Below, in pieces: positions 1 through 64,000 of a stretch of DNA of 64,000 bases. The stretch's first letter is position 1. Each line of letters opens with the position of its first letter. This stretch comes from Patagioenas fasciata. Lineage: Eukaryota; Chordata; Aves; Columbiformes; Columbidae. The notes beneath the pieces were generated by a model. It had not been told where the DNA came from. It searched no databases and saw only the letters and a list, made by a program, of their open reading frames with translations. The stretch lies in NCBI RefSeq assembly GCF_037038585.1, contig NC_092524.1, forward strand, positions 71,262,552-71,326,551. Reading direction: 5' to 3'. Position numbers and translations under genes: made by a program.

Positions 1-894
1 CTCCCCCGGCGTCTCTGAGCCTTTTCCATTTCCTCTTTACACCACTTCATTTTATGCAACCTCTTTCATTTCTCTCCTTACTCCAAAGCTGCATTTACCC
101 TTCCTGCTATCGTGGACCCATTTTTCTGAATATTAGTATGTGTGCGAGGGAAGTGTTGGGTGTCCCCAGTGCCTGCCAGGTGTCCCAGGTGTGGGGGACA
201 CGGCTGCTGGCGATGGCAGCGTGGGAAGGGATGGGGACGAACGGCTGCCTGGGACTGAGCCACAAGCAGCACAGGAGGCAGGAGCTGCTTTGGGAAGTGT
301 TTCTGGTTCCAGGCTCCCCCACCAGTGTCCTCGCTGCTGCCGTGATGGACGGGGGTCACAAAAGGGACAGGTTTGTAAGGAAAGGTAATGCACTTCATTA
401 GAACAATTGCAATGGCCAGAAGAAATGGCTGAGCCTTCCAGCTCAATGTCGTCCTGTCAGGCCGGCTGAGCGATGCTGAGCGCGCGGTGAAGCACGGCAG
501 CGCGTACGGCTGAGCGGGGAGGGCACCGCCGCGCGTCCCGCGGTGCAGGGACGCAGAGAAGGCTGCTGTTCTCTTGAGACTGACACACGGACTGACAGAC
601 GTCCCTGTTGGTGCCAGCCCGCTCTGGGGCACCGGGCAGGGGACACTGGCACAGTAGCTGGCACGTCCTGCCCGCTTGTCCCAGCCCCATTGCTGCCTCC
701 TGCCCTGCAGCAGCCCCTGTGCCCCCACCCGGTCCCACTGTGTCTTGTGGAGCCGATACAGCTCTAAAACACAGCAGAAAGTCTTTCACCTGTTGTTATC
801 TCACTGGCTTCCAGCTGCCAGGGACTGTCCTCTCATGCTGCCAGCCCCGGCGTTTGGCACCAGCACTGCCGGCACATGAGCTTCCCTCCCTGTG
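1..894. other. Unique sequence, no gene seen
   Basis: Mixed composition with some CpG around 470-560. Open frames overlap on both strands and show no recognisable domain. Confidence 0.6.
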
Positions 895-1040
895 GGGCAG
901 CATCCCCAGCAGTGAGCCCAGGGCAGCATCCCCAGCAGTGAGCCCAGGGCAGCATCCCCAGGGCAGCATCCCCAGCAGTGAGCCCAGGGCAGCATCCCCA
1001 GGGCAGCATCCCCAGCAGTGAGCCCAGGGCAGCATCCCCA
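895..1040. repeat. Composite minisatellite, 26-bp and 14-bp units alternating
   Basis: Two unit types alternate without a single base change: A (26 bp, GGGCAGCATCCCCA plus GCAGTGAGCCCA) and B (14 bp, GGGCAGCATCCCCA only). The order is A A B A B A B. B is A with its last 12 bases deleted. Confidence 0.95.
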
Positions 1041-1603
1041 GGGCAGCCCATGTCCTTCCCAGGCTTTGAGAGACTCATCCACAATGACCTTGTGTTTTTC
1101 TGGGTGAGAAAACGCCCCTCGCGTTTTGTGAAGAGCAGAGCTCCAAGCTGCCTTGTATCGGGTTTACTCCAGCACCCACGGGCAGAGTGTCTGTATTTTT
1201 GAGAAGCTGTTGAGTTCTCCTGGCAGTCTGGAAGCCCCTCCTGCTGTGGTGCCGTCCGAGTCGCGCTTAGGGGAGGGCTGGAAACAAAACCACACAATTG
1301 AAAATTATTGCCTTTGAAACCCCTGTGAAGTTCATTGTGAGTTTCAGCTTTGGCAGGGTGATGGTGCTCAATTTATTTAATCAATCTAGCCAGCTATTAA
1401 TTAATCTGTCTTGGAAAAATCTAACGACATCCTCGTATTAACTGAAAAAACACTTGATTCTCACAGCTGCATAAAATGAGAATATAAAGGAGAATTGGAA
1501 GATACACTATCCACGGGAAATCAGTCCTTTCAGCAGAAGCAATAGCAAAATCCCTACAAATGTTCGAGGGAGATGTGAGACAGTGAAATATTTAAACCAG
1601 ATA
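1041..1603. other. Unique AT-rich sequence, no gene seen
   Basis: Contains a cluster of TAAT/ATTA motifs at about 1365-1415 (AATTTATTTAATCAATCTAG and CTATTAATTAATC). Confidence 0.6.
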
Positions 1604-1908
1604 ATAGAACCATAGAATCATTTCGGTTGGAAGAGACCCTCAGGATGGAGTCGAACCGTAACCTAACAACTCCAGCACTGAACCGCGTCTCTGAGGACCT
1701 TGTCTAAACGCCTTTCAAACCCCTCCAGGGACGGTGCCTCCAGCCCTGCCCTGGGCAGCCTGTTCAGTGCCCCACAGCCCTTTGGGGAAGAGTCTTTTCC
1801 TAATACCCAATCCAAACCTCCCCTGGCACAACTTGAGGCCGTTTCCTCTTGTCCTGTCACTTGCTACCTGGGAGAAGAGACCAACCCCCTCCATGCTACA
1901 ACCTCCCA
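1604..1908 (-). mobile_element. CR1 LINE, 5'-truncated 3' end
   Basis: The plus strand carries the familiar reverse complement of a chicken-type CR1 3' end. It opens with CATAGAATCATTTCGGTTGG. The CTGGGCAGCCTGTTCAGTGC block, the TTGAGGCCGTTTCCTCTTGT block and the GGGAGAAGAGACCAACCCCC block follow in order. The element is therefore on the minus strand with its 3' terminus at about 1604, and it breaks off near 1908. It is diverged and has no coding capacity. Confidence 0.93.
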
Positions 1909-3432
1909 AGCAAGTAAACTCAAATAGAATATATACTGTTACCCTCAACATCCTCTATCACCTTTTCCAGCACTAGAGCTGTAAGCACAAGAGGTAGCAA
2001 GTGGCTGGTGGATTTGGGGGGAAAAAAGAGTAATTCTGCAGTGGTTTTTGTCTATCTTTCCCCTGCAGAGTTCAAGAACAGTGAATATGGCTCTGTCCGC
2101 TGAGGAGGACCTTCCTCAGAGCCCCCGCACTGAAAGGCGGCAGCGTCATTGACGCAGCCATAGGAGACGCAGTGGCAGTAACCGCGTCCCCGCAGGGTCT
2201 GCCGGCGGAGGCAATGGCCCCTTTGGTCACCGGGGCCCTGGCGCTCTGCAGCTGTCATTTCCAGTGGGAATGAGGTGATCAATAAGAAAAAGAAAAGGGA
2301 GAGTGAACTGCATTAAGAAAAAAATTAAGATTTCTGAAAAAAAACCCACATACAGAGAAAACTTATTTTGCTTGAGCTTTCAAATCAATGTTCTTCGACG
2401 TCTCCTACAGAATCAAGCCATCTGGCTTTTTCAAAACAGTTATTAGCGTGCATAATGTTATAGGTTTTTCAAGTTTAACAAGTACAGTGAATCAAAAAGA
2501 AAAACAGAGAGTTGTTATCTGAAATTACATGTATAACGTGTGTGCATAATCGGAGGGTAACCCACCACGAGCTGCACCTCAAGCGCAGGGCATTCTTCAG
2601 GGAAAGCGTTTCCATCCATCTCTCGTATACAAATGCACTTCAGAGAAAAGAACCACCATGGTCTACAGGGTCTCCTTCCCGGCCCCGCTGCTCCTTGTCC
2701 CTGCAGTAACCGCGGCAGCGGGGTCTCCTACCCAAAGCGCTTTGCACCCCAGGAGAGGAGAAGGATCACGTTCTTTCTGAACAGGGCTCTCACCTTGGCC
2801 AGGCCTCCGAGATTTTCACCTTCAGACTGTGCTTTGTGATTTCACACCGACCCCGCGCAGGTTATTTGTGTATTTACGTGTGTGTTTCACGGTGGTTTTG
2901 GGAGCCCGCAGGGCGGGGCTGGCACCTGTCACACTGGGCAGGGGGTCATCTGGCCCCAAATCCACCAGGACGCTCAGAACGGGCTTGTTCCTTTTAACTA
3001 AGAAAACCATTAAGGCTGTTTGCCTTAAGCTCTGGTTAATGGACTGCACGGATTATTTATTTATTTTTAAATGAACACACTTTATTTCCCCAAAGTGCTG
3101 CTGTTGACTTTCTTTCCACGCTGCCATCTGGCTCCCCTGCCTCAAAGAGAGAGATAGGTGGCGTAGTAATAAATAAACAAACAAACAAATAAATAAAAAT
3201 GCCTGATCTTTTGCAATTGGAGCATCACCCAAACATTTGTATATGATTGCGTTAAATTCAATAATTGTCTTGCTAATGCTTTTGAAATAAACAAGCACAA
3301 TTGTGCTAACAGCCTGCAGCACTGATGGAGAATTACAGAATCAATCTCCTCGTGCGAGGGTCTCTCCCCGCGGCTCCGCTCTGCGCTGCCGGAGCCTCCC
3401 TCTCCGCAGGAGCGCCATTACGGGCCGGGGAC
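1909..3432. other. Unique sequence, no gene seen
   Basis: Mostly AT-rich, with a short AAAC/AAAT run at about 3165-3200. No coding potential is recognised. Confidence 0.6.
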
Positions 3433-4280
3433 GCTCTCATTGCCTTCTGCAGAGCGCGGCTGCTCGGGGCCAGAGCCGCAGCCTGGCTCTCCTTGCCTTC
3501 TGCAGAGCGCGGCTGCTCGGGCCCAGAGCCGCAGCCTGGCTCTCATTGCCTTCTGCAGAGCGCGGCTGCTCGGGCCCAGAGCCGCAGCCTGGCTCTCCTT
3601 GCCTTCTGCAGAGCGCGGCTGCTCGGGCCCAGAGCCGCAGCCTGGCTCTCATTGCCTTCTGCAGAGCGCGGCTGCTCGGGCCCAGAGCCGCAGCCTGGCT
3701 CTCCTTGCCTTCTGCAGAGCGCGGCTGCTCGGGGCCAGAGCTGCAGCCTGGCTCTCATTGCCTTCTGCAGAGCGCGGCTGCTCGGGGCTCAGAGCCGCAG
3801 CCTGGCTCTCATTGCCTTCTGCAGAGCGCGGCTGCTCGGGGCTCAGAGCTGCAGCCTGGCTCTCATTGCCTTCTGCAGAGCGCGGCTGCTCGGGCCCAGA
3901 GCCGCAGCCTGGCTCTCATTGCCTTCTGCAGAGCGCGGCTGCTCGGGCCCAGAGCCGCAGCCTGGCTCTCCTTGCCTTCTGCAGAGCGCGGCTGCTCGGG
4001 GCCAGAGCTGCAGCCTGGCTCTCATTGCCTTCTGCAGAGCGCGGCTGCTCGGGGCTCAGAGCCGCAGCCTGGCTCTCATTGCCTTCTGCAGAGCGCGGCT
4101 GCTCGGGGCTCAGAGCTGCAGCCTGGCTCTCATTGCCTTCTGCAGAGCGCGGCTGCTCGGGCCCAGAGCCGCAGCCTGGCTCTCATTGCCTTCTGCAGAG
4201 CGCGGCTGCTCGGGGCCCAGAGCCGCAGCCTGGCTCTCATTGCCTTCTGCAGAGCGCGGCTGCTCGGGGCCCAGAGCGGC
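3433..4280. repeat. 53/54-bp minisatellite, about 16 copies
   Basis: The unit starts GCTCTCATTGCCTTCTGCAG and contains GAGCGCGGCTGCTCGGG. Copies vary at CATTG/CCTTG, at GCCCAG/GCCAG/GCTCAG and at CCGCAG/CTGCAG. By variant pattern, five consecutive units (3645-3911) are repeated exactly as the next five (3912-4178). The unit has no stop codon in any plus frame, so all three plus frames stay open across the array; the long frames here are not evidence of a gene. Confidence 0.96.
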
Positions 4281-6546
4281 GGCCCCGTTGTCGCTCCTTT
4301 GCTTCCTCCCTTTCCCCTTCGCACAGTCTCTCAGCCTCCCGCACCACATGGCACTCCGCTTTCTGGACAAGATGAGGTGGTTTCTAGGCCGGGAGGGAGA
4401 TGTTCAGCAGATCATTGCTGGGGCTGTGCCGTGGCCAAACCCCGGTGCTGAGGACGAGGGATGCCGCCCAATGCTGGGGGTCTGTGACCCCACAGAAACA
4501 TGGACAAGGCACCCACTCACACCATAAAGATGTGATGATGCTGCCAACGGGCCCAGGCAGCGTCTGGCCAACACACAAATCAGTCGCACACTTCGAGATA
4601 TCACCGAGAAATCACTTCATTTCAGAATGATAGCTTACTGCCTTTCCCACCCCAGGACAGGAGCGATAAAGCATGGAAAAAGTAGGTTACAGACAAGGAT
4701 AATTGTTCTAAAGTATTTGGAAAAACACAGATCCTTCAGGTAATTGCACAGCAGAAGGAAGCCTGCAATCCGTCATTCTCCTTCGAGCTGCAGAAGTTTT
4801 GCACATTTTCACTTCCAGTGTCAGGAAGACAGGTAATTTTGTGTAAGATACCTGTGAAACCAATTAGGACCACACGGGGCATCAAAACGTACAGCAAGTG
4901 ATATTGGAGTTGCTGACAGGCACTTTCTCTAAAAACAATGCTTATAACTGGCTGGGGCGCAAGGACAAGGGGACACAAGGACCATCCTTTCCCTCCCTGA
5001 AGGCTGAGGAAGCCCGGTGTCTGATCCAGCCCTTGGCCCCTTGGGGACGCAGCGGTGCCGCGGGCGCTCAGCGCAGAGCCCTCCTGGCGCTCCTGCTCGG
5101 GCTGCACAGCCCCGGGGGCTTTAGGGAGCCCACCGACCAGAAACACAGCAATTTTCATTTCTTCTGCTCTTTATCAGCAGGACGAGTAGGCAAAGCGTCC
5201 TTGGCTCCTGCCCCCCAGGGGTGCCATCCCGTGAGCCCCGTGTTCCCAGACACGGGTCCTCAGCTGCTGCGGACCCCCAGCACTGCCTCTGGGGCCACAT
5301 CCTTCCACGGACCCCAGCAGTCCTGCGAGTTAATGTGCTGCCCGCCGAGAGCACCGGCTTCTTTAATCTGGTGCAAATCTTTCTTGGGGAAAAGACATTT
5401 CACGGATGAGGACATTTCAGAACAAGATAAATAAAGCAAGCACTTAACTGATGATATAAGCTGTATATCCAGAAAGGACTTGTGTCTCAGGAGATGCCAA
5501 GCACTTTTGGTATCTGAACGAGTGATCTAACGAAGCTGGTGACCCTGGGACCGGTTGTGGGGCTGGAAGAACATTGTGTCCCATCCCCACAGGTGCCGCA
5601 GAGACTCTGCCCAGGATCCAGGCTGCTGCTGAGGAGCCCAAAGCTCCATGAGATCTTCTCATAAATCCAGCCCCTCAATATTGGCACTGCAAATAAAATA
5701 ATGACAGCAAAAGTAAAACAAAAATTGCCCTGTTACTTTGCTTTTCTGTAAGGTAGGCAAACAAAGCTTTAAAGGTTGTCGGAGGCATCATAAAGTCCTC
5801 TTCAACATGACTGACAACTCGCCTGGGAACACCGCTTCCTAAATCATTAGGATGAGATTGCTCTACCAACCTTCGCTCAGCAGCTCTGGAGCTGCCTCTG
5901 TTCTCTGCGGCAATGGGGAGCTGTATTTTCAACAGAGAAGCCAGGAACACACATCTCAAAGATTTATAGCAAAAGAGATCAGGGCAAATGCTTCAACGTG
6001 CTCATTTGATATGTGAGTGTGTTGCTTCTTGCTCTAATCGTGGTCTCAGTAAGGGGAAACTCTCATTCCTTGGTCTGCAACAGTTCAAAGAGGGGTTGGT
6101 TGTTAATCTTTTGCATTTCAAATCTAATATTCCTGGTATTTTCTATTGATGAAATAAAGTCAAGCACAGTGAACTAGATCAGCCTTAACTGCCCCAATAG
6201 CCTAACACGGAGTTGCTGGCCTGCAAAAGAACAACACCAGCTGTCCGAGCCTATAAACTACCCTTAAAAGAGCTGCTGAATATTCCTACTGGGACTTTCT
6301 GGGTTTGTCTTCTTTTTATACTGGTGGCTATGAATCCTCCCCGCACACGCGCTGTTTGTGCACAGATCCTTAGACGTACCCGCTGAGACTCACGGACTGG
6401 GGTCCCTGCATCTCGACTTAATCTTTTTTTATGACTGACAAAATTGGGTTTACACTCCTGAAATGATCTCATCTCTGTTCCTGGCCAGCCTGGAAGGCCA
6501 TGGGGTGGCAGACCAGCGGTAGCGCGTCCCATGGCAATGGAGATGA
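4281..6546. other. Unique sequence, no gene seen
   Basis: Alternates moderate GC (4950-5350) with AT-rich parts. Open frames up to 178 codons show no known domain. Confidence 0.6.
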
Positions 6547-6615
6547 GGATGGGATGGGATGGGATGGGATGGGATGGGATGGGATGGGATGGGATGGGAT
6601 GGGATGGGATGGGGA
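6547..6615. repeat. (GGGAT)n pentanucleotide microsatellite, about 13 copies
   Basis: A perfect run of GGGAT. It is not the telomere repeat TTAGGG. Its G-triplets could support quadruplex formation on the plus strand. Confidence 0.97.
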
Positions 6616-8275
6616 TGCTCTGCCCAGGGACAGGCAGTGCCAAGGGCATTGCCGCTGGGGCTGTGTCGCATGGGTGCAGAGAGCAGATCTATTGTCAGGC
6701 AAAGAGGAAAATCGCTGGCTCAGGTCCTTTCTTAACTACTTTCACTTCTTCTTCTTCTGGTTCTGGTCTCAGACAACATTTGGAGGTTATTGCAGCAAAT
6801 CAAAGAGGGAAATCACTCACCCTGCTCCTCTTCCCTGCCGTGGGGTATGGTCAGACCAGACACAGCCCAGCTCCTTCTCCAGGTGTTGCCTGCACTGCTC
6901 ATCAGGAGCCCATTTTCCACCAGTGCCAGCGATTACAACTGGCAGCACCATGACCATTATGGAGGGAGGTCCCTGCGAGCCCCACGGTGCTGCACCCGGG
7001 CGCTGGGGCTGAGCCCCCGCACACCTGGGCACAGGGGCTCCTCAGCCCGGCCGGGGCAGGGACCGGGGACAAGAACCTGGGGCAGGGACCTGCTGATGCT
7101 GTTACCCACAGCTCCTGCTCAGGAGCACAACCAAACATTCAGCTTCACAGGACAATTCACAGAGGTGTAACGAGATCAGCCAGATCAGAGTCCATAATGC
7201 CAAAAATGCCCCCCTTTCAGAAAAATGAGTCGAGAACAGGTCACGATTGTATGAGATAAGGACCCTGTCCCGGGGATTCCACCACACCTGCCCCAAGCGC
7301 TGCTGCCCGGAGATCCCTGAGCCGGTGCTGCCATAGCGGTTGCGATTCGTTGCTGTGACACCTCACTTGTAGAGAGCCTGAGACATTTGCCTGCGGTCCA
7401 TTAGTTGTTAGTTACAGATGTCACGTTTCTGCCTCAAACAGGGCATTCTGACTTTGCGTAGACTAACAGCGGCTTTCTTCCTCACCTTTTATTGATTGAT
7501 AGGATTCATATTAAATATAATAGTTGCAATAATTCACCAGTAGTCTATTATATTATACACAAAAATCTACAAATAAAATGTAAATGTGCAAATTTGCTAC
7601 TATTATCTCCATCTGAAAACATTTTCAATACTCTTTTAATGGATTATTTCACATTTTCTCCTGTCCTTAATAGTTATGTCATGCAATAAACCATGTAGGT
7701 TTGTTTGCTTGCTTGTATAATTTACCATTGCTTTTTAAATCAGTGTTTCTTAGAAATGCTTTTCATGCTTTATAAACTTATATCTGTATAGCCTGTCTTT
7801 AAATATAAGTCAGAGGTAAAACATATAGGGATCATCACCTTTACAAGGAGACTAAACCCCTGCAGCTAGTTTTTAACCTTTTCATTTTATACCGTGCTCT
7901 TTCTCACTGTAAACACTTGCTTAAGCATCTTAGTAATGGACCATATGATTGCCCATCTCTGGAGGAACAAGAGAAGAATTGCGCTGGGTCCTTGCAGAAG
8001 AAGATGGGATTTCAGGCCTCTGGGATCACAGGCGTTTTTGCTCCATGTTATGAAGATTCGGTGCCCTGCGCACAGCCGACATTCGCAGTTACGCTGGGGA
8101 CACAACGCACTCACACACTTCAAAGCATTTATCAGACAGTGCCCAGGGTCAGATGTTCCGAGCTGCAAACCTGAGAGCCCCAGCTAAACCCACAGCAAAG
8201 TCCTCCCCGCCACAGGCGAAGGGAGAGGGAGAGCCCAAGAACAGCGCCAGGAACCATCAAATAAAATGTGTGTGA
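6616..8275. other. Unique sequence, no gene seen
   Basis: GC-moderate up to 7350, then a distinctly AT-rich stretch at 7480-7880. Confidence 0.6.
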
Positions 8276-8350
8276 CATAGAATTATAGAATCACAGAGTA
8301 TTTGAGTTGGAAGGGACCTTCAAAGGTTGTCTGGTCCAACCCCCCTGCAC
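8276..8350 (-). mobile_element. CR1 LINE, very short 3' terminal fragment
   Basis: The plus strand reads ATAGAATTATAGAATCACAG, then GAGTTGGAAGGGACCTTCAA and GTCTGGTCCAACCC. This is the reverse complement of the last 75 or so bases of a CR1 element, including the terminal ATTCTATG-type repeats. It is a severely 5'-truncated insertion. Confidence 0.9.
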
Positions 8351-9139
8351 TCTGCATCTAGTACGAAAAGTAGAGCTAAAATTGAGATAGTTATGCTCTA
8401 AAAGGTCAGAAGACATGTTTCAGAGCACTAATTACTCAGTGTGATTTACTTACGGCTCATCAGTATGGTTTGTTTGTTTGGTTTTGGTTTTTTCTTCTGG
8501 AAAATGTTGCAGTTCTTAGTGTTTTGAAAACAGGGAGCCAGAGCAGCTTTCCCTGCCAAACAAACAGGTGAGATCGGAGAGCAGATCCAAATAACTCCGT
8601 CGGCTTCACAGGGAACATGAGCATCATTTCACTTGTGCATATTGAAGCTACAGCACAAGCCCCCAAAATGCCCTGTAAAATGGGATCTGGCCAAATAGTG
8701 GGGGGGGGGGAAGTGACAAATATGGATTAAAGGAATACTGACCTTTTATCGGGTCCATTTGTCACAGACATTCGAGTGCCTGAGTCCTGGCTGAGATGAA
8801 GTCACACATGGTCAGATAAAACGTAGCAAATTCTTGAGAAAGCACCTACAGCAAATTATTTTGTTTGGCCTGAGTTTCATATGTTACCCTGAGAGTTTAC
8901 CTCTAGAAAGGAAATGGAAAGGAAAAGATAGGCTGAGGCTACTACAGCTCTAAATAAATAACAAGGATAATTCCCATTTAACACGGTTAAGAGTTTCCCA
9001 GCTAGATTGGGTCTTTTCCTCCCTTTTCAATCCACCGAAACCCTGCACCAAAGCTCCTTTCTAGGACCCACACAGGACAAGGAGAAGAATGATAGGAAGA
9101 TCAGCCCCACCTGCGGTGGTGTGCGCTCCTGCACCTGGG
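8351..9139. other. Unique AT-rich sequence, no gene seen
   Basis: Includes a ten-base G run near 8700. Nothing else is recognised. Confidence 0.6.
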
Positions 9140-9830
9140 GGCTGGAAGTTAAAGCCCCGCCTGAGCCGGGACGGGGAACGGAGCGTTCTGCGGGGGCGGA
9201 GCGCAGGTTGCTGTCCCCGGGTGTCCGTGTCCCCGGCCAGGGACACCGCGGGGACGCTCGGGCGCGACATGTCGGACCCCCAGGGCGGGGGGAGCCTTGG
9301 GGTGCAGGTAACCGGGCTGAGGAGCGACCCCCAGACCCCGCATTGACCCGGGCAGAGCGCGGACACGGGAGGGGGCACAGGAGGGGCGGGCCCTTGTCAC
9401 CCGCGGGACAGCAGCGGGCGTGTGACCCGACTGCAGACCAGCTCCCGAACCCTCTGTCACCTCCGCTCGCATCTCCGCAAATGACCCGAATGTCACCGCG
9501 TGTGCGCTTTAACCCCGGGAGCAGCGTCCTGGGCTCCGAGCGGCCCGGTGTCCCGGAGCGCGCGGCAGGTGACACGGCAGCGGCACCGTCCCCGCCGTGC
9601 GGTCCCAGCTCCGCGCCCGCAGCGGCACCGTCCCCGCCGTGCGGTCCCAGCTCCGCGCCCGCAGCGGCACCGTCCCCGCCGTGCGGTCCCAGCTCCGCGC
9701 CCGCAGCGGCACCGTCCCCGCCGTGCGGTCCCAGCTCCGCGCCCGCAGCGGCACCGTCCCCGCCGTGCGGTCCCAGCTCCGCGCCCGCAGCGGCACCGTC
9801 CCCGCCGTGCGGTCCCAGCTCCGCGCCCAC
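9140..9830. promoter_or_regulatory. CpG-rich block with GC boxes, possible orphan promoter
   Basis: CpG dinucleotides are dense here compared with the AT-rich sequence on both sides. GC-box-like motifs on the plus strand lie near 9192 (GGGGGCGGAG), 9283 (GGGCGGGGGG) and 9382 (AGGGGCGGGC). A splice-donor-like CAGGTAAC lies near 9307. The last 250 bases are the 42-bp array. No coding exon is recognised; a noncoding transcript start is possible but only inferred. The open frame 9007-9948 (313 codons) is mostly this array. Confidence 0.35.
9577..9828. repeat. 42-bp minisatellite, 6 identical copies
   Basis: The unit begins GCAGCGGCACCGTCCCCGCC and is repeated six times without visible change. 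Because 42 is a multiple of three, each frame encodes a 14-residue repeat and several frames are open on both strands. It lies inside the CpG-rich block at 9140-9830. Confidence 0.96.
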
Positions 9831-11318
9831 AGCTGCCACCCGCAGAGCAGACGAGCTGCTCGGGGAGGATCCTATGCAGTTTACGGGAATGCTGATAATT
9901 TTTTTGCCACCAAAATTTTCTGATCTGTTTCTCAGCTTCTCAAAGTAAAAAGGAAACAATAATATAGTTTTCTGTCCCTTTAGGAAGGTGGCATGGGAAA
10001 TGAGCGGTGCAGGTTTCCCTCTTGCAGGGACGGAAGGACAGCACCTGATCCGAGGGCAGCAGCCTGGAGTGGGGAGGGCGACCTGCCAGGAACACCCCGA
10101 GACGCGGCTTTGCACATTTAAACCCCACATCCAGCAGCAATCATTTGCTTCCAAAGAAGTCCCTCACTGTCCTGTGACTTTACCTCCCTGGGGCAGTTCA
10201 TTTATACAGCAGGGTGCTCCTGTAATGGAAAGCCGTGCATGGTGAGACGGCGTGCCGGCTGCACAGGCTATCGATTTTTCCATTCATTACAAGTCCATTC
10301 GGTAAGTGTGAACTCCGAGCCTGCAGGGTGGGTGAGAGGACTGTGCAACCTTCACGCGTGGTCACGTCTGTCTGAACCGCCACCGAGCCGGGAGCGTGGG
10401 GCTTATATTTAGTCGGTGTGTTTGTCACACGGAGCTGCCCTGTGGGATCCACGTGCCGAGAGCAGCGAGCAGAGCGGGGCTGGGCCACCAGCACAGTGGG
10501 AAGGATGACCAGGAGGCATCTGTGCTGCTGCCCTTGTGTTTGCAGGACACTCAGAGGCGTTTCATGAAGGTGTCAAGAACATCAGCTTATAGGGTAATGA
10601 AGCAAATCACCGTGCAGACTACCTGAAACTACAGTTCCGCTGCCGGTAATGAAGAGCACATCAGCATGAGGCTCTCCTGGTCACGATTTACAAGTCACAG
10701 TGAGCAAATACAGAAACGTTCATTTGGCTGCCCTCGTCAAACCTCCAGGAAGATTTGTTCTACTCTGGCGGGTTCAGAAGGCAGTGGTACCCGCAGTCAG
10801 CCACCACACCTCCTCAGGAAGGCATCAGTGGCTCACCCAAATTTCTCTTCCTGGTGGAGCAGAGGGAAAGCACAAGTGACACTCCAGCCTTCCTGTCCCT
10901 GACAGTGGCTTTGGCTTTGCAGGAGGAGGGACACTACCTCCCTCTCCAGGATGGAATCAAGGCAATAATTGCCACGTACAACACTTGGAAACGAGGTAGC
11001 CCGGGAAGCTGTGTCTCATTAAATACTTTTCAAGCTTCAGATCTTTCTCTGCTCCCTGGTGTGTCCTTGTCCATAGCTAAAGGATAATCAATTCAATTCA
11101 ATTCCACATACGTTCATTTCTGGTTGGAGTGTCTTCTTCTGTACCAGCTCTCTCCCAAGTGACTTTATAAAATGGAAGACTACAAGCACAGAGTTGTGAT
11201 GAATCATAGGAGAGAGCACAATAAATACTTGTTTAGGAGAGAAAGGCGTTAAATTGGGTGAGAAATCACAGAAGTGGAGGGACACAGGGAGCATCTGTGC
11301 CCAGGAGAAACTGTAGAG
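9831..11318. other. Unique sequence, no gene seen
   Basis: Mixed composition with no repeat or domain recognised. Confidence 0.6.
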
Positions 11319-11425
11319 CAGGGGCATCAAACTCATTTTCACAGGGGGGCGCATCAGCCTCGCTGTTGCCTTCAAAGGGCAGAACGTCATTTTAGGACTG
11401 TGTCAACGTAGGAGTAGTTACAAGC
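11319..11425 (+). mobile_element. Possible hAT-type (Charlie-like) DNA transposon fragment
   Basis: The stretch begins CAGGGGCATCAAACTCATTT, which resembles a hAT terminal repeat. It continues with CAGCCTCGCTGTTGCCTTCA, AAGGGC and TTTTAGGACTGTGTCAACG, wording I associate with old non-autonomous hAT elements of amniotes. The other terminal repeat and a target duplication are not visible, so it would be a partial copy. The assignment is from memory. Confidence 0.45.
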
Positions 11426-12043
11426 ACAGCTTGTCCCAGGCCACAGGCTCTGTACTGAGTTGCAAGGTCTCAGCACCAAAGCTTGTCCCAGAAGACTTCC
11501 AAGAAGTTAAGCCTACAAAGGTTTGATTGTAATAGTGGGGAGGAAGATGTGTTTTAAGTTAAATAATAAGTAAATTTAGGGGAAGGAACCATACATGAGT
11601 TATTACAAAAAGGGCAAAAGGAATATGCGTTGGCAGGTGTGGGACACGGGGAGCTGGAGCCCAGCACAGCACTGAGGTGCCTCATGGAGGAGCCAACGCG
11701 AGAGGGGACCTGTGACAGGACAGACCTCTGGGGTGCTCCTCTGGCTCACACATGAATAAACGCAGAAAGCTCCAGCTTCAAACCTCACAGCAAACTTATT
11801 GAGTCGAGATATACATCCAGGAAGGCAACAAAAAACCCAACGCTGGAAGCTTGTGCAGGTCATAAGGCCGTGCTGGAGGAGAGGTAGTCATGGAAATAAC
11901 GGTGAAAAAGAGCCTTGTGGAAATAGGTTTTTTCTCCTGGACGCTGTTGCAGGTATCAGGATCAGCCAACTCCGAAAGAACCTTGGACACCAGAGTGGGC
12001 TACAGAGCGGGATGGGGACTTGGGACGGGCAGAGGAGACCCTG

Positions 12044-12118
12044 CCACCCCAAGGGGACCACGCCATGGCCGGGCAGAGCCCGCCACCCCAAGGAGACCAC
12101 GCCATGGCTGGGCAGAGA
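12044..12118. repeat. Two tandem copies of a 36/37-bp unit
   Basis: The unit GCCACCCCAAGG-GACCACGCCATGG occurs twice with few changes. Confidence 0.85.
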
Positions 12119-12202
12119 AGGTAAGAAATAAGACTTAAATGAAGGATGTTCTATGGTCACACAAAAATATGCATGCAGGAGCGATTCTGAGCAGCACACC
12201 CC

Positions 12203-12240
12203 AGGCAGTCAGACAGTCAGACAGACAGACAGACAAACAC
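12203..12240. repeat. (CAGA)n / (CAGTCAGA) microsatellite
   Basis: A short run of CAGT/CAGA units. Confidence 0.9.
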
Positions 12241-15119
12241 CTCCCTTGCTTGGTTCCATGCACCAGGGGAGAGAAACGGGGCAGATCTCCAGGTCACAGG
12301 CACAAACCCCAGAAAGCCCATTCACAAAACCAGTTTACGCTTCTTGCAAAAAAAAATTGGATGTTGGAAATATATTTATCTGTTCATTGTGTTGGAAAAC
12401 TCCTTTTTCATAACTTCCAATTTCAGCAGTAGAACTGGTACTTTGAAGCACATAATCCTCCATAGCTGCACACCTATCTGGTATTCATTTCAGAAATTGT
12501 CCTAATGATTTCACAAGCAAATTACCAATATACTGATCATTTTATTAAAAAACAGGGAATATCTGAACTAATTTGTAATTTGTCATTAGATCATATTACC
12601 CTGAACTAGGTATGTGTGGAGGATTCCTCAGTAGAAGGAAGAGAGTGAGGCTTTTTTCCAGTGTTGATTCTTACCATTATTTTATTTTTAGAGTTAGTAG
12701 TAAATACAAACAACCCACTAACGATAAATAAAAACATCACCTGAAATGTGCTCTATTTTGTTTTTTCAATATGAAAGTCTTAAATATCAATTTATTCTCC
12801 TGTCTTTTGGGTGCTTTTTCTTTGTCAGTTGCCTTTGAAACACAGAAGAAAAAGACATTTTAAGCAGCAAATCATCACACTTATCTCCACAACAAGAAAT
12901 GTGTGCACTGGAGACGGATGAGGAGCCGCCAGGTCTGTCAAAGGCGAGGATTCATGTCCCGCGCATTCACCGTGCAGACGCTGGTCATCGCAGACAGGTC
13001 ATTGCGGGGGTGTTGGGACCTGCAGCCGGGACAAGGGCGGGGACATGGGAGGGGCACGGGAGGGGACAGGGGCAGGGGCACAGTGGGGACATGGAGGGGC
13101 TGCTCCCGGGGCTGCTCCGGGCTCCCTCCGTGCGGCAGCTCCTCAGCACCCCCGTGGTCTCCAGTCACTCATCCAGCGGGGCCAGCACCCCCATGGGAGC
13201 CGCTGGGGTGTTGGGCACGGCTGAATAGTGAATACCGTTTGTAACAGTGTAAGGGGAGAGCTGGCTGATTTCAAGCGAATCAAGTGCTGCAGGGGTATTC
13301 AAAGAAGGAAAAGTATTGCTCCCTGAAGCAGCCCAGCACTTAGCAGGGTGACAGAAACCTCTCAGTGCTCTCCGGTTTGTGCATCAATCCGGGATAGTCG
13401 GTCACCAGCTGCAGGTTCGCAGGTGGGCTCAGTTTTCTTTTATGGAGACACAGAAAGGAAGAACAGCTCGTGTTCTTCTTCCAGGAAAGCGGAAAGCTCT
13501 AGAAACAGCCTGTCTCCTGCAACAACACACAGTGTGGTGCGTGGCTCAGATGTAATTAAAGCAAAAACTGGCACAGGTCTCCTGGGCTTTCCATTGCGCA
13601 CCTTCCATAAAGCCACGTCCTGAGCATTCTCACTCCGGTTTTAAACATTCTCTTTCTCGTAGCCAGATGGAAATCATTGCTGGTTTCAATGACATCTTCG
13701 TTATGTGTGAAATTCACCCTTTTTGACCCCACTCTGTGATGAGCAGTGAGAGCAAACCCTGGCGGGGGTGGCGAAGGCTGGGGAGCAGCACTGCAGGACG
13801 GTGTCCTCACCCAGGAGAACGATTCACATCCTTCCCAGGTGGGCAAGAATTGTAAACAATATTGATGTTTTCAGCTGAAAGGGGCAACCGAGGTATTTGT
13901 ATTCTTTTACCTTATGAATAGTTCCATACAAAGTCTATTTACAGATACTTTTTCATTACTTAAATCTCCATTAAAAAGTGTTTCTTTAAAACATGCCGGA
14001 GAACATTTGGGTTCCTCTTTTATCTTCTCTGCTCTTGTCAATCTTTTCCAAGTCCTCTGGGTTTCAATTAGCGGCCGAGGGAAACTCCGGGAGCCTCCTG
14101 CATTACAAAGTGACGGAGTGCTGTGCAGCCCTCGGTGTCTCCTGAATAATTCACAGAGCTCTTTAGGGCAGACCGGGATTTCAAACGAGCATTATGGACA
14201 GATTTTCCCCAACTTCTCATGCTTCAGGCGAAAATCTTACACACAGGGAATGGGCATCTACATGTATTTAGTCAGACAGGCCTGTACTGACATGTTTGGG
14301 AGCAATATTTACCTGTACATTTATGTAACACTGAAATAAACACAACTTCTTGTATTTATTTACATGAGAGTACTTAGAGACATTCTTGTCAAACTGTTTC
14401 AGTTCTTAAATGTATTTTCTGCTTTTAGTAGGATTCAGATAAAGCAAATGGACCTGGAGTGTTTCTGGTGTTTGCCAAGTGTAATCAAACCCAGAGCCGG
14501 CTCTGTGCACTCACCAGAGCTGCCCCGAGCGGAGTTGTGGAGCGCGGGCATCGCTTTGGGCATGAAATCATCTCCCACACGTGGCCAGAGACAGATGCAT
14601 GCACCCAGCTGGACTGTTCAACGTCACATCATGAAACATTAAAGGTCACCTATAAAGTGTGTTTTTGTCTGACAATCAGCAGCGTTTGCCACACGGTCCC
14701 TGTCCCACAGCGGTGCAGAGCCAGGGATGCTGCCCGCGGGACACACGGGTACCGGAGCCATTCTCTGTTGGGTGAACACATTAAAAGAGATGATAGTCAC
14801 ACACACACTTCATTAAATCATAAATACTATAGGCGGAAAAGGCCTTTTTAGCCTCCCTGGAACAAGCCCAATTAAGTTCAGTTTTCTGTTAGATCAAGGA
14901 GATAGCTACCAGCAGAAGCGTGAAAAGCAATTAACTTCTTAAAAGTTCAAATACATTCGATCGACAAAGGTAACATTAAACAAACGTTACGGATGCACGG
15001 CTAAGTATTCTGGAGTCAAACCGTCGAATATTCAGGAAGCACAAACAGCCTCTCCCTGCGATTCCCACACAGACCCAGAGGTTTCCCAGTCCCAGATGGT
15101 GACGCGGGTCGGGTGGGAG

Positions 15120-15335
15120 CTGCTTGCGGTGCTGCCCGGGGTGCTGCTCCCGGTGCTGCCCGCGGTGCTGCTCCCGGTGCTGCTCCCGGTGCTGCCCCCG
15201 GTGCTGCCCGTGGTGCTGCTCCCGGTGCTGCCCGTGGTGCTGCTCCTGGTGCTGCCCCCGGTGCTGCTCCCGGTGCTGGCCGTGGTGCTGCTCCTGGTGC
15301 TGCCCGCGGTGCTGCTCGCGGTGCTGCTTTGTGGA
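15120..15335. repeat. 12/15-bp GC-rich minisatellite
   Basis: Units of the form GTGCTGCCCGCG and GTGCTGCTCCCG run for about 215 bases. All are multiples of three, so the minus strand reads as an Ala-Ala-Pro-Gly/Arg repeat and several long frames appear. I treat these as artefacts of the array. Confidence 0.93.
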
Positions 15336-16119
15336 ATCCATCAGACTTGGCAGAACGGCAGCACCATGTCTGAGGTGCGGGTGTGGGAAAAGCCCGCCCT
15401 GTGAGCAGAGCCCTGGCAGGTCCTCCCAGGGACCGCACGGTGTCCCCACCGGGAGGTAACGCTGCGCCAGCAGGAGGGGACACGGCGCTGCCAAAGAAGA
15501 GGTGACAGGGGGGTTATTTAGTACTGAAGTGTGGCACAACACCTGCAGTGGAAAACATCAAACAATGTACAGAAAACACACATTGAATTGCTTACGTAAT
15601 GGCGAGAGCCTGGGTAGCACACAAGGAAAGGAAACCCTCCAAGTTCTGAACAGAAATCCCTCAGTGGTGACACCGACCCACAGAAAACACTGCCCAAAAG
15701 GTCCATGTTACCAACGCTCTGGGTATAGTAAACACAGGCCTCTGAAGAAGGAGACAGGAGAATGTGGAAGGTGTCTGCAGACGTGCCCTGGTGAATAATC
15801 ACAGACAAAAATACCAGAAGGCTTATTAACTGATTTCTGGGGCCAACCACCTAAATATAGTTCGGTATTAGAAGCCCTAACAGGACGGAAGATGTATAGC
15901 AAAGAGAAGCTCTGGTAAAACTGGTGTGCACTGTAAGTCTTATTCTGCCACTACTAAATTATCATCAGGTTTTATAATCACTTTATATGACAATTTTCTA
16001 AAATCAAGCTATGCTGCACCTACCATGGAAAAGGAGATATATATATATATATATAAATATATATAATGTAACAGTCAGAGTTTTTTTAAGAGCTGGCTCA
16101 AAATCTTGCTGCAAATATC
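15336..16119. other. Unique AT-rich sequence, no gene seen
   Basis: Nothing recognised apart from the TA run listed separately. Confidence 0.6.
16031..16070. repeat. (TA)n microsatellite
   Basis: An alternating TA run with one interruption, 35-40 bases long. Confidence 0.9.
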
Positions 16120-16300
16120 TGGCACAAAGTGAGAAGAAAGGAAGTATATTGGTATTATAAAACAGAATAAGCAAGATGGCCCAGATAATTATAGACTTGT
16201 CAGTCCAACATCAATGCTGGAAAAAAATAACAGAACATCTGTTATGGAAGTTAATCAAGAGAGAGCTAAAAGAGTAAAATACAGTTGGTGCTGGTTTGCA
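16120..16300 (+). mobile_element. Ancient LINE reverse-transcriptase remnant
   Basis: Reading from 16142 in one frame gives a peptide with the signature DNYRLVSPTSMLEK, preceded by a IIKQNKQDGP-type stretch. This matches the conserved start of LINE reverse transcriptases (K-x-D-P-x-NYRPVSLTS-x-x-x-K). The frame stays open for about 45 codons and then loses similarity. It is a decayed fragment; family (CR1, L2 or other) cannot be decided by eye. Confidence 0.55.
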
Positions 16301-16804
16301 AAACTAATTACCTCCTTTTTGGACAAGATTCCTGCTTTAGAAGTCCCACATGGTGCCCAAGGAAACTTCAGCAGCACCCATGGGCCAGCGTGGCCGTGCC
16401 CTGTGCCCTGTGCCTGTCCCTGCAGCCGCTCACAGTGGCATCTCCAGACTTCCTCATCAGCTGTTTCTTCATCCACTGGGTACGAGGCAGGACGGGTTTT
16501 CTAATAGCTGTGTGTGTCACAGCGTGTCCTGCAGCGCGGTGACGCTGTGGCTGGATGTCCTCGGCAGGTGACCATGCTCTGATGGAGAGCGCGCTGCCCA
16601 GCACAGGGCTGGGCTGACCCGTGCTGACAGGGCAGAGCGGAGCTGAGGGGTGAGCGTTGGGCAACCCGTGCTGGAAACCTGGATTGCATGGGCACGTCGT
16701 CATTTTAATACGTCCATGTGCAGCCTCGTGTCTGAGAAGAAGACGCCTGTCTGCAAGATGGGGGTGTCTGCGTCTGGAATTGGTGCTTCTAGAACAGGTA
16801 GCAG
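16301..16804. other. Unique sequence, no gene seen
   Basis: GC-moderate. The long minus-strand frame crossing it (17126-16368) owes its length partly to the 88-bp duplication. Confidence 0.55.
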
Positions 16805-16990
16805 GGTCAGAGCGGAGAGCGGGGGATGTGACGGTCTGGGGACACCTCCCAGGGAGCAGAAATCGGGTGAAACGGGGGACTCTGCCCAGCGGGGTCAGAG
16901 TGGAGAGCGGGGGATGTGACGGTCTGGGGACACCTCCCAGGGAGTAGAAATCGGGTGAAATGGGGGACTCTGCCCAGCAGGGTCGGGCGG
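16805..16990. repeat. 88-bp tandem duplication, two copies plus a start of a third
   Basis: GGTCAGAGCGGAGAGCGGGG recurs 88 bases later with few changes (16805, 16893), and a third copy starts at 16981 then breaks off. Confidence 0.92.
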
Positions 16991-18692
16991 GTTGGCACAG
17001 CTGGTGCAGCCGATCGCGATGGCGAGGGCCGGCCACGCCGCTTCCTGCAGCAAGAGTAACTAAGGATCCAACAAACTTACCGTGGACCTGGGAATTCCAA
17101 AATGAGGATAAGATTGATTTGTCCATCGTTGTTGGTTTTCAGCAGTACTCTAGTTCCGTCAGAGATTTGCTGAAGAACCTCTTGAGGCCTCTGCTAGGAA
17201 GGCAGCAACACTGGTACCTTCTGGCTTTATAATCTAGAAATCCATTAATCTGTGAATAAAGCACAGGCAGTGAATCTGAGCAGTTAACAGGCTAAGTCGA
17301 AACTGAATTGTTGTGCTGTAATTGCAAATGAGGAAAAGCATGGTTACCATGAGACTTAAACTTTACTTTGGGAAAAGCAATGGAGATTCTCAAGACACCG
17401 GGCTGTTGGCAGGCACCGCGCTCAGGTGACAAAGGCAGACCCATCCAAAAACACTGCCAACCTTCTGAATGAACCCCGGTTCTTATTCATGGGAAATGAG
17501 GAAAGGAGACAGACTGGGGATTAATGAGAACAGGTTCTAATGAACGGAGGTAATCACAAACCAGACTTTACTCCAGGGAAAGCAGCAGAGGGAAAAGTAC
17601 AAGGTGAGCAGCAGCCTGCTTGAACTCAGCCCGCTCTCTGCCTAGACCCGACGGCTCCTGGGAGCGCCCGTGTGCCGACTACGGCATTGAAAACCCTGCA
17701 GCTGCTGAAGTACCAACACCACACTCGGCTCGGAGGATGTGCCTGGCGAGGGACAGGGACCTCAGCACCTCCCGCCCGTCGGAGCATCCCGGGGACACGC
17801 GCCGGTGGCTCCCGCGCTCCATCCGTGAGCGACAAGACACAGGATGCGCTTTGAAAACAGACTAAGGAGGAACAGGAAATAACTGGATTAGAGCTTCAAA
17901 CTGCTATGAGGCTCTAGGAAAAAGAAATATTGTCATTATTATTATTCAGAAAAAAAAATAGACACAGACTGAAATATCTTCTCTACATTTTGTCTCAGCG
18001 GCAGATGTGTTGACCGTTCGCTGAGGGTCCAGACAGCTTTCCAGGCTCTTCTGGCACCGTGAATGGCTTGCCTGGATAAGCTGTGACTGTAACAAGCCAA
18101 GGGACACGATGCAGCCCTGTCGGCTTGTAACCGTGACTCCCGCGTGAGGCAGGAGACACCAGCCCGGGGAGACGTCCTTCACCTCTGCACACACACGGGT
18201 GCTTTCATAGCAGAATTCATGCTGCACAGATTCTGGCAAAAACACTGTTTCTTTGTATTCCCCAGCAAAATGAAAAGCACGGCAGTGAAGCTGAGCTGAG
18301 GGTGCCCAGCACATCTGCTCCGCACCGCCGGGACCCCCGGCCACCGCGGCACACCAGGCACTGCCTCAGCCCCTTCTCCTTGGGTCGGAAACGCACCATA
18401 TGGAACCTGAGCAGTCAGGGCAGGTTTCCCAAGTCTCCTCTCACAGTTTCACACATCATCGGAGTTCAGTATTTTGAGATTCTTCCATTGGGAAAAACAA
18501 AATAATTTTCTTTCCAAATAATTATTAGGATGAGGAGTTCGATATATAAGGCTTCCTGGTAGTTTTAGGATGGACTTTTTTTGAAGTGAAAATCCATGGC
18601 AACAAAGTATTTGCCAAGAAATAACATGACACTTTTTTTTTTTTCCCATCCCCAAATACATCTCAGCTGCTCCAAAGCTCCAGGGAGCGAGG
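16991..18692. other. Unique sequence, no gene seen
   Basis: AT-leaning with a CpG-richer patch at 17620-17830. Confidence 0.6.
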
Positions 18693-19137
18693 CCAATGTG
18701 CAGGGCCTGACCAAGGCATCAGATCAGATGGTGTCCCAAACACAGCAGGTACCCTGCCCGGGGACACAGCCCATCCGAGGCCAATGTGCAGGACCTGGCC
18801 CAGGCACCGGTTCAGATGGTGTCCCAAACACAGCAGGTACCCTGCCCGGGGACACAGCCCATTCGAGGCCAATGTGCAGGACCTGGCCCAGGCACCGGTT
18901 CAGATGGTGTCCCAAACACAGCAGGTACCCTGCCCGGGGACACAGCCCATCCGAGGCCAATGTGCAGGACCTGGGCGAGGCACCAGTTCGGATGGTGTCC
19001 CACACCACAATGAGCACCCTGCCGGGGGACACAGCCCACCCGAGGCCAATGTCCTGGGCTCTGCCCGGCCCAAGGCACCGGTTCAGATGGTGTCCCACAC
19101 CCCAGCAGGTACCCTGCCCGGGGACACAGCCCATCCT
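18693..19137. repeat. 88/89-bp minisatellite, about 5 copies
   Basis: The unit begins CCAATGTGCAGG and contains CAGATGGTGTCCCAAACACA and GGTACCCTGCCCGGGGACAC. Copies start at 18693, 18781, 18869, 18957 and 19046. It is unrelated in sequence to the other 88-bp repeat at 16805. Open frames on both strands here arise from the repeat. Confidence 0.95.
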
Positions 19138-22100
19138 GCCGTGCTGGCTGCTGAATGCCCTCTCTTTCCTGCATAAAACTGAAAGGTCTGGATTTTGTTT
19201 TACAAGAAGTGAAAGCAAACACCTTCTATTCTGTGTTCTGGAGAAACCAAAAAAAGAAAGCAAGTGAATGCAGTGCTGGCATTTGCTTTCCAGAGGTGCG
19301 GAGCAGGAACGCACCCTTTTCGGGGGAACACGAGTGCAGCGCAGGAAGCCTCTCGAGCAGAAAATCTCCTTTCTCTCCTCCTCCACAGCCACAGCACCAC
19401 GTCTGTCCCCGAAGCTCAGAGTCAAACCTCGCTCCCCCCGGCCTTTAACTGCACTGCTTTGTTTCTCTATCGAACACTGTTCTGCTGCCTCTCCTCCCCG
19501 TTCCAGCAGATCCCTGGAGTTATATTGCAGGATCAGAGCCTTTCTGCTTGGATCTCTTTATTCAACTAATGAAAAAACCTTTCTGTACCAAATGACCCTG
19601 CAGCCTCACATCCCGCGGCACAGAAGGACAAACACCGGGTTCCACTGCGGTCTCGTCAGCAGCGACTCTCACAGTGACGTGCAGTGTCAGACTCACCAGA
19701 CCGCGGGGCAAGAGCCTCCTCGGGAAGCGGGGGTCACTGGGGTGATGCTGGGCCCATTGTCCCCCCAGCCTGGCACACACCAGCCCCAGTCCCTCCTCCT
19801 CCTCTCTCCAACATAAACCTCTCAGCAAAGCAGGATTTATTTCTGGCAGGGTAAAAAAGGCACCTGTTAATCATGTCTAAGTACTGCAATTAAGAGCTGA
19901 CCTGACCTGATAAACAAAAGGCGTGGGGGTTGCCTGATGTTTATTTTGCTTTTGGTGTTGATATTTAGTTTGTATATTTTAATCCGTTCTAGCAAACTCT
20001 GCCTCAATTCACATTCGCAATGCAAAGGCAGGGAGAAATAAAAGAAAATAAAAGGGTGGGAGAGCTGGCAGCCCTTCCCAAACCCTCAGATCTCAGCCAT
20101 AGAAGCAACCCTCCCCACCACACCCTCGCTGAGCTGGGCCTGGCTGGGCCGGGCTCAGGGGAGCGTTGAAACGCCCCTTGCAGAGTGGCTTAGCTGGGCT
20201 CTGACCGTACTGTGCTCGGGGCATTCTCAAACGCGTTTAAAACCTGGCTCTCGCGTGCGGAGGCAGGGAGCGCGCGCTGCTGGTCTCTCGTTGCTCTCAC
20301 GGAAGGCACGCACCCATGTTCTCCCAGCAGCATTTCGGCAGCGGTCCCTCGGCGGCTGCAGCAGCGCCAGCGGGGATGGAGCACAGCATCCTTCGGAACA
20401 CGGACAGGACCGCTCGCTGCAGCACGCTTCTGGCAGAAGGTTCATTAATCCTGCTTTACAGAGCTGTGCCAGATGAATCCTCCGTACAATGGTTGCAGAA
20501 TTGTCACCACCAGACTTTCTTTTTATTATAGCTCCAGAGTAATGAAAACATAATTACTTCACTTGCAGCAAACTGGATCCCATAGTAGTGCACCTGAAAA
20601 GCCTTTCGTTTCCAGTCGTCCTCCTCAGGCCTCTCCACAGCGTTGCAGGAGGGGACACAGGGCTGGGGTCAGCCACGCCGGCTGCCTTTGCAACAGCTCT
20701 GTTACCACTCACTAAACTTCAAGCAGTCGTTCCTTTGCCCTTATGCTTGGGTAAGACCTTTGAGCTTGCAGCAAGGCTTCAAATCAATCCTGCAGCCAGG
20801 ATTACCGCCTGCCTTTCCACCCTTGCTGTCACAGAATCGGCACCTTTGTTCTCCACCCAGGAGCCATGGGAGGGAATCACCTGCACCCTCCGTGAAAGAC
20901 AAACAACATGGACCACGGCAGCACAGCTGCTCCGGTTCAAAGCAGCACGTGGCTTTGCATCCGTGGGAGGACTCACACTGATGATGCTGTAGATGTGCAC
21001 AGCGTACGCACTCAAATGAGCCCTGAGCAGAACACACCACGTCCCACACTGTGCACAGTGAGCAGGTTTTCAGTGCTAAAGGCACCATGGGTTTCCTTTC
21101 ATTTTCTCGTAAACAACATTTTAAGGTAGTCATAGAGTAAAGAAGGCAAAAAGCCACTTGCATCCAACATTTACTTTCAGAATTAGACTAGATGAAGTTA
21201 AGGCTGTACTAGAGAAGCTCCTTTTATCACATCTGCCCAACACACTGTTCGTCTTGGCTGGTACTTCTGGGTACAGCTGGGGACTCCTAAACCAGCTGGT
21301 GCCTGGACGTGCCAGACTCTGCTGCGTATCTCGGTATTACATATTCTTACCTTTGCATTTGTGAGTTATCTTACCAGAGGAGACAAGTGGTGACATTTTT
21401 CAAACAGCATCAGTAAATAACCACAAGCCTCATGGGAGGGGAGGAGGCAATGCTTCCTCCCTCTTTCTGCAGGAGGAGGTGATGATGCTTCCCAGCTGCA
21501 TTGAGTGAGGCTCCCGCCCTCTGCAACGAGGTGCAAAGATGATCCATCGTGGTCTGTGTGCTGAGCTCCGCCCCACAGGGTTTGCCTGATTTGCCTCATC
21601 TCCTGCCTCCAGAGCTGCTCCTGTGCTGGGCAGAGCCACCATCCTCCCCAGGCACCCACCCTGCGCCACAGCCCCAGCCCAGGGACCAGCGGGGCCGGCG
21701 GCTCAGCCCACCGAGCTCCTGCAGCCTCTGCCATGAGCACACCCCCCCGTACAAACGTGTTTGCAGACCTGGGGTGGGGCCAGGCGGCAGCAATGCCCCG
21801 AGAGCTGCCCGAGAGCTCCGCGATTCAGCACAGGCACAACTCCTCAAAGGCTGTGCACAATTCATTCGTTGCCATTTCAGATAACGCTGAGTTTTGCAGA
21901 CGAATTCAGATGGTGTATGTGATAATCTAGGTGATATGTGTGATTTAAAGTATTGAAGAACCTTAGAGGAAAAGGGGAAATAAAAGGAGTGGAGGAGAGG
22001 AAAAAATCATAGTGAGCAAAAACCAAACAGAAAAAGCTGAAGTAAACACAGAGAAAAGGAACATTCTATTTCAACCTCATAGAGCAGAAAGCATTAGTAA

Positions 22101-22821
22101 ATAGATGCTTGAGGCTATAGAACAATAACAAAGACATAAAAGGCACAGAGACATTGTTTCTTTTATAACAAAATAATTAGTACTATTATTCTGTTGGCTT
22201 CGGTTGAACTTTCAGAGATTCAGGCAACCAAATTCCTCTTGTTATAACACCTTTGCAGAAAGAACAGGGCTGCATCACTTGATGCTGTTGTTGCTGCCTT
22301 TGCAAGCAATACATCAACTTTCTTGAATTCCGTCCCCGTGTAATGAGACAAGCTGTTATGACAGCCAGACATATGCATCCAGCACCTACAGAGCTCGGAA
22401 AACCACCTGTTTGGGTTCCTTCGTCAGTTAATGGATTACAAAGGAAATAAAATACAGTGCTTTCTCCAGGCAAAATGCTTTAGAAGGTGCCAATGGTTTC
22501 AAAGGTTTCTATAAGCTTGTTTTTTCGCTTAGTCAGTAAGGACTAGGTTTAATAAAAAAGGAACATAAATGAACTAACAAGAAATGAGCGGCATTCTGTG
22601 GGTGCGTGTGACCGTGTGGTCGCTCATGGGCAGCGGGGGTCAGGAGAACCGCTCAGGACAGCTCTGCGTGAGCCTTCCCGGGGCACCGCTCCACGAACCA
22701 CCGCGCTGTGGGTGAGCAGGGGCAGCCAGCTCCTGGGGGCAGGTATGGGCCCCATCAAAGCACCACTCGCGGGCTCCCAGATGAGTTTTCCTGCAGAGCT
22801 GAGGGCAAGCTGTACCTAGAG
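19138..22821. other. Unique sequence, no gene seen
   Basis: Open frames up to 182 codons without recognisable domains; a CpG-richer patch at 20140-20410. Confidence 0.6.
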
Positions 22822-23166
22822 ACCTGGATCCCTGTGAGCACCCCAGGAGCGTGTCTGGATCCCTGTGAGCACCCCAGGAGCGTGTCTGGATCCCCGTGAG
22901 CACCCAGGAGCATGTCTGGATCCCCGTGAGCACCCCAGGAGCGTGTCTGGATCCCCGTGAGCACCCAGGAGCATGTCTGGATCCCTGTGAGCACCCCAGG
23001 AGCGTGTCTGGATCCCCGTGAGCACCCCAGGACCGTGTCTGGATCCCTGTGAGCACCCCAGGAGCGTGTCTGGATCCCTGTGAGCACCCAGGAGCGTGTC
23101 TGGATCTCTGTGAGCACCCAGGACCGTGTCTGGATCCCCATGAGCACCCAGGACCGTGTCTGGGTC
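22822..23166. repeat. 29-32-bp minisatellite, about 11-12 copies
   Basis: The unit CTGGATCCCTGTGAGCACCC plus CAGGAGCGTGT varies in length by one to three bases. Confidence 0.95.
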
Positions 23167-26100
23167 ACCGTGGGCTCTGCTCCTGGCCGGGGATGGGGCC
23201 AGCACAGTCAGATTGTACCCTCAGCTCTATCGGAGACCAGTCCTGCTGGGCTGTATAACGTATGTATCCCCACTGCTCATGTATATGTATGCATGTACGA
23301 GTGTATTTATACACTACATGCATTTGAAGGAAAGAGTTGAAATTCTGCAGTCTGTGGTGTGGTGGGTGGTGGCAGCTGAGAATTTCAGAACACTCGAGAA
23401 GTTTCTATTCAGCAGTTATTTTATTTCCTATTTGAGATAAAAGCCCATGGGCCCAAACACAAGAATAATATATTCTGCATGCTGAGACTTTAGCTTTTAT
23501 TCAAAATATATAATTTTATAGTGAGCGACATTTTCTAGAGAGATTTATTAAGCAGCAAAAGCAGTGCCACTTAGAGTCACGTAGAAACACATTGAAGCAA
23601 TGTATCTCTGAGAAGCAGGTTACTGGATTTTCAGCCAGAGATGCAGAATTTCTTCACAGGTCCCAAGCAGCCTAGGGTTGGATTAACTGTTGATTTTGTT
23701 CACCACAGTGACCTTTCCCTCAGAATGAGCCCTGAGGATTAGGTACCAGTTTGTCATAGAGCTTTGCCTTTGTCCTCTGTGCTGATAACTGCATAGCCCA
23801 CCAGTGCCTCTGCATAGTTCATATTATTTGTTCCATAACTACAGATTAAAATATTCTGAAGTGGACACAAAGCAGTAGCAGCAGAGACTTGTCTGGTGTA
23901 CACCATGGGGTTCCAAAGAACATCAGACATATTTCAGCTGATGACATCTTTTCCCTTCCCCAGTGACTAAATATTTCAGACACCAGCGTTTCCTCCAGGG
24001 CTGAGCCGCTGCCCCAGCAGCGACTGCTGCTCCTGCACTGGGTGTCCCCAGCCGTGTCCCCAGCCGTGTCCCCAGCCGGGACGCGCTCCAGCGTGGCCTG
24101 GCCAGCAGCGAGGGGCTGGAAGGGGGCTGCCCTCACCGGTGCCCACACACTGCTTCCTCACCCCCAGGGGTTTGCTGCATCCTGGACATCTTGCCGTTCA
24201 CCCGAGCTCCAGGTCCTGCTCCCAGCGGCTGCTGCTGAGCCCCTCATCCCCAGCTTCACTTTGCAGGCAATTCCTTCCTGTTCTGTCCTGCTCTGCTCCC
24301 AAAAAATATGGAACTTTCCATTTGTCCCCGCTGAAGCGGACACCGGCTTTTCCACATCTTTTTTCCAGTTCATCTGGTTGAAGACGGGCCAGAAAATTTC
24401 CTCCAGAGCCTCCGGCACCCGCTGCAGAGAACTGAGACAGGACATACTGTTTCTCCAAATGACATGCAGCCTCATGTTAAAAAGCTCAGACAATAAGAAT
24501 CCATCCACATCTCTGGGAAGAGGCTGGATGAAGCGGGCTTGCAGGTCACCCAGCCCTCTCCCAGGCTCGTGTTTTGCCTGCAGACGCGGCAGCCGGTCGC
24601 GGTCGCTGCCTGCGCTGCTGCGCACCCGGGTTCCACGCAGCCTCCGGGTACCTGCAGCGGGCACTGATTCACCCTTCTTCTGAAATGCAGATTCTTCAGA
24701 GCCCTCTGCATTTTGAAGCTCTTTCTGAATCACTTGTTTTTAATTTTTCACTAGTCCAAGTGAGATAAAAGTAGTTACTTCTTATTACTAAGAAATTACT
24801 TCTCCTCCTCAGTCCCCTCGGTAATTCAGCAGAGCGAGCTAAGGGCAGCCCTGCCGCCCTCCACCAGCACACGAGCATCCTGACGCTGACTCCACGGCAG
24901 CATGTTTGCGTACGCTGCACGTTAAACATCCGCCGCCAGAGAAGATGAGTTTCTTAAGCCCTCTGGCCCACAACGGTATGGCAATGCTTAAAGAGTTACA
25001 GGAAATTCTCTAAAAAGTGACTTTCTTCAACAGCCCTGAGCAAACCGTGTTTCTGCAGGACCCCGAGGCTGAGCCTGCAGAACAGGGGGTGACGCCACCC
25101 TCGTGCTACCCTGAAAAACAAGAGCAAGATGAATGAGTGACCGCCCTTAACCTCCAAGGCTCACAGCTTTCTGACCCAAAACCACAGTGGGGTAAAAAGG
25201 AAACAGTTCAAGGGCAAATGCCAGGTCAGTTACCAACCCACCACGCAGACGCTCTTTGAAAGTAATTCTTCTACATAGCTGGTATTTTATATCGAGATGG
25301 GTTATTTTTCGCTTGCGCAGCGTGTAGCTGTTCAGAGAAGAACCTGTTTTTCCTCACAAGAGTTACACAGTGACAGAATTTTCTTACAATTCAGTGCACA
25401 AAGATTAAGATTTTAGTTGGCATAAAGTGAGAAATTAGTCCAATTTGCACAGTAATTAGTGGTTCCAGGTGCCACAGGTGCTGCTCCCTGTGCTCACTAT
25501 GCCCCATTTCCTCGGGGCGTTTTCGGCTCTGCAGCATTAACCTCGCCGTGCCCGTAGTCTCTAGCAGGTTCCATTTATCTCTGCTGAGGCTGCTCCCTTC
25601 AGCCCCTGAGCTCTGCTGTGCGGAGGCTTTCACGCTTTTTGCGTGATGTTGGTGACTGGTTTCTTACCCATTCAGTTTATTTTAGATGTCTTTAAAAATC
25701 ACTTCAATCACTCCGCTTCTGACAGAACTCATCTCTGACGTGTGACTGGACCAGCTCAGTGACCCAGCAGAATCATCGTCTCAGCGGTGGATGTTTGATA
25801 TCGCTCCAGGACTCTTGTCCTGCCGACTTTCCCTGCCAGGACGGGAACACAGCACAGAGGACCTGGTGGACACACTGGATTGTGACTTCTGCAGCACCGA
25901 GAGAAGCGGTGCTGGCAGCCCGGGCAGGACCGCAGGGCACCCTTCAGAGACCCTGCGAAGCCCCAGGGCCGCGCTCCTGTCTGTCCCCATCTGCCCTTCA
26001 GTGGTCATGGTGGCACAAAGTGTCCTGCTGTGCAGTTTTCTTGCAGATTTGTGTTGCTGTGATTTCAAAGCACAAGTCTGGTTGTCATACTCTGTGCCAA

Positions 26101-29100
26101 AGCCAGGCTGATACAGCATCACAGCTCTCCTCATGCTGATATTTGCGGCAAACCTCTGATCAGAGTGACCACCAACTATTCATAGTGTTCTGTAACACTT
26201 CAATTTATGCACAACTAAAGTGTAATTATTGCCAAACACCCTTTTGTGGAACAGCCACCTCGTAAGCTCTGGTTTAGCTCAAAAGAGGAAGGCTGAAAAA
26301 TCCACCCCTGACCGGGCAATGAAACCATCTTTGATTATCATCTCTAGAAGTGCCACCAGTTGCTACATGGAAGGCGATAACCGAAGAGCAGTGCACGGAA
26401 AAGCCTGTCTCTGTGCTGTTTTTGGTTGTGAAGCGGCTCTGGCATCACCAGGCTGTCATGAGACGATGAGCAGTTTCCGCAGCGTGTCTGGGTGGCAGAC
26501 CCACGATGGGAAGCCTGCAGAGCTGCTCAGCTGACGGCGCTGGAGGTGTCGCTTTGGTTCGGTTCGACTCTCACCGTGTCCCTGGGTGAGCTCAGCCACA
26601 CGAACCGTGGAGCCACAGAACACTCTCCCAGAGCCTGGAACAAGGAGCAGCCTGCAGACGTTGCATCGCCCACGTTTGCCATCTTTTGTTTCTAGAGCAC
26701 GACAATGGCTGCAGAATGCTGGATCTCTGAGAACACGTCTCATCTCCGAGAACATGTCTCATCACGCCAACAACAATAACCAGTCCCCTGCTTTGGCCAC
26801 TAAGCTGGAATCAATTGAGGGGAAAAGCACTGGTGTCTGTTGTCTCACACTTGTTCAAGAATCCACTCCAAAATGTCGCTATCTTCTAAACAGATTATAC
26901 ACCCAACCCCCAAAAAGTCTCACAAAGCGGTTTAGCCAGCTGATAAGTTCCAGAAAGACGAGCCAGAGTCTTAACAAGTGGGGTCACAAAGCAGAAGGAC
27001 ATGGAGTGTTCTGCTCCCCAGGGTCAGGAGGAGTTTGGACACTGCCTGGTGCAAAGTCCAAACTGATTCTCCACCCGTTACTCTTCCCACGAAGTGACCC
27101 AGATGTCCAGGGCTGTCCGGATCTTGGCACAGAGAACTACGTAAACGTTTTTAAAGATACCCAGTGGGAAAAACAAGGCTGTCGTCATGGCTGCAGCGGA
27201 GTGTCCAGAGTCAACTGCCTCCCAAACCAGGCGCTTGCAGAGGTGCCTCCTGCCTGACTTGTCTGGGACTGGGCACCCCAGCAGCAGGGTCTGCCCTTTG
27301 CCGCTGCTTTTGCGTTGCTGGAGCACTTCAGCTGTCAAAGAGGCCACGGGAAGCACAATGCTGCTGAAAACCCACACATTAGGAGACGACACCAAGGTAC
27401 ATGTGCGCCGTGCTGGATCTGTTCTCCTGCCTGCGGCTGTCAATACTTGCTGGTACAATTGATTCCATCAGGGTGATGCTGACAGATATAGATCGTTCCC
27501 AAGAACAGCAGATGCATGTGATCTAGCAGTTTTCATACCAGACTTCCTTTCCCAAATCAGAACATAGGTTGTTTTTAAAAAAGAGCAATGCAGTTAAGAG
27601 CTGAACACGCTATTACAGGCATCATCCCTGCTCTCCAGTATGTGTGCTCAGCCTTCGAGAGCTGCAAACAAGCCAGAGGCAAGCAGCAAGAAGTCCACAT
27701 CAGGATAGCAGGGAGGAGCTTTGGAGTTGCCTCTTTCCTAAAGAATAGCATTACAATTAAACATTTAAGCATTTTCCAAATCTGGTTTTCTAGGTTTCAC
27801 ATAACAGAAATTCTGCACAAAGGCCACATCAGTTAAAGACAGAAACCAGCATTATTTATCAAGGTCCCACTTTCAGACAGGTACATACTAGTCCTCAATC
27901 TGCTGCAGGAGAGCAAGTGGCAGACCCCCTCTGTGCAAATGAAACGCCAGCCCACCCACCCATTTTAGTCCCTTCTTTTGCCAGACCTGTGGTTACCTTG
28001 GCTCCACCAGGTCTCCTGCTGCTCTGCCACCTTCCCACAGGGCAATGTCTGGAGGAGGCGCCAACAAACCCCACGGTTTCTCCGGGCAGCAAGGCCGAGG
28101 GCTGGCTGCACAGGGAGCCGGGCGGGACGGAGCCGGGCTCTGTGCGTCCTCTGCCATGCTCTGCAGGAGCAGCCGCAGCGGGAGATCGCGCTCCGTGTTC
28201 CCTGGGCAGAGCTGGCAGCGGCGCCTGAGCCCAGCACCCGCGGGCACAGAGCACCCGAGGGCAGCTCAGCCTCGGGCTGCCTTCAGCTCCCAGGGTGGGA
28301 GGTGGGATGAGGGTCTGATCCGCGCCCTGCAGAGCTGCTGCACGGGCACCGGGCTGCCGAGGATCACCACACGTGCATTCAATACGCTTTTGATCCATTT
28401 GGGGTTGGCTGGTTTGTTTTTCCAGTCATTAACGGGATCACCTGAAGACTGAAAGGAAATCCGAAAAATTAGTTTAAATGACCTTCAAGGAAATGTGAAC
28501 TGCTCCAGCAAATCTGCCTTGAGTTTCCACCACGAGCTGGTGAGCAGGCAGATGAAGCGCAGGATTGTCATGCACCGATATCTACACATCAAATTATCCA
28601 TCTTAATTGGTATCTAACGCTTTGCAATATTTGTTAATTTTATAATAATATATTCTTTTTTTTTCTCTCGTGGAAGCAAACAGCATTGAAATATTAGAAA
28701 ATGAAATAAGAAAAAGGATATGTTATGCTTCTTGTCGTAAGAATACTCACTGGAGACACACAAAGTTTTAATGTTAATGTCTCTGCATCACTACTCCCTG
28801 CATGCGAAAATAGGTTTGGAAATGCTTGAAAGGTTAAAGCTTTTGCAAATTATGAAACCAGACCATTTTGGAGCTATAAATCCTGCTCATCTGGGATAGT
28901 TGTTCTGGTGTAAAACCTCATGTTTTCTTGAGAGACTGAGCTGAATATTTATGCTTAGCACATCAAACAGGCGGAAGGCACAGAGGTTCACTTGTCTGCA
29001 GTGGGTGTTTAAGAGTATTCTGTTGATAATTAAATCTAGAAATTATAATGAGTCACTTATCCAAACTGAAGGGCCCAGTTTCTCCCCATTTGCCTTTCCA

Positions 29101-29649
29101 GTGCAGGACTGGTGTTAGCTCAGCGGTTGCCCTGGAGCAATGGCTTTGTAAATCCAGCTCTTGTAATTTACGATTTGATTACGCCCCGCGCCTCCTGCAG
29201 GCCCCCTTCTCCGCGGGGGCAGAAGCTCCTCAGACAGGTGCACCTGCTGGTGCAGGAGCTGCTGAGCCAGGACATCCGACTCTGGAACCACCCGCCGGCC
29301 GCCAAAGCCCCAGAGCCCGCGAGGACCAGCCCTGTGCACCGGAGGGTTTGCGGTGGCACGGGGTGGGTGGTACCAGCAGCTTCGTCACAACTCTCAACTT
29401 GTTATGAAGGGAAATAGATGTCCCTTGCCCAGAGGAGAGCCGGGGGGAGCACAGGGACCGCGAGCGAGGTCTTGAGCCAGCAAATTCTGACCAGCGACTG
29501 AGGAGGCGTTTGAGGACGGCATGGGTGCCAGGTGCGGTGAGAATACTGGTTCCATGTCTGAGACCGGTGCGCAAAGGCCTTTGGGAGGCTGGTGAAGCAC
29601 AGCCAGTTGTGATCAGCAAGCAGGGATGGTGTTGTTGCCGGGAAGCACC
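23167..29649. other. Unique sequence, no gene seen
   Basis: Long unique stretch. GC-moderate patches near 24.0-24.7, 28.0-28.4 and 29.2-29.6 kb carry overlapping open frames of 100-220 codons on both strands, none resembling a known protein. An AT-rich part lies at 28590-29050. Confidence 0.55.
24036..24080. repeat. Short 13-bp tandem repeat
   Basis: GTGTCCCCAGCC recurs three to four times. Confidence 0.85.
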
Positions 29650-29835
29650 TGAGGAGGCCACCTCTCTGGTTCGGGCCACGCGGCGCCGCCCGGGCTGAGC
29701 CGAGGGCTCCGCGGCAGCGCCCGCAGCGCAAACCCGTCCGGCACGGGCAGCAGCGCCGCGCGACCCCAGCCTGCCCAGAGCTCCCCGCCGCTGCCCGAAA
29801 CGCAGCCCCGCTCGCCCTGCGCCGCACCAGCCCTG
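29650..29835. promoter_or_regulatory. Small CpG-rich cluster
   Basis: A short block of dense CpG (for example CACGCGGCGCCGCCCGGG) in otherwise mixed sequence. No gene is seen around it. It may be an unmethylated island or simply GC-rich filler. Confidence 0.25.
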
Positions 29836-29977
29836 CATGTTTCACAGGCCGTGCCAGCACCTTCGCTCTCACACAAGCAATTCTGTAGAAGCCTCCTGGC
29901 TTTTGCCAAATACGGTTTTCTGTGGTTTTCATTTCTTCTTAAATAAACACCTTCCTCATCTAGTGAAATGAAATCCA

Positions 29978-30056
29978 AAGAGGGAAAAAAAAAAAGAAAC
30001 AAAACAAAACAAACAAACAAAAAACCCAAAAAACAACAACAAAAACCCCACACCCA
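29978..30056. repeat. A-rich low-complexity tract
   Basis: A-runs broken by C (AAACAAAACAAAC type). It could be a decayed retroposon tail, but no body is recognisable. Confidence 0.85.
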
Positions 30057-31351
30057 CCAGCCTCTCCACAAACCCCTCCAACAACCAGCACGTATTTCTG
30101 GCTCTTGTGACTCTCATAAGTCGGAGCAGAATGTATAGATTTATCGATTTGGTTGTTGCAGGGGGATTTGTAAACATTCTCTTGGCTCAGAGCAGGCTTT
30201 CAGCATCTCTCCTGGTCTTACTGTTGCTTTCCAAGCCAGAAACGTAATAATTCAAGCCTCTGTTTGGGAAGTTTAACCTGTCATGTACCGCCGTGTCCCT
30301 TCTGCCGCTCCTGGACTTTCCGGTTCAGATTTGGGGAACACAACAGCCCGCTTCTCCCTGGTTTGTCTTCCATATCCTGCCTCTCATTCACCTTAACAGA
30401 ACACGAGCAGAATGCATACACTGAAAAGTATCCGAATACTGAAAAATCACACCTACATGTCACACTGAAAACAAACGCTTCCTTTCAAAACCGCATCCGC
30501 TCACCTGCAGAACAAACTCCGCTGTTGCTGACTCCTGAGCCCCTTTCTCTTTCCCCTGCAGGCAGAGCTGACAGCACACGTCACCCTCATCCTGGCAGGT
30601 GACGTGGAGCAGCGATGGGGCACCCAGAGACTGACACCGGAAAACAAAATCATATTTAATTCACAAAGGAACATTTAATGCCCCTGCCAGTGATGCAGTT
30701 GGTGTTGTATTGCAGAACAACAGAAACAAAGACCTTTTTTTGTTACTGCTGGGAACAGAACCCACCTGTGGCATCTTGCCAGGGGTCACTGCTTCCCAAC
30801 TGGGCCCCCTAAATACACCACAACACAGAACCACTGCATCAGCCTCAAGAATTCAGATGCAGAAGTCTTGCACTGAACCCATCTCTGTGTTTTTTGCTAG
30901 GACACAAGGGATGGGGATGTAGAGTTGTTCTCGAGCCTTTCTTCTACTCTACACCTGACGACATACAGTTTCACAGAGTTTAACTCATGGGACAGACCCA
31001 GGCACGCAGTAACCAGCGCTTCTCAGGGCTGGGGATGGAGCTGAGCCGAAGAGCGACATCCTCCGCCTGGCAAAACTCCCCGCTCATCCCTGAAGTCGTC
31101 CTGCACAAGCCAACAGGTCAGGGGTTCCTCTGCCCACAGCACCAGGAGAAGGGGATTCTCAGCTCGGAACTTACCCGTCCTTTCCACCCCAAGCCCCAGA
31201 GGTGAGGATCTCCCACTGAGGCAAGGACAGAGCTGCCCGTTTGCCTGTGCGCCCCAGGCTGCTCTGGTGGGGCAGGATGGGGATGGCCACCAAACCCCCT
31301 GGCAGATGGTGACAATATGGAGCAGCGGCTGAGCGGCACAGCACCACGGAA
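30057..31351. other. Unique sequence, no gene seen
   Basis: Nothing recognised. Confidence 0.6.
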
Positions 31352-31460
31352 CAGCCCATGGCAGGGGGACGGTGAGCGGCACAGCCCACGGCAGGGTGAC
31401 GGTGAGCACTGACGGCAGGGTGACGGTGAGCGGCACAGCCCATGGCAGGGTGACGGCGAG
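31352..31460. repeat. About 30-bp minisatellite, 3-4 irregular copies
   Basis: Units built of GGCAGGGTGACGGTGAGCGG and CACAGCCCA, one of them shortened. Confidence 0.9.
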
Positions 31461-33320
31461 TGGGTGATGTAGCACTGGCCGGGGGCAGAAGCCGAGGCTG
31501 CAGGGGGTGTTTTGGTGGAGAGGCAGCCAACAGCAGAGCTGGGATGAATCACTGCCAGCTACCAGGATATCTAAAATTACATGAAACATCCACTCACAGT
31601 CTGAAGAATCACAAGCTAAGTACCAGGCAGTTTCCTCCTCAGTGCCAGGAAGCTACAGACATGAGCTGATCTGGTTTTAGCCATTTCAAGCAAAACATAT
31701 TCTGATTGCCCTCCCTGGGTTGTCGCAGCAAACACCTCACCAGGCTGCGGCCACTGGCATGGGGACAGGCATCTGTCACGCGGCTCGTCCCCTGCCATCG
31801 TGCCATTCCTTTGGCTGCTCTCATGATTCTGCCTGGTATGATAAAAACATCTTGTATGTGTGTCCAACAGCCTTTCAATCATGTTTTTGAGGCCTGACGC
31901 AGATGGACCTCATTCCTGACTTGGTGAGCTGGTGGACGAACCTGCCGGTGAGGAGCAGCCTCACCTGGGACAAGTGCAGGTGTTTCGTTTTAGCACTCAC
32001 ACCTCTCCTGATGTGTTCAGGTTAATGAGAAAGCGTCAGTCACCAACTGTGGCCCAGGATGCAGGCAGACAGTGCTAAGCAGAGGCGACCCTGCTCCCGG
32101 TCCCCTTGTCACCGCCCTTTTCTTACCAGGTTGGTGCCATTGCGGGTGTCCGATGTCCCTGACGCGCCCCCGAGCTCCCGGGACCGGAGGCTCCGGTGGC
32201 ACCGGAGCTTTGGCTGTGGCCCCGGGCTGAGCAGTCCCGGCTCTGCTGTCCCCACAGAGAGCGTTTGAAAACGTAAAACTCACTGAAAAGGGGAAAAAAC
32301 AACAAAACCTGTTTAATAGAATTGCACCTCTCTGTCAAGGGGCAGAAACACAGTAATTTAACACGCAAAATCAATTATACCACGGAAATAGCAAAGCTCA
32401 TGAATGCAACGTTGTTAAAAAGTGTTTTCACATGCCATGGGAAGTAGCTGTAAAAGCAGATTGTGAGTTTTTAGAAACATGGCTGTTAGCAGATGAAATC
32501 CCAGCCAGTAGTAGGCAACAGCCAAGCAGGAGCATTATCACTATCATCCTTAATTCAGGAAAACATTCTTGAAGAAATTGCTCCAGCCAAATGTGTGTAA
32601 CATTTGGCTCCAATTTAAATCTCACCTAAACCAATATGTTGTAGGCAAGGCAGGATGGAATTTGGTATCTTTGGTCTAAAAACTACTAAGCTTTAGTGTG
32701 TCTTAGTTTGGCAAGCACCCTTTGTAGTGGGACGGTGGGAAGCGCAGGGTCCGCGTGCCTCTGGTGCCAGCCCGTCTCCCACAGCCCTCCCGGCCCCAGC
32801 TCACCCCCCAGCCCCTCACGGTGATTTGCTCTCAGCACCCTCTGTGCTGTTCAAGGCCCCCAGCCCCATCCTGTGCACGCTGCTCCGTACGAAACGGCTG
32901 CCTTGGCTAGGGGTCCCGAGTGGTTCATTCTGGCTTTCAGCCCCAGCTCTGTCCTTGACAACATCCAGCAGTTTTCATATCTGCAGGACGAATTTAGATT
33001 TGGGTTTTTTTCATGCTTTGTTATGGAGATCGCCACAGTGCAGAGCAATTAAAAACTGAACAGCAGCGACATGGCAAAGGTGAAAATACAGTTTGTGTCT
33101 AGGGGACAGACAGTATTTCCCCACCATTTCAAGACGTTTTGCATCACCTGGCTCCTTCCTGGGAGGGCATGCCCTTGCTGCAGTGCCTGGACAGCAGGTC
33201 TGCAGGCTCCTCTCTGTCTGGATGGTCCCACCTGCACGTTCGGCTGCAGGCGCTCCCCTCATCTCACCAAGCGCTGGGAGCCACGGGGGCCCTTCCAAAC
33301 TGCAGTGGCCACCATGGAAG
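31461..33320. other. Unique sequence, no gene seen
   Basis: Mixed composition; AT-rich between 32270 and 32700. Confidence 0.6.
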
Positions 33321-33380
33321 CCTGCCCTGGAACAGCCTGCCTTGGAACAGCCTGCCCTGGAACAGCCTGCCCTGGAACAG
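33321..33380. repeat. 15-bp tandem repeat, 4 copies
   Basis: CCTGCCCTGGAACAG is repeated four times with one base change. Confidence 0.95.
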
Positions 33381-36300
33381 CCTGCGCTCCCCGGCAGAGC
33401 AGGAGCAGCTCGGCGAGATGGTTCTCCAGCCGGCATCACCCGGGGACGAGCAGCTGCCCCATCCCTGAGACATCCCAGGCCAGGCTGGACGGGGCTCTGA
33501 GCAACCTGAGCTGCTGAAGATGTCCCTGTCATGGCAGGGGGACTGGGGAGCTGGGGAGGGCCCTTCCAAACTACCCCATGAAATGCACGTTTCCTACCTG
33601 GAGCGTCTCAGTCCCATAAATGCCTACATGCCACCCACTGGTCACATCCCACAGCGTTCCTCCATTTTACTGTCAGATGCAGCATTTCAGCAAGGATAAA
33701 GGCACACAAGTATTGATTCGCTTTTGTGGTCAGGGCAAATCCCACAAGAGGCAATAAAAGCATTATACAAACAAAACTATTAGTGAAAATTCGTATTGAT
33801 AATAACGTATGAGAATCACACACACATATGGAAATCAGAGAACTTTAAAACTTCATCTCCAAGAAAAACGTGGTTTTGTTATATCAGTCTTTCACACTTG
33901 GTTCTGCCTACTATTTTTGAGAAAAGTTGATTTAAACATACAGCATTGATTTAAAGACACAGCATATCCACGTACCTTGAAAGAACTCAAGAATAAGGGC
34001 AGGAAACAGGTTACAAAGTGTTAATGTATAGGAAGCTCTTTGCGACATAAAATTATTAATTTGTGCAATAACTGCATAATTAATACTTGGTCTCATCTCA
34101 TCCTCTTTCAAACATATTCCCACGTTGCACAGAAGTTGTTGGTTAATGAATTAAACAGTTTGATGTTGATGAATCACAATTTTTCCTATCAATATTAAAA
34201 TATCGCCAGCGGTATGTTTTTCAGTTTGGGTCATGAAAGTTTAAATTGTAATATTGTCAAAAATGTAGACATGATGTTTTCCCAGCCTCAGTGCAAAACC
34301 AGAAGAGTCCAAGTTTGGTTTCCAGATTTGCGGGTGTTGGACTATTTTTATTTGCTGTTTTTCCATTCAAGCAATGACATGAACATACGGTACCTTGCAA
34401 AACTTCAGACATATCAATAATAGTATCTGAAATGGAGAAATCCAGTTACTCGGGAAACCTCAAGTCAAAACTAGTTTGTTCCTTGGACTATGATTAATGC
34501 GGTAAGTGGCAGCAGATGGTAGATGCTTTGAGAAGCCTCTGCTCTACAAAGAAGTGTTAATTACTTCCAAAGCTGCAGCAAAAGGATAACAGAGAAAGAG
34601 CAGGTCCCAGCAGCATTAGAGGGACACGGGAACAAAGGGCACCTGGGCACATGGTTTCTGACCCCCAGGGGTCCCACCCAGCCCTCACCTCCTGGGGGCC
34701 GCGGGGGCTCCGTGCTGGGGCAGCTGGTGACATCCGCACTGTGCAGGTGCCACCCGAGCCATGCCTCCCGGGTCACTGCCAGGCTAGGACAGCCAACAGG
34801 CCCCTCGTGCTCTCCATGGGCAGAGGCAGAAAGCAGTGGCCTGGCAAGAGCCAAACCACACGCTGGCCCAGATTTCGGCATCACGCTGTTTGTCGGCACC
34901 CTGGCGGCCGCCAGTCTTGCAGCGTTCGGAGCTTTGACTGGCGGCAGGCAGCACTTCCTCGTTAAACGCTGGCTTAATTGCTGGGCCGGGCTGATGCTGC
35001 GGTGTTCTTCATGCCTAGTCTGAGTTTGTCAGGTTTTAGTTTTCACTGACTGGCTTTTGCTAGGCTTTATTTCTGCTAGATTAAAAGAGCTGTTAAAAGA
35101 TGTTTATATTTCTGGCTGCCAGCTCCGCAAACCTCTCCAAGGCTCTGACAATTGAGCCAAGTTTCTTCCTGGGGATAGGGGAAGCATGAGCTCCAAATAA
35201 CAGACTTTGTGTGCTAAACTTAATCTTCAGTGACACCTATGCAAACAAAATGCATTCAAAGGCATTGCTAAAGTACGACTGACTGGCCATGCAAGTGGAA
35301 ACAACCACAGATGCCAGAGGAGACTGCTCAGCTCACGGCTCCCACTGCACGGGGTCTGCAGCAGCAGCGCTGGAACCGGCACAGACACGTGTTGTGTCGC
35401 TGGACATCAGGGCACTGCCCACAGAAAAGGGGTCTCTCTGAAAAGGGCCCCTTTAGCGTATTAGTGCATCCATTTCCACAGCGCACAGGGACCCGGGACC
35501 AGCCCTGCCTGGCTGCACCGTGGGGACGGTGCAATAGCGGCCGCCCTGCAGAGGCGAGGGGACGGGGCACAGGACGGTGTGCGCGGTCCTGCCAAAGCAA
35601 TTCCCCAGAGCCCCCGACCCCGCTTGGCCCTGGCGGCTGGAACAGAACCCACCCCAGCTGGAACACCACCTCCCCAGCCCGCGGGGAGGGAAGAGCCGGG
35701 CGACGTTCCTGCCCCGGGGTCGCTCGCTGCTCACGCACAGCATCACCCCGGCAGACCCGGCTTCTCTCGACACTGGGATTTCCAGGTACTCATGCAGAAA
35801 AGTGCAGTGTAACCAATTATTTTGTGTTTGTGCTTCTAGGAAATGCTCTGTTCAATTGACAAATTGACCAGAAAAACAAGCAAGGCACTTCCCACCCTCC
35901 CCACGCCTTTGAGTGCCAGCTCGCTCGGTGCGCCAAGGAGATCCTTTGAACAGGGAGTGAAGTGTCACCCGTACCTAGAAGAAATCTTAATTGGATGTAA
36001 GAAAAGATTTTGTATATTCAGTATAAAGAAGACTAAGCCACTTAGGAAAGGATCAAACAAATCCTCTGAAGTGGGCCAGCATCATTTGATCAGCACTTGG
36101 TGTCTTCAAACTGAGATGGTTTCTTTCTTTAGTTGGAGGAGGAGATGCTCTTGTTAAACTGCAGGTTTGGAGCCTATTGTGCCTGTTTATGTAAGCGGGA
36201 GAGTATTATCCCCACTGTGGGAGTTACTGGCCTCCTATGTAAAACCCGCCCAAGCAAGCGACCCGTGGTTCAGATGCAGAGCTGGGGGTGCATGAGGGAA

Positions 36301-38471
36301 AGGGGCATCAGGCTGGGGACCTGGGAAACGGGCAAGCGTTCCCTCCTTGTCCTCACACCTTTTGCCACTCAGACCAGAGACCTGCAGCAATGCTGTTGTG
36401 TCACAAATGTCCCTCCCAGGAGCCAGACCCCCTCCAGCCTCAGAAATCATCTTTGCAGATACCCTAAGAGCAAACAAATACTTATAAATTCCTCTACAAG
36501 CATAAGGCATTATTTTGGAATAAGTGAGTTTCCCTGTTACATCCTGACTTACCGTGTACAGGAGCACAAGCCGCACCTGAAGAGCTGATCGAGAGGAAGA
36601 GCAGGCAGCTGGCCCCGGTTCCATCGGGGTGTCTGCGGTCGGCAATTGCGGAGTCAGCAGCGGGCGGTTACCCGGTGAGCTCACCCGTGCCGGGCGGCCC
36701 CACACGCCTCTCCTAACAGCTCAGGTGGGCGAACGGGGTGCTGGACGCCCTGGCTGTGTCTGAAGCAACCTGGGGAGGCTGACCTGGTAGAAGATGTGCT
36801 CCTCCGAACAGCCCCTCTCTTCCCAGGCACCGGTTCTCTGTATACGCCCTTTAAATGCAAACTGCAACTTCAGAGCAGCTCTCCGGGGGCCCCTCTGCTG
36901 AAACGTTTGCATGAAAAGCCACACAGCGCTGGACTTTCTCTGAGAACTGAGGAGGGCGCTTCACTCAGGTACCCGCTGGAGACAAAACTCCTGTGCACAG
37001 GTAAACCGAGCCCAGGGGCTCCCCACGGTGCAGCCCAACGGCACTGCACCAGGCACAGGCGGGGTTTTAATGGACAGTCTGGCATGCTGTCTCTTCCTGG
37101 TAATCCAAAGAACACTGAAGGAAAGGCTACCAGTTTCTCTTACAAGAATGTTAAACTCATAATTTTCACAATGTTATTATGGTATGAACCTACCAAATGG
37201 CCCCAGCACCAAGTCATAGAGCTGGTCTTGCCAAGAGCGGGCAGGTACTTGTTCAGTCACTGTGGTTTATCATTCTTCAATCTGTGCTTTAGCTAATACA
37301 CTTCTAAAAATGAGCAAAGTTTCTTCTAAATTCTAACTTTAAAAGACATTATTTATGCTTGGTCTGTTTTCCATACGCCCAACGGCACCCAGAGGCCCAT
37401 TACAGGAACACCCCAAACAGCCTGTGCCAGCGACCACCCGGGCCGAGACAAGACCCCCGTTCAACGACACCCGAAAGCGGCAGCTGCCGGATCCAGGTCT
37501 GCAGGAGCACCGGCAGCTCCCCGGCGCTGCCCCACCCGCGCTGCTGTCTCCCTGCGCCGGCACAGCTCGGCCGATGGCCGCGCGCGTCGCCGAACAACCG
37601 CCGCTGCTTTCTGCTCACGCAAACAGCGACGAGACACCAGCACGGAACGCACAGAAGCAATGCCACGCATCTGAATCAGGCACAGCCAAGTTGTTTATTA
37701 TTCTTTAAACCAAGCTGCAAAATTTCAAACTCACTTAGACACAACTTCAGCTTAAGTTTCTGCAGAACGGCTATGCTGCATGTCAGGGCAAAGGCACCAG
37801 CCGGGGATGCGCAGGGTGCTCGTTCATCTCCAGTTCAATAGTGATATCTCCAAGGCACCAGTTGCTGCTGCCAGCAGCTCTAGGAAAGTCCCCACCAACC
37901 ACCTGAGCGCGGTCTCGCCATTGCCAGACCTGCCTTTTCTGCCCCGTTTATTTCACTCCCTGTCCTGGGCACGAACAGTCACCCCACAAACAGCCCAGCG
38001 CGGGGTTCCCACAGGTTGTCACTTCTCCCAGGACCAGAACCCTGTTGCTCCCCACATCTCCCCGTGCTTGCCTCGCTGTGCCATCCCTTGCACCCTTGGC
38101 AGATACGAACAGATCCGTGTGTCAAAGAGCTCGGTGCACTCTGATCACAGGCTTCACATCAATACATGCGAAAAGTTTTAAAGGATTTACAAAACACGGG
38201 TTCTGTGCCCGTGTCTGTTCCTCACACGTACTCTGCTTTGCACCTGTTTTCCCGTCAAAAACCCTCCAACAAAAACAGCGTAAAAGAAAACCCCAAATGA
38301 CAAGATGAGTTTCCTAAGCTCTTAGTCTTTACATAACACAAATCAGATAGTGGGAATGATTATTCATACCCTTAAAACATGTTGTATTTTGAAAACTTCC
38401 TTCACAGAAATGCCAACAAGAAGTGGGGAGGCGGTGAAGGAAAGGAAAAAGCTCAGACAAGAGAAGTGCCC
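33381..38471. other. Unique sequence, no gene seen
   Basis: Contains the longest strongly AT-rich unique stretch of the window (33640-34560). CpG-richer patches lie at 35480-35780 and 37380-37630. Confidence 0.55.
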
Positions 38472-39600
38472 CCGTGGGAAGGACAGCTGCAGCTCCAACC
38501 CCTGCACGCCCCCTTTTCCGTGGGGATGTATTCCACGGACAGCTGCCGCTCCAACCCCTGCACGCCCCCTTTTCCGTGGGGATGTATTCCACGGACAGCT
38601 GCCGCTCCAACCCCTGCACGCCCCCTTTTCCGTGGTGATGTATTCCACGGACAACTGCCGCTCCAACCCCTGCACGCCCCCTTTTCCGTGGTGATGTATT
38701 CCACGGACAGCTGCCGCTCCAGCCCCTGCACGTCCCCTTTTCCGTGGTGATGTATTCCACGGACAACTGCCGCTCCAACCCCTGCACGTCCCCTTTTCCG
38801 TGGTGATGTATTCCGTGGACAGCTGCCGCTCCAACCCCTGCACGCCCCCTTTTCCGTGGGGATGTATTCCACGGACAGCTGCCGCTCCAACCCCTGCACG
38901 CCCCCTTTTCCGTGGTGATGTATTCCACGGACAGCTGCCGCTCCAACCCCTGCACGCCCCCTTTTCCGTGGTGATGTATTCCGTGGACAGCTGCCGCTCC
39001 AGCCCCTGCACGCCCCCTTTTCCGTGGTGATGTATTCCACGGACAGCTGCCGCTCCAGCCCCTGCACGCCCCCTTTTCCGTGGGGATGTATTCCACGGAC
39101 AGCTGCCGCTCCAGCCCCTGCACGCCCCCTTTTCCGTGGGGATGTATTCCACGGACAGCTGCCGCTCCAGCCCCTGCACGTCCCCTTTTCCGTGGGGATG
39201 TATTCCACGGACAGCTGCCGCTCCAACCCCTGCACGCCCCCTTTTCCGTGGGGATGTATTCCACGGACAGCTGCCGCTCCAACCCCTGCACGTCCCCTTT
39301 TCCGTGGTGATGTATTCCACGGACAGCTGCCGCTCCAACCCCTGCACGTCCCCTTTTCCGTGGTGATGTATTCCACGGACAGCTGCCGCTCCAACCCCTG
39401 CACGCCCCCTTTTCCGTGGTGATGTATTCCACGGACAGCTGCCGCTCCAACCCCTGCACGTCCCCTTTTCCGTGGTGATGTATTCCACGGACAGCTGCCG
39501 CTCCAACCCCTGCACGCCCCCTTTTCCGTGGGGATGTATTCCACGGACAGCTGCCGCTCCAACCCCTGCACGCCCCCTTTTCCGTGGTGATGTATTCCGT
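38472..39600. repeat. 56-bp minisatellite, about 20 copies, with hairpin-forming units
   Basis: The largest array in the window. The unit contains CAGCTGCCGCTCCAACCCCT, GCACGCCCCCTTTT and TCCGTGGTGATGTATTCCA. Most copies hold TCCGTGG, nine bases, then CCACGGA, a seven-base inverted repeat; copies with GTGGG instead of GTGGT keep it too. A few copies (near 38813, 38980 and 39596) read TTCCGTGGA or end as TTCCGTG, losing the right arm. Copies differ at AACCCC/AGCCCC, ACGCCC/ACGTCC and GTGGG/GTGGT. The unit length is not a multiple of three and stops are rare, so all minus frames are open for over 1 kb; these are not genes. Confidence 0.97.
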
Positions 39601-40856
39601 GTGTGTGTACAATCATGTAAAAACACTGCTTTCACATGTTTGCAAAATAACGCCAGTGAAGGGGTTGCAGTGCCGAACCAAAGCCGCCGTGGGCTGCAGG
39701 CGCGCCCTGGGTGCTGCCCACGGGGCTCCGCGCTCCCGCCAGCCCCGCCAGCTCGGAACGTCACCAACCAGCCAGGGAGTCACAGTCACTGTGCTACCCA
39801 GAGAAGTTCAGGAGACACCCCAGGCGGATGACACAGTAATGATAATCACTGCCTTACATTAGCAGAAACAAAGGAGGAATGCAATAAGGATTTCTGGTAG
39901 TATATCTCCATTGAATGGTCACTTTCCTTGTCTAAAAATCTCAGTTCAAATAACAGCAGAGAGTTTTCTCTCTAATAAATTCAAGGACAATTAGCTGGAA
40001 TCATCCAGTGAATCCTAAGATACCTCAGAGGAAGTGTTATGGCTTGCCATAAAAATATATACACTTCATTTGTGACACTCAAAATCTTGTTACGGGCAAA
40101 AGGGAGTGCACAGCCGAGGTGCCAGGAATTTACTGCTAGTATAATTAACATTTTACCAGCCTAATCAAAATAGGAGAAGCAGTTATTATTAGTCCAGTTA
40201 CAACTGCACTAACACACTCCAAATTATCTGATCATTATTTAAAAATTCATTAAAAATACCGCTAAAACCTTTTTAGGTCAATTCCCCTGCGTTCCTGTGA
40301 GGGGAACTCCCCAGCGCCGGGGCTCAGCTCCCACTGGGACCCCGGGCACCCGAGCTCCTCCGCATCCCACTAACGGGTGGGTCACACCAACCAGCAGAGC
40401 TCCTCGTTAGCACCAGCAAGTAATTAACAAAACACAAGCTACAGCAGAAACAAACCCAGGCAACAGGCTCCCCACTGCGTGCAGTCGCTGCCGGTGCCAC
40501 GGCGCTGGCACCGTCCCACAGCGCTCAGAGCCGGCACGGGATCCGTACGGAGCGCACGGCACTCCTTCAGCAAGGGCAGAATTTCAACTAATGGGATATG
40601 GGTGAGTTAGTTTGGTGAAGAAAAACACCAAGAAAAGCTGAGCCATTATAACATCCTCGGGAAGGACACTGGGGAGGAGCAGGGACGAGTGGGGCACCGG
40701 CTGGGAGCACCAGGTGGCCCAGAGCTGCGACACCACCCCGTGCCACCACTGCTGTACCGTGGTGCTGGAAGCCAAGAGCAGTTTCCCCCTCCCTGCTGGG
40801 TCTGTTCTCAGCAGCGACCCCTGGAAGGGGCTGAACCCCCAACACACAGCAGCAGG
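39601..40856. other. Unique sequence, no gene seen
   Basis: AT-rich from 39840 to 40270, then GC-moderate. Confidence 0.6.
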
Positions 40857-41049
40857 GATGCCGGGGCAGGACGGCAGACCTGGGGACGCCAGGGCAGGAC
40901 GGCAGACCTGGGGATGGGGACGCCAGGGCAGGACGGCAGACCTGGGGATGGGGATGCCGGGGCAGGACGGCAGACCTGGGGACGCCGGGGCAGGACGGCA
41001 GACCTGGGGATGGGGACACCAGGGCAGGACGGCAGACCTGGGGACGCTG
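40857..41049. repeat. 29-35-bp minisatellite, about 6 copies
   Basis: The core GGGCAGGACGGCAGACCTGG is followed by GGACGCC or GGATGGGGACGCC, so units differ by a 6-bp insertion. Confidence 0.94.
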
Positions 41050-41269
41050 GTGTGGCAGCGACAGGCACGGCCGCATTCCGGCCCCCGGGACCTGTGTAGC
41101 GCTGCTGGTGTGTGATGCTGGAAACCATCACTCAGGTGCCCTTAGATGAGTAACCAGGAATTCAGAAACCCTCTCACGTGGGCACTACAGTGTTGTATCC
41201 TACATCTATAGTTAATTGTTAGACTAATTAAGAGTTTTCTTTGATTTAGCAGTTCTGAACGCAGCGTCC

Positions 41270-41430
41270 TCACGGTTTTGCCCAGCTCCTTCGGCAGCAG
41301 CGTTTCGGAGCCCGCGCTGTGTGCAAGCCGGCCGGCGGCATCGCCAGCGGAGCCTGCGGAGCCGCCCGGAGCAGCCGCTCAGACCGCGCTCCAGCTCCGG
41401 GCCGCCCACCAACCCAGACAGACCGGGTAA
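41270..41430. promoter_or_regulatory. Small CpG-rich cluster
   Basis: Dense CpG (for example GCCGGCCGGCGGCATCGCCA) between AT-rich flanks, ending in a donor-like GGGTAACT near 41427. No protein is recognised. Confidence 0.25.
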
Positions 41431-42940
41431 CTCACAGTTTGTCTCTGAGCAATTCATACAGCCTAGTGCCGCTGATATCAGAGCAACTGGATGTAAATTG
41501 AATATTTAGTATGTATTTTCTTATGGAAAATAACTCCAAAGGCATGATTTAATTACTTTTCATTCCAGCTTGGAGTTAGGACTTTCTCGAACATCACACA
41601 CATGCATTTCCCTGCGTCTTTTTTTTTCACCTTTCCAAGGTCAGGAAACACGGGAAACACAAACAGGCAGGGATGCAGCATTTTTAGTATTTCACAACAA
41701 AATATCCATAATAAACAGCACGACTGTTGGAAGTTTTGGAACAGAACTAAAGGTAAAATAATAACGTCACGCATCACGAGCTGTTTCCAGCCCAGAAGAA
41801 CCTTTGATCCAACCCCACATAAGGTCTCGGACCAGTCAATAACCCTGACAGCTGCCACAGCCCAAATCACTTTATTGTTATGAAGCCGCTGAAAGCAAAA
41901 ACCGCAAATGAAAAGGTGCTTTAGCAGTGATTTTTTCTTAAACACATTTTGAAGTGAAAAATGTATTTGCAATGACTCTGGTATAGGGACAAACAGCAGT
42001 AGGAAATCTAAGAGAACTGAAGAGGTTCCAGCCGGCAAGGGGCCTGGGAAAAAAGATATACATATATATACATATATATATAGAGAGAGAGAGATACATA
42101 GATATATATATATAGAGAGAGAGATAGATATATAAATGAGCTGGTTATCCCCTTTTTGAAACAACTGAGACCACTGCCAGAAGAAGGTACAAGTACCCTT
42201 GCTAAAATACACAAATCGCTTCTCATGTAAATCTCCCTTTTTCACTGCCTCATTGATTCTGAATGGGGTGTAAAGATGAATAATGCTGAGATAAATCTAA
42301 AGCAGAGAGAGATATACCAAATGGGAAAAACTAAAGAACCTTTTAAGAAGGAGGAAATAATTAAATAAATCAAATGAGATGAAAAAGAGAGCTGTTAAAG
42401 GCAACAATTTCTTCTTTCACATCAGTTACATTCACCATAGAGATAATCTGGAAAGCAGAAAGAAACATCGGTTCCTCCCGCTTCCTCTACTATTTCCTAA
42501 ACAGTTTTATTGCTTGGAGAGGGTTTGCAGGTGGGGAGAAGGGAGGGAGGCTGGATGGGGACAGCAGCACGGACCGCAGCCCCCGCGGTGGCCGCGATGG
42601 CTGAAGTGACCACAGGACAAGCGGGCCCCCGGCCGCAGGTCGCTGGCCGCGGCAGCAGGTTGGTGCTCAGGGGCGGCGATGCGGGGGTGGGTGTTGGGGT
42701 GCTCTCCCCATCACCACCCCCGGCACAGGGAAGCGCTGGGGCCGCCCACCCGGCAGAGATCCAGCTCCCCTGGGCCTCGCCCCCACCCGCGACACCCCGC
42801 GCTCCTCAGGCTGGGTACGGGGAGCAGAACCCAGACACCCCTCCCCACAGCGCCAGCCTGGCTGGACATCCGGAGCCTGCGGTGCTCCGCTGCGCCCACA
42901 GCATCCAGCTGCCCGGCAGCGGGCACCGCGGCAGCACCCG
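41431..42940. other. Unique sequence, no gene seen
   Basis: AT-rich until 42500, then GC-rich to the 63-bp duplication. The 230-codon minus frame at 41553-42245 runs through the TA/GA microsatellite and has no known domain. Confidence 0.55.
42056..42136. repeat. (TA)n/(GA)n mixed microsatellite
   Basis: TATACATATATA stretches alternate with GAGAGAGA stretches, twice over. Confidence 0.93.
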
Positions 42941-43077
42941 CACCCCCAGCAAAGAGACATAGTGATTCAGTGCAAGAACACACCACTGAAGTGCTGCTCC
43001 CCGCACCCCCAGCAAAGAGACACACTGATTCAGTGCAAGAACATACATTCAGTGCAAGAACACACCCCTGAAGTGCT
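42941..43077. repeat. About 63-bp tandem duplication with an inner short duplication
   Basis: CACCCCCAGCAAAGAGACA through GAAGTGCTGCTC occurs twice. In the second copy ATTCAGTGCAAGAACA is itself doubled. Confidence 0.9.
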
Positions 43078-46000
43078 GCTCTCTCCTCCTCTCTTTTTTT
43101 TCCTGCTCCTTTAAAGCAGCGGTATGTGCTTGGAAACCAGAACGCATCTCCCTGGGTTAGAGGTGGACTGGATTTTACTGCCTCACCATGCAAGGATGCA
43201 ATCTGCCTCTTACTCCACCCCTAGTTCCTCCACACACGAGAATATTACCAACACACAGCCCTGTGCAAACCTCCAGTCAGCTGTGTTCATTTCTTTTCTA
43301 AATGGCATTGATTTTTTGTCTTTCTGAAGGGCTCACAGGGATTCAGGAATTCAACATGACCCCTGGGTCCCAGCCCCTGCACGGTGCTGGGCACACAGAA
43401 GGCACTGACAGCTCGGACACTGGGGGAGCCCAGGGGTCAAGGTCAGTGCTGGAGCTGGACCCACAGACACCCAGCCCGCCTCTGGGGATCCTTGCGGACA
43501 AAGCGGCTGAGGCAGGGGGAGGAAAGGAGCTCGTCAAAACAAATCCTGGGCAGCTTCCTTGTGAAATGTGTTGAGCGAAAGAAAACCATCGTGATTGAGC
43601 ACCCGCTCAGTATTCACCGCTGCCTCCGCGCACTCAGCGGCCGGTGCTGCTGTGAATGGCAATAAGCGTTTCACCGGCAGTGACAGTCACTGGCTGCTGT
43701 TTCGTGCCACAAACACACTTTATATAAAGCAGAAGGAAAATGCCTGAAGAATTGCAAATGTCTTTTGATAAGGTCCCCACAAGAGCCTGTTAAGGACACT
43801 TAATTTTCTCGGCACTCCTCACTGACAGCGCAGGCGGGATGAGCGGCCGCGGTGGCAGCGGCTGCTCCCGGTGGAGCCGCCACATCCCCACCCTGGCTGC
43901 GACAGGGGGACAGGGATGGCTCCCTGGGCTGTGCCCAACACACAGCAGGGGAACCGCGGGGCTCAGCACCTGCACAGCCCGGCTCTGCCGCGCAGGAAAA
44001 CCCTCTGTCTGGTCCAGAGAGGTAAACCCCAGAGCCCTCAGCCTGGAGGGGTCTCATGAGCTGGAAGCCACTAACAGGGTGACCGTGGTCATTCCCCCCA
44101 GTTCAATAGCAGAGCACCACAGGCACCCACCTCACTGCCACCACGGTTTAACTATGTTTGAAAAGTGGCCCCAAGACTCATATCCAGTCTCTGTAATGTT
44201 TCCTGCAATGATTTCCTTGCACTTGTAGTCACTGTCACATCCTCCAAAGCAGCCCAAGGCAACATGCTGTAGCTGGAACAGTGAAACACGACCAAGGAGC
44301 GCCTTTTTAACCAGGGGTGGTGCACACCCTGAACTCCCCATTTCCATGCATTCCTTCAAAAGGGATTGCTAGTGTGATTTGAGACTGGTCTGGCTCACAG
44401 CCAAGGGTTTTGCGCCCGTTCCTGCTCAGGTCAGCTCTGGGCTGGGTGCGGGTCACACATCTGGGACAGGATGCAGAAGTGTCCATCCCAGCCAACCTTG
44501 CCCACCCAGCACTGGGTGTCGAGCTGGGACACCTGCACGCAGCCAGAGCATCAGCTGAGCATCCGCGAGCACTGCAAACTGGGTCTTGCAGAGCCAGGAT
44601 GGCAAACCCCAGACAAAGCTTCACCCCACGAGCAGAGGGCTGTGTTTTGCCAGCCGTGCCTGTCGGCACTCCAGGAATGCGGCGGCAACAAAACCCACAC
44701 ATTCCTCCGGCACAAAAATACCTCTGCGTGGGCTGAGCCGTGCGAACGCTCCTTCCGCACCGGCATCCGCGCCGTCACGACAGGCGGGCGAGACACAGAA
44801 ATAGCTCTGCCCCTCTCCCGCTGCCTCTGCGGCTGCGAGCTCGGGCTGCCGGAGGGTTACGTGTGCCGGGGGCGAGCGGCCGATCCCCACCCGCGCACCC
44901 TGTGCCCGGCGCACCCGCGGCTGGTGCGGCCACGCTGTGCGCAGCCCACCTCTACTTGACAACACGGGTCACCAAGCGAAGTACCTAATGCCATGGTAGG
45001 AAACCAGTTAATCTATGAATTGCACCAGGTATTGGCTAAAAGAGCAAAACAGAATAGGGGGAACTGTGTTCCGAAAGGCTTCAAAACTGGCATTTCATTT
45101 CTGTTCTGGAGGTGAACAGTGTCTAGAACAAGTTTGTGTTACAGCAGCAAGACAGAGTCAAAAGGAACAAGGAAAAGATGGAGAACCCTTTATGTAAACA
45201 TGCACACACAACCCTCTGCGCCTTCTGCAAGTCTGTGCTGCACCATCCTGCTCTGCTCTGCCGAGGGGATGGGCGAGTGACCAGAGCCCTTCCTGCCACC
45301 TCCCCAGGGTCTGCCCCTCCAGCCTCACTTCCCAGCGTGGCATTTATTGTGGCACTTGTGTCCTGCTCAGTGTCACCGATACTCCCCTCTGATGACCCCA
45401 GCACAGCCCATGGCTGGCAGGATGCTGCAGGAGCCCTTCCTGGCAGAGGTGCAGAGCAAAGCCTGTCCCAGCTCTGAACTCACGCCTCCCCGAAGCGCGA
45501 GAGCTGCAGGGTTTGCTCAGCACCCTGCGAACGTTAAGAGGACAGAACATTTTGTAAACTTCAGCTGCCACCACGGAACAGCAGCTTCTACTGTTGTTTA
45601 TTTACAGGGGTGAAGGTAGAAAATATTCAGCAGCTGGATGGGTTTTCATGGAACAAACACAAAGATGAGAGCACAACAAAGCGTGCAACTAACCCAGCGC
45701 AAGTGAACAAGGCGCACGGAGTGTGCCAGGGCCACCAGCAGAGCAAGGGGACCCGCCTGTGTCTGCCCCGCTCAACAGGCCGGGGTTCGCTGCCGTGGGG
45801 GCAGAGGGAATCTCAGCGTCAGTGCGTCCACATGAACCCCAGCCGCTCACCGCACCCCCGCACAGGAGATGTCCACATGCACACTTTCTCTGCAGAAAGC
45901 CGCAGCATGATAGCGCCCATCTGTCTGACAGGAGGCACAGGGGCTACTGAAGATAAAATAAAATAAAACCTCCACCAAAACACGTAGGTGGGCTCCAATG

Positions 46001-48185
46001 CTGCCTTTCCTCCAGCTTCCAGCAGTGAAGAGCAGTCAGGAGCTTGGCGCAGAGTGGTTCCCGTGCACCGACCGACCAGCTGCGCTCACCCAGCACCCGG
46101 GACCGGTCCCAAGGAACCACGGAAATGCCATCTCAAAGCTAGAGAGATGATCCACATCACCACACGCTCCCTCCCGGGTCACACACCCTCCCCACACACC
46201 AGCGCCACGTGTACCCATCCTTGTCCGGTAATCAGCTCGTAAGCAGAGAAGCATGCTTGTCTGGGAGGCCCAGCTGAAGGGTGCACCAGTGTTTGCAATA
46301 TACAGATTTGTATTTTAGACCCAAGAATGGAATAAATATACATTTATCTAAGTTTTGAAAGGTCACGTGGTTTTGTTAATCCAGGAAGAACAATTAACCT
46401 GTAGCTCCATTTATGTGGTAACTCTGAATGTAGACAGGTATTGGACGCAGTTTAACGCCAGGAGCTCTCACACGAGGTGAGCAGAGCCAACTGGCTGCAC
46501 CAGGCAGCGCCGTTCCCTCCAGACCGGCCAGGACACATCACACCGGTGCTTCCCACCAGAACCAGCGTGTCCTGACCGCACAAGAGAAGCCTCCGCTCTT
46601 CACCTGCATCACGGTTTAGACCTTACTTCATCATCTACGTTCCAGATCCCTGACCAGCTGGGGCTGGAAAGGGACTGATGATCTGCCACAAGATACAGGA
46701 ACAGGTTTTGCCACCAGCAGCAACCAGAGATGAACTGGGAGGTCCCTCTGAGACATCGCCCTTCTGGTACCCTCCTCTGTGCTATCCAAGCCAGACTTCG
46801 CCTTAGGAACAGCACGCACAGAGCCGGCGTTAATTATCATCGCGCCATCCTCTGAGGCTGTGCACCCCAGCAGATCCCAGCACTGTGCTCGATACCAATG
46901 AACAGGAGCAGGTGTCTCCACGCAGCTCCCCCGGCAACCTCTCACGCACCAGAAACCAAAGTCCTAGTTTTACAGCAGCAGCGTGAACTGGGACCCAGTG
47001 ACGTGCCTCTGCTGGTGCAGCACGATCTGCTTCTCCTCGAAATGCTGCATTTACCCTGTCATTATTAGTCAGTTCCGTTTGCCACATCTAAAGCGCCCAG
47101 CAACACGTTGTTCTCAGCCGTGCGCGGTTGCTGCCGGCTGTGCCGGGCAGGTTGGAACACGGACAGCGGGCGGGCGCTCGCACCCCAGAGCCTGCGCCCC
47201 TCGGCGATGTCAGCGCACGACTAAAAACGCTGCCTCTGTTTCCAAGCGAGAAACAGACACAGTTCCAGCTCCTCTATACTACAGGGATTTTTAAAGTTCA
47301 GTTTATTGCAGCCTGTCAAAAGCGTTATTTGCAATATGTAACCTGCTGTATCACTTTGAAGTATAACCCACATCTCCGCATACAAGCTAGACTAGTTATT
47401 TGTTCATTTGATGTCAGGGACTAATAGGGACAGGAGAGATACTTGTGCACTACATTTATCCACATCAGCAAAAATACACAAATATATTTCAACTCTGTTT
47501 AAAATGCAGCATTGTTATTCAACATGGTTACAGACAAAAGTTTACGGAGCACAAGTGACGGGAACTACAACACAGCACATTCTAGAACAGTGGTCTTCAC
47601 ATTGTCCTTTATAGCGTGATTATTCACCAGAGAGGACTTACACCACTGCTCAATGACTTCAGGAGGTTCCCGGGCACCGCGGGGCGCACGGGCAGGAGCC
47701 GGGAGCACCGGGGGGGTCAGCACACGTTCTCCCGCCACCTGCCTTCCGCTGCCGCTCGTGTGCGTTGAACGGCTGCTGTGCGAGAGCCGTCCGGGCAACC
47801 CGAACCACGGGTGGATTTATAAAGAAAGGAGCTTTCTCAGAAAGCTACAACTTTTTTTTACTTCAAGAATGTTTTTTAAGGTAGTTACAAAATAAGGGTT
47901 CTCTTAAGTGTTTGCCTTCCACCTAACTGTTATAACTGGTTTCAACCTGAAAAAATGCTAGAAGCATATTTGATTTTAAATTTTCTCTGGTTTTGGGGAA
48001 CTGCACAAATGACGTCCTTTCAGGGAACATCTTCTCCCTAAAGGGCTGTGCAGGCTGCGGGGCTCGGGGGAAGCACACCGGGGGGGCACAGAGTGCTGCA
48101 CGGAAGGAGCCGTGGGCTGACACGGGAGCTGAACCCCAGGCCAGAGCCCAGTGCCCTGCGCACCCAGCCCAGCGCTTGCAGAGCC
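43078..48185. other. Unique sequence, no gene seen
   Basis: GC-moderate with CpG-richer patches at 44745-44945 and 47115-47230; AT-rich at 46290-46440 and 47270-47620. Overlapping open frames on both strands show no known domain. Confidence 0.55.
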
Positions 48186-48385
48186 CCCAGTGCCTGCAGC
48201 GCCCCCAGTGCACGGCAGAGCCCCCCCCCGCCCCAGTGCACGGCAGAGCCCCCCCCCCACAGTGCACGGCAGAGCCCCCCCCCCCGCCCCAGTGCACGGC
48301 ACAGCCCCCCCCCCCACAGTGCACGGCGCAGCCCCCCCCCCCCCCCACAGTGCACGGCGCAGCCCCCCTCCCAGTGCACGGCAGT
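48186..48385. repeat. About 20-30-bp C-run minisatellite
   Basis: CAGTGCACGGCAGAGC or CAGTGCACGGCGCAGC blocks are separated by runs of 5 to 14 C. The minus strand therefore has a series of long G-runs. Confidence 0.95.
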
Positions 48386-49422
48386 CAGAAAGTAAAAAAC
48401 CAAACAAAACCACAAACAAAGCAACACACAACACAACAAAGACCCAGCAGACCAGTGTCTCAGCCCCTCCTCCACAGCCCAGGAGACAATCTCAGCGGGC
48501 TGTCTGCCTGGCTGGGGAAAGCGCTGGGCATCAGGAGTCCTGCACTCCAGAGCTCAGTACCATCCAGAAACGGAAGCTCACAGCCTTAGACCACCCCATC
48601 AAACAGGGGAACTGAGCCCACCCAGTCTGAAGGAAAAGCACAGACAGGACCGCTTTTCCTGCACAACAGTTTAGCAGTTTTCCTGTGAAGCACCTGAAAC
48701 AGCCACTTGACAGAGCCAGGATCCACACTGCCATGGATCTGCAGCTTCCTGGAAGCTGTTCACACCCAAAAATCCAGAAGTTTTGCGAACTGAAGCGTGG
48801 AAAACTTAAACTACTGGCAGCAGAGCAGCTTTTGAACACACATTTGTCAGAGCTCCCAGCCCTGCACCAGGCAGCCCTGCACCAACGTGCCAGGGACCCC
48901 CTCGGCCGGGACACAGCCCCCCGCACTGAGACACCCCCTCACCGCCCACCCCAAGAGACAGGCTGCCCACCTCCTCCTTTTCCTAACTTGCCTTTGCGTC
49001 CCAGAAAAGCAGAAAAACTTCTCTTGCATCCATTCAGCTGCTCCTGGGAAGCCTCTGTAGGTTAATTCCAGGGCTGGTCCTGGCCCAGTGTCACAGAGAC
49101 AATCAAACAGAGACAATCGGGCACAGCCACTCCACCCCTCCTCCTCGTTTCCCTCCCCAGCCCCAGCTGGGGCACTTTTACACCTGGTTCCATGGGCCGG
49201 TCTGCAGGCTGGTGGTGGGACAGCTGGTTTCTGTCACCCCATCTCTCAGCTGCAACAGGCACGGCTCGTTGGCTGGTGCTGGGTTTCCTGGCCCGGGACA
49301 CAGCACCATCCGCGTGAAACCCAGGGAGAAAAAGCAAGTGCACATTTGGGATTTGGAGATACCTTCAGTGGAGCCCGTGCTGCCCCGTGCAGTGGGTGAG
49401 CCAGCAGGCCCGCCTGCCTGGG
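48386..49422. other. Unique sequence, no gene seen
   Basis: Nothing recognised. Confidence 0.55.
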
Positions 49423-49620
49423 AGGGGGTCACCTCCTCTGGGAGGGGGTCACCTCCTCTGAGAGGGGGTCACCTCCTCTGGGAAGGGTTCGACCTTCTCT
49501 GGGTGGGGGTCACCTCCTCTGGGAGGGGGTCACCTTCTCTGGGAGGGGGTCACTTCTTCTGGGAGGGGGGGTCACCTCCTCTGGGAAGGGTGCCACCTCC
49601 TCTGGGAAGGGTGTCACCAT
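49423..49620. repeat. 20/21-bp minisatellite, about 10 copies
   Basis: The unit GGGAGGGGGTCACCTCCTCT varies slightly (CTTCTCT, AAGGGT). Confidence 0.95.
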
Positions 49621-49863
49621 CGCTGCAAGATCCACCGGGGCTGCAGACTCTGTCGCTGCAGGGGAGCAGGCAGGGTGGAGCGGGGCACCTGCGTCTCCTG
49701 AAGACTGAGTTAAGCAGGACAGTGAGAGAGATGCCGAGGCAGGGGGTGACTGGGGGGGTGGCAGTGTCCTCGGAGAGCCGGCTGTCAGTGCTGTACCGTG
49801 CAGCACTCCCCTGCCCTCCCCTCTGTCCACAAAAGGCAAAAGCAGCGGGCAGGACGGGCCCCG

Positions 49864-50008
49864 CGGCTGCGGGCGCTGCGGGCGCTGCTGGCGCTGCTGG
49901 CGATGTTGGTGATGCTGGCGCTGCGGGCGCTGCTGGCGCTGCTGGCGATGTTGGCGCTGCTGGCGCTGCTGGCGCTGCTGGCGCTGTTGGCGACGCTGGC
50001 GATGCTGC
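49864..50008. repeat. 9-bp (GCGCTGCTG)n-type array
   Basis: GCGCTGCTG, GCGCTGCGG and GCGATGTTG units run for about 145 bases. Alanine, leucine or glutamine/arginine-rich frames come from this run. Confidence 0.93.
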
Positions 50009-50511
50009 ATCCGCTTCACTGCCGAGTCAGACCCCAACTCACACCGCACCTGGGCAGGGCCTCGGCAGCAGAGGGAAGGACTCACAAGAAATTCCCGCGG
50101 GCAGTGCCAGCCCGGACAGGCTCTGGGCCCCACGCCAGCCACGTGTCCCGAGTGGCCATCGTGCTGCTGCTGGCAAAGATTTCTGCTGTCCTTCGGCCTA
50201 AAAAACCCTTCCGATAGGTCCTGTAGAAGCAGCCCTGGATGTGTCAGGACTGATGTACAGCACAGGAAGGTACACTGGTTTACCTGAAAATCACATCCAC
50301 CTTGACTCGCCCCTTGAGTAAGTTTTGGGTGCAGGCTGCTCACCATGAACAACTACCAAGAGGTGTCATTACCAAACACAACAACAAGCTGATGTGACGA
50401 AATTGTTCATGCTATACTTGCCCATTTAAGACAAATGCACAACTGCAAGCCAAAAGGTTGAAATATCTCATGTGGACAGAGTGGTGGAAGCAGTGTGATT
50501 GGCCATTCCCA
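50009..50511. other. Unique spacer between two arrays, no gene seen
   Basis: Nothing recognised. Confidence 0.55.
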
Positions 50512-50985
50512 TCTGTCCGAGCCGTCCCCTCCTCTGCAGGTCCTCCTGTTACCTCCTGTCCCATTGATCCAAGCCATCCCCTCCTCTGCAGGTGTTCTGT
50601 CACCTCCTGTCCCATTGATCCGAGCTGTCCCCTCCTCTGCAGGTGTTCTGTCACCTCCTGTCCCATTGATCCGAGCTGTCCCCTCCTCTGCAGGTGTTCT
50701 GTCACCTCCTGTCCCATTGATCCAAGCCATCCCCTCCTCTGCAGGTGTTCTGTCACCTCCTGTCCCATCAGTCCGAGCCATCCCCTCCTCTGCAGGTGTT
50801 CTGTCACCTCCTGTCCCATCGGTCCGAGCTGTCCCCTCCTCTGCAGGTGTTCTGTCATCTCCTGTCCCATCAGTCCGAGCTGTCCCCTCCTCTGCAGGTG
50901 CTCCTGTCACCTCCTGTCCCATCGGTCCGAGCTGTCCCCTCCTCTGCAGGTGCTCCTGTCACCTCCTGTCCCACCGGTGGAGCCA
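50512..50985. repeat. 51/52-bp minisatellite, 9 copies
   Basis: CCTCTGCAGGTGTTCTGTCA and CCTCCTGTCCCATTGATCCG make up the unit; copies start at 50531, 50583, 50634, 50685 and so on. The 17-codon period keeps frames open on both strands, so the open frames around it (50458-51432 plus, 50407-50922 minus) are not supported as genes. Confidence 0.95.
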
Positions 50986-53480
50986 GCACAGGGCGATGTG
51001 CCACCTTGTCCAGGGCACGGCTGTTCCCTGGGAAGTAAACTCGGCAGTGAAGTGACCCAGACCAGCGTAACCGTGACCTTTGGCCAAGGCCACCCCCTGG
51101 GCTCAGACCAAGTGCTCATGGCTTTGCCCCGTGGGCTCTCAAACCCCCCACGGCCAGAGGTCCCACGGGTTTTCGTCCCCGCACGCTGCCCCGGGGATGC
51201 GGGTTTGTCCCCTGTCCAGCCCCAGGCGCTGGGTCAGCAGCTGGCGAGGCGGGACAGGACACGCGGTCCCGCCACCCGTCCCAAGGCCAGGCACAAGCTG
51301 CGGATGCACAAAAACCTGCTTCTCTCTCACAGGAAGGGTTTGGTCCCAGCGGTGAATCACCCACCGCCACCAGGTTTGTCCTCTGAGACAGTGACAGCAC
51401 GTCGGCTCACACACAGACTCCACATATTTTAAAATTCAGTTGGGTTTTAGGACTTTAAAGGTCAGACAATTTTTTAGGGATGAATACTCCTAAATAATGA
51501 AGACGAATATTAGACCACTTAGAAAAGAATGAATGTTTAAGAGCTGTATAATTACTGCCATTCAGAAGTGTGAGCACAGATGCGGCAGTGGCTATTGCAA
51601 CCTGAAATAATTCCGAAGGACTATATTATTCCCAGTATAATCAGAAGAAGGGGTTGCCATGTCATTAATCAACAGTGAAACGTCTGCACCAAGGCAAAGG
51701 ACAATAACGTGTTGACATCGTCCTTATCTCACACATTTTTTACTGTCTGGTAGCCAGGGAAGGTCTCTTTAAGGAGCCTGTGTGACAAATGTCATCCAAC
51801 GGCTTGTGCCAACGCGGAACCGGTCACCTCAGATCTTGTCTATGCAAGATAACTTATGGAACAGAATTTCTGGAAAACGTGGTAACTTAAAATGTGGCCC
51901 ACAATCCAAAGATTAAGGTTTTTTCCCACTGTCCTCAGAACTCCCGGTGCATCCCGACTGGTGGGGACAGAGGGGGCACCCACAGCCCGCCTGTGCGGGT
52001 CCCAGGCACCGGCGCCCTGAGCTGCCGCCGACCCACGCTCACGGTGACGCAGGCGGAGCTGCGGGGAAGGTGCCTGCTCCTGTGTTTGCCACACACACCT
52101 TCCAGGGCCTTCTCCAAAAACTTGATTCACAACTTAGCAACCCTTCCCACGGTGGAAGCTGGATTTCTAACACCGAGCTGACAGGTGGAACTTACCTTGA
52201 CAATTAATTAAAAAGATATAGAAAGGAATCAGCAAGGCAAAAGGAGCTCTGCTATGTGCATGAAAGCTTGAAATTGGAGCCGTTGAATGAGGGTAATAAC
52301 ATGATATTAATGTGAAATGAAATCCTGAGAGCTGATACAGTCTGTGCAGCAAGAGTTCGGAGCTTGTTGGTTTAATAAGGGTTTCAGCAGCTGCACAGCC
52401 TAATGCGGGTTGTCAGAAGGAAGATGCAGCCTCTCAGTTCTTCTTGTAACTCCCACTCCCGAGTCACGGAGTCACTCTGCCCGCGGTTCTGCAGACCAGG
52501 TGCCATCCGCGTGCTCTGAGGAAGGTCAGTTGTCCTGCAGCTTCACCAAGGAAGTCACTGCAGTCTGCAATAGGGGAGGTGATGAGTTTGTGGACTCAAT
52601 TTCCACTAAATGTTTTATTGAAAAGTAGTTTGTTTTGGGCTCATCCCCTTCCAGAATTCAAACCCAAATTACACTGCACAGTAAAGAAAGGTAAGAACAA
52701 TATGTGCTGTTATTATAATCCACATAAAATCTAGGCTATGTGCAGCACCAGAAAGATCCCCAGTCACGCTTTGTGAGAATAAGAGCGGTGAGTCCAACTC
52801 CTGATCTAAATCCCTTTTTTCCCACTGAAGACTCCGTTTGGCCCGGCGTCCCTGTGCACTGGATGAAGCACAGGCTGTTTATCCCCGGCGTCTCTGGGGC
52901 AGGACCAGCACCAAGTTTTCTGCTCATGCACGAGCCCCTGGGTGCCGGGCCCCACCGGAGAGCTTGGGGTCCCCGTCGCCGACCCTGGGTGAGCCCCGGC
53001 TGCCACAGTGGGCTGTGCAGCTTCCAGCTCTGCAGCCATCACGGGAGAACGCGCAGGAGGGAACGCCAGGGGTGGGGCTCCCGGCACAGCCCGGACTGTC
53101 CCTGCACCGGCTGCCTTGTCCTGGGGAGACGCTGGAGTGTCTGCTGTACGGGCAGACCGGGGCTGAGCTCCGCCACCCGCGGGGACCACGGCGCTGGGCA
53201 GCCCCATCTCCTGCCCTCCACACAGCCCGCATGAAGCCAGTCCCATCAACAATAAATATTTATACTGGCTGTAATCTGTTCTTCAGAAGTTATATTCAAG
53301 CTGGTTGATTCACCATGGTTTTTGTAGAAGCTATAATTATATCTGTGAGCCATATGGGATTCTTGACAACGAAGAAAAGAAAAAAACAAAAACCCCTTGG
53401 TCCTGTTTGAGAAGCGAGGCGTGACGGGGGGACCCACAGCCTGGCTGGGCTGGCAGCATGGCCGGAGGCGCTGGTGCAGC
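50986..53480. other. Unique sequence, no gene seen
   Basis: AT-rich at 51420-51760 and 52190-52400, GC-rich at 52830-53230. Confidence 0.55.
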
Positions 53481-53727
53481 CACGGGACACTGCAGCCCCG
53501 GCTGGTCCCCACTGTCCCCTCACGGGACGGCTGCAGCCCTGGCTGGTCCCCACTGTCCCCTCATGGGACGGCTGCAGCCCTGGCTGGTGCCCACTGTCCC
53601 CTCACGGGACGGCTGCAGCCCTGGCTGGTCCCCACTGTCCCCTCATGGGACGGCTGCAGCCCTGGCTGGTGCCCACTGTCCCCTCATGGGACGGCTGCAG
53701 CCCTGGCTGGTCCCCACTACAGCTGCA
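53481..53727. repeat. 41-bp minisatellite, 6 copies
   Basis: The unit contains GGGACGGCTGCAGCCCTGGC and TGGTCCCCACTGTCCCCTCA. Confidence 0.95.
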
Positions 53728-53796
53728 GCCTAAACTGGTCCCCACTGTCCCCTGCTCCAGGCTGTCCCGTGCTAGGCTGACACAGCACAGGAGCTG

Positions 53797-54052
53797 GCAG
53801 CACACCAGTGCTCAGTGCTCTCCCAGCACACCAGTGCTTGGTGCTCTCCCAGCACACCAGTGCTGAGTGCTCTCCCGGCACATCGGTGCTCTCCTGGCAC
53901 ATCGGTGCTCGGTGCTCTCCCGGCACATCGGTGCTCTCCTGGCACATCGGTGCTCGGTGCTCTCCCGGCACATCGGTGCTCGGTGCTCTCCCGGCACACC
54001 AGTGCTCAGTGCTCTCCCAGCACACCGGTGCTCGGTGCTCTCCCGGCACACG
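53797..54052. repeat. 24-26-bp minisatellite, about 10 copies
   Basis: Units of GTGCTCGGTGCTCTCCCGGC plus ACACCA or ACATCG; some units are shortened (GTGCTCTCCTGGCACATCG). Confidence 0.94.
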
Positions 54053-54275
54053 GGGCTGCAGGACCCCACGGTGCTGTGCCGGGCAGGACTCGCTGCCGCT
54101 CGCTGCACAGAGCCCCAGCGCCCTGCCCGCCCACGCTGCAGGGACACGTGTGACCCGCCGTCCCCTGCCGGGCACACAGCGCACACGGGCACGGGGGAGC
54201 AGCCCCATGCACAGACACCTGCACCAGGAAAACCCTTCGGATCAACCAACATGCCCACGCCATCATAGTAAAACA

Positions 54276-54281
54276 TTTATT
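54276..54281 (-). terminator. Candidate poly(A) signal AATAAA for the alternative terminal exon
   Basis: The minus strand reads ACAAATAAATG, 293 bases after the TAG at 54574. GT-rich sequence (GTGGGCATGTTGGTTG) follows about 25 bases downstream, as expected for a cleavage site. Confidence 0.45.
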
Positions 54282-54573
54282 TGTTCAGGTGATATAAGCT
54301 ACCATGTTTACAGTTCGTGAGCTCACCACTGGCGACATTTAACATGACTTGGGACTGCAGCTTTTGCCACCAGATTTTTCACCATAATTTTTAGTTTTAT
54401 AAAAACCTTGGACACCAGAAAAACAGGTATTTAGACTTAATGTGGCAGATGGGACATGGGCAATCTGTGAACGGGGGAAGAAAGTTTATCCCACGCAGCC
54501 AACCTCGACGGCCTCTCGGCTTTGGCTGCAGCTTCAAGTAAAGGTTTCGGCAGGTTGAACGTGGTGCAACACA
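54282..54573 (-). other. Likely 3'UTR of the candidate alternative terminal exon
   Basis: Unique, AT-leaning sequence between the TAG stop and the AATAAA signal. It lies immediately beyond a GC-rich minisatellite (53797-54052), so the array stops just outside the presumed transcript end. Confidence 0.4.
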
Positions 54574-54683
54574 CTACTCTTCGGTGAGTTGGAATCGTAT
54601 TGTTTTCTGCCGAGTAAGAATGTCGGTGGCAATGTTTTCGGGGAGCGGAGGCGGGCAGGCGTCCTGTGGATCAGCCCCAGCTT
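54574..54683 (-). CDS. Candidate alternative terminal coding exon of LRFN5
   Basis: The minus strand has a long pyrimidine tract and TTTGCACAG ending at 54684, a strong acceptor. The exon starts with AA, which completes the phase 1 donor at 61081 to an AAA codon. It then stays open for 35 codons and stops at TAG 54576-54574. The joined protein would be 736 residues and end in RFQLTEE, with no PDZ ligand. An AATAAA follows 293 bases after the stop, with GT-rich sequence beyond it. Strand, phase, acceptor and poly(A) signal all fit. The peptide does not resemble the mammalian LRFN5 end I remember (ending in LELI), so this may be a lineage-specific tail, the last exon of an unrelated transcript, or chance. 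Confidence 0.45.
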
Positions 54684-54689
54684 CTGTGC

Positions 54690-57026
54690 AAAGAGACAAA
54701 ACAGCGACAGTGAGGGGAGAAGGAGCGGGATCCGACCCTTCCCCGCGGCCGGGGCCGAGCTGCGGCGGGGCCAGCGGCACTGGGAGGTGCTGGGCAGGAC
54801 CCGGCTGAGCCCGGCACCGCGCCGGCAGCACCGGGAGCTGCCCGCGGCAGAACCTGCCTCCAGCCCCGACACCAGCGCTGCGGGGCACAGCCAAGGGAGG
54901 AAGAGTCAATGGCACCCAGCATCCCAGCCTGCGGCCGGCGAGCCACCAGCCAGCCTCCCCAGCTGGAAGAGCTGGCACAGCAGTGCTGCTGCTGGGGGAA
55001 AAGCAAACTAACAAATAACTCCCAAAACCCCAAAACAGAAGCAGCAAAGTTCATTGTTCCAGAATCAGAGAGTTTTCCAGTTTCTAGATTTCCTTCTGCC
55101 CTCATTGAGGCCAAGCATTTTTCATGGCAGGGCCTTGAACCCTTTGCATAGTTTCAGAGGTCTGCACAGAACTGAAACACCAGAACGGAGCCGTGGGTGG
55201 GTGCGAATCCAGCACTCGCCTTGGTGAGGTTCACATGCAAGAGAAAACCACTGCAGAGAGAATGTGCAGATGTTTAACTGCGTTGCCCCGCGGTCCCGCT
55301 CAGTTTCCATCGATCACGGCACAGCACACAGGCTGGGGACAGCTGCGCCGCCTCGCCGCGGTCCCACTGCGCCTGGCGCTCGCTGCCACCCCGGTGCGGC
55401 TCCACTTACCTGAGGGAATGCAAAGGTGCAGTTGTGGTATGTAAATGCGAACTAGGCACCGTGTTTAAATTCATCCCCGGTCTGCTGCGGGTCGCAGCTC
55501 CGGCTGCCCACACACTGGCCGTGCCAAGCGCGGGCTCACGTCTGCCGGCCCCGCCGCGACAGCCCGGGCAGGGGGCAGGGGCAGCCTGGTCCCAGGAGCG
55601 GGGACACCGTGGGCCGGGCCACAGCTCTTACTGGTTCTCCTCATTTCCCTCTCCCAGTGGAAATTTCCCCTGCAGAGACTGCGTGGCTCACACGCAAACC
55701 ACAGTGGGTGCTCCGGAGAAGCAATCTGGTACCTATATGTAAAACTGGCAGTCAGGAGGAAAACCAGCTCAGCACCAACCCAGGCGCAATGGCTTGTTCT
55801 CGACTTTCACCTTTATAAAAGGCAACTTTCAAAAGTGCAGTGCTCGAAAGAACCTGAGGTGACACGGCTTGTACCAGCACAACAAAACAGCAGCTTATTC
55901 TGTTCATTCCCTACAAAGCTTGCAAGGTGGGGTCTCTGCAGCCAGCAACGTGCTACGTTTGCTGTTTTCCCTTTTTAGTTTCCTTCCTTGCAAGCTAAGC
56001 TTCCTCCTTTCTGCGGCAGCAGCCTTCGCACCCAGCTCCTGTGAATAAATCAATTACACTAAAAGTCTACAGTCAGCAAGGCCAGTAGGACTTGCCTTTT
56101 ATTGGTCTGGTATTACTGATGCCGGGGTGTCAGTGCTTTAACCCGCACCCCTTCAGACCCACTAATGCTTTTGTTTCGTGGACATCTGCGCTGTTGTGAA
56201 AGTGAGACCACAGCTGCATTCAAACCGAGCCAGAACAGGGCACATTTTCTTATTACAGAGCTGATGTAACCGGACAGTCATGGAAGGGAAGACGCGACCA
56301 CTGCCCGCGCAGGGTGGGCAGGTGCCCGGCGGGAGACACGCTTCCTGTAAGCGGGACCTATTAGCACTGCCATGGTTTGCTTCTTTTAAACCAGAACTTT
56401 GCCCAACATTAGGATTACTAAATTACCAGGGAAAAGCATGGTGTGATTTCATGGCTGTTGTTATTGCTGCTTTAGGAGAGCAATAGCACATCCCTGGTTG
56501 CAAGCAGCACCCTAGAACAGGACAGTAAATGTTGCTGAGCCATTGCAATGCTGACAGATGTTGCCACTCTGCGAGCGGTACCTCGGAGACTGCAGCGCCT
56601 CTCAATTAATACGAGGGAAGCGATAGTGAGTGATAGCAGCTGTGACCATTACTTCTGCTGGCTGAATCAATTACTGGGGGAAGCATCGCAGCGCCTCTGT
56701 GTGCAGGGGCCCTGGTGGCTCTGGGTACAGTTTCACGGCAGCACAGGAATGGCTACACTGCACTTTCTCGAGGGCGCACAGCGAGCACCAGCTGTGGCAG
56801 GACTGTCGGCTGGCGCAGCTCGGTGTCACCGCGCCAGCGCGTGTCGCTCAGCGCCAGGCACGCAAGGAGTTACTGGGAGACGCGTTGTGCAGTGCCAAAG
56901 CAGCAACCAGCCGGGCTCTCGCGGTCCCGGGAGGCAGGAGTGACCCGCGCTGCTGGCAGCAAGCGTCCAGCCTCCACAGCTCCGCCGCCGGCAGGGACAA
57001 GCCAGACCTGGGGCAGCACGGCAGGA
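54690..57026. other. Unique intronic sequence upstream of the candidate terminal exon
   Basis: GC-rich near the acceptor (54720-54960), then AT-leaning. No further exon is recognised. Confidence 0.5.
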
Positions 57027-57409
57027 GCACCCACAGTAGTGCAGGCAGCACCCACGGTAGTGCAGGCAGCACCCACAGCGGTGCAGGCAGAACCCATAAT
57101 AGTGCAGTCAGCACCCACAGTAGTGAAGGCAGCACCCATAATAGTGCAGGCAGCACCCATAGTAGTGCAGGCAGCACCCATGGTGGTGCAGGCAGCACCC
57201 ATAATAGTGCAGGCAGCACCTGTGGTAGTGCAGGCAGCGCCCACAGTAGTGCAGGCAGCGCCCACAGCAGTGCAGGCAGCACCCACAGCAGTGCAGGCAG
57301 CGCCCACAGTAGTGCAGGCAGCGCCCACAGCAGTGCAGGCAGCGCCCACAGCAGTGCAGGCAGCACCCACAGCAGTGCAGGCAGCACCAACGGCAGTGCA
57401 GGCAGCAGG
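57027..57409. repeat. 21-bp minisatellite, 18 copies, in the presumed LRFN5 last intron
   Basis: The unit is close to ACAGTAGTGCAGGCAGCACC plus one base. The 21-base period gives heptapeptide repeats in every open frame, including plus-strand frames of 239 and 299 codons and a minus-strand frame of 230. Nothing outside the array in these frames looks like a known protein. Confidence 0.96.
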
Positions 57410-58975
57410 GGCTGCTGAGCCAACACATGGGAACACCCCAGCAGAAATAACCCACATTGGCACCCAGAGCGGAGCAGTACCATATATTCACTGTATAGAA
57501 CATGCCCAGAACACAAGTGGAAAGGCAGCACAGAAAACAACTAACACAAAAACTTTTCACCCAACAAAGCCCTTGCTTCTCCATCCGGATATTGTTTGTA
57601 TCAGCCCTCTTTAACACAACGCGTACACTCAGATTAAAGGATGAGGAAAAGGTGTAAGAGGAAGCGTGTGCCAGCAATTTTAATAAGAGTAAACAAATTT
57701 GTGTAGTAGTTTCGCCTCTTCCAGTGCTTGTGAAAACAGACACCATCTCACGGCTGAAAGCTCAGTTAACGTGTTTTGGAGCATCCCCTCAAGGAGCAGC
57801 AGGTGGAGCCAGGATGGCAACGCCCGGCCGGCCCCGGACACATCGCACCCCCGGCACTGCCCTGCGCACCAGCACCCACCGCCCACACGGGACACTGCTC
57901 GGGCTTGTTGAACCCACATTTCATTTCGGAAGCACCAGAAAACGTCGCAGTATTGCACTATGAACACAAACACACCAGCGCTATTCTGATCAAGGAGCAT
58001 TGCAGCACTTCCTGCTTCTAACTGTTGGCAACCTCTGGTTTTGCAGAACAGAAAGGACAGAGAATTTCCTCCTTCACAAGGCTTCCCACACTTTGACTGA
58101 ACCAGGCCTGCATGAAACGCAGGGTCCCGCTGCAGTGGCCGCAGTGGAAGCGGCAGGTTCTGTGCCCGGCGCGCTCCCAAGGGACGCTCCTCTCTGCCCA
58201 AGAGACGAACCCTCTGATACCCAGGTTTAACTGCTCCTACGCCATTAGCAGAGCACTAAATCAAACGCAGCGACATATGGTCCTCCTAAGCTGCTCATAC
58301 AGATGCGCTGTGGACAGAACACTCAGCTTCAGTGTTTAGAAAATGATTCCTTTGAGTAAAAAATTAAAAATATAAAAATAAAACTCCCTAAATCCCCAAA
58401 AGATGTGAATATTTTAGCACTTTCACAAAACATTAGACACATTTACGTCCAATTTTAGACAACATATAAAGCTTTTTCATTGGATGTTTCTAAAACGCAC
58501 AACTAAAACAAACACTGTTAGCGCAATCTCCACGCCCCAGCGCCACGGGAAGGTCGCGCGCGGCTCCCAGCTCCTGCCCGCGGCACTGGCGGCCGCGTCC
58601 TGCGCCTGGCACCGCTCACACGGCGCTGCCCGACCCGCACCGCGCCAACCGCTGCTTCCTGTGCAGACAGCCCCTCAGGAGGAACGAGGACTTACAGACA
58701 CACCTGAGGGACTTGTTTTTGACTCTTCCAGCAGGAAGGTATTCTGAGGCTTCATTTCCTTTTCGGTCTCTGCGTTTCTCAGGGGAAGCAAAAAAACTTA
58801 AAAAAGAGAGACCCTCTTGTTTTTGTGTCCTTCATGCCACCTTCACACAGACTCTGCTCTTCCACAACAGGCAGTAAAACCGCTGAGAGTGACCCAGGGT
58901 GGCCGAGAGCAACAGGGTCACCTTGTGCATGTCCCCCCAAGAGGCAGAGACACAGGGCTGCCAGGGATGCAGCTG
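57410..58975. other. Unique intronic sequence between two arrays
   Basis: AT-leaning, with a CpG-rich patch at 58530-58660. Confidence 0.5.
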
Positions 58976-59304
58976 CCATGGGATGCTCCTGCCACGGGAC
59001 ATTCCTGCCTGGGACATTCCTGCCTGGGACATTCCTGCCACGGGACATTCCTGCCTGGGACATTCCTGCCTGGGACATTCCTGCCACGGGACATTCCTGC
59101 CACGGGACATTCCTGCCTGGGACATTCCTGCCACGGGACATTCCTGCCACGGGACATTCCTGCCACAGGACATCCCTGCCTGGGACATTCCTGCCTGGGA
59201 CATTCCTGCCACGGGACATTCCTGCCTGGGACATTCCTGCCACAGGACATCCCTGCCTGGGACATTCCTGCCTGGGACATTCCTGCCTGGGACATTCCTG
59301 CCAC
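58976..59304. repeat. 15/16-bp minisatellite, about 21 copies, in the presumed LRFN5 last intron
   Basis: Two unit types, CCTGGGACATTCCTG and CCACGGGACATTCCTG, are mixed in an irregular order. Open frames of 128-212 codons on both strands follow from the repeat. Confidence 0.95.
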
Positions 59305-59907
59305 GAGTGCTCTCGGGCCAGCCGGCTGCCCTGGTTAGAACATCTTCAGGCATCTGCTTGGGTTACACTGCCCTCACGCAGAAGCACACAGAGTGTGAAA
59401 ATTAACTATTCTATCACACTAATGGCCACAAAGCCCATATCAAACCTATTATTTGGCACCTGAGAATGCACTAACATTGCAGAGTTTAACTGTCTCATTT
59501 AAACATGATGACTGTATAAGTTTAATTAATATTAATTGTAGACTTTTCTTTAGAACACGCAGAGCTGCAGAGGCACGTCTGCCATCCTCACATGGGGTTT
59601 TCAATTGCTATCGCCTATTGCTGTATGTTACGTCCTTACATTATTCCGAAATTATTCTGTCCCACAAAGCACCACAATCAAACAGCAGGTTAAAGATGGG
59701 ACCACCTTCCAGTCCCTTCACTGTGCATGGGGATTAAAGAGAACTGGAACAAACCATAGAGTTTACAGAAAATATGCCCCAAAAGGTCTAGGAAAGGAGA
59801 TGGCCATTGTCATACCGCTCACAAGTCGCTACAGCTCTGTACCGGGGTAGACCTGCTGGCCCTGCTCTCTGCCCCGCTGGGCTCACACCCCTGCACCCTG
59901 TGGTGCC

Positions 59908-59970
59908 GGCGCTGTGCCCGGAGCTCGACCAGGGCACGTTTGCTGTGCCCGGAGCTCGACCAGGGCACAT
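59908..59970. repeat. 34-bp direct duplication
   Basis: GCTGTGCCCGGAGCTCGACC AGGGCAC occurs twice in tandem. Confidence 0.88.
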
Positions 59971-60188
59971 GGTACTGCCAGGGGGCTCTGCAGGCTGCAC
60001 CGATGCCCTCGCTGCAGCTGGGGCGCGGGGCTGCTCCCACATCACCCGCAGGCTCCCCTGGCCCGCGGGTCACACCGCGGTGCCCCCGCGCTGCAGGGAC
60101 AGCACACCGGGCACTGTGTGGCCCGCCAGCACCAGCCCCAGCCAGGCAGACCCCGGCAGGAGCAGAGGGACCCTCCATCCCGGCACCT

Positions 60189-60210
60189 TCCTCCTCCTCC
60201 TCCTCCTCAC
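60189..60210. repeat. (TCC)n microsatellite
   Basis: Six to seven TCC/CTC triplets. Confidence 0.85.
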
Positions 60211-60290
60211 CCCCACGGTGGGACCCAGCAGGTGGCACCCGTGGGCCCTGGGCAGTCACCGCGAGGCTGGCTGGTGAACGGAGTGAATAT

Positions 60291-60296
60291 TTTATT
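60291..60296 (-). terminator. Candidate poly(A) signal AATAAA (distal, read-through form)
   Basis: The minus strand reads AAATAAAAT about 575 bases after the ESTV stop, at the edge where AT-rich sequence gives way to GC-rich DNA. Confidence 0.4.
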
Positions 60297-60602
60297 TTAC
60301 ACAACATAACAACACCGCGTTGTTGTTTCTGTACAGCATCTGCCTAAAAACAAAGGCAACACCATTGTCACGGAAAAGAAATATATAGTCTGACCATTTT
60401 TAAAAATAGCATTTTACTGATTGATCCAGAAGTGGTTATTTGTTAGTTTGGAGGAAATTTCATTTCCTTTATAAAAGGCTTTTTCTGTGAAAACTCTCTC
60501 TTTTGTTTTCTGCTAGTGCAGAACCAGGAAGCCAGTCCTAGAGCAGGGAAGGCACTGGTGCTGTTTCATGCTTTTTTCACCCCTTATTCTTGGTTTTCCT
60601 TT

Positions 60603-60608
60603 TTTATT
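60603..60608 (-). terminator. Candidate poly(A) signal AATAAA (proximal, read-through form)
   Basis: The minus strand reads AAAATAAAAA inside an A-rich tract about 260 bases after the ESTV stop. Low-complexity context lowers confidence. Confidence 0.3.
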
Positions 60609-60825
60609 TTTTTTTTTTCTAAATCTCTGAATGTTGCCTTCGGTTTTGATATTAAATAAAATCAAATGAAAACTAAATAAAACCCTGTGTGCACTGGGTG
60701 GCTTATACAGAACCCCGCATGAACAAGCCATTAATCAGCGAGACAACAGTGGACTTCCAAATCCAATTCCCCAGGAGAGGGAGTTTCACACAACGCTTGG
60801 TGATTTGTTTTTCATCAAAATAAAA

Positions 60826-60868
60826 ATTAAAATTAAAAAAAAAAAAAAAGAAGAAAAGAAAAGAAAAG
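60826..60868. repeat. A-rich tract beside the LRFN5 stop codon
   Basis: A-runs followed by AAGAAAAG units on the plus strand; on the LRFN5 strand this is a long pyrimidine tract just after the ESTV stop. Confidence 0.9.
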
Positions 60869-60869
60869 G

Positions 60870-61794
60870 TCACACAGTGCTTTCCAATATCCACTCAGAA
60901 CTGGAGAAAGTTGCTTTTCCACTATCCACACCAGAGCTGTCTGAGTGGACTAGCATCCCGTTCATGGACATGCTCCGCTTGGAGCGCAGTCCGCCCGCGG
61001 CCCGGGACTCCAGCAGCTCGCCGCCCAGGGACAGCCGGCGCTTGGCTCGGGACGCGTCGGCCGGCAAAGTGAGGAACTTACTTGGCTTTGATTGTGCTCT
61101 TTTGTACGTGGGGGCCCCTGTGAGAGAGTCGGGGGGACGGTTAGCTAACTGCAGGGCAGTGGAGTTATTTCTGTTAGTGTTCTGGGACTCGATGCTGCTG
61201 ACAGCTTCGCTCTGCAGCTCGCTGCTTGGCTTTGGCCCCGGCTTTCGCTTCTGCTTCTGGGGCGCAGAAGCGCTGGAAGTCCAGGTGGGAGGCAAAGCGG
61301 AGGTAGAGGTGGCCGAGTCCTGGCTGGGGCCGCTCTCCGGCGGCTGCGTCGCGCCGTCGCTGGCAGCCTTGCAGCACTGGACGCCCTCCTCGTGCCCCAC
61401 AGCCTGCTTGGACACCGACTGCGACAGCACCCCGCTGCAGCCCTGGCTCTGCGCCCCGTTCGTCTGCGAGTACACGTTGCTGACCTTGGTGGCCTTCTGC
61501 TGCCCGTTGTTGTTACACACCTTGTAGCGGATCATGAGGATGATGATGAACACGAGCACGGAGGCCACGATGATCCCACCAATGATGATAATCATGGTCC
61601 CGCCCAGGAACTGGGACTGCATGAAGTGGCAGCGCACGTAGTCCTGCTCGGTGGTGAACTGCGTGCAGCCCACCACCCTGGTGGCCGTTAGCGAGGTGAT
61701 CCCGTCGTCATAGATGGCCAGGACGCACAGGTCGTACACAGTCCCAGCGGCCAGGTTGTTGACCAGGAAGGTTTTGCTTGTGGGAGGTATCATT
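60870..61794 (-). CDS. LRFN5: LRFN5 second coding exon: FN3 end, transmembrane helix, cytoplasmic tail with ESTV end
   Basis: The acceptor CAG lies just before 61794 and is preceded by a pyrimidine tract. The exon encodes the rest of the fibronectin domain, the isoleucine-rich transmembrane helix and the cytoplasmic tail. Residues 464-700 correspond to the common LRFN5 tail. Residues 701-770 lie beyond an internal splice donor at 61081. They contain a basophilic kinase-type RRLS motif at 715-718, a serine/methionine motif SMSMNGML near 737-744, and a terminal WILESTV that resembles, from memory, the ends of LRFN1 and LRFN2. The stop is TGA at 60872-60870. Confidence 0.93.
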
Positions 61795-63784
61795 CTGGGG
61801 AGAAGGAAAGGAGCGTGAGTGACCCGGCAGAGCCGCGGCTGCCGCGGTGAGCACCGCCAGGGCTGGGGTCCCCGCTGTGCCGCCCCGCAGGGCTGCTCAC
61901 CGTGCCCGCAGTGCCTGCCCTGCCTCGGGCTGGCAGCAGTCGACACCTGACGCCCCAAATGGCAGAGCCCCCTGTGAGAGCGACCGCGTGAGAAACCTCA
62001 CAGAAATTACCAAGCAAAGAGAGTTTACAACAGTGTGATAGCTGTGACAGCGGCTGCACGGCACCTCTGTGCTCCAGCACGGACACACCAGAAGTGCTGC
62101 GAGGAGCGTGTTTAACCAACACCTTTACTCTGTGTTTTCACAAAGCCGAGAGTGCTCAGATCCATTTAACTCATCTAACTTTACAACCTTTCTGCCAATC
62201 AGATTAGTTCAGAGGATTAGAGGTCCATCTGGATTATCTAAAAATAACATCACTCAACCTAATTTCCTTATTTGCGAGCAGGAAACTGCAGGAGCGTTTC
62301 CGAGGCTCCCAGCGCTGCTGCGGGGCCGGGCTGTGCGCGGGGCTGCGGGGCGGGCGGCACGGCAGCGCCCCGCGGAGCCGGGATGGGCGGCCTTACCTGT
62401 AAACAAGGGAGTCATCGTAAGTACCGTTGTACTGGATTTGGAACATACGGATCCCAGGTATATTCCTCTGAAAATTGAATTTCAGCAGAACGGTAGAGGA
62501 TGTTGCTTCCGCAACAACCACCTTCTTATCCTGGCTGACTTTAGTATCCCCGTTGCTACTGCTCGCGTTGGAGCCCGACTTGGTGGAAGTGGAGATGTCC
62601 GAGGAGCCGGGGTCGGGCTCGTGGATGTGGTTCGTGCTGTTCAGCAAGTGGGGGAGTTTGATTATGTGCAGGTCCACCGTCTGCGTGGCCTCCCCCGCCG
62701 GATTGGAAGCAATGCAGGTGAAGGAGCCGGTGTCCTTCACCGTCGTTATAAGGATGTCGAGCGTCCCATTGTCGTAGACCACCGACCTCGTCGCATTTGA
62801 AATCAGTTTGCCCTCAGGTGAAATCCAATGAATGGCCGGCTCGGGGTCCCCGCGGGCCTTGCAGCGCAGGGCTGCCCGCTGCCCCTCCAGCACCCGCAGC
62901 TCGTGGGTGTGCCGGGTGATGAGGGGCGGCTCGCACAGGAACTCCTCCTCGGGGATGGACCAGAAGTACCGGCCCGACAGCAGCGTGGGAGAAGCGCAGG
63001 TCTCCAGGTCGTCCTCCCGCGAGAGGCGCCGCAGCCACAAAAGCTCACAGTTGCAATGCAAAGGGTTCCCACCAAAGCTCAACGCGAAGGTTGAGGGGCT
63101 GATAATTCCTGAGGTTGCCAGTACCTGAGCTCGCTGGAAGAGAGGATCAGGCGGTAGCTTCTGCAGTTTGTTAGACGTGACGTCCAACCTGGTCATCTTG
63201 TGGAGGTGGGAGAAGGTCCCCTTAGGAATATGGTCGATCATGTTGTGGTCCAGACTGAGAGTGTGCAAACTGACCATCTTCTCCACTGCATCCCAGGGGA
63301 TGGTTTCCAGATTGTTGTAAGACAAATCCAATTCCTCAAGAGCTAAAACATCATCAAAAGCTGTGGAAGAAATTAAAGTCAGCTGGTTGTTGTTAAGTAT
63401 CAAGTGGTGAAGATTGGAGAGTCCACTGAACATGTCGTTGGTGATCTTAGTCAATCGGTTGCTGTTCAAATGCAAAGCCCGCAAATTGCGCAAGTCGGCA
63501 AACGCGTGAGGTGTAATAAAACTGATTGTATTCCTGGACAGCGTCAGGTCCACCAGGCTGGTCATGTTGGCAAAGTCTTTCCTTTTAATGTTTGTAACAA
63601 AGTTGTCTGCCAGCCGCAACTCCACGGTCCTCCTGTCGATGTTGGGAGGAACAAACAAGAGCCCTTTCTTGGCACAAAGGGTGGCAAGGTTCGGAGACAA
63701 AATCTGACAGACGCAGCGCTTCGGGCAGATCTGCGCTCTCACCGCTACGCCAATGCACAGCAGAAACAAAAGCAGTTTTTCCAT
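60870..63784 (-). CDS. LRFN5: LRFN5 (SALM5), synaptic adhesion-like molecule; two coding exons, PDZ-tailed form
   Basis: Joining 63784-62397 to 61794-60870 gives a 770-residue type I membrane protein. The family acts at synapses, where SALM5 binds presynaptic LAR-type receptor phosphatases; that role is family knowledge. Seen in the sequence: a signal peptide (about 1-17), a cysteine-rich LRRNT (20-45), seven leucine-rich repeats (about 46-218), an LRRCT (240-286), an Ig domain with Cys308 and Cys357, a fibronectin III domain (about 420-507), a transmembrane helix (about 529-550) and a cytoplasmic tail. N-glycosylation sequons lie at 73, 330, 339, 382, 406 and 453. The ectodomain is nearly identical to mammalian LRFN5 as I remember it. 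The start is in strong context (A at -3, G at +4) and precedes a clean signal peptide. The tail ends in ESTV, whereas mammalian SALM5 (about 719 residues) is described as lacking a PDZ ligand. A splice donor after residue 700 explains the difference. Confidence 0.96.
61076..61081 (-). promoter_or_regulatory. LRFN5: Internal 5' splice site GTAAGT in LRFN5 coding exon 2
   Basis: The minus strand reads AAG CCA A followed by GTAAGT, a perfect core donor. Splicing here ends the exon after residue 700 with one base of codon 701 (phase 1). In mammalian LRFN5, as I remember it, the protein continues Lys-Pro-Asn at this point, and an Asn codon begins with A, so the donor position matches. The site therefore decides between a read-through tail ending ESTV and a spliced tail. 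Confidence 0.8.
61795..62396 (-). other. LRFN5 intron between the two coding exons
   Basis: A 602-bp GT-AG intron in phase 2. The first 120 bases after the donor are very GC-rich, and the middle (about 62000-62280) is AT-rich. I see no repeat or other gene in it. Confidence 0.9.
62397..63784 (-). CDS. LRFN5: LRFN5 first coding exon: signal peptide, LRRs, Ig, start of FN3
   Basis: This exon encodes residues 1-462 and the first two bases of codon 463. It holds the whole LRR and Ig region and the first half of the fibronectin III domain. It ends in codons for LVY followed by AG, with donor GTAAGG beginning at 62396. The next exon supplies the third base of an arginine codon, so the intron is phase 2. 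Putting nearly the whole ectodomain in one large exon fits what I know of the LRFN family. Confidence 0.95.
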
Positions 63785-63804
63785 TGTAGATCCGGTTCAA
63801 GAGC
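63785..63804 (-). other. LRFN5: LRFN5 5' untranslated piece of the first coding exon
   Basis: Twenty bases lie between a likely acceptor (CTTACAG, AG at 63806-63805, preceded by a pyrimidine-rich stretch) and the ATG at 63784. This implies at least one further 5'UTR exon upstream, outside the window, in line with the known multi-exon 5'UTR of LRFN5. The acceptor is inferred from consensus only. Confidence 0.6.
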
Positions 63805-63806
63805 CT

Positions 63807-64000
63807 GTAAGTGAGAGCAAATGTGTGTTAGTCTCTGCAAGATAAGTAAATCCCACATTAAGCAAAGAAAAATTGTCTGTGGTTAGATAATGAAACTGAG
63901 GTTCAGGTAACAGTGTGCCATCCTCATCTTGTTACCTGATGTCTTGATCATTCTCCACATCCTGACATAAGAGCTCCTGTACTCCCTTTCAGAAGAAAAA
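63807..64000 (-). other. Presumed LRFN5 upstream intron, 3' end only
   Basis: Unique sequence of moderate AT content leading up to the likely acceptor before the ATG exon. No gene or repeat is seen. Confidence 0.5.

Follow-up and report, generated by a model that had tools for sequence, protein, structure and literature searches.

We show that the gene encoding LRFN5 (SALM5), a synapse-building protein, carries in Patagioenas fasciata an intact, in-frame C-terminal tail that resembles the tail of LRFN2 well beyond shuffled sequences and ends in ESTV, a class I PDZ ligand. That LRFN5 carries an inherited, LRFN2-like PDZ tail is well supported by these comparisons. We consider it probable (about 0.75) that the second coding exon is the normal terminal exon of the gene, that LRFN5 is mainly a PDZ-ligand protein in this animal, and that the short tail of mammals is derived. 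The gene lies on the minus strand of the window, that is, the whole stretch of 64,000 nucleotides analysed here.

The LRFN5 gene and its C-terminal tail

The first coding exon (62397..63784, minus strand) encodes the signal peptide, the LRR and Ig domains and the start of a putative FN3 domain, and is directly followed by a donor, CAG/GTAAGG, on the same strand. The second (60870..61794, minus strand) encodes the remainder of the putative FN3 domain, a putative transmembrane segment, the cytoplasmic tail and the stop codon. Joining the two (63784-62397 and 61794-60870) gives a protein of 770 residues with the C-terminus WILESTV. When the ectodomain was compared with PDB chains, LRFN5 was the best match (804 bits), with LRFN1 at 520 bits. 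Pfam placed LRR_8 and I-set above the cut-off and fn3 below it (E=0.0042, 17.7 bits, for a cut-off of 25), and a hydrophobic stretch, the putative transmembrane segment, was seen by eye in the translation of the second exon. The LRR and Ig domains, which match those of LRFN5, place the protein in the LRFN/SALM family, as its LRFN5 member.

The preliminary description had drawn attention to a GTAAGT at 61081-61076 beyond which the frame continues for 70 codons to WILESTV, and the joined exons confirmed this. The hexamer (61076..61081, minus strand), a candidate splice site, occupies codons 701-703 (Ser-Lys-Phe); its context is CAA/GTAAGT, in phase 1 within codon 701, AGT. The tail proper, similar to that of LRFN2, comprises residues 701-770 (60873..61082, minus strand, 70 residues). 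It contains a best conserved block at residues 734-770 (60873..60983, minus strand) and closes with the ESTV codons (60873..60884, minus strand), an end also found in LRFN2 and at the LRFN1-like locus of this genome, followed by the stop TGA (60872-60870, minus strand). The motifs after the donor, and then ESTV, stand in the translation in the order previously described. With a class I ligand inside a conserved tail, the predicted protein would belong with the PDZ-ligand SALMs. Downstream, an AATAAA at 60291..60296 may serve as the poly(A) signal of an unspliced transcript, and another at 60603..60608, within an A-rich run, is a weaker candidate, both on the minus strand and both by consensus only. 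The inverted repeats just 3' of the stop codon are A/T runs. Elsewhere in the window, positions 3325-4527, 38329-39767 and 56848-57614 contain long open reading frames on one or two strands that look minisatellite-like by eye.

Comparison of the tail with LRFN2

The tail was compared with that of LRFN2 (SALM1) from the same genome, a locus (L002) identified as LRFN2 because the published Lrfn2 peptide matches its end (18/23 identical). In a single BLASTP comparison with the LRFN2 exon, the last 37 residues of LRFN5 were identical at 20 positions (E=1e-12). Local alignment of the two tails gave a score of 128, for a maximum of 65 among 5000 shuffles, which bears out the earlier claim that the tail is like that of LRFN2; without the last block the score was 32, and 86/5000 shuffles were equal or better. 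In both tests the LRFN2 tail had been trimmed manually to begin at its SKF. We regard the homology of the last block to LRFN2 as firm and that of the SKF...RRLS part as likely. When the exons are aligned at full length, without this trimming, the SKF of LRFN2 falls opposite LRFN5 residues 698-700, not 701-703, and the alignment register at the donor is uncertain. Both tails are encoded by a second coding exon and share the order SKF...KRSxSxNGML...TFxSSEWxxESTV. In contrast, SKF is encoded as TCCAAGTTT in LRFN2, whose exon contains neither GTAAGT nor GTGAGT, and the tail counted from SKF measures 79 residues there and 70 in LRFN5. The C-terminus of LRFN2 binds PSD-95 and SNX27, according to the accessible parts of the literature.

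Nonsynonymous and synonymous differences were also counted over the aligned tail, against LRFN2 of the same genome. The proportion of nonsynonymous differences (pN) was 0.379 over the whole tail (69 codons) and 0.268 over the last block (37 codons), lower than the 0.505 found over the cytoplasmic segment that precedes the donor (128 codons); these are point values, compared without a significance test. Residues 464-560 gave 0.191 (96 aligned codons), and pS ranged from 0.68 to 0.83 across the segments. Because its pN is lower, the stretch after the donor appears at least as protein-like as the coding sequence before it. Before the donor, G+C at the three codon positions was 0.51/0.50/0.83; the tail gave 0.54/0.56/0.73, and the 600 bases beyond the stop gave 0.31/0.38/0.37. 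The shift in composition coincides with the stop codon rather than with the donor.

We also simulated decay of the tail by substitutions only, at three assumed rates. At 0.6 changes per site the frame remained open in 2251/20000 copies, and 96/20000 retained, besides the open frame, both the stop and a class I terminus. The corresponding counts were 5098 and 936 of 20000 at 0.3 changes per site, and 1676 and 42 of 20000 at 0.8. An open frame over 70 codons is by itself weak evidence for a coding tail; hence the case for a real tail rests on the similarity to LRFN2.

The mammalian tail and the donor-like hexamer

The published view of SALM5 is different. A PDZ ligand is attributed to SALM1-3, but not to SALM4 and SALM5, in the accessible parts of PMC5895706, PMC4881023 and PMC4974644, and likewise in those of PMC5773591, PMC8481232 and PMC7360590; partial sources also report binding of mammalian SALM1-3 to PSD-95 or SNX27. 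The portion of PMC8296521 available assigns the PDZ motif to LRFN1, 2 and 4, and there, when five human LRFN tails were assayed against SNX27, only LRFN1, 2 and 4 bound. Among the matches listed, the parts accessible of the LRFN5/SALM5 literature contained no description of a PDZ-ended LRFN5; bird annotations may hold one. To our knowledge, the division into PDZ-ligand and ligand-free SALMs was built on mammals.

Human LRFN5 is given as 719 residues, encoded by three exons with the tail in the last and no extra 3' coding exon (PMC2094703, in the part available); this arrangement, if exact, speaks against an intron at the donor codon. An Lrfn5 antiserum was raised against (C)TNVDQNVQETQRLESI, a peptide that we infer to be the mouse Lrfn5 C-terminus with a leading C added for coupling. 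Another mouse SALM5 antigen is described as residues 551-746 (PMC4974644, in its accessible part), which fits neither a 719- nor a 770-residue form. The gene of the window is alike to mammalian LRFN5 in that LRFN5 chains are its top PDB matches and in its cytoplasmic part before the donor, where 103/140 residues up to Lys-Pro are identical to a provisional human sequence; just after, identity with the same provisional sequence is 5/20. The two differ in that the mammalian protein is described without a PDZ ligand, and in length (719 residues in human, 770 here). The antigen peptide, the 719-residue length and the provisional human sequence together sustain the earlier claim that the mammalian tail departs at the donor codon. 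As to what it departs into, the published Lrfn5 peptide is identical to the read-through at 3/16 positions (5553/50000 shuffles as good), and the provisional human 20-residue tail, in register, at 5/20 (162/50000 shuffles as good). These results disagree, and the published letters weigh more. Since the published peptide is only 3/16 identical, the sameness of the mammalian tail and the read-through is not demonstrated; a relation between them is possible, as the provisional human tail suggests.

Under the favoured explanation, the second coding exon, used as the normal terminal exon, would yield a 770-residue SALM5 with an inherited class I ligand, ESTV, and the tail would have been retained as translated protein. 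Like SALM1-3, the SALM5 made from transcripts ending near 60291 would then be able to bind PDZ domains of the PSD-95 type and of SNX27. The short tail of mammals, which lacks a PDZ ligand, would be a derived replacement that starts at the same codon by way of the GTAAGT donor. Should a bird LRFN5 have an intact PDZ tail, the rule that separates SALM1-3 from SALM4/5 would apply only within certain lineages. Work on SALM5 in the neurons of chicks or songbirds would then deal with a protein coupled to scaffolds, and the mammalian loss of the tail would be an event open to dating and testing. LRFN5 has been implicated in autism (PMC4881023, in the part accessible).

The preliminary description had gone further, proposing that an ancestral PDZ tail is kept and that use of the donor turns it off. 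The first part stands, with a kept tail like that of LRFN2. The second, a regulated switch in which a composite terminal exon gives the PDZ tail by polyadenylation near 60291 and a short tail by splicing at 61081, at a ratio set by neurons, we hold to be rather unlikely. In its favour, CAA/GTAAGT coincides with the codon at which the mammalian protein diverges from this one (the human letters being provisional, the 719 residues published), an AATAAA lies 3' of the stop, and a short-tail peptide has served as Lrfn5 antigen. The hexamer, however, is at chance level. Under the gene's own codon use, GTAAGT would arise at this Ser-Lys with a probability of 0.064; synonymous resampling of the exon produced it somewhere in 1517/20000 cases, and the window contains 15 copies for 15.84 expected. 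GTAAGT alone is thus not beyond chance and proves nothing, because the Ser-Lys-Phe codons can account for it; it is notable because of its position where the mammalian protein departs. In addition, the base that usually precedes a donor is G, and here it is A. Judging from the sequence, this animal may use the donor, if only at a low level. A minor spliced form would fit the favoured explanation as well as the switch, and because the two readings overlap their odds need not total one.

The switch also needs a partner exon for the short tail. We slid the published Lrfn5 peptide without gaps over 224 kb in six frames, of which 221 kb lie downstream of LRFN5, and found no exon like it in those 221 kb. 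On the LRFN5 strand the highest score was 27, and the overall maximum of 29 fell in a repeat of the opposite strand, for a self score of 78; the power to exceed 29 was 0.95 at 9/16 identical residues, 0.68 at 8/16 and 0.30 at 7/16. The provisional human tail gave chance-level matches only, both when scanned over the window (two inspected) and by tblastn over the window plus 160 kb (4 of the 12 matches listed inspected). A genome-wide 26-residue protein query returned no candidates, though a query this short may escape detection. One exact degenerate pattern was found 0 times in the genome, a result that counts against the switch but says little, because the pattern required an Ile that is absent from the published peptide. 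A search by pattern for stray vertebrate DNA in genome and viral contig collections matched 58 and 7 stretches, with 0 confirmed. A partner exon of other sequence, split or farther away is possible.

Slightly less likely again is an amniote-wide version, in which the PDZ tail lies behind the donor in a composite terminal exon in mammals too, and splicing or early polyadenylation switches SALM5 between scaffold-linked and unlinked forms. The change of IgM from secreted to membrane form is a composite terminal exon switch of this kind, and would be the mechanism here if the donor at 61081 competes with polyadenylation near 60291. The LRFN5 case differs in that no second exon for such a switch was found in the 221 kb downstream of the gene. 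GluN1, likewise a membrane protein of the synapse, offers a further parallel, since certain of its splice variants have a C-terminal PDZ ligand (STVV), as described in partial sources; the splice variants are described there, whereas splicing of LRFN5 in this genome is only possible.

Improbable, in our judgement, is that there is no splicing at all and that mammals have this very stretch as their tail, altered by substitutions or by a frameshift to an early stop. The three exons given for human LRFN5 (PMC2094703, in part) and the weak in-register resemblance of the provisional human tail (162/50000) would suit this, but the published peptide bears no such resemblance to the read-through (5553/50000), and identity falls from 103/140 to 5/20 across GTAAGT, again with provisional human letters. 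That the tail is an untranslated intron, merely coding-like, and that SALM5 ends here in a short tail of mammalian type would agree with the donor-like site at 61081 and with the seven partially available reports from PMC5895706 to PMC8296521 cited above, which state or imply a ligand-free SALM5, but is very improbable given the similarity to LRFN2, a pN below that of the coding part before the donor, the coding-like composition as far as the stop, an intact ESTV followed by the stop, and a short-tail exon not found in 221 kb downstream.

The other LRFN genes of the genome

Beyond LRFN5, three LRFN genes were recovered, each represented by a pair of exon loci (L002/L008, L003/L009 and L004/L010) that we assign to one gene each from their proximity. 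The nearest PDB chain to L010 was LRFN1 (437.6 bits, with LRFN5 at 374.1). L008 and L009 matched LRFN5 best (556 and 526 bits, with LRFN1 at 505 and 519), far below the 804 bits of the gene in the window. L003, which we take to be LRFN3-like, has a C-terminus without a PDZ ligand. The genome thus yielded four LRFN genes (LRFN5, LRFN2, LRFN3-like and LRFN1-like), LRFN4 being absent among these without a dedicated search. The rat protein 'FIGLER 8', with its 57% identity and 1q21 position, is presumably LRFN1. This protein of 766 residues had been considered as a PDZ-tailed LRFN5 and was rejected on that identity, which is to human, and on 1q21 (PMC2094703, in the part available). The same partial source places chicken LRFN5, there also 'FIGLER 8', on chromosome 5 (PMC2094703).

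The C-terminus of the LRFN1-like L004 is SFGSTHWMLESTV, with the ESTV end. At 1820-1850 of this locus, between the transmembrane part and an SVCSQTNG motif, a poly-C run marks a shift of the open frame to another register, either an assembly error or a real frameshift. At 2070-2250, the ESTV-coding stretch gives way to a series of copies of its final bases, GAGCACCGTGTGA. In L002, donor-like sites occur in GGTAAGCAAGTAAGT at about 2470-2500, shortly 3' of the LRFN2 stop.
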